A stretch of 34,074 nt of DNA, taken from positions 1 through 34,074 of the forward strand of contig JAIXPV010000610.1 of the NCBI GenBank assembly GCA_027486105.1, written 5' to 3'. A program made the translations under genes and the position numbers. Source of the DNA: Runella sp. Lineage in GTDB: Bacteria > Bacteroidota > Bacteroidia > Cytophagales > Spirosomataceae. This document shows, one piece after another, positions 1-34,074 of this stretch (positions within the stretch are counted from its first letter, which is position 1; the number at the start of each line of letters is the position of its first letter). The notes below the pieces were generated by a model. It did not search any database. It was not told the origin of the DNA and worked only from the letters and a program-made list of their open reading frames with translations.

Positions 1-76
1 CAATTATCATATTTTTAATTTGCCAGTTAAAAATAATGGGATATTTTCGTTTTTAAATCAACCGTTTGTCACAAAA

Positions 77-802
77 ATGAGTAAGTTATTTCAAGTTATT
101 CTTTTTTTTAGCATATATCCTTGCTGGGGACAATCTGACACAATCACCGTTTTTTACGATCAAGACTGGAATAGAGTTTCTTCATTGAAGATTGCCTCCT
201 ACTATGGGAAAATATACGAGAACGAAAATGGTCATTGGGTAGCCACCGATTTTTACCTTAATGGCGATGTACAAATGACAGGAGTATATTTAGATTCTAC
301 TCTACAAATAAAGCAGGGAAGTTTTGTATGGTTTTATAAAAATGGTCAAAAAAAAACTATTGCCAGTTACTGGAATAATTACCTCGTTGGGGAGCATTTT
401 ATTTATTACAGCAATGGCCAAATAGATACCTATCAGTTTTACGATAATTTTGGTCAATTGAAAGAAAGTAAATTTTACAAACAAGACGGTAGTGAAAGTA
501 TCATGGAAGAAGCTCTTTTCCAAGGAAAAAGCCATATGTTACTGGGAGAGTTCTTTCAAAAAAATATCACTTATCCAAGATATGCCCGAAAGAGAAATAT
601 TCAGGGAAAGGTATTTATACGTATTGAATTAAATGAAAGAGGAATCATAGAAAACTTTAAAGTAGTAAGTTCTCCCGATGAATCTTTGTCTAAAGAAGCT
701 CTACGAGTTGTCAAACTTATGCTAGACTGGACTCCTGCTAGAAGAGACGGGGAGCCCGTTCCTATGGCTCTAAATATCCCTATTAGTTTTATTCTTGACT
801 AG
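77..802 (+). CDS. Secreted protein with MORN/YwqK-like repeats and a C-terminal TonB-like domain
   Basis: The ORF track starts at a TTG (20). An in-frame ATG at 77 gives a signal-peptide-like N-terminus (MSKLFQVILFFSIYPCWG). Repeats such as GSFVWFYKNGQKKTIASYWNN and GEHFIYYSNGQIDTYQFYDN; C-terminus YPRYARKRNIQGKVFIRIELNERGIIENFKVVSSPDESLSKEALRVV is TonB_C-like. Confidence 0.8.
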   Translation: MSKLFQVILFFSIYPCWGQSDTITVFYDQDWNRVSSLKIASYYGKIYENENGHWVATDFYLNGDVQMTGVYLDSTLQIKQGSFVWFYKNGQKKTIASYWNNYLVGEHFIYYSNGQIDTYQFYDNFGQLKESKFYKQDGSESIMEEALFQGKSHMLLGEFFQKNITYPRYARKRNIQGKVFIRIELNERGIIENFKVVSSPDESLSKEALRVVKLMLDWTPARRDGEPVPMALNIPISFILD

Positions 803-1091
803 CCTTACACACACGGCCCCTTATACGCCTTGGGAAAGAAAAATAGTATAACTCTTTTAAATTCCTTGATTGACCGCTAAAACAGAGACAGTCAAGGGGA
901 AAATCTGAACAATTTAAAAGTGCACAACCCTTTTTTCTGCACCTAAGCACTCTTTTTGTTGTGTAAATCAAAGATACGATACTTTTTGAAAGCTACTAAC
1001 AACAACGTACTAGCAATGTACATGAACCTTGGAGCCCACATAAAAATCTCTGAGAAATTGTCTAGCTTTGTTAGAGACCTTTCTACGTTAA

Positions 1092-2990
1092 ATGAATAAA
1101 TTAATTATTATTTTATTTTGTTGTTTTGGGGCAGCAACGGCGCAGGTAAAACCTGTCCCCAAAGATGATAGCTTCCTGAGTTCTTCAAAAAAACAATGGA
1201 TAAACCCTAAAACTAAGCCCACCCAAAAAGCCAAAGCCCTTCAAAACATCGTTATTTCCTACTTTCAAAATCAATCTTCTACCGACTCGCTTGCTTTTTA
1301 CAATGATTTATACCTCCGTTACGCGTTGCAACACAAGCTCAACGCTTTTATTGTTGACGCTTATTATCAGAAAGTAAATGCCGAGCGCGGGCGAGGCGAT
1401 TGGATTGCGTTGATAAAAACCGGACAGGAAGCCCTCCACAGGCTAGATTCACTAAAAATATCCGTCTCGGCGCATCAAAAAAGCCTTATCATTGATGAAA
1501 TGGTATACGGATACATTTTTTTAAGTGATATTGAAAACGCCGTTTCTTATACCCAACAGAGCATCGAATCCCTCAAAAAAGAAAACCACAATGGGGCAAA
1601 CAATTCCCAAATTTCGATGATGTTCCTGACCACTGCCCGGGCTTTTGGTTACACCAACAACTACCTTACTTCTAGCCGCTACTTAGACAGCTCGCTGGTC
1701 TATATCAACCAAACCAACAACCTATTACAAAAACACTATATCCTCAACGACTGGGTAAGCATTAAAATTGACCTTAAAAAGTACACTGAAGCCCTTCCTA
1801 CGGCTTATCAGTGCATGCGCTTCTTCGAAAAAAACGCCAACAATCGCGGCTTGACCGAGATTCAGATGCTCATGGGTCGGCTTTTTTTAGGGCTCAAAAA
1901 GTACGATGAAGCGATTGCTTTCAGCAAAAAAAGCATCGAAAAAATCACCAATGCTCGAATTTTATACCGGTCATACGAAACACTTTACCACGCTCATAAA
2001 GCCAAAAACCAGTTGGCAGAAGCCCTCTTTGCCCATGAACACTACATTGAGTTCAGGGATAAGTTATTCAATGAGCAAATATCTAACGCCAAGGTAGCTT
2101 TAGAAAGAAGATTCGCTGAAGAAAAAGCGGTGGTTTTGCTCAACAAAGAAAAAGCCGAAGTAGCGATTCAGAAGCGTTACAGAAATTATTTCATTGCTGG
2201 TGCCATTCTATTGGCAATGGTCTCAGGGGGGCTGTTTTTAAATCGACGGCTACTACAAAAACAAAATCAAGAAATTGAATACCAAAAAGTTACGATTGAA
2301 AAGCTCAACATCAGTCTGGAAGCGAAGGTACAGTCAAGAACCGCTGAATTGCAAAAAGCATACGACGAAATCAAAGACTCCATGCAACGCGGGCAAAACC
2401 TAGAACGCCGGCGTATGGCCGCCAATCTACACGACAACCTAGGGAGCCTTCTGACCGCAATTAGTATTTCATTAGACAATATTAACCCCCAGCACCTCAA
2501 TCATCGTGAAAAAAAAATCTACACCAATATTATTTCGATGACTGAAAATGCCTACGCTGAAATCAGGCTCCTCTCCCAAAACCTTATGCCCGAAGTACTC
2601 GAAAGGGAGGGCCTCTCTAAGGCATTAGAACAGTTTACAAGTAAGCTTAATCTGAACCAAAAAATCTATTTTTCTGTCAAAATCAAGCCTTTACCTACTA
2701 TTAGCAATGTAGTTTGTTTGAATGTATACGCGATTTGCCTGGAACTTGTTCAAAACATTATCAAACACTCAAAAGCGACCGAATCTACCATTTATATTTT
2801 TGAAAACAGTGCTATATTGTGGGTAGAAGTAACCGACAATGGAAAAGGCTTGTCAAACAACCAACATAAAGGCTTTGGCCTCGACAATATCCAAACGAGA
2901 TTAGAGGCAATTGGTGGTCAGTTTTTGATTGACAAGGGCTATTCACGAGGGACTAAAATTGTAATTTCAATCCCTTTGGAGGAAAACTAG
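1092..2990 (+). CDS. Sensor histidine kinase, HisKA_3 type, with TPR-like N-terminal sensor region and one TM helix
   Basis: ERRRMAANLHDNLGSLLTAISISLDNI phospho-acceptor motif; ELVQNIIKHSKAT N-box; DNGKGLSNNQHKGFGLDNIQTRLEAIGG G-box; TM segment YFIAGAILLAMVSGGLFL; signal peptide; helical repeats. Confidence 0.92.
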   Translation: MNKLIIILFCCFGAATAQVKPVPKDDSFLSSSKKQWINPKTKPTQKAKALQNIVISYFQNQSSTDSLAFYNDLYLRYALQHKLNAFIVDAYYQKVNAERGRGDWIALIKTGQEALHRLDSLKISVSAHQKSLIIDEMVYGYIFLSDIENAVSYTQQSIESLKKENHNGANNSQISMMFLTTARAFGYTNNYLTSSRYLDSSLVYINQTNNLLQKHYILNDWVSIKIDLKKYTEALPTAYQCMRFFEKNANNRGLTEIQMLMGRLFLGLKKYDEAIAFSKKSIEKITNARILYRSYETLYHAHKAKNQLAEALFAHEHYIEFRDKLFNEQISNAKVALERRFAEEKAVVLLNKEKAEVAIQKRYRNYFIAGAILLAMVSGGLFLNRRLLQKQNQEIEYQKVTIEKLNISLEAKVQSRTAELQKAYDEIKDSMQRGQNLERRRMAANLHDNLGSLLTAISISLDNINPQHLNHREKKIYTNIISMTENAYAEIRLLSQNLMPEVLEREGLSKALEQFTSKLNLNQKIYFSVKIKPLPTISNVVCLNVYAICLELVQNIIKHSKATESTIYIFENSAILWVEVTDNGKGLSNNQHKGFGLDNIQTRLEAIGGQFLIDKGYSRGTKIVISIPLEEN

Positions 2991-3008
2991 CAAGAAACCT
3001 GAATTTAT

Positions 3009-4145
3009 TTAATTGTAAATCACGAAATAGAATGCTTGATTGACCGAAATAAACGCATTCTGATTGGAAAAACCATCCTTTAGAAAAACACTACATTTCC
3101 CATCTCCACAAGCTGCCGAGGAGATTATTTGGGCATTGCTACTGTTGAGTGTCACCACTATCGTAGACTCATGGGTAATGCTTGCGTTTGAAATCGTGTA
3201 CTTTCCTTCATAATCATTTTGAGAAGTCCAATTTCCAGAGCCAGACGCAGGCGTACCCGAAAAACTTACTTTTCCATAACAAACAGGAAACAAACTGCCG
3301 GTGGGATTAGTACTTTTTGTAACCTTGCCAGTTAAGGTAATATCACCAGTTATTTTGACATTTCCCAGCACTTCCAGTTTTTCATCAGGTGATGATGTAC
3401 CAATTCCTACCCGGTTCTGAGTTCCATTTACATACAATTCATTGTTAATATTTACCAAGTCATCTGCCCCCAATGTGCTTATATTCAAGTTATTTAGCGA
3501 ATTGGTGCTGATTGAGGCCACATTTGTTCCTTGATAGTTAAAAAACAATTTTGCCCCTGCGCTCCCGTCAAACTCCAGTTGGTCGTATCCGTGGGTGCGA
3601 ACCATAAACCTGCCATTGGTATTGGCGCTGTTTAGCCCGATACGCAAATTATCGCCTGAGAGTTGTAAAAAACCTTTATCTGTGTACCCAGCACTTGGAA
3701 AGTTGCTTTGACGCAACTGTAAAATAGGGTTGATGGCATCCAGCGTGAGGCCCACTCCCGACCCCGACGACCTAACATGCAACCTATCTTCGGGGCTACT
3801 TACGCCAATGCCCACATTGCCAGGTAGCAGCGTGTATAAATTATCCCCAGATGCATTCCAATTATTTTCACTGTCGTCGGCAAAACGTACCCAAGAAGAC
3901 CCATTGTACCAATACATACCGCGCGGGTTACCGGTATTGGTTGTGGTCTGAAAAATCATCATACCGCTACGCGCATTGACAATATTATCTCTTTCTGTTT
4001 TGGTCATTCGAGGCATCAACAAAGCTTGATTGGTGGTATTCAGTTCTAAAATAGATGAGCTGCCTGACGGGTTGAGGGTGATACTTTGGGCGAGTAAGGA
4101 GGCGGCAAAGCACTCGACCAATAAACAAAGTATAATTTTTTTCAT
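3009..4145 (-). CDS. Secreted fibre-like surface protein (tail-fibre-like VGIG..SP repeats)
   Basis: Likely ATG at 4145 (the ORF track uses a TTG at 4163) gives MKKIILCLLVECFAASLLAQS signal peptide. GNVGIGVSSPEDRLHV and NRVGIGTSSPDEKLEVLGNVKITGDITLTGKV motifs; N-terminal NQALLMPRMTKTERDNI..GMMIFQTT..MYWYNGSSW typical of Bacteroidetes surface proteins. Confidence 0.7.
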   Translation of the reverse strand: MKKIILCLLVECFAASLLAQSITLNPSGSSSILELNTTNQALLMPRMTKTERDNIVNARSGMMIFQTTTNTGNPRGMYWYNGSSWVRFADDSENNWNASGDNLYTLLPGNVGIGVSSPEDRLHVRSSGSGVGLTLDAINPILQLRQSNFPSAGYTDKGFLQLSGDNLRIGLNSANTNGRFMVRTHGYDQLEFDGSAGAKLFFNYQGTNVASISTNSLNNLNISTLGADDLVNINNELYVNGTQNRVGIGTSSPDEKLEVLGNVKITGDITLTGKVTKSTNPTGSLFPVCYGKVSFSGTPASGSGNWTSQNDYEGKYTISNASITHESTIVVTLNSSNAQIISSAACGDGKCSVFLKDGFSNQNAFISVNQAFYFVIYN

Positions 4146-4210
4146 GGGAGTATTTTTTATCAAAATTCTCCCGAAAAAAAATAGTTATCAATCACGGTTT
4201 ACCGTGATTT

Positions 4211-4840
4211 TTAATCAATAAGTTTGTGCTCTAAGGCAAACCGAACCGCCCCAGCAAGATTCTTTAGGTGGAGTTTTTGGTAGATACTTTTTCGGTGGCT
4301 TTCGACCGTGTTTAAAGAAATATTAAGTTTTGCGGCAATCTCTACACTTGAATTTTCGAGGGCAATCAGCTTCAGTACTTCTATTTCCCGGGCCGAAAGC
4401 ATACTGGGCAGGTTTTCGCGGATAGGCTCCGTGATGTTAAGTATTTCTACAATTTCGTTTTCGATGTATCTGTCCCCATTGGCCACGGTCAAAATAGCCT
4501 TTTCGAGTTCGGCTTTTTTAGCTTTTTTTAGCACATAGCCCAATGCTCCCGCTTGAATGGCCTGCTCTATCAAATGAGGTTCTTCAAGCATTGAAAGCAT
4601 CAACGTCTTCAGATGAGGAAAATGTTGGCGCACTTGCAAAACCGTAGCAATGCCATCCATTTGCGGCATTTGCATATCACACACCAGCACATCTACTTCA
4701 TAAATCGCCAATTTCTCAAGTACTTCCACTCCATTTTTTGCTGTACAGACTACTTCCAAAAATTCGCTATAATTAATGGAATCGGTGAGGCTATCGAGCA
4801 AAATTTCGTGATCATCCGCCAGTAAAATTCTGATTTTCAA
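4211..4840 (-). CDS. NarL/FixJ-family response regulator with LuxR-type HTH
   Basis: Receiver MKIRILLADDHEILLDSL..VDVLVCDMQMPQMDG; HTH LSAREIEVLKLIALENSSVEIAAKLNISLNTVESHRKSIYQKLHLKN. TTG start. Confidence 0.93.
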   Translation of the reverse strand: MKIRILLADDHEILLDSLTDSINYSEFLEVVCTAKNGVEVLEKLAIYEVDVLVCDMQMPQMDGIATVLQVRQHFPHLKTLMLSMLEEPHLIEQAIQAGALGYVLKKAKKAELEKAILTVANGDRYIENEIVEILNITEPIRENLPSMLSAREIEVLKLIALENSSVEIAAKLNISLNTVESHRKSIYQKLHLKNLAGAVRFALEHKLID

Positions 4841-4873
4841 AGATTTTTATAGTAAGGAATTATCAAACAAACA

Positions 4874-5407
4874 TTAGCCTTCTCGCCGTTTTTTATATGC
4901 TTTGGCAAAAAAATACAGCACAACGCCAAACAGCAACACCCCACCAAAGGCGTATAAGAAATCGAGCATATCTTTTAAAACCCCAAGCAGCACAATACTG
5001 ACCAAGAAAATAGTAGGAAGCTCATTGAGCAGGCGAAACTGGAAAGAGTCGTAGGGCTTTTCGCCTTTTTCCAGTTTAACAATGATACGTTTGCACCAAA
5101 GGTGATAAACGGTGAGCAGGATAATGATAGAAAACTTAACGTGGAACCAGCCCATCTGCCAATACGCGGGGTTGAGCAGGGTCATGGTAAGACCGCAGGT
5201 CCAGGTGAGCATCATGGCAGGATTACAAATGATTTTGTAAGCACGCCACTCCATGAGTCCGAATTGCTCCTTAAAAGGTTGACGTAGATGCTCGGGTTTA
5301 TGGTCGGCTTCGGCGTGGTAAACAAACATCCGAACCAAATAAAATAAACCCGCAAACCAGGCTACGGCACCGATAATGTGAAAGGCTTTGATGTAGAAAA
5401 GAGCCAT
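4874..5407 (-). CDS. hemJ: HemJ-family protoporphyrinogen oxidase (CopD-like membrane protein)
   Basis: Four to five TM helices; KAFHIIGAVAWFAGLFYLVRMFVYHAEA..., RLLNELPTIFLVSIVLLGVLKD motif typical of HemJ. Confidence 0.85.
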   Translation of the reverse strand: MALFYIKAFHIIGAVAWFAGLFYLVRMFVYHAEADHKPEHLRQPFKEQFGLMEWRAYKIICNPAMMLTWTCGLTMTLLNPAYWQMGWFHVKFSIIILLTVYHLWCKRIIVKLEKGEKPYDSFQFRLLNELPTIFLVSIVLLGVLKDMLDFLYAFGGVLLFGVVLYFFAKAYKKRREG

Positions 5408-5494
5408 GACTTGATGTTAATTGTTAATCGAAATAGAGTAATTTCAATAAAACCCCAAATAACGATTAACAATTAACAATTAACAAGTTTTGGG

Positions 5495-6928
5495 CTATCC
5501 AACCAGTAATTTTTGGCCTTTGCGGACCATATTACCCCGTAAACGATTGATTTTTTTCAAACGCGCCACGTCTATTCCATAGCGCTCGGCAATGGTAGAC
5601 AAGGTATCTCCGTGCTGAACGCGATGATACCGAATTTTAATTTTTGTGCTTGCTTTTGCTTTAGGGGAGGCGGCAGCTACCTGCGGTAGTACTTTAAATT
5701 CTTTGAGGACAACAAGTCGTTTGCCCCGCGGAATAGAATTAGAACGCAGTTTATTCCATTTTTTCAGTTCAGCTGTACTGACGCGATAACGGCTGGCAAT
5801 TTTTCCTAGCGTTTCGCCCCTACGAACCGTATGGTATACTTTTTTGGTTTTAAGAACGGTATCGGTATCATCGGTTTCTTCTTCCGTCTCATGGCCATTA
5901 TCCAATAGACTGCCATTGGAAGCAAGCGCAGAAACGGCACTGAAAGACGATTTTGAGGCAGAATCCCAAATCATTTGACGATTTTCAGTCAAATAATGAT
6001 AACAATGACTAGGCACCCGCAACACGCAGTTCTTCGTTTTTGAGGGCAGCTCGGTATTGATGAGCATGGGGTTCAGCTTATAAAGCTCATCCATTGTCAT
6101 TCCCCCCAGCTTTGCAAAAGTCATCAAGTTAAAATAACCCGAAACCTGAATTGTATCCGAGACCGTTGGGAATTCAGGAACATCAGGAAAGAGGCCATGA
6201 TCGGCATGATAATGCATCAAATAGGTCATCGCCACAAACTGAGGCACATAGTGGCGTGTTTGTTTGGGCAGGAAATTATAAATTCCCCAGAACGAACTCG
6301 AACCCGAGCGGCGCATCGCACGTTTTACATTGCCAGGACCTACGTTATACGCGGCCAAAGCCATCTCCCAATCTCCAAAGGCATTATAAAGACGCTTTAA
6401 GTAACGACATGCGGCGTCGGTCGATTTTACGGGGTCAAAGCGCTCATCAATGTAATCATCCTGGTGCATTCCGTATTCGCGCCCCGTGGCTGGCATAAAC
6501 TGCCACAAACCACCCGCTCCCGCGTAGGAGATAATGCGGGGATTCAGCCCTGACTCAATCAATGAGAGAAACTTCAACTCACGCGGCATCCCGTATTTTT
6601 CGAGGGTTTGCTCGTAGAGTGGCAAAAAAAGATGCATCTGCTCCAGCATTCGCTTCACGAAATCTGGCTTGCGATAAATAAAATGTTCAACAAATTGATG
6701 TGTAACCTTATGATACCTCAGCGGAATCTCATTTTGTAACTTAGCCAAACGTTCTCGAATCACCATTTCAGGCACCGTCGAATCTGCGAAGGCTTCTACC
6801 TGCAACAGTTCTTCTTCTACTGTGTAGGTGCCTTTTTCTACATTTTGTGAACGACCAGATGTACTGGTTCCAAGCCAAAACATTCCCATCAACATTCCTA
6901 TCCCCGCGATTCGCTTCAATTCCATCAT
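5495..6928 (-). CDS. Lytic murein transglycosylase with two LysM domains (MltD-like)
   Basis: SLT motif LSLIESGLNPRIISYAGAGGLWQFMPATGREYGM...ALAAYNVGPGNV; two LysM domains (YHTVRRGETLGKIASRYRVSTAELKKWN and YHRVQHGDTLSTIAERYGIDVARLKKIN). Confidence 0.93.
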   Translation of the reverse strand: MMELKRIAGIGMLMGMFWLGTSTSGRSQNVEKGTYTVEEELLQVEAFADSTVPEMVIRERLAKLQNEIPLRYHKVTHQFVEHFIYRKPDFVKRMLEQMHLFLPLYEQTLEKYGMPRELKFLSLIESGLNPRIISYAGAGGLWQFMPATGREYGMHQDDYIDERFDPVKSTDAACRYLKRLYNAFGDWEMALAAYNVGPGNVKRAMRRSGSSSFWGIYNFLPKQTRHYVPQFVAMTYLMHYHADHGLFPDVPEFPTVSDTIQVSGYFNLMTFAKLGGMTMDELYKLNPMLINTELPSKTKNCVLRVPSHCYHYLTENRQMIWDSASKSSFSAVSALASNGSLLDNGHETEEETDDTDTVLKTKKVYHTVRRGETLGKIASRYRVSTAELKKWNKLRSNSIPRGKRLVVLKEFKVLPQVAAASPKAKASTKIKIRYHRVQHGDTLSTIAERYGIDVARLKKINRLRGNMVRKGQKLLVG

Positions 6929-6991
6929 TGCTTTTGGTATTTTCTCGTTAGGTTTTACATTTGTTTTGTTTCGTTTTTGATGGCTGTGTAT

Positions 6992-8443
6992 CTACGCAAC
7001 AAACGGTTGCGGTGAGTTTGTTTCTGTTAATTGATTTGAAAAAGCCAACAATTCGGCCTCCCCAAAAGGTTTCCCCATGATTTGCAATCCCATTGGCAAT
7101 CCCTGCGCATCCACTCCGTTGGGAATGGAGATGGCTGGATTTCCTACTACGTTGGCCTGCACCGTAAAAATATCCGCCAAATACATTTGCAACGGGTCCT
7201 CGGTTTTATCTCCAATCGGGAAAGCCGTGGTGGGTGTAGTCGGCATCAGCAAGAAGTCGTATTTTTCAAATACCCGGTCAGTTTGTTCTTTCATCAACCG
7301 ACGTACTTTCTGGGCTTTGGTATAATAGGCATCATAATAACTCGCACTCAGGACAAACGTTCCTAACATAATCCGGCGCTTCACTTCCTTTCCAAAGCCT
7401 TCACTTCGTGATTTTTTATAAAGAGAAGTTAAATCTTCCGCTTTGTTACTTCTATGACCGTAACGTACCCCATCAAATCGGGAGAGATTTGAGCTGGATT
7501 CGGCCGTTGTAAGAATATAATACGTGGGAAGAATATACGAAAGTAAATCAAAATCCACCGGCTCTACCGTATGACCCTGCTCGCGAAGCACTTCCAATTT
7601 AGCCAACATGGCTTGCTTCATTTCGGGCTGCAACCCTTCACTTTCTACCCCCTCGCGCAGATATCCTATGCGCAGAGGATGTTTTAGAAGGCTCGATAGA
7701 TGCGTATAATCACCCACTGGTTGCGTTGAAACGGTACTGTCGAATTCGTCAGCACCAGCCATGATTTCTAGTAGTAGCGCCGCATCATCAATGCTTTTGG
7801 TAATGGGGCCTATGCAGTCAAATGAAGAACCATACGCTACCAGCCCCCAACGCGAAATGCGTCCATAAGTGGGCTTTAGACCAACCAGTCCACAAAAGGC
7901 CGCTGGTTGGCGCACTGAGCCACCCGTATCAGACCCCAGAGAAGCCAAACACATATCGGCCTGCACCGCTACTGCTGACCCTCCTGACGAGCCACCTGGC
8001 ACGCGGCTAACATCGGCGGCGTTTCTAACTACCCCAAAGGCCGAGTTCTCATTGGAAGAGCCCATGGCAAACTCATCGCAATTCTGACGCCCGATGATGA
8101 TGGCATCCTCGTCCAAAATGCGCTGCACGGCAGTAGCCGTAAATTGCGACACGAATCCATCCAGAATTTTACTACCTGCTTGTAAGCCGTGGTCTTTGTA
8201 GCACAATACATCTTTGATTCCAACCACCATTCCAGCCAAGCGTCCTGCTTTTCCTGCCGCAATTTTGTGGTCGATTTCTTCAGCGCGTTGCCGTGCTTCT
8301 TCCCCATAAACTGCCACAAAAGCATTCAATTGAGCGTTTTTCTCTTCAATATTTTTTAGATAATACGCTACCAACTGACGACACGAAACGGAACCGTCAT
8401 GCAAATCTGCCTGTATTTCACGAAGCGATGTGTAGTACTTCAA
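6992..8443 (-). CDS. gatA: Asp-tRNA(Asn)/Glu-tRNA(Gln) amidotransferase subunit A
   Basis: Amidase signature VPGGSSGGSAVAVQADMCLASLGSDTGGSVRQPAAFCGLVGLKPTYGRISRWGLVAYGSSFDCIGP; TTG start. Confidence 0.96.
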   Translation of the reverse strand: MKYYTSLREIQADLHDGSVSCRQLVAYYLKNIEEKNAQLNAFVAVYGEEARQRAEEIDHKIAAGKAGRLAGMVVGIKDVLCYKDHGLQAGSKILDGFVSQFTATAVQRILDEDAIIIGRQNCDEFAMGSSNENSAFGVVRNAADVSRVPGGSSGGSAVAVQADMCLASLGSDTGGSVRQPAAFCGLVGLKPTYGRISRWGLVAYGSSFDCIGPITKSIDDAALLLEIMAGADEFDSTVSTQPVGDYTHLSSLLKHPLRIGYLREGVESEGLQPEMKQAMLAKLEVLREQGHTVEPVDFDLLSYILPTYYILTTAESSSNLSRFDGVRYGHRSNKAEDLTSLYKKSRSEGFGKEVKRRIMLGTFVLSASYYDAYYTKAQKVRRLMKEQTDRVFEKYDFLLMPTTPTTAFPIGDKTEDPLQMYLADIFTVQANVVGNPAISIPNGVDAQGLPMGLQIMGKPFGEAELLAFSNQLTETNSPQPFVA

Positions 8444-8489
8444 AACGAAAGGGAGTAAATAAGATAAACTTAGGTTGGCACAAAATAAA

Positions 8490-8523
8490 AAATCGGCAGT
8501 AGTGCTAACACTACTGCTGATTT
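8490..8523 (-). terminator. Intrinsic terminator downstream of tatA (minus strand)
   Basis: aaatcggcagtagtg-ctaa-cactactgctgattt: 15-position stem with one G.T pair and a 4-nt loop. On the minus strand it is followed by TTTTTTATTTTG. Confidence 0.85.
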
Positions 8524-8587
8524 TAGGTGTTTGAGCTTATTTTACATTGTAACGTTGAAAAAAACGCCCAATGTATCAAACTTTGTT

Positions 8588-8791
8588 CTAGCGACTTACG
8601 TCGTCCAGTCCTTTTTCGATGTTTTCTTTTACCTCTTTAGAGGCGTCTTTAAATTCACGAATGCCTTTTCCCAACCCTTTCATGAGCTCAGGAATTTTTT
8701 TCGCTCCGAAAAGCAGCAATACGATAAGGCCAATCAAAAGGATTTCTTGTCCTCCAAGGCCTAAAAACAATAAGATCGAAAGCATATTCAT
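8588..8791 (-). CDS. tatA: Sec-independent protein translocase TatA/E family protein
   Basis: [42 protein letters not shown], classic TatA/E TM plus amphipathic helix. Confidence 0.93.
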
Positions 8792-8973
8792 TAGAAAAAT
8801 ACAGTTAGTGATTTGTTAGCTATGTGTTATTTGAAAACTGCGTTCAATTTTCAAATAACTATTTTATTACTCTAATAAAACGAATCAAGAGGTCAATTTT
8901 ACCTTATGTTTTTTAAAATTTAACCCATTTTTAAGATTCTGTTTTGCAAAATTAACAACAATTTCTCGAAATA

Positions 8974-9414
8974 TCAGTCTATCGAGATGGTATTTCGTTT
9001 AGATTCCCATTCACGGAAGTCATTCAAGTCGGCACCAATGGCGTTAAAAAGCCATACAATGAGGGCAATATCATCGGTAAAACCCACCACTGGCAAAATA
9101 TCCGGGATAAAATCAATGGGTGAGAGAAAATAAATCAACACGGCAATAATGCGCGTCAGCGTTTTCCAAGGCACAATTCTATAGTCTCCTGTGGCATAAG
9201 CTTTGAGTAATCGTGTCAAAACCCCGACTTTTTCCCGCAAGGCTTCATAGCCCGCCCCTTTCAGCCCGTTGGTTTTGCTTAAAACATCACGTAAAAGCTG
9301 CAAAAGACTGCCCGTGTTGCGCGCGTAACGGCCCGCTTTGCCCATCGCAGTTTTAAAAAAAACAGACTTCAATACCCGTACAAGAATATTATCAGTAGTA
9401 GACCCAGAAGGCAT
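8974..9414 (-). CDS. YkvA/DUF1232 family membrane protein
   Basis: TRIIAVLIYFLSPIDFIPDILPVVGFTDDIALIVWLFNAI matches the DUF1232 signature. Confidence 0.88.
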   Translation of the reverse strand: MPSGSTTDNILVRVLKSVFFKTAMGKAGRYARNTGSLLQLLRDVLSKTNGLKGAGYEALREKVGVLTRLLKAYATGDYRIVPWKTLTRIIAVLIYFLSPIDFIPDILPVVGFTDDIALIVWLFNAIGADLNDFREWESKRNTISID

Positions 9415-9526
9415 TTTTTACTTAAAAGTTTAATGTTTATAAGTTATTTTTAATCTACAACCTATAAACGTTAAATACATTAAAAAGATTTATAAACCCT
9501 CTAAAATTAAATTTTGTAAAGGTTCA

Positions 9527-10063
9527 TTATTCCGCAATCCATCCTTCACGCAAGCATAGCTGGTGGATGTGCTCATAGTGGTGCTCGCTGTGCCAAGCAT
9601 ACATAGCCACCACTTCTTGTAAGGCAAATACACGCTTTGTTTCGGGATGAAAATAGGTACGCCGCAATTCAGTTTCGGTCAGTGAATTAAGCAGCATGAC
9701 CCAACGCAAATGCAGGTATTTTAGCAACTGCAACGACCAGTCTAAGGGCGCGCCTTTCCCGTCGGCCAGCTCCGCCCACAGCGCCTCTTCATACGGTTTG
9801 ATGAAGGGATTATCTTCGGTAAGTGCCAATTTAAAACGAATATAGGCATTCATGTGGCTATCGGCCACGTGGTGAACTGTTTGAGCGACCGTCCACCCTC
9901 CAGGGCGATACGGGGTCTCTAATTGACTCTCACTTAACGGATTAACGATATTAAACAGTTTGGAAGGCAAAGCACTGATGGTCTGAATCTGAGATTTGGT
10001 TTCAGCCATTGTGTATGTTTTACCAGTTTGAAACCGACCGATAGGATATTTGAGTGATTCCAT
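9527..10063 (-). CDS. DinB/YfiT-like putative metal-dependent hydrolase
   Basis: YRPGGWTVAQTVHHVADSHMNAYIRFKLALTED.. and MYAWHSEHHYEHI: DinB/YfiT-type three-His arrangement. Confidence 0.88.
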   Translation of the reverse strand: MESLKYPIGRFQTGKTYTMAETKSQIQTISALPSKLFNIVNPLSESQLETPYRPGGWTVAQTVHHVADSHMNAYIRFKLALTEDNPFIKPYEEALWAELADGKGAPLDWSLQLLKYLHLRWVMLLNSLTETELRRTYFHPETKRVFALQEVVAMYAWHSEHHYEHIHQLCLREGWIAE

Positions 10064-10102
10064 GCGCTTTTAAATTGTCATTTTAACGTACTGCTATTTT
10101 AT

Positions 10103-10609
10103 TTATCTTCCAAAATCATCCTGCACACGCACGATATCCTCTTCATCTGAGGGGTTTGTAGCATCGGTATGTTGCCAAATTTCGGCCAAAATACCCCATT
10201 CTGCCAATCCAACCAGTCGATGACGCTCTCCCTGTTTCAAAACAATCAGCTCACCAGGCTGATAGGATTTCACTTCGGTTTCTGCGTCGGTTTCACTCGT
10301 CACCACGCCCACTGTACCCGACACTACTCGCCAGATTTCGGCGCGGCGGTGGTGGTATTGCCATGAGAGGCGCTTTTCGGGCGCTACTACCAGAATTTTT
10401 GGGCTTAATTTTTGGGTAATTTGCAAAGAAGAAAGTTCTACGGTTGGAAAATAGGTAGCCGCAAATTGAGGGGTTTGCGACTCGTCCAAGACAAAAAAGC
10501 CTCCCCAAGGGCGAGTTTGATCTTCTTTCACAACGTTGAATCCTTGCTCAGCCAAGGAGGCTGCAATCTTCGAAAATACTTCCTGTTTTGTGGGTACAAT
10601 CGGTTCCAT
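10103..10609 (-). CDS. Cupin-domain protein, mannose-6-phosphate isomerase type II-like
   Basis: RPWGGFFVLDES..; LSWQYHHRRAEIWRVVSGTVGVV..GELIVLKQGERHRL..AEIWQ cupin motifs. Confidence 0.8.
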   Translation of the reverse strand: MEPIVPTKQEVFSKIAASLAEQGFNVVKEDQTRPWGGFFVLDESQTPQFAATYFPTVELSSLQITQKLSPKILVVAPEKRLSWQYHHRRAEIWRVVSGTVGVVTSETDAETEVKSYQPGELIVLKQGERHRLVGLAEWGILAEIWQHTDATNPSDEEDIVRVQDDFGR

Positions 10610-10666
10610 TAAAAAAATGATATAGGTGAAGCGTAAAGTTAGAAAAATCTTGTAAAGTAATCTCCG

Positions 10667-10674
10667 TATTTTTG
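10667..10674 (+). promoter_or_regulatory. Candidate Bacteroidetes -7 element (TATTTTTG) upstream of lpxH
   Basis: Exact TAnnTTTG match 22 bp before the lpxH ATG. No well-spaced -33 TTG seen, so tentative. Confidence 0.4.
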
Positions 10675-10695
10675 CCCGAATTTTAAACTATTCTC

Positions 10696-11508
10696 ATGTC
10701 TTACCCACAGCTAGAAGTTTCGTTACCTACCCATAAAAAAATTTATTTCGCCTCTGATTTCCACCTCGGTGCCCCAAATCATGCCGAAAGTATGGTTCGT
10801 GAACGACGCCTAGTACGCTGGCTGGAGTCGATTCGGCAGGACGCCCAACTGATATGCTTAGTGGGTGATTTATTTGATTTTTGGTACGAACACCGCCGGG
10901 TTGTTCCACAAGGGTTTGTGCGGTTTATGGGAAAATTAGCGGAGCTTACCGATGCTGGAATTCAAATCATTGCCTTCCCGGGCAATCATGACATGTGGAT
11001 GAGCGGGTATTTTGAAAAAGAATTGAATATTCAAACGTTCCGAGAGCCGCTCGAATTATCAGTCAACGCTCAAGCGAACACAACTCATTTTTTTATCACC
11101 CACGGTGACGGGCGCGGCCCAGGAGACCACTCGTATAAAGTGCTTCAACGAGTATTTGAAAGCAACGTTGCCCGGTGGTCTTTCGGCAATATTCTTCATC
11201 CTGATTGGGCCCTTTGGCTAGGACAAACTTGGGCAAGTTATAGTTGGCGTAAAAACGACAAAGCCATCAAACCTAAGTTTCTAGGCGAAGAAAAGGAATG
11301 GTTATTACTGTACGCTAAAGAAGAAGAGAAAAAAGCACACCACGATTACTATGTGTTTGGACACCGCCACATTGAACTAGATTACCCCGTCAATGAACAA
11401 AGCCGTATTTTTATCTTAGGCGATTGGATTGTTGACAATACCTACGCTGTGTTTGACGGTACTGCCATGAAGTTGCATAATTATCCCCACCGCAGTCCAG
11501 AAAAGTAA
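10696..11508 (+). CDS. lpxH: UDP-2,3-diacylglucosamine diphosphatase-like metallophosphoesterase
   Basis: FASDFHLGAPN, GDLFDFWYEH, FPGNHDMWM, ITHGDGRGPGDHSYK, VFGHRHIELDY metallophosphoesterase/LpxH motifs. Confidence 0.88.
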   Translation: MSYPQLEVSLPTHKKIYFASDFHLGAPNHAESMVRERRLVRWLESIRQDAQLICLVGDLFDFWYEHRRVVPQGFVRFMGKLAELTDAGIQIIAFPGNHDMWMSGYFEKELNIQTFREPLELSVNAQANTTHFFITHGDGRGPGDHSYKVLQRVFESNVARWSFGNILHPDWALWLGQTWASYSWRKNDKAIKPKFLGEEKEWLLLYAKEEEKKAHHDYYVFGHRHIELDYPVNEQSRIFILGDWIVDNTYAVFDGTAMKLHNYPHRSPEK

Positions 11509-11511
11509 TTG

Positions 11512-12240
11512 TTATTTTTTCATAACATCCTGACGAGTAATATTTTCTCTTGGTGCTTGATTGAGAATCGACCGATATTCTTTCTTTTTCAGATCACCGT
11601 TTTTGACAGAATTGATGAATTTAGCCCAAGCAAAGGGATTTAAGAACGGAATTGCCGTAGTAAAACTTCGGTTGGCGGCATTATCCCGTCCGAATATCTG
11701 CTGATCCATGAAATTTCGATAGTTACCCGCCGCACTCAGCGGTGTCACTGCTGCCATCTGCATTAGCAACTCCTGCCGGGTATTTTGTTCAAGATTGGCC
11801 CGTTCAAATTCATCTGGTAACTTCATAGTCACAAACGCCTTCTTGAATTCTTCTTCGGTGGCATACGGATAGACTTTTACTTCCGCCAACGTTTTGACGT
11901 CTTCTTTCATCAGAATAATGGCCGAATAAGATTCCTCCATGTGCCGACGAGGAATGATGTGGTATTGTTTTTGGTAGCCCAAATAACTGAACACAATACT
12001 GTCGCCCGGAAATACGGGCAACGCAAAATAGCCACCTTCATCGGCCAGCGTTCCTCGGCCAGCCCGCGGTATTAAAATATAGGCTTTACCCAAGGTTTGT
12101 GTTCCTTTTACGCCTACTACCCTTCCCGTAAACATAATACTTTTGACCTGGCCTTGCGCTTTTACTTCCGACGAAGTCACTGCACTCACCAGTATCGCCA
12201 ATATCAAAATAAGGAAGTTGTATTTTATATTAAGTTGCAT
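11512..12240 (-). CDS. Secreted protein with carboxypeptidase-like regulatory (CarboxypepD_reg-like) domain
   Basis: Signal peptide; FTGRVVGVKGTQTLGKAYILIPRAGRGTLADEGGYFALPVFPGDSIVFSYLGYQKQ. Confidence 0.8.
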   Translation of the reverse strand: MQLNIKYNFLILILAILVSAVTSSEVKAQGQVKSIMFTGRVVGVKGTQTLGKAYILIPRAGRGTLADEGGYFALPVFPGDSIVFSYLGYQKQYHIIPRRHMEESYSAIILMKEDVKTLAEVKVYPYATEEEFKKAFVTMKLPDEFERANLEQNTRQELLMQMAAVTPLSAAGNYRNFMDQQIFGRDNAANRSFTTAIPFLNPFAWAKFINSVKNGDLKKKEYRSILNQAPRENITRQDVMKK

Positions 12241-12293
12241 GATTTACTTTTTATATTCCTGACTCAAACGCCCTATTTGTTTAACGCCTAAGT

Positions 12294-13127
12294 TCAAGAA
12301 AAAATTTTAACAAATGTCACAATAAAGGGTGTGGAAAGTAATAACCCGTCAAATCGGTCTAAAAACCCCCCATGACCTGGAATCGTACTCCCTGAATCTT
12401 TGATTGCAATACTTCGTTTGAACAACGACTCCACAAGGTCGCCCAAAGTACTTGAAACCACCATTAGCGCTCCAATACAGTACCATTCCCACGGACGGTG
12501 TGAGGTAAAATAAGTACCCAATTCAAACGCAACTATTCCCGCCAACAAAGCCCCTCCTGCGGCCCCTTCCCATGATTTTTTGGGAGATACGCGTTCAAAT
12601 AATTTCCGTTTTCCAAAATAAGTTCCTGCAAAATAAGCTCCGATGTCGGTAGCCCAAAGCAACAACAAACAACCCAACACAATTTCGTAGTTGTACGTGC
12701 CGCCGCGCATAGCCAGTACACTTAAAAGAGAAAAAGGAATAGCAACGTAAATAATACCCAAAAAAGTGAAGGCAATATTCTGAAAAGGTTTGAGATCTCG
12801 CTTTTTATAGAGCTTAATGAAGAATATCATCGTCACCATGGGGCTAATAAGAAAATAGTTTTGAAAATCAACGATTTCCTTCTCAATCAAAAAAGTAATG
12901 ACGTTGATAAATACCCCGCACATGGTGCCATAATACGTCAGCGGCTGATTTCCATCCAACCCAAGAAGTTTATAAAATTCGAGTTGTGTAAAGATACTTA
13001 TACCACAGAAAAGCAACAGAAAGGTCCAATCGGCGTATAAAATTGCACCCACGATGATAGACACCCCAGCTATGGCGGCAATGATGCGTTGTTGTAAATT
13101 TGAAAGACTATCCAAACGAGATTTCAT
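12294..13127 (-). CDS. cdsA: Phosphatidate cytidylyltransferase
   Basis: Multi-TM; WATDIGAYFAGTYFGKRKLFERVSPKKSWEGAAGG and SIAIKDSGSTIPGHGGFLDRFDGLLLSTP (CdsA signature). Confidence 0.95.
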   Translation of the reverse strand: MKSRLDSLSNLQQRIIAAIAGVSIIVGAILYADWTFLLLFCGISIFTQLEFYKLLGLDGNQPLTYYGTMCGVFINVITFLIEKEIVDFQNYFLISPMVTMIFFIKLYKKRDLKPFQNIAFTFLGIIYVAIPFSLLSVLAMRGGTYNYEIVLGCLLLLWATDIGAYFAGTYFGKRKLFERVSPKKSWEGAAGGALLAGIVAFELGTYFTSHRPWEWYCIGALMVVSSTLGDLVESLFKRSIAIKDSGSTIPGHGGFLDRFDGLLLSTPFIVTFVKIFS

Positions 13128-13320
13128 TCACTACAATTGTTTTGGCAATGATAGCATCTTTCACGGGAACATACAACTCACATTTTCCAAAATGGTAACT
13201 GCTATCCTGTTTATTGATGATTACAGCCGAGATTCCTTGTTGTTCTAAATACTCACGCACAATTTCGGCACGGTGCTGAAAACTTGTTTCAAAAACTTTT
13301 TCCCAGTTGCTAGGTACCAT
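13108..13320 (-). CDS. DUF2007-family small protein
   Basis: 70 aa; NWEKVFETSFQHRAEIVREYLEQQGISAVIINKQDSSYHFGKCELYVPVKDAIIAKTIV. Overlaps both neighbours in frame-shifted fashion. Confidence 0.8.
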   Translation of the reverse strand: MVPSNWEKVFETSFQHRAEIVREYLEQQGISAVIINKQDSSYHFGKCELYVPVKDAIIAKTIVVNEISFG

Positions 13321-14278
13321 TCTTCAGATTGCTTCGTTGAGAAATTACTTTTAGATTGAATAATAGTACAGCCGTCAATACGAATGAAAGAACCGCTCCA
13401 ATCCACGATACCGACGATTCTGCTGAGGATATTTCAAAATCAAGCACTTTGCGGTGAGACAGAAATATGGCCAAAACCGTGAGTCCATTATTAATAAAAT
13501 GAGCTAAAATGGGTGCCCATAAATTTCGAGTCCAAAAATACAAATAACCAAACATTGCCCCCAGAAGCAATCTGGGCACAAATCCATAAAATTGGAGGTG
13601 AATAGCGCTAAACAAAGCCGCAGTCAACCAAACAGAAGCATGTACATCCCTAATTTTATGAAATATCTTCCGCTGAATAATTCCTCTGAATAATACTTCT
13701 TCGCCAATGGCTGGAATCACTGCAATGACACACAAAGCAACGCCAAATTTGAGCCAAGAATCGAAGTCGGTCAAAAACTGCGTCATGCCCGCCAATTCAT
13801 CTTCTTTGTAGCGCATCCAATTTTCAACCCGCTGTAGGCCGTCGGGCAAATGAAGGTGGCTGTTCCATTCAATAATCCAACTGTTGAGCGGCAGAAAAGC
13901 AATGACCGTAAATAAAACCAGCGCCATGGTCAAAAAGGAAGGAGCTGGTCGACTTATAAACTCTTCCACCCGGTGCTGTTCAGACCAACGCCAATAAACA
14001 ACGCCAGGAATCAGAAATGTAAAAAGGTGGGAAACGGAGTGGAGTACCATTAAATACCACCACGCATGGTTAAACAACTCGGGCTCCTGAATCATCTGCG
14101 AAATTTGCTCTAAATTTGTTGGCCCGCCAAGGAGCGCACCAATCAGAAGAATCATAAGCATAGCCACAATATTACCGATAGACATTCCAAGCAAAACCAG
14201 CCCAAGCAATAACATCACATTGCGCCAGGGAGGGCGTTGCGGCACGCTATGAATAATTTCTGGCTGAATTTCTTCCAC
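13310..14278 (-). CDS. CPBP family intramembrane metalloprotease (Abi/CAAX-like)
   Basis: PAIGEEVLFRGIIQRKIF (EExxxR), SAIHLQFYGFVPRLLLGAMFGYLYFWTRNLWAPILAHFINNG (FxxxH, HxxxN-like). GTG start. Confidence 0.9.
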   Translation of the reverse strand: MEEIQPEIIHSVPQRPPWRNVMLLLGLVLLGMSIGNIVAMLMILLIGALLGGPTNLEQISQMIQEPELFNHAWWYLMVLHSVSHLFTFLIPGVVYWRWSEQHRVEEFISRPAPSFLTMALVLFTVIAFLPLNSWIIEWNSHLHLPDGLQRVENWMRYKEDELAGMTQFLTDFDSWLKFGVALCVIAVIPAIGEEVLFRGIIQRKIFHKIRDVHASVWLTAALFSAIHLQFYGFVPRLLLGAMFGYLYFWTRNLWAPILAHFINNGLTVLAIFLSHRKVLDFEISSAESSVSWIGAVLSFVLTAVLLFNLKVISQRSNLKNGT

Positions 14279-14300
14279 GGGTCAGGGTTTTAAAAGTATA

Positions 14301-14326
14301 CAAAAATAATATTACCCACAAAAATA
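14301..14326 (-). promoter_or_regulatory. Two tandem TATTTTTG (-7-like) elements upstream of the CPBP-DUF2007-cdsA operon
   Basis: caaaaata at 14301-14308 and 14319-14326 on the plus strand read TATTTTTG on the minus strand, 18 bp apart; -33 elements unclear. Confidence 0.4.
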
Positions 14327-14383
14327 CGACACCTCACTATATTTATAAGTTAAAATATATAGAAATACACCATTTCAATAAAA

Positions 14384-14416
14384 AAGCAGGCTTCTAGAAT
14401 CCCTAAAAGCCTGCTT
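14384..14416 (-). terminator. Intrinsic terminator downstream of infB
   Basis: AAGCAGGCTT (14384-14393) pairs perfectly with AAGCCTGCTT (14407-14416); the minus-strand tail is T-rich (TTTATTG). Confidence 0.88.
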
Positions 14417-14434
14417 AATATTATAATTGAAAAT

Positions 14435-17400
14435 TTACAAGGTTCGTTTTACTTCTTTCATTTCAAAACTTTCAACAATATCTCCTACCTGAAGATCATT
14501 AAAGCCTCTAATGCTGAGTCCGAATTCGAAACCAGATTTCACTTCGTTTACATCGTCTTTGTAACGTTTCAACTGGGAAATATCTCCTTCGTGAACCACG
14601 ATAAAATCGCGAATTACTCTGACTTTATTATTACGTTTGATAATTCCATCAGTTACGTAAGAGCCTGCTACAGTACCTATTTTACTGATTTTGAATACCT
14701 CACGTACTTCTGCATTACCAACAATTACTTCTTCCATCGTTGGTTCCAACATACCCGCCATGGCATCTTTCACTTCGTTGATGGCATCGTAGATAACTGA
14801 ATACAAACGAATTTCTATTTGCTCCTGCTCCGCGAGTTTTTTGGCATTGTTTGACGGGCGAACCTGGAATCCGACAATGATTGCATCGGAAGCAATGGCT
14901 AGGTTAATATCTGATTCTGCAATCTGACCAACCGCCTTATTGATAATATTTACCTGTACTTCTTCCGTCGAAAGTTTGAGTAACGAATCAGAAAGTGCTT
15001 CTACCGAACCGTCCACGTCACCTTTGACGATAATATTCAATTCCTTAAATGTACCGATTGCTTTTCTGCGGCCAATTTCTTCCAACGTAATGTGTTTACG
15101 AGTACGGATGGTTTGCTCACGCATGATCTGCTCACGCTTGTTAGCAATTTCACGTGCTTCGCGTTCATTCTCCATTACGTTAAACTTATCACCCGCTTGA
15201 GGAGCACCGTTCAACCCTAAAAGTTGCACAGGGGTCGATGGGCCTGCTTCTTTAAGACGTGCCCCTGTAGCGTCAAACATGGCACGAACTCGCCCAAAGT
15301 GCGCTCCTGCCAAAATCACATCACCGACTTTCAAAGTACCCGTTTGTACCAAAATCGTTGCTACATATCCACGGCCTTTATCAAGCGATGCTTCGACAAC
15401 TGTTCCAGAAGCTCTACGGTTAGGGTTGGCTTTGAGTTCGAGTAAGTCTGCTTCGAGCAACACCTTTTCTAGCAAGTCAGGAATACCTACCCCTGATTTT
15501 GATGAAATTTCCTGAGTTTGGTATTTACCTCCCCATTCTTCCACCAAAATATTCATGTTGGCTAGTGCCTCACGTATCTTTTCGGTATTAGCTCCTGGCT
15601 TATCTATTTTACTAAAAGCAAATACTATCGGAACGTTAGCGTTCTGAGCGTGGTTTATCGCCTCCTTAGTTTGAGGCATAATAGAGTCATCAGCCGCAAT
15701 TACGATGATAACGACATCAGTCAATTTGGCTCCCCGTGCACGCATAGCTGTAAAAGCTTCGTGGCCTGGTGTATCCAAGAACGCGATTCTGCGCCCGCCA
15801 TCTGTTTTTACACTGTAGGCACCAATGTGCTGCGTAATACCACCCGCTTCGCCCGCCGCAACTCGTGTACGACGAATATAGTCAAGCAATGATGTTTTAC
15901 CATGGTCAACGTGACCCATGATGGTTACAATCGGCGCACGTTCAAGCAAATCTTCTTCCGCATCCACTTCTACTTTTACATCTCCCTGAATTTCTTCTTC
16001 AGCCGATATAAATTCAACTTCATAACCAAACTCATCAGCAATCAAAGTGATACTTTCGGCATCCAAACGTTGGTTGATAGAAACGAACATACCCATGCTC
16101 AAACAAACCGAAATCACTTCCTGCACCGATACGTCCATCAAAGAGGACAGTTCGTTGGCAGAAATAAATTCTGTCACTTTCAACACTTTGGCATCTTCTT
16201 GCTCCTGCATCATGCGCTCTTCGGCAGCATCTGCCCGCAAACGGCGACGTTCACGGCGCTTATCTGCGCCAAAGTTCTTACCACTAGTGGTACCGCTTAA
16301 GCGGGCATAAGTAGCCTTGATTGAGTCGGCCACTTCTTTATCGCTAATTTCATCTTTACGTTCTCTACGACCATTGCCGCCTTTTTTGTTGGCATTCGTA
16401 TTAGTATTATTGGTAGCAGCTCCTTTTTTAGCACCTCCACCAGCGGTATTTGCATTTGGTGCCGCTGTATTGGGAGTCGTGTTGGTATTAGGAGTTGCAT
16501 TTGCAGGGGCATTAGTTTTTGAACCATCCCTTGGACCATGTTGATACTGTGTAATAGGCCGATCGCCTTGTTTTCCCTTATTTGCGGGGTTATTGGGATT
16601 AGTGGCCGGTGTATTATCAGAAACTTTCTCTCCTTTGCGCAACCGTTTACGTTTGCGTTTTTTGTCCTTATCTTTATCGCGGTTCCCTCCGTCACCACCA
16701 CCTCGGCGCTCGGTAGGAAGTTCAATCTTTCCTAAAATGGTGAGCCCCTTCAAGGTTTCACCTTTTGCCTCAATCAATTCCGGCTCTGCTTCCAGCTCAG
16801 GAGCAGGAACTTCTTTGGGAGGCTCGGGTTGTTTCACCTTAACGGGTTGTTGAGGACGTTCGGGGCGAGGAGTAAACGGCTGCGATTTAGCAGGTTCCTC
16901 CTTTAGTTTTGGTTGAGGTGCAGGTTTGAGTTCCAACACTGGTTCTTGTACCACTTCTACTTTGGGTTCTATGATTGGCTCTACTTTTGGCTCTGCTTTC
17001 GGTAACTCCGCAATAGGCTTAACTTCAGGTACGGGTGCCACTTCCACAGGCAGAATCACCTCTGCTTTGGTCTCAACCACAGGCAGAGCTACTTCCTTCA
17101 CTGGCTCTGGCTCTGGCATCGGTACTTCCGGTGTTTTCTCTTCAACAGGTTTTTCTGCTACCGGCTTCTCTTCTATTTTCTTCTCTTCAACAATAACCAC
17201 CTCTGGTTTCTTCTCTTCGACAATCGGCGGAACCAGCTTAGGCTCTTCCTCAGGTTTTGGAGGAGCTGGAACGGGTACATGAATTGGTTTGGGAGCATCC
17301 AAATCAATTTTCCCAACGACCTTTAGTCCAATGATTGGTGTTTCGGGAACTTCAGGTTCCCGAAGTTTTTCTTCTTTTTCCAGTTGGGGTTCTGAAACAA

Positions 17401-17692
17401 CTGGTTTAGGAGCATTGGGAGTAGACTGCGATGTACGAAAATAAAGTACAGGGCTATCTTCTGACGTAGGTTGTTGCGCAGCAGGTTCTTCTTTTTTGGG
17501 GGCAACTCCCCCCAACAGCGCATCCACCTTGAACTCCTTGGATAGAAATTCAAGCTGTTCAGCGTTTAACTTTGTATTGGGATTATTATCAACCTTAAAG
17601 CCTTTAGCACCCAAAATACTGGCAACCGCAGCGTGGCTACGATTGAGTATTCGAGCTGCTTGACTAAGGCGCATACTTTTTTCTTCCGACAT
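14435..17692 (-). CDS. infB: Translation initiation factor IF-2
   Basis: [50 protein letters not shown] GTPase motifs; N-terminal IF2_[26 protein letters not shown]. Confidence 0.98.
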
Positions 17693-17882
17693 ACTGGAAA
17701 TAGACGTACCGAAGTACGAGTTATTGGTTATTCGTTATTAGGGAAACCCTGGAAAATTAACCCAAAGATACAGATTTATTTTTCAACTACGTTTATCTGT
17801 TCTCTGTACGTCAAGTATAGTCAGCAATTAACTCGTAAATGTCCCTTTTTCAGTGAGTCATTTTGTCCCAAACCGACTACAT

Positions 17883-19127
17883 TTATTCAAATTCACGACG
17901 TAAAATTTCAAGAATTTCTTCTACTGTTTCTTCTTCAAGGTCGGTACGGCGGACAAGCTCTTCTCTACTTATGTTGATAACTTGTTTTGCAGTATCCAAA
18001 CCAATCTTGCGGAACTCTTCAATCATCCACTCGTCAATCTCATCCGTAAATTCGCTCAAATCCACATCTTCTTCGTCTTCTTGGCCTTCTACATCACGGA
18101 ACACATCTATTTCCATGCTGACCAAGCGCCCAGCGAGCTTAATGTTTTGGCCTCCTTTACCGATCGCCAGCGAAACTTGGTCAGGTTTTAGATAAACTGA
18201 TACCCTTTTGGTTTCTTTATCTATCACCATCGAAGTGATTTTGGCAGGGCTCAAGGCACGCTGAATGAGCAATTCGAGATTTTCGGTATAATTGATAACG
18301 TCAATGTTCTCATTATTCAGTTCTCTCACGATGGTATGAATCCGCGAACCTTTCATCCCCACGCAAGCGCCCACGGGATCGATACGGTCATCATAGGACT
18401 CTACCGCTACTTTGGCACGTTCGCCCGGCTCACGCACAATCTTGCGAATGTTGATAAGTCCGTCGTAAATTTCAGGAATTTCGGTTTCAAACAATCTTTC
18501 CAAAAATACTGGAGAAGTACGCGAAAGCGTAATTCTTGGCGTACCATTGTTTAGCTCCACTTTATGAATGACCGCCTTAACGGGCTCCCCTTTACGGTAT
18601 TTATCCTTAAAGATTTGCTCTTGTTTGGGCAGTACTAATTCATTACCTTCGGAATCTAAACAGATGAGTTCGTTTTTGAGTATTTGATATACTTCTACAT
18701 TGAGCAGGTCGCCGACCATGTCTTTGTATTTGAAATACAGCAACTCTTTCTCTAAATCTTTTACCTTCTGAATCAGCGTTTGACGTGCAGTTTGCACCAG
18801 ACGCCGTCCAAAATCTTCTAATTTTACTTCCTCAGCTACTTCTTCTCCCACTTCAAAGTCATCCTGAATCTTGCGGGCTTCAGCCAAAGGAATTTTATCC
18901 GGTTCCCAAATATCTTCTGAGTTATCGTCCACGATTTCACGGGTACGCCACATTTCGAGGTCGCCGGTATCGGGGTTAATAATCACATCAAAATTGGTAT
19001 CAGTACCGTATTTTTTACGAATCATCGTACGAAAAACTTCCTCCAATACTTTTATAATCGTAGGACGATCAATATTTTTGGAGCGAGCAAACTCGGCAAA
19101 CGATTCTATCAATACTACGCTATCCAT
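17883..19127 (-). CDS. nusA: Transcription termination/antitermination factor NusA
   Basis: N-terminal NusA domain, S1, and KH motifs (DPVGACVGMKGSRIHTIVRELNNENIDVI, VSLAIGKGGQNIKLAGRLVSMEIDV). Confidence 0.97.
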   Translation of the reverse strand: MDSVVLIESFAEFARSKNIDRPTIIKVLEEVFRTMIRKKYGTDTNFDVIINPDTGDLEMWRTREIVDDNSEDIWEPDKIPLAEARKIQDDFEVGEEVAEEVKLEDFGRRLVQTARQTLIQKVKDLEKELLYFKYKDMVGDLLNVEVYQILKNELICLDSEGNELVLPKQEQIFKDKYRKGEPVKAVIHKVELNNGTPRITLSRTSPVFLERLFETEIPEIYDGLINIRKIVREPGERAKVAVESYDDRIDPVGACVGMKGSRIHTIVRELNNENIDVINYTENLELLIQRALSPAKITSMVIDKETKRVSVYLKPDQVSLAIGKGGQNIKLAGRLVSMEIDVFRDVEGQEDEEDVDLSEFTDEIDEWMIEEFRKIGLDTAKQVINISREELVRRTDLEEETVEEILEILRREFE

Positions 19128-19327
19128 TTTCTTTCAAAACAGTTAATTGTTATTTGTTAAACACAGAACAATTCTTTAAATCTTAGTAAACAGTTTATCT
19201 AAAAGCAGTGATTGTTTGTAGGGTGTCAACCCTAACCTCTAACACCACCTAATTTCACATTATTTTTATCTCACCAATCCAGATTCAATACTAAAGGAAG
19301 ATTAAAAATAGTATTTTCCTGCGGTAT

Positions 19328-19795
19328 TTAAAACGTAATCTGTACTTGTGCCTTCGCAATGTCGGTATAGGCAAAAGGCAATTCAGCAGGAACTTGGTCT
19401 TTTTTCTTCTTTTTCAATTCTTCAAGTATCACAAAGCCTTCTTCGTCTGCCGAAATTAATTTCCCTTTTTTCTCAACCCCGTCTTTGGCGATTACTCTTA
19501 AAGTACGTCCAATATTTTTACGAAACTGCCTTGGCATAGCCAAGGGATAATCCACTCCTGGAGAGGATACCTCAAGCGTATACGCATCGGGTAATACTTC
19601 TTGTGTTTCGAGCATTTCTCCTAATTTCCAGCTAATTTCGGCACATTCATCGATGCTGATGCCTGCATCGCTGTCAATCAACACCGTTACTTTCTGCCGA
19701 ACTTTTGAGGCTGAGACCTGCACTTCTACGATGAAAAATTTGTCATCCTCCAAAAGGGTAGAAAGCAATTCGACAATTTTTTCCTTTACATTCAT
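19328..19795 (-). CDS. rimP: Ribosome maturation factor RimP
   Basis: IDECAEISWKLGEMLETQEVLPDAYTLEVSSPGVDYPL. The track starts at a TTG (19822); the ATG at 19795 (MNVKEKIVELL) is preferred. Confidence 0.93.
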   Translation of the reverse strand: MNVKEKIVELLSTLLEDDKFFIVEVQVSASKVRQKVTVLIDSDAGISIDECAEISWKLGEMLETQEVLPDAYTLEVSSPGVDYPLAMPRQFRKNIGRTLRVIAKDGVEKKGKLISADEEGFVILEELKKKKKDQVPAELPFAYTDIAKAQVQITF

Positions 19796-19811
19796 TTTTT
19801 TCCAACAAAAA

Positions 19812-19830
19812 AGGGGAATCAATTTCCCCT
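19812..19830 (-). terminator. Terminator-like hairpin in the rimP-nusA-infB leader
   Basis: Minus strand AGGGGAA-ATTGA-TTCCCCT followed by TTTTTG, ending about 17 nt before the rimP ATG (19795). Confidence 0.65.
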
Positions 19831-19856
19831 CAGAATCTTAACCGTAAATTGTGGTG

Positions 19857-19887
19857 CAAAAGTAATACAATTTTACTAATTTAACAA
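19857..19887 (-). promoter_or_regulatory. Candidate Bacteroidetes sigma-A promoter for rimP-nusA-infB
   Basis: Minus strand TTG (19887-19885), 20-nt spacer, TACTTTTG (19864-19857), matching TTG-N~19-21-TAnnTTTG. Confidence 0.65.
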
Positions 19888-19908
19888 CATCCTTTTTAAT
19901 TATTTGCT

Positions 19909-21180
19909 ATGTTACAGCATGTTGTCGTGTATGAATACGGTATAGTTCGACGCGCTTCCGAGGCAGCGGGAAGTACCCATAACACTCAAAACACGGAGGT
20001 ATTTGTTTCAGACCAGACTTTCGACCTCCTCAAACAGTGGGCTTTTGTCCCCCGGGCCGATGCTGTAATTCGTTTTTTTGTGCACAAAGGCAAAGAGTGC
20101 CTCCGCTTCAAAAATTACACGGGCATTTTACAAACATCCGATGGTACTCAATTTGAGATTTTACCGAAAATAACCAAAAACGATACTGTCTTTACAGCAC
20201 GGCAGAGTCTACTGAAAATGCTCCGCAGTGTGACTGACCTTCCATTTTTCCAACTTTCTCAAGCACATCTACGACAGGCTGAGCAGCCGCTCTGGGAGAT
20301 TTTTATTTCGGCTTTTATTCAAGAAGTGGAGCAAATTATGCAACAGGGATTGGAACGGGCTTACCAAACCATCGAGACCGAACAAACGTTTGTACGGGGA
20401 AAATGGCTACCACACCGCCAAAATGCCCTTCATCCTGAATGGCTGTTTACCGCCAATGACGAATTTAACTCCGATGTCCTGCCCAATCGCCTGCTAAAAA
20501 CCTGCGTGTTGTTTTTAGGCAAGCGTAGTCAATATTTGCCCAATCAGGTTCGCCTCCGGCAATTACGTTTTGCATTGGAAGAAGTCAATACCTCCACGCA
20601 GGTAAACGCTGATTTTGCAAAATTAGAAAAATTAGACCGACGTTTTAACCGATATGCCCAAGCCTTGGCCTGGGCCAAAGTGTTGCTCAATCAACGTTCA
20701 TGGGCCACGGCAGGAAAAGACGTGAATGACTCGTTGTTGTTTCCGACCGAACGGCTATTTGAAAATTATGTAGCCCGTGGCACCAAACGTTATTTAGGCA
20801 ACCATGAGGTATCTTATCAAGATGATTTGCATTTTTTGGTCGATGACCATTCTGGCAAGCGCCGCTTTCGTTTGCGCCCCGACTTGGTGATTCGCAAAGA
20901 CCACCAAACCGTGGTGATGGATATGAAGTGGAAATGGATTGAACCCACCCTCCCTAATTATGGTATAGAACAGGCCGATTTGTATCAATTATACGCTTAT
21001 GGGCGCAAATACAACGCCAATGCGCTATTTTTGGTTTATCCTGCTCATGAAGATTTTCGGGCACCGCTTCCCCCTTTTCGTTTTGAAGAACAATTAATTT
21101 TAACGGTTATCCCTTTTGATATAACGGCATCATTATCGTCAGAAATAGAAAAGATGGAAAATTATTTGGGGATTAAGTAG
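19909..21180 (+). CDS. mcrC: McrC-family 5-methylcytosine restriction component (PD-(D/E)XK nuclease)
   Basis: KECLRFKNYTGILQTSDGTQFEILPKI; LLKMLRSVTDLPFFQLSQAHLR; LPNRLLKTCVLFL; FPTERLFENYVARGTKRY; nuclease core RLRPDLVIRKDHQTVVMDMKWKWI (D...DxK). Confidence 0.85.
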   Translation: MLQHVVVYEYGIVRRASEAAGSTHNTQNTEVFVSDQTFDLLKQWAFVPRADAVIRFFVHKGKECLRFKNYTGILQTSDGTQFEILPKITKNDTVFTARQSLLKMLRSVTDLPFFQLSQAHLRQAEQPLWEIFISAFIQEVEQIMQQGLERAYQTIETEQTFVRGKWLPHRQNALHPEWLFTANDEFNSDVLPNRLLKTCVLFLGKRSQYLPNQVRLRQLRFALEEVNTSTQVNADFAKLEKLDRRFNRYAQALAWAKVLLNQRSWATAGKDVNDSLLFPTERLFENYVARGTKRYLGNHEVSYQDDLHFLVDDHSGKRRFRLRPDLVIRKDHQTVVMDMKWKWIEPTLPNYGIEQADLYQLYAYGRKYNANALFLVYPAHEDFRAPLPPFRFEEQLILTVIPFDITASLSSEIEKMENYLGIK

Positions 21181-21184
21181 AAGA

Positions 21185-21228
21185 AAAAAGCCGGTCAATC
21201 TCATAATAAACTGACCGACTTTGATTTT
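21185..21228. terminator. Bidirectional terminator between convergent mcrC and lpdA
   Basis: aaaaaagccggtcaatctcataataaactgaccgactttgatttttt: CGGTCA/TGACCG core and flanking AAAG/CTTT with A/T tracts on both sides. Confidence 0.75.
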
Positions 21229-22632
21229 TTAGGCATTCAATGCTCGGTTGCCCGTGGCCGCCAAACAAGCCTCTTTGAAAGCTTCCGTATAGGTGGGGTG
21301 CGCGTGCGACATGCGACTCACGTCTTCGGCCGAGGCGCGGTATTCCATGGCTACCACTGCTTCTGCAATCATATCAGCAGCACGTGGGCCAATGATATGC
21401 GCGCCCAGAATTTCATCTGTTTCTTTATGGGCCAATACTTTTACCGTCCCATCAATGTCCATACTTGCACGGGCGCGGCCAAGGGCTTTAAACGGAAACG
21501 AACCTGTTTTATAGGCAATTCCTTTGGCTTTTAATTCATCTTCCGTATAACCTACTCCTGCCACTTCAGGCCATGTATAAACTACATTTGGAATAAGAAG
21601 GTAATTGATATGTGGTTTTTGTCCAACGATGGTTTCGGCCACAAACACGCCTTCTTCCTCGGCTTTATGGGCCAACATCGCCCCGCGAATCACGTCACCA
21701 ATAGCGTAGATATTAGGAACTTTGGTTTGAAGCGTATGTTCATCTACTTCGATTTTTCCACGTTGGTCGGTGGCAAGGCCCGCATTTTCAAGCGCGAGTC
21801 CGTCGGTATAGGGTTTACGTCCCACGCTCATCAGGCAGTAATCACCCGTAAAAGTAACGAGTTCACCTTTAGGGTTCTCAGCTGTTACGATAACCTCATC
21901 ACCCGTATTTTCCACGGTTTTTACTTTGTGACTAAAATAGAAATCAGCACCGAGTTTTTTTACCGTCCGCTGAAGTTCTTTGCCCATGGTAGCGTCCATG
22001 GTAGGAATCATGGCCGAAGCATATTCCACAAAGCTTACTTTAGCCCCAATACGTGCATACACCGAGCCAAGCTCTGCCCCAATCACTCCTGCCCCAATCA
22101 CGATGAGGTGTTTGGGGATTTCGTTGAGTTGAAGCGCTTCGGTCGAAGTAATGATACGTTTTTTGTCAATCGTCACACCTGGCAACGACGAAGGCTTTGA
22201 GCCCGTAGCGATGACGATATTTTTGGAGGTAATCATTTCAATGTCTCCGCCTTCTTTGGTCACCTTTACGGTATTTTTATCTACAAATGAGCCAAGGCCC
22301 TGATAGACATCAATTTTGTTTTTCTTCATCAAAAACTCGACGCCTTTGCACACTTGACTAACTACCTCACTCTTGCGGGCAATCATTTGGGCCAAATCTA
22401 CTTTTAGGTTTTCGAGCTGAATGCCGTGTTCGGCAAACGTATACGAAGCATTATAGTAGTGCTCAGAAGAATCGAGCAATGCTTTGGAAGGAATACACCC
22501 TACGTTTAGGCAGGTTCCTCCAAGGGTTTTATATTTTTCGATGATGGCCGTTTTTAAGCCTAACTGCGCGCAACGAATGGCGCAAATATAGCCACCTGGC
22601 CCCGAACCGATTACGATAACGTCGTATTGCAT
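21229..22632 (-). CDS. lpdA: Dihydrolipoyl dehydrogenase (E3)
   Basis: VIGSGPGGYICAIRCAQLGLKTAIIEKYKTLGGTCLNVGCIPSKALLDSSE redox disulfide; C-terminal MSHAHPTYTEAFKEACLAA. Confidence 0.97.
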   Translation of the reverse strand: MQYDVIVIGSGPGGYICAIRCAQLGLKTAIIEKYKTLGGTCLNVGCIPSKALLDSSEHYYNASYTFAEHGIQLENLKVDLAQMIARKSEVVSQVCKGVEFLMKKNKIDVYQGLGSFVDKNTVKVTKEGGDIEMITSKNIVIATGSKPSSLPGVTIDKKRIITSTEALQLNEIPKHLIVIGAGVIGAELGSVYARIGAKVSFVEYASAMIPTMDATMGKELQRTVKKLGADFYFSHKVKTVENTGDEVIVTAENPKGELVTFTGDYCLMSVGRKPYTDGLALENAGLATDQRGKIEVDEHTLQTKVPNIYAIGDVIRGAMLAHKAEEEGVFVAETIVGQKPHINYLLIPNVVYTWPEVAGVGYTEDELKAKGIAYKTGSFPFKALGRARASMDIDGTVKVLAHKETDEILGAHIIGPRAADMIAEAVVAMEYRASAEDVSRMSHAHPTYTEAFKEACLAATGNRALNA

Positions 22633-22680
22633 TGGATTTATATAACTGTTTTAGTCATTTAATTATTAGAACAATTTCAC

Positions 22681-22714
22681 AAAAAAGGGGCACGGTATAC
22701 CGAGCCCCTTTTTA
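22681..22714. terminator. Intrinsic terminator between odhB and lpdA, symmetric A/T tracts
   Basis: aaaaaaggggc-a-cggtataccg-a-gccccttttt: GGGGC/GCCCC plus inner palindrome CGGTATACCG. Confidence 0.75.
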
Positions 22715-22724
22715 ATTTATATTC

Positions 22725-24299
22725 TTACACTTCCAACAGTAACCGTGTAGGGTCTTCGAGCAATTGTTTCACTCTGACGAGGAAGCTCACCGAATCACGT
22801 CCGTCGATGGTGCGGTGGTCGTAGCTTAGTGCTACATACATGATAGGTCGAATAACGATTTCTCCATTCACCACAACAGCACGCTCAACGATGTTGTGCA
22901 TCCCCAAAATCGCGGCTTGTGGAGCATTGATAATAGGGGTTGAGAGCATAGAACCAAAAATGCCACCATTGGTGATGGTAAAGGTTCCCCCCTGCATTTG
23001 GTCAATGGTCAGCTTATTGTCGCGGGCAAGGCCAGCCAAACGAATGATTTCCTTCTCAATTTGAGAGAACGTCATTTTTTCAGCATTCCGAACCACTGGA
23101 ACCACCAAACCACGCTCGGTCGAAACCGCAATCGAAATATCAGAGAAATCATTGTAAACGACTTCATCTCCATCAATGAACGCATTGACAACTGGGAATT
23201 CCTGCAAAGCTACCGCACAAGCCCGGGTAAAGAACGACATAAAGCCTAAGCCTACGCCATGTTTCTCTTTGAATTTATCTTTATACTTAGCCCGTAAATC
23301 CATGATAGGCTTCATGTCTACCTCATTGAAGGTTGTCAACATGGCGGTTTCATTCTTGACCGCAACCAAACGGCGCGCGATGGTTTTGCGCAACGACGTC
23401 ATTTTTACGCGGCGTTGACCACGGGTATCAGCTGCTTTGGGAGCAGGTGCTGGAGCCACTGGTGGCGCTACTGGCGCTTTAGGCTGTTCAACTGGCGTTG
23501 CCGTGGGAGCGGCTTTAGGTTGGGCGGCGATGGCATCTTCTTTCGTTAATCTTCCGCCAACACCTGAGCCCGCTACACTTGCAGGGTCAATGCCTTTTTC
23601 GGCCAAAATCTTGGCAGCGGCGGGAGACGGATGCCCTGCTGCATAACTATCATTGGAAGCATTGGCCGTAGCCACCTGTCCGTTTGACTGCGGCGCTTCA
23701 GCCACGGGAGCAGAAGCCACAGGGCTTCCTGCACCTACTTCAATTCTACAGATAACGGCCCCGATTGATAACGTCGAACCCGCTTCTGCTACAATGCGAA
23801 GCACTCCTGCAGCTTCGGCAGGCAGCTCAAACGTTGCTTTGTCAGACTCTAATTCACAAAGTACTTCATCTAGTTGAACGGAATCCCCGTCTTTTTTATT
23901 CCAACTGGCGATGGTTACTTCCGTGACGGATTCACCCACCGTTGGCACTTTCATTTCCACTACTTTAGCCGCTGTTGCAGGAGCAACTGAAACCGAAGCA
24001 ACAGGAGCAGGCGTAGAAGTAACAGGCGCAGGAGCTGATGCAGGAGCGGAAGCTACCTCCACCGATGTTTCAATCACACATATCAGTCCACCAATCGGTA
24101 ATACATCACCTTCTTGTGCTTTAACCCGCAAAACACCGTCGGCCTCAGAAACAACATCAAAAGAAGCTTTATCTGAGTCTAAACTGCATATTACTTCATC
24201 ACGTTTGACGCTATCACCGTCTTTTTTCACCCAAGAACCAATGGTTACTTCGGTGATAGATTCTCCGACGGTCGGGACTTTTATTTCAATCTGTGACAT
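22725..24299 (-). CDS. odhB: 2-oxoglutarate dehydrogenase E2 (dihydrolipoyllysine succinyltransferase) with two lipoyl domains
   Basis: Two lipoyl domains ([24 protein letters not shown] and [24 protein letters not shown]), peripheral subunit-binding domain [34 protein letters not shown], catalytic [18 protein letters not shown]. Confidence 0.95.
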
Positions 24300-24400
24300 A
24301 TATTCAGAATTTGGGAATTGTCAATTTGAAAATGAGTTAGAATGAAAACAGAGAATCTAAGTACTACTTACTCTCCATACTCCGTTTTCAGGGTGTTATT

Positions 24401-27172
24401 TTAGGAAAAAGCCTGCTCAATGAGTTCTGCCTGTTCTTTTGCGTGTATTTTCATATAGCCTGTTGCTGGGGATGCACTAGCTTTACGGGCAATCACTTTT
24501 CCTAAGCCAATTTCAGGAAATTCCCGCAAAATAAATGACCAATAACCCATGTTTTCAGGCTCTTCCTGTACCCAAATCACTTCCGCTTTTTTGTACTGAT
24601 CCAGATAAGCCTTTATTTGTTTTTTGGGGAATGGATACAACTGCTCCACACGAATAATGGCCACATCTTTACGGTTGTCTTTCTGCTGTTTATCAAACAG
24701 CTCCCAATAAAGCTTACCAGTACAAAGCAACACTTTTTTTACCTTTTTAGGTTCAGCAAATTCATCTCCGATGGTTTCACGGAAAGAGGTTCCTTCGGCA
24801 AAATCACTTAAAGGAGATACCGCCATCGGATGACGTAGCATCGATTTAGGCGACATCAAAATAGCAGGCTTTCGGAAAGGCAACCCCAATTGACGACGAA
24901 TCATGTGGAAATAGTTGGCTGGAGTGGTAATGTTGCAAACGTACATGTTATACTCTGCCGACAAAATCAAAAAGCGCTCGGGGCGAGCACTTGAGTGCTC
25001 AGGTCCCTGGCCTTCGTATCCGTGAGGCAATAACAGCACCAACCCATTCATGGCATTCCACTTCGACTCAGTAGCGGCAATAAACTGGTCAATCATGATT
25101 TGCGCCCCATTTACAAAGTCACCGAATTGGGCTTCCCAGATTACCAAAGCATGAGGGTTAGCCATGGCATAACCATACTCAAAACCCATGACACCATATT
25201 CTGAAAGGAGAGAATTATAGATTTCAAATTTCCCTTGTCCTTCACCGATATGCGCCAAACTGTTGTGTTTGGCATTGGTCTCGGCATCATGAAGCACGGC
25301 GTGGCGGTGCGAGAATGTACCACGCTGAACATCCTGCCCTGTCATCCGAACGGTTTTTCCTTCCGTTAGAATAGAGCCATACGCCAGCAATTCTCCCGCC
25401 GACCAGTTCAACGGTTTCTCACCTGAAAAAATCTGTTTCCGTTCTTCAATGACTTTTTCAATTTGTTTCAAGGCCTTGAAACCTTCGGGCAAGCTTGTAA
25501 GGGCTTGTCCTACTTTTTCAATCACTTCCTTTGCAATACCAGTAGCGGGTGATTTATCAAAATCGTCGGGTACTGAACGCCGCAATTCCGCCCAATCGCG
25601 TTCAAGTTTAGGACGTTTGTACGGAAGTTGTTTTTGTTTTACTTTTTGAAGCAAATCCTGCAACTCGCCTTCAAGTTCAGCTTTCATTTGATCCGCAATT
25701 TGCGCGTCCAACTCTCCGCGTTCGGTCAATACTTTCAGGTATAAATCCCGTCCGTTGAGTTGTTGTGAAATTTTCGAATACATAGTGGGCTGCGTAAAAC
25801 GTGGTTCATCCGACTCATTATGGCCGTACTTACGATAACAAACCATGTCCACAAATACATCACGGTTAAATTCCTGGCGAAACTCAATCGCAACTTTCAT
25901 CACAAAGGCTACCGCTTCGGGGTCATTTCCATTGACGTGAAAAATAGGCGCATCTACGATTTTGGCAATGTCTGAACAATAAATAGAAGAGCGGTCGTCT
26001 TCATGATCGGTGGTAAATCCGATTTGGTTATTTATCACAAAATGTAACGTTCCACCCGTATAATACGCGGGGAGGTTAGACATTTGCGTCACTTCGTACA
26101 CAATTCCCTGCCCCGCCACGGCGGCATCTCCGTGAATCAAAATAGGGAGTACAGGGTCATACTTATCCTGTCCTTCGATATGACCGTAATGTTCATCGGC
26201 GCGAGCGCGCACATATCCCACCACAGCCGGATTGACGGCCTCTAAGTGTGAGGGATTGGCCATAAGTTTAAGACTTACCGCTTTACCTTCAGGTGTTTCA
26301 ATTTGGCTTTCGTATCCCATGTGGTATTTTACGTCGCCATCACTGAATTCATCCAGTTCAACGTTTTCTTCAAACTCATTAAAGACCTGCTCATAGGGTT
26401 TTTGAAGCACGTTGGTCAGAACATTGAGACGGCCACGGTGCGCCATACCAATAACCACTTCCTCTACCCCGAGCTCTGCGCCACGGTTGATTGCCACATC
26501 CAATGCTGGAATAGTCGCCTCTCCACCCTCCAGTGAGAATCTTTTTTTACCTAAAAATTTGGTGTGCAAAAAGTTCTCGAAGGTTACGGCATCGTTCAGT
26601 TTCTCAAGAATCCGTTTCTTTTGCTCAATAGTTGGCGTAAAGTTCAGGTATTCCTGTTCAATCTTCTTTCTTAACCAGCTTTTAGCCCGACGGTCGCGGA
26701 TGTATTGGTATTCAAAACCTACTTTTTCGGTATAGACTTTACGAAGGGCATCCACAATTTCGCGTAGCTTTGCAGCCCGACCAAACACCTCAATCCCCGC
26801 CTCAAATACCGTTTCTAAATCGGCTTCCGACAAGTTGAAATCTTTTAAATCCAACTCTGGATACCGATTCTTTCGAGGCCCTAATGGGTTGGTCTGCGAC
26901 ATTAAATGTCCTCTCTGACGGTAGCCCCTTATCAAGTGAACTACCTCCATTTCTATGCGAGTATGCGAAGCCGAAATGGGGGTTTCAGCTACTGGTGCGG
27001 CACTATTGCCATTTGATTTAGGTTTATTTTCGCCGTATTTAGCAGAAAATTCAAACCCTTCAAAGAACCGTTGCCAACTTAAATCAACAGAGTCAGGCTG
27101 TTGTAAATATTTTTGGTACAGGTCCTCAATGTACGCAGCTTCTGAATTAGCTATATATGAGTATTTTTCCAT
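24401..27172 (-). CDS. sucA: 2-oxoglutarate dehydrogenase E1
   Basis: YIEDLYQKYLQQPDSVDLSWQRFFEGF N-terminus; GMAHRGRLNVLTNVLQKP; HGDAAVAGQGIVYE; LPHGYEGQGPEHSSARPERFL. Confidence 0.97.
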   Translation of the reverse strand: MEKYSYIANSEAAYIEDLYQKYLQQPDSVDLSWQRFFEGFEFSAKYGENKPKSNGNSAAPVAETPISASHTRIEMEVVHLIRGYRQRGHLMSQTNPLGPRKNRYPELDLKDFNLSEADLETVFEAGIEVFGRAAKLREIVDALRKVYTEKVGFEYQYIRDRRAKSWLRKKIEQEYLNFTPTIEQKKRILEKLNDAVTFENFLHTKFLGKKRFSLEGGEATIPALDVAINRGAELGVEEVVIGMAHRGRLNVLTNVLQKPYEQVFNEFEENVELDEFSDGDVKYHMGYESQIETPEGKAVSLKLMANPSHLEAVNPAVVGYVRARADEHYGHIEGQDKYDPVLPILIHGDAAVAGQGIVYEVTQMSNLPAYYTGGTLHFVINNQIGFTTDHEDDRSSIYCSDIAKIVDAPIFHVNGNDPEAVAFVMKVAIEFRQEFNRDVFVDMVCYRKYGHNESDEPRFTQPTMYSKISQQLNGRDLYLKVLTERGELDAQIADQMKAELEGELQDLLQKVKQKQLPYKRPKLERDWAELRRSVPDDFDKSPATGIAKEVIEKVGQALTSLPEGFKALKQIEKVIEERKQIFSGEKPLNWSAGELLAYGSILTEGKTVRMTGQDVQRGTFSHRHAVLHDAETNAKHNSLAHIGEGQGKFEIYNSLLSEYGVMGFEYGYAMANPHALVIWEAQFGDFVNGAQIMIDQFIAATESKWNAMNGLVLLLPHGYEGQGPEHSSARPERFLILSAEYNMYVCNITTPANYFHMIRRQLGLPFRKPAILMSPKSMLRHPMAVSPLSDFAEGTSFRETIGDEFAEPKKVKKVLLCTGKLYWELFDKQQKDNRKDVAIIRVEQLYPFPKKQIKAYLDQYKKAEVIWVQEEPENMGYWSFILREFPEIGLGKVIARKASASPATGYMKIHAKEQAELIEQAFS

Positions 27173-27200
27173 TAAAAAAAAATGCTGGTTGAAAGTGGGG

Positions 27201-27235
27201 CAAATTTAGTTCATGTATTTTGAATTCGTTGCAAA
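27201..27235 (-). promoter_or_regulatory. Candidate Bacteroidetes-type promoter upstream of sucA
   Basis: Minus strand TTTG (27235-27232), 23-nt spacer, TAAATTTG (27208-27201), about 29 bp before the sucA ATG. The spacer is at the long end. Confidence 0.5.
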
Positions 27236-27258
27236 AGTCTTATAGATTTAGCAAAAAT

Positions 27259-28200
27259 CTAGTTAGATCTTGGATTAGGCTGAAGTGTAAACACGATTTC
27301 GTGGATGCCCTTGCCCGCTCCAGGTACGCTATTGGAGTTTCCGTAGAAGTCTTCTACCCGCCGCGAGTTGTAGGTATAGCCTATTCTTATGTTTTTGGAA
27401 ACATCATAGCCCAACAGTACCTGTACATAACTAACGCTCCCCAAACGAACGGATAACCCTACCAAAGCAGCATTTTTGTAGTGCATCAGCGCGTTTAAAT
27501 CCGTCCTAATTTTTCCTTGCTCAGGTTTTGTAATCAGTATTGATGGAACTATATTCACCCCTTCGCTGATGTCCATTTTTAAACCTGCTTGTAAAAAAAT
27601 AGGGCGTTGATAATTTAGTAGCCCGCTTGTATTATTGTATCCATAACTTTGTTTTAAGATTTCGGGCATCGAAACCCCTCCAAAAAACATTTCATCCTGA
27701 TAATAAATTCCGACGCCAGCACTTGCCAGTGCTTTATTGATTCCTCCTCCAATATTAATGGCTGAGCGCGATGGCAAAACATTGATTCCTCCTAAGGCTC
27801 CAATAGATATTTTCTGAAATTCTGAAAGTTTAAAAATATAGGAAACACTGCCAAAAACCGCTACATTGACGGCTACTCGGTCATTCAGTCCCTGTAATCC
27901 CAGCCCGACCTTTCCATCGGCAACGCTCCCGTCCATGGCAAAAGACTGGGTAACGGGAAGCCCTTGTATTCCCGCTACAAATTGCCGGCGAAGAACGGCA
28001 TTAAAATAAAAATTTTCTCGAATCCCAGTAGCCGCCGGGTTGATGGCAAGTGGATTAACCAAATATTGAGAGTATTGAACTTCTCGCTGGGCTTGGGCAT
28101 AGTGGACAGTTAGAAATAAGCAGCAGGCAATTAGTAGTTTACATTTTATGGCAGCGAACAGGCGATAAATAGTGAGGAGTAGACTTAGTTTTTTCATCAT
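27259..28200 (-). CDS. PorP/SprF family type IX secretion-associated outer membrane protein
   Basis: QREVQYSQYLVNPLAINPAATGIRENFYFNAVLRRQFVAGIQGLPVTQSFAMDGSVADGKVGLGLQGLND, and C-terminal IRIGYTYN..GIHEIVFTL. Confidence 0.92.
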   Translation of the reverse strand: MMKKLSLLLTIYRLFAAIKCKLLIACCLFLTVHYAQAQREVQYSQYLVNPLAINPAATGIRENFYFNAVLRRQFVAGIQGLPVTQSFAMDGSVADGKVGLGLQGLNDRVAVNVAVFGSVSYIFKLSEFQKISIGALGGINVLPSRSAINIGGGINKALASAGVGIYYQDEMFFGGVSMPEILKQSYGYNNTSGLLNYQRPIFLQAGLKMDISEGVNIVPSILITKPEQGKIRTDLNALMHYKNAALVGLSVRLGSVSYVQVLLGYDVSKNIRIGYTYNSRRVEDFYGNSNSVPGAGKGIHEIVFTLQPNPRSN

Positions 28201-28357
28201 AATACCAGTTGATTAATTTATCAACGCAAAAGAAAGCACTAATCTTGCCAAACCCAATAAAAAGGCTGAAGCTCCACGAACTTCTGCCCTTTTTTGAAAA
28301 CATAATTACTGTTTTGTTTGAATAAACCACCGCTCGATTCAATTCTCTCCTTATAAA

Positions 28358-28389
28358 AAAAGCAGAAACACATGCGAGTTTCTGCTTTT
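28358..28389 (-). terminator. Intrinsic terminator downstream of the OmpA/PorE-like gene
   Basis: AAAAGCAGAAAC/GTTTCTGCTTTT, 12-bp perfect stem with 8-nt loop; minus-strand tail TTTTTTATAA. Confidence 0.88.
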
Positions 28390-28416
28390 GATAAGCAATC
28401 TTTTAGAGATCTACTT

Positions 28417-30804
28417 CTACAAATTCAAAATCTTTATCTCTGTCCGGCGGTTTTGTTGGTGTTCTTCTTCGGTACAAGGGGTTCCGTCTTTACATTTATT
28501 CACCAGTTTACTCTCACCATAACCAGCGGCAATAATTCTTTTGGACGAAATTCCCTGGTTTACGATGTAAGCAACTGCTGCCTTTGCGCGCTTTGTAGAA
28601 AGTATCTTATTATATTTAGCAGACGAGCGGCTGTCGGTATGAGACCCGAATTCAATCTTCATTTTAGGGTACTTATTCATGAGCTCTACAAGTTTGTTCA
28701 ACTCAGCAGAAGCATCAGCTCTGATGTTCGACTTATCTAAATCATAATAGATATTTTCGATTTTAATCACATCACCTTTTTCAAACATGGTGATATTTGC
28801 CTCTGATGTCTCCCCTCCTTTTACTTTGCTGCCCATGGTTCCCAAATTATCTTTCAGGGCTTCAATTGAATAATCACAACCGCTGGGTACTTCAAAAAGA
28901 TAGGTTCCGTTTGCGTCTGTTACGGCTTCGCGCACACTGTCGTCACATTCATTCTGAAGTAATACCTTTACGCCAGAAATTGGCTTGCGGTCTTTTTGAG
29001 TCGTTACCAACCCCCGAAGTGTGAATGTTTTGGGGGTTACTTTGATTTTTGACAGTGGAATATCCAGTTTTATGACTTCAGTTATATCTAAATCTTTGGC
29101 AACAAAATCGACTGAATTACCTACATATCCTTCATAAGTTGTTTTAAACACAAAATCATTTTCTGGGTCTAGACATAAGCGTATGCTACCGTTTTTATCA
29201 GTTTGACCTGTTTTTACATCGGTATCACTTTCACTTTTACCAGCCATTGCAACAACGGCATTTGCCAGTGGCATTTTCGTCTCTGCATCAATGACATTTA
29301 CAATTATATCTTGACAAGGATTCAACGGGCCAGTTCGTTCGAAGCGAAACAAATCATCATCATGCCCCCCTTGGCGCCGGTTGCTACTAAAAAAACCGCT
29401 GGTACGTTCAGCGTCGGTAATCAACCCAAAATCATCTTTGGCTGAGTTGATAGGTGCTCCAAGGTTTCTAGGCTTTTTGGCCATGACGCCTTCAATAAGT
29501 TTGGCATAAAACATATCCAGCCCCCCCAATCCAGCATGACCATCTGATGCGAAATAAAGATTCCCTTGTGCATCTACAAAAGGGAACATTTCGTTACCCG
29601 AGCTATTAACAGCGGGCCCCAAATTGACTGGTGTAGACCAATGAGTACCGTCGTATTTACTGACGTACAAATCCGTCCCGCCAAATCCTCCAGGCATATC
29701 TGAAACAAAATACAACAGTTTATCGTCATTTGACAGCGCGGGATGTCCTACAGAATATTCGTCACTGTTAAACGGGAGTTCTTTTAAATCCTTCCAGTTA
29801 CCGTTTACACTCTCAGCAGTGTACAATTTCAGTTTATTAATCCCGTCTTTACTTGTTTTATACTTTCCGTTCAGGTAATTGTTACGTGTAAAAAGAATCC
29901 TTTTCCCATCCTTAAAAAAGGCAACTGGCCCCTCGTGGTACTTTGAATTAATAGCTTTCCCCATATTTTGGGACTCAATCACCGCATTTTGCAAAGGTGG
30001 GGTAGTGTTACCATTCACGTTTGCACTGCGGTAGTTTCCAGGAATGTGAGAATCATTGGCCGTTGGTGAAGTGTACTCATCTGAACCCAACAAATAAACA
30101 CCTTTGGCACGCTCTGTGGTTTTGTTTACTAACGTTGACCCTCCAAGTTTGCTCGTTTTTTTAGAATTGATGATTGATAAATCAGGGATTTCATATAAGT
30201 CCAGAAACGCCGTTTGATTCCAACTATATACTCGTTTTACGTTTAACCCTTCATTGCGGGCCGAAACAAACACCAAACCTTTTTTGTAATATGTAGGGCT
30301 AAATTCAGCCCGATTCGTATTAATATTGTCAAGTGACTCTACCGTATAACTGCTTTTATTTTTAGATAACTTTTTAACATCGGTATATAATTTATTAAAT
30401 TCTTTTCCTCGACTATCTCCCTGCTGAGATTGATTATAGCGTTCATAAGCCTCTTTGGCTTCCTCATATTTTCCATTACTTGCCAATGCTTGTGCATAAT
30501 ATAAATAACAGTTGACGTCAGCTACTGAAGGTGTTGTACCTTCTCCAACCACCAGCCGATAAACTCGCTCGGCATTTTGTGTATCTCTGATTTGCCGATA
30601 GCTATTCCCTAGTTTAATCAGGGTATTTAATTTTGTAGAATCGGCAAGCCCCTCCCCTTTAAGCGCCTGCTCAAAAAAGTCGATCGCTTTAGAGTACGCC
30701 ATCATTTCATATTGACGATTGGCCTGCTGTAAAGACGTCTGTGCCTTTACTTCCTTTACCCAAAGACCGATAGCCAAAATAATGAGTAAAATGTATGTTT
30801 TCAT
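28417..30804 (-). CDS. PorE-like OmpA family lipoprotein/periplasmic protein (TPR + PD40 propeller + regulatory CNA/CarboxypepD-like domain + OmpA)
   Basis: N-terminal TPR (ANRQYEMMAYSKAIDFFEQALKG); PD40 repeats (HPALSNDDKLLYFVSDMPGGFGGTDLYVSKYDG, LYFASDGHAGLGGLDMFYAKL); TLRGLVTTQKDRKPISGVKVLLQNE; OmpA_C FGSHTDSRSSAKYNKILSTKRAKAAVAYIVNQGI..NRRTEIKI. ATG at 30804 preferred over TTG 30813. Confidence 0.92.
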   Translation of the reverse strand: MKTYILLIILAIGLWVKEVKAQTSLQQANRQYEMMAYSKAIDFFEQALKGEGLADSTKLNTLIKLGNSYRQIRDTQNAERVYRLVVGEGTTPSVADVNCYLYYAQALASNGKYEEAKEAYERYNQSQQGDSRGKEFNKLYTDVKKLSKNKSSYTVESLDNINTNRAEFSPTYYKKGLVFVSARNEGLNVKRVYSWNQTAFLDLYEIPDLSIINSKKTSKLGGSTLVNKTTERAKGVYLLGSDEYTSPTANDSHIPGNYRSANVNGNTTPPLQNAVIESQNMGKAINSKYHEGPVAFFKDGKRILFTRNNYLNGKYKTSKDGINKLKLYTAESVNGNWKDLKELPFNSDEYSVGHPALSNDDKLLYFVSDMPGGFGGTDLYVSKYDGTHWSTPVNLGPAVNSSGNEMFPFVDAQGNLYFASDGHAGLGGLDMFYAKLIEGVMAKKPRNLGAPINSAKDDFGLITDAERTSGFFSSNRRQGGHDDDLFRFERTGPLNPCQDIIVNVIDAETKMPLANAVVAMAGKSESDTDVKTGQTDKNGSIRLCLDPENDFVFKTTYEGYVGNSVDFVAKDLDITEVIKLDIPLSKIKVTPKTFTLRGLVTTQKDRKPISGVKVLLQNECDDSVREAVTDANGTYLFEVPSGCDYSIEALKDNLGTMGSKVKGGETSEANITMFEKGDVIKIENIYYDLDKSNIRADASAELNKLVELMNKYPKMKIEFGSHTDSRSSAKYNKILSTKRAKAAVAYIVNQGISSKRIIAAGYGESKLVNKCKDGTPCTEEEHQQNRRTEIKILNL

Positions 30805-30906
30805 ATAATACAATTTAATATAAAAAAAGGCATATTCTTCTCTGTTGGTATCTTTAAGAACCCTTCATGAAGAATACACCTTTAACTATTTTAACAAACC
30901 GTTTCC

Positions 30907-31914
30907 TTAGAAATACCGTGGAGTAAGGATTTTGCTCTTGCTAAATCCAAACTCATAACGCAGCATTATTTCGTGGGTAGGAATGCTTAAAAACTTACGT
31001 TCTTGATTCAAACGGTTACGCGTCCAGTCATAAGAATATCCAAGGCGGAATTGATCTGAAAGTTGTAGTTCTAACATCCCAACCAACGCATCACCACTGA
31101 GCACTTTTCCGCTGATATCTTCCTGAATTTTACCAGCATAGGTTGAAAAACGATTGTGGCGATAAGACATTCCAACCGCAATACGGTCGTTAAACCAAAG
31201 GTTAAGATTTCCATCCAACGACAATCCAGTTCCCTGTACATAACGGGCCATCATAGAGGGCTTTAGTTTGATATTGTTACGTCCAAGCACAAATCCACTG
31301 ATGACATAGAAATGACGACGTACTTTGGCACGGTTATCTCCAGAGTCATAATCTGAAAGGTTATTTTCTATCAGGTAAGGAACCGAAACACCGATATAAG
31401 ACCGGTCGTTACTGAGATAAATACCCGTTCCGAAGTTAGGCAGAATCTTAGAAACATTATTGGCAAAAGCAGGGTCGGTTAGGTTGTTACCCAAGTTCGC
31501 TTTAGATAAATCCCAGCGGAAACTCATGGCTCCTCCTTGCAATCCCAATGCCAAGGTTGAACGTTCTCCTAACTTGATACGAAAAGCGTAGGACAACATG
31601 GCCCCAGTCCAGTTTTCAAGGCCCACTTGGTCGTTAAAGAGTTGAAGTCCAAGACCAACTCTTTCGCGGTTTACGGGCATATCAATGCTGAACGTAGCTG
31701 TTTGAGGAGCTCCAGCCATTCCACCCCACTGGTTGCGGTAAAGAGCTGTTGCGCTAAGCACATCTCGACTACCAGCATACGCAGGATTAAGTGCCATCAT
31801 ATTGAACATGTACTGGGAGAACATTTTATCCTGCTGAGCCCAGGTTTTACTGCTGCTAATCAAAGTGATCAGCAGCAGTAACATTGTCCATTTTTGTTTG
31901 ATGATATTGTTCAT
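30907..31914 (-). CDS. PorP/SprF family type IX secretion-associated outer membrane protein
   Basis: QQDKMFSQYMFNMMALNPAYAGSRDVLSATALYRNQWGGMAGAPQTATFSIDMPVNRERVGLGLQLFNDQVG; C-terminal HEIMLRYEF. Confidence 0.95.
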   Translation of the reverse strand: MNNIIKQKWTMLLLLITLISSSKTWAQQDKMFSQYMFNMMALNPAYAGSRDVLSATALYRNQWGGMAGAPQTATFSIDMPVNRERVGLGLQLFNDQVGLENWTGAMLSYAFRIKLGERSTLALGLQGGAMSFRWDLSKANLGNNLTDPAFANNVSKILPNFGTGIYLSNDRSYIGVSVPYLIENNLSDYDSGDNRAKVRRHFYVISGFVLGRNNIKLKPSMMARYVQGTGLSLDGNLNLWFNDRIAVGMSYRHNRFSTYAGKIQEDISGKVLSGDALVGMLELQLSDQFRLGYSYDWTRNRLNQERKFLSIPTHEIMLRYEFGFSKSKILTPRYF

Positions 31915-31919
31915 CGTTC

Positions 31920-34074
31920 TTATCGGTTAATGGTCATAAATCGGCTTGTCTTCTTAATCTCACCGCCGTTTTGGTCAACCAAAATCACGTTGTAGAAGTA
32001 AGTACCTACTGGTACAGCTTGATTATTAGCCCCAACTCCTACGTTAGCTGAACCTTCCCAGTCATTCTGATAATCGTTATTGCGATAGACCAGATTCATC
32101 CAGCGGTTATAGATTTCTAAAACAATCTTCGTGCCAGATGGGTGACGAATCACAAATTTATCATTAATACCATCACCATTTGGAGAGAAACCTTCTGGAA
32201 CAAACAATCCACCGTCGGAAGGAATAACAATTGGCGTATATTCTGCCTCTGTCAGCTCCGTTGGGTTATTATTTCCGTTCAGATCAGGATTCAAACCATT
32301 GGTCGAGATGTCAGCAACCGAATTCTGTCCAGCAAGTGCTGCTCCGTAAGCACGGTTAAGGTAAGGAGTGACACGTCCGTCTGTGGTAACATTGACCGTA
32401 AAGAACAGCGAGTCTGATCGTCCACCCGCCAATCGGCTTTGGTCCGCAATCAAGAGGTTCACATCACGATCTCCATTGAAGTCAGGATTGATGCGTAACG
32501 TACTCGAATCGTTGGCCGTTGGAGTACCTACAAGTTGATAACTAGCACCTGTGAGCGAACTATAGACTTTTGTCAATGAATCCGAAACCTGAACGTTGGT
32601 CAACATACCCGCCCCGTAGTTTTTCAGGATAACACGGTAAGTGATGTTCAGACTACCATCGCCCTTGCGCAAGGTATCTTTAATAGACATTGCCAGACCA
32701 AGCAATCCACTTCCAGGTGTTGAGTTAAGTGATACTGGAGTAGATTCGCTGTTGTTGCGCGGATCAAGGTCATTGTCAGGGTCAGCATTATCACCCGTTG
32801 TTGAGGTATCCGTAGTCATTACACCACCGTCTGTATATCCTGCACCGATTGCAATGTTATTAAACGTAGTCACAGAGTCAGGATTGTAGAGAGAGATAAC
32901 CACCGCCAAGCTGATGTTGCGCGTTGTTCCTTTTGGCAAAGTACTGAGCGAGTCAACCAATAAATTGGTGAGTAATCCCTGACCTGTATAGCTTGAGTCA
33001 ACCACCAATCCAAGGTCTGCCGTTACCAAAGGCTTGCCAATAATAACCGCCTTGTTGCCAAATGTAAGTCCCAAGTTATCTTCTACTTTGATTTTCTTAA
33101 GGTCATTTGTTCCAAGGTTGGTCACGCTGATGGTATACGGTATTTTGAACTTACCATCACCAAGCGCTACTGGTGTACCTGCTAACTTAGACAATCCAAT
33201 CATTGCACTTGGCAAATCGAATCGCACAGGTGTTGGATTGTTGACTGGAGCATTCACCACGACACCTCTGTTTGAAGCATCTGTTACGGTTGTACCGTTT
33301 CCGTTTGCTGTTGCAATCACACTGCCCAAGAAAGGTCCGCTGTTACCATTTGGTTTAACATTAATGGTAATCAGGACTGTTTCTTCAGCACCTACCGCCA
33401 AGTTACTGCCAGGACCTAAGATATTCTTATCTGTTGTTCCGTTGTAACCTGCATTCGGTACGAGTGGACTACCCGTTGCAACGATTGGCGCACCCAACAC
33501 TGTGAACGTCACTGGAGGCGTAAAGCTATTCGTGATGCTATCCCGCAACACTACATTTGTCAGAGGCACATTCCCTACGTTTTTGACCGTTATTTTATAG
33601 GTTAAATCGTAAGAGGTAGTATCTCCTTCGCCTTTCTTCTCTATTTTATCAACCGCAAGCGCCACTCCAAGTGCTGGAGATATTGTACCGTCGCTGATGA
33701 CAATTCCTACCGACGAAAGGTTATTTGCAGCATTGGGATCGACTTGGTCAGCGTACGTAATTTCGGCTTTGTTAATAACCGAACTACCTGCTGTTATCGC
33801 TTTCGTGACTACTGTCAATGTTGTACTGTCGCCTGCGGCAAGAGCTGGGATGCGCGTTTTGAGTACACCACCTGTATTCGTCAAGCCCGATGTTGAAACC
33901 AACTCCAACTGTGATGGCATGATGTCGCGTACATCTACATTGGTTGCCTTATGCTGTCCGTTGTTTTTCACTACAAGAGTGTACGTCACTTGTTCACCAA
34001 TAAGGGCCAGCGATTTGTTGGCGGTCTTTTTGATACTCAAGTCCGAACGCAGCGTGTCGGTAGCGCAATCGAAG
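31920..34074 (-). CDS. Large secreted DUF11-repeat protein with gliding motility-associated (CHU_C, T9SS type B) C-terminal domain; 5' end outside window
   Basis: At least four DUF11-like repeats (e.g. YTLVVKNNGQHKATNVDVRDIMPSQL; YKITVKNVGNVPLTNVVLRDS), and C-terminal FVPEGFSPNGDGINDKFVIRHP..LEIYNRWMNLVYRNNDYQNDWEG..VPVGTYFYNVIL. The frame stays open to the right edge, upstream of the TTG listed at 34040. Confidence 0.93.
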   Translation of the reverse strand, partial: FDCATDTLRSDLSIKKTANKSLALIGEQVTYTLVVKNNGQHKATNVDVRDIMPSQLELVSTSGLTNTGGVLKTRIPALAAGDSTTLTVVTKAITAGSSVINKAEITYADQVDPNAANNLSSVGIVISDGTISPALGVALAVDKIEKKGEGDTTSYDLTYKITVKNVGNVPLTNVVLRDSITNSFTPPVTFTVLGAPIVATGSPLVPNAGYNGTTDKNILGPGSNLAVGAEETVLITINVKPNGNSGPFLGSVIATANGNGTTVTDASNRGVVVNAPVNNPTPVRFDLPSAMIGLSKLAGTPVALGDGKFKIPYTISVTNLGTNDLKKIKVEDNLGLTFGNKAVIIGKPLVTADLGLVVDSSYTGQGLLTNLLVDSLSTLPKGTTRNISLAVVISLYNPDSVTTFNNIAIGAGYTDGGVMTTDTSTTGDNADPDNDLDPRNNSESTPVSLNSTPGSGLLGLAMSIKDTLRKGDGSLNITYRVILKNYGAGMLTNVQVSDSLTKVYSSLTGASYQLVGTPTANDSSTLRINPDFNGDRDVNLLIADQSRLAGGRSDSLFFTVNVTTDGRVTPYLNRAYGAALAGQNSVADISTNGLNPDLNGNNNPTELTEAEYTPIVIPSDGGLFVPEGFSPNGDGINDKFVIRHPSGTKIVLEIYNRWMNLVYRNNDYQNDWEGSANVGVGANNQAVPVGTYFYNVILVDQNGGEIKKTSRFMTINR

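What the first reader, a model, noticed from the sequence alone, without database searches (positions are those of the whole stretch)
19909..21180. Solitary McrC-type nuclease inserted between rimP and lpdA, with no McrB partner in the window
Seen: an intact 423-aa McrC-like ORF with a conserved-looking nuclease core (RLRPDLVIRKDHQTVVMDMKWK). It is the only plus-strand gene in a long stretch of minus-strand housekeeping genes and has its own downstream terminator. Established: in classical McrBC type IV restriction, McrC is the PD-(D/E)XK subunit and depends on the McrB AAA+ GTPase, normally encoded next to it. Inference: either McrB is elsewhere in the genome, the locus is a remnant, or this belongs to a lineage of stand-alone McrC proteins with another partner or role.
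Basis: partly seen in the sequence, partly recalled or inferred. Interest (0 to 1): 0.6.

Follow-up and report, generated by a model that had tools for sequence, protein, structure and literature searches.

The report
McrBC restriction enzyme encoded in halves
The apparently lone DNA-cutting protein McrC in this Runella genome does have its motor partner McrB, but the two genes, normally side by side, lie far apart on the chromosome (about 2 million bases in close relatives), and across the bacterial family they are nevertheless kept, and at least once lost, together.

Summary
Observation confirmed: an intact 423-aa McrC (PF10117, 257 bits; nuclease residues invariant in 70 orthologues) lies between rimP and lpdA, in all 13 Runella genomes. 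It is neither a remnant (dN/dS 0.10-0.17) nor partnerless. The same genome encodes one orthologous McrB (signature MNSADRS) on another contig (C494:12508-14094, minus); in complete Runella relatives the genes are 1.9-2.5 Mb apart. Of 151 family genomes, 70 carry this McrC, 68 of them also this McrB, none McrB alone; the genes are adjacent in only one. Separation runs from 4-bp overlap through 4 kb and 16-190 kb to over 3 Mb. In one sublineage mcrC is a pseudogene in intact synteny and mcrB has vanished from its own site. McrB and McrC trees agree on the main clades. In other Bacteroidota families 25/25 testable McrCs have McrB adjacent; a second unlinked clade occurs elsewhere in Cytophagales. 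Best reading: a cognate McrBC (type IV-like, GTP-driven nuclease) whose operon was dismantled but whose subunits still act together in trans, vertically inherited. Defence is inferred; the target and the McrB N-terminal domain are unknown. New variant of a known kind.

The parts
19909..21180 (+). mcrC: 423-aa McrC-family PD-(D/E)XK nuclease and GTPase-activating subunit; nuclease residues D325, D338, K340; R244 aligns with the McrB-activating Arg263 of T. gammatolerans McrC. Its partner mcrB lies outside the window, at G000:C494:12508-14094 (minus strand)
21187..21222 (.). 15-pair stem with T/A runs between the convergent mcrC and lpdA genes; possible shared bidirectional terminator (weak evidence)
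19328..19822 (-). rimP (ORF; likely ATG start at about 19795), the divergently transcribed upstream neighbour that marks the fixed site in Runella
21229..22632 (-). lpdA (dihydrolipoyl dehydrogenase), the convergent downstream neighbour that marks the site

Best explanation
The gene is the nuclease half of a two-subunit McrBC system whose operon has been dismantled. Its motor half, mcrB, is at G000:C494:12508-14094 (minus strand; locus L132). Shown: both genes are intact and under purifying selection, kept together in 68 of 70 family genomes, with the main clades of their trees in agreement although they are unlinked. Inferred from the solved relatives: McrB hexamers hydrolyse GTP and move on nucleic acid; McrC docks in the ring, its R244 repositions the Asn of the McrB NxxD motif to stimulate GTP hydrolysis, and its PD-(D/E)XK domain cuts the DNA selected by the N-terminal reader domain of McrB. 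Inferred: the subunits meet in trans after independent expression, the system is chromosomal and vertically inherited rather than a mobile defence cassette, and its most likely job is still type IV-like restriction of modified foreign DNA.
For: McrB in the own genome: 53% identity to the mcrB adjacent to mcrC in the nearest out-genus relative G018; it alone of the eight best AAA_5 loci has the McrB signature MNxxDR. Family of 151 genomes: mcrC orthologue in 70, mcrB orthologue in 68, mcrB without mcrC in 0; Fisher 3e-41, not corrected for phylogeny. The two exceptions are a fragmented genome (G009, 570 contigs) and an incomplete one (G025, 82%, in which the infB marker is missing too). Distances from 4-bp overlap (G018) via 3.7-13 kb and 16-190 kb to 0.76-3.5 Mb, with shared neighbours (dehydrogenase gene after mcrB; gntP after mcrC) tying the steps together. 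Co-loss: in G083, G127 and G131 mcrC is a stop-ridden fragment in intact synteny; mcrB is absent from its own syntenic site in G083 and G131, and no mcrB orthologue is found in G127. Trees: the Spirosomataceae clade is one group in both McrC and McrB trees, and so is the f5/f14/f22 clade, with the same linked sister families in both. Invariant catalytic residues in both; R244 in 60/70; dN/dS 0.10-0.17 for mcrC and 0.04-0.11 for mcrB in the close pairs; predicted folds match solved McrB and McrC. Control: 25/25 testable non-Spirosomataceae McrCs in a phylum sample have McrB adjacent; four of four plasmid relatives read have an adjacent AAA ATPase gene.
Against: No physical interaction, expression or activity is shown. 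McrB-McrC distance correlation beyond the species signal is weak (partial r 0.13, 137 of 2000 permutations as high), so co-inheritance is shown better than co-evolution of an interface. Co-occurrence counts related genomes; the number of independent events is far smaller, and the decay in g28 is one event. R244 is not universal (10 of 70 lack it, possibly by misalignment). McrB's N-terminal domain matches no Pfam or PDB family, so modified-DNA targeting is an assumption. The own genome is a draft at 84% completeness in 788 contigs, so the distance in this very genome is unknown.
Confidence: 0.8

Rival explanations
1. Stand-alone McrC: the nuclease acts without McrB, alone or with another partner, and McrB is a bystander.
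For: No adjacent partner in 69 of 70 genomes; PADLOC finds no defence model in it; G009 keeps mcrC without a detectable mcrB.
Against: 68/70 co-retention, joint decay in one clade, concordant trees, retention of the McrB-activating arginine in 60/70. No other gene is a constant neighbour of either gene across genera.
Confidence: 0.07
2. Degenerate remnant of an mcrBC operon after loss of mcrB.
For: Relatives with the linked pair exist (G018, G203); true remnants of this gene exist in G083, G127 and G131.
Against: Intact ORF and catalytic residues in all 13 Runella genomes, dN/dS 0.10-0.17, partner present elsewhere.
Confidence: 0.02
3. Domesticated McrBC: the split pair has left defence and serves a core cellular function (DNA or RNA processing, chromosome maintenance), with defence as past history. 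The subunits still work together.
For: Fixed in the genus between housekeeping genes, vertically inherited, not in a defence island, unlinked for long evolutionary time. Precedent: PcdA of S. aureus is an McrB-family protein recruited to cell division (PMC10602043), although it lost its motor motifs.
Against: mcrC and the McrB N-terminus evolve fast (mean distances 1.1 and 1.3 against 0.26 for InfB), as defence genes often do; the pair can be lost (g28 clade) and is absent from many family members.
Confidence: 0.2
4. The McrB on contig C494 belongs to a different system and the true partner of McrC is undetected.
For: The own genome is 84% complete; in Runella mcrB overlaps a downstream VWA-CoxE gene, which could be its partner.
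Against: The orthologous McrB is adjacent to the orthologous McrC in G018; in genomes with two systems (G188, G006) the split pair and the linked pair fall in matching clades of both trees; the VWA gene is not next to mcrB outside Runella.
Confidence: 0.05

Closest known systems
Escherichia coli K-12 McrBC (type IV, 5-methylcytosine-dependent)
   Same: Two subunits: AAA+ GTPase with NxxD signature and PD-(D/E)XK McrC; predicted McrC fold matches E. coli McrC (6ut6_G, 6hz4_M)
   Different: E. coli genes form one operon; the McrB N-terminal domain here shows no match to DUF3578/ADAM or any other Pfam family; both proteins score far below the NCBIfam equivalog cut-offs
Thermococcus gammatolerans McrBC
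   Same: Closest solved relative of both subunits; Arg263 of TgMcrC aligns with R244 here
   Different: No sequence match between its N-terminal DNA-binding domain and the one here; treated in the literature as an ordinary McrBC pair (PMC7680126)
McrBC census and CoCoNuTs (PMC11090510)
   Same: Same GTPase and McrC families; the census allows occasional intervening genes and orphans annotated by hand
   Different: Describes McrBC as single-operon systems and validates by neighbourhood pairing; pairs megabases apart are not described in the passages read. Our McrB has NxxD, not the NxD motif of the CoCoNuT-containing branch
PcdA of Staphylococcus aureus (PMC10602043)
   Same: McrB-family protein fixed in a lineage, without an adjacent McrC gene
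   Different: PcdA has degraded motor motifs and no McrC; here both subunits are intact and kept together

Membership tests
McrBC two-subunit nuclease (McrC subunit) | McrC/PF10117 homology over the full domain | tested here: met
   256.7 bits, model 1-318 of 318; fold match to 6ut7_G, TM 0.72
McrBC two-subunit nuclease (McrC subunit) | Intact PD-(D/E)XK nuclease residues | tested here: met
   P324, D325, D338, K340 in 70/70 orthologues
McrBC two-subunit nuclease (McrC subunit) | Basic finger residue that activates McrB GTPase (Tg Arg263 / Ec Lys157) | tested here: met
   R244 aligns to Arg263 (counted by hand in the alignment); R in 60/70 orthologues
McrBC two-subunit nuclease (McrB subunit) | AAA+ domain with Walker A/B and MNxxDRS signature | tested here: met
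   GPPGTGK, IDEINR, MNSADRS; key residues invariant in 53/53; PRK11331 McrB 2.9e-33
McrBC two-subunit nuclease | mcrB and mcrC in one operon (typical organisation) | tested here: not met
   Different contigs in G000; 2.4-2.5 Mb apart in G004 and G005. An organisational, not a biochemical, criterion
McrBC two-subunit nuclease | Physical complex and McrC-stimulated GTPase | not testable with these tools
   needs purified proteins
Type IV restriction system | Modification-dependent cleavage, with an N-terminal domain that reads modified bases | tested here: inconclusive
   The N-terminal domain is conserved (N63, W130, H150, N151 invariant) but matches no Pfam or PDB family; cleavage not testable
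CoCoNuT | NxD signature motif of the GTPase | tested here: not met
   Signature is NxxD, MNSADRS
Mobile defence cassette | Patchy, horizontally transferred, next to mobility or defence genes | tested here: not met
   13/13 Runella, fixed site between rimP and lpdA, distances follow a species marker

The most novel reading that the evidence does not exclude
The dismantled McrBC of Cytophagales is a domesticated cellular machine: a GTP-driven nuclease whose two subunits were separated on the chromosome and placed under separate control, serving genome or transcript maintenance rather than (or besides) phage restriction, and arising at least twice in the order.
Probability: 0.2. Interest if true: 0.8.

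Novelty: new variant of a known kind. Interest (0 to 1): 0.55.

Why it matters
McrBC systems are described as tightly linked, often mobile operons (PMC2614495, PMC11090510). A lineage in which the two subunits are unlinked, vertically inherited and still kept and lost together shows that a GTP-driven, potentially self-harming nuclease can become a near-core chromosomal function. It also gives a natural series of operon break-up from 4-bp overlap to megabases, and warns that neighbourhood-based searches will miss such pairs or label them orphans (no McrC or McrB model of PADLOC matched here).

Tried and rejected
Remnant hypothesis: rejected by selection and conservation. Stand-alone lineage: rejected as the main reading by co-retention and co-loss. 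Test of McrB-McrC co-evolution beyond the species tree: not significant. Search for a remnant of mcrB in G083 by tblastn and blastn: only chance matches. A 60-aa N-terminal McrB probe in G009, G025, G083, G127, G131: nothing above chance. Identity of the McrB N-terminal domain: no Pfam or PDB hit; the fold search was dominated by the AAA+ domain. A constant third gene next to mcrB or mcrC across genera: none; the GntP permease gene beside mcrC and the zinc-type dehydrogenase gene beside mcrB only mark shared ancestry of position. Literature search for solitary or unlinked McrC: no description found in the held library. Rfam: no RNA family in the window.

Full report
What was seen. The window is one whole contig (C402) of a draft genome (G000, 6.03 Mb, 788 contigs, 84% complete). 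ORF 19909-21180 encodes a 423-aa McrC that matches only PF10117, over the whole model. Its predicted structure (mean pLDDT 87) is closest to solved McrC subunits. Neighbours are nusA and rimP, then mcrC on the other strand, lpdA and a 2-oxoacid dehydrogenase E2 gene. The genus is Runella (Spirosomataceae, Cytophagales): the two named relatives carrying the gene are Runella aurantiaca YX9 and Runella sp. CRIBMP, whose contig lengths equal those of G001:C13 and G007:C53.

The gene is fixed, not a recent insertion. All 13 Runella genomes have it. In 12 the order nusA-rimP-mcrC-lpdA is seen; in G009 the contig piece read ends before lpdA. Between close species dN/dS is 0.10-0.17 for mcrC, higher than for lpdA (about 0.01) but clearly purifying.

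McrB is present. McrC genes 37% or more identical occur in many other genera of the family without an adjacent mcrB, but the nearest out-genus relative, G018, has mcrB and mcrC overlapping by 4 bp. That McrB finds an orthologue in the window's own genome at C494:12508-14094, minus strand, 528 aa, 53% identical. It carries GPPGTGK, IDEINR and the McrB signature MNSADRS; of the eight best AAA_5 loci of the genome only this one has the MNxxDR motif. Its predicted fold and its profile match solved McrB.

Retention without linkage. In 151 family genomes 70 have the mcrC orthologue (E below 1e-65; the next group of whole genes starts at 4e-28), 68 of these the mcrB orthologue, none mcrB alone (Fisher 3e-41, uncorrected for kinship). 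G025 lacks mcrB but also lacks infB; G009 is in 570 contigs. On shared contigs the pair overlaps in G018; the gap is 3.7-13 kb in G113, G090, G059 and G080; 16-190 kb in twelve genomes; and 0.76-3.5 Mb in thirteen, among them Runella G004 (2.41 Mb), G005 (2.49 Mb) and G006 (1.85 Mb). In g17/g27 genomes a dehydrogenase gene follows mcrB and a GntP permease gene follows mcrC within one segment; in g5 genomes the same two neighbours are found, but far apart. This reads as insertion into the operon followed by rearrangement (inference). Runella uses other sites for both genes and its sister G018 is linked, so Runella probably separated independently, or G018 regained linkage.

Co-loss. In genus g28, G083, G127 and G131 form one clade beside G122, which has both genes. 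In all three mcrC is a short fragment with frameshifts or stops between intact neighbours. At the syntenic mcrB site, roughly 12 kb away in G083, mcrB is gone and another ORF stands there; the same holds in G131. G127 has no mcrB orthologue (its site was not read). One event, but two separate loci decayed together.

Phylogeny. A McrC tree (77 rows) and a McrB tree (70 rows, AAA+ part) both show the Spirosomataceae pair as one clade with G018 next to Runella, and a second clade of unlinked genes in families f5, f14 and f22, sister in both trees to the same linked genes of f26, f27, f43 and f52. Matrix correlations are 0.80 (split, Spirosomataceae), 0.85 (split, others) and 0.65 (linked), each above all 2000 permutations. 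Within Spirosomataceae both genes follow the species marker infB; the correlation beyond it is weak (partial r 0.13). So shared inheritance is shown, interface co-evolution is not.

How unusual. In a phylum sample all 25 testable McrC genes outside Spirosomataceae have an adjacent McrB; one more sits at a contig edge. The four plasmid relatives read are also AAA ATPase-McrC operons. In other Cytophagales families about 16 genomes carry solitary McrC and solitary McrB; in the single-contig genome G154 they lie at 8.25 and 4.55 Mb. For most of these only about 1.3 kb on each side was read, so moderate distances are not excluded, and these genomes were picked because they looked unlinked.

Mechanism. 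From the solved complexes (PMC7680126), McrC inserts a finger into the McrB hexamer and a conserved Arg/Lys repositions the Asn of the NxxD motif. R244 of this McrC aligns with that Arg. Both active sites are invariant. The simplest reading is that the two proteins still form the McrBC complex after separate expression. What it cuts is open: the N-terminal domain of McrB (about residues 5-172, alpha/beta) has no match in Pfam or PDB and, among the McrBs compared outside the family, is shared only with those of G270 and G321.

Literature. McrB and McrC are described as tightly linked and often mobile (PMC2614495) and as a single operon with occasional intervening genes (PMC11090510). No description of unlinked, co-retained pairs was found in the held library; most subscription papers are not in it.

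Verdict. Not a stand-alone McrC and not a remnant: a dismantled but co-retained McrBC. It is a new variant of a known kind by gene organisation and inheritance, not by known biochemistry.

Noticed in passing
L132:11367-12518 (G000:C494): In Runella a VWA-CoxE gene (PF05762) starts inside the 3' end of mcrB (about 11-bp overlap) and follows it in most species; CoxE-type VWA proteins usually pair with MoxR-type AAA+ proteins, so it could be an accessory of the Runella McrB. Not seen next to mcrB in G005 or outside the genus.
   Followed up: partly
L132:13549-14094 (McrB residues 1-182): The N-terminal domain of this McrB lineage (invariant N63, W130, H150, N151) matches no Pfam or PDB family: a candidate new reader domain.
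   Followed up: partly
G154:C1 8245970 and 4546903; also G173, G194, G202, G215, G227, G241, G245, G281, G179, G299: A second, more distant clade of unlinked McrC and McrB in families f5, f14 and f22 of the same order, sister to linked genes of other families in both trees.
   Followed up: partly
L142, L143, L152, L170: Some mcrB orthologues (G010, G002, G049, G030) are 660-690 aa, with an extra stretch of roughly 100-150 aa between the N-terminal domain and the AAA+ domain.
   Followed up: no
L099 (G006:C2): Runella G006 carries, besides the split pair, an ordinary adjacent mcrBC pair on a second, 93-kb contig.
   Followed up: partly
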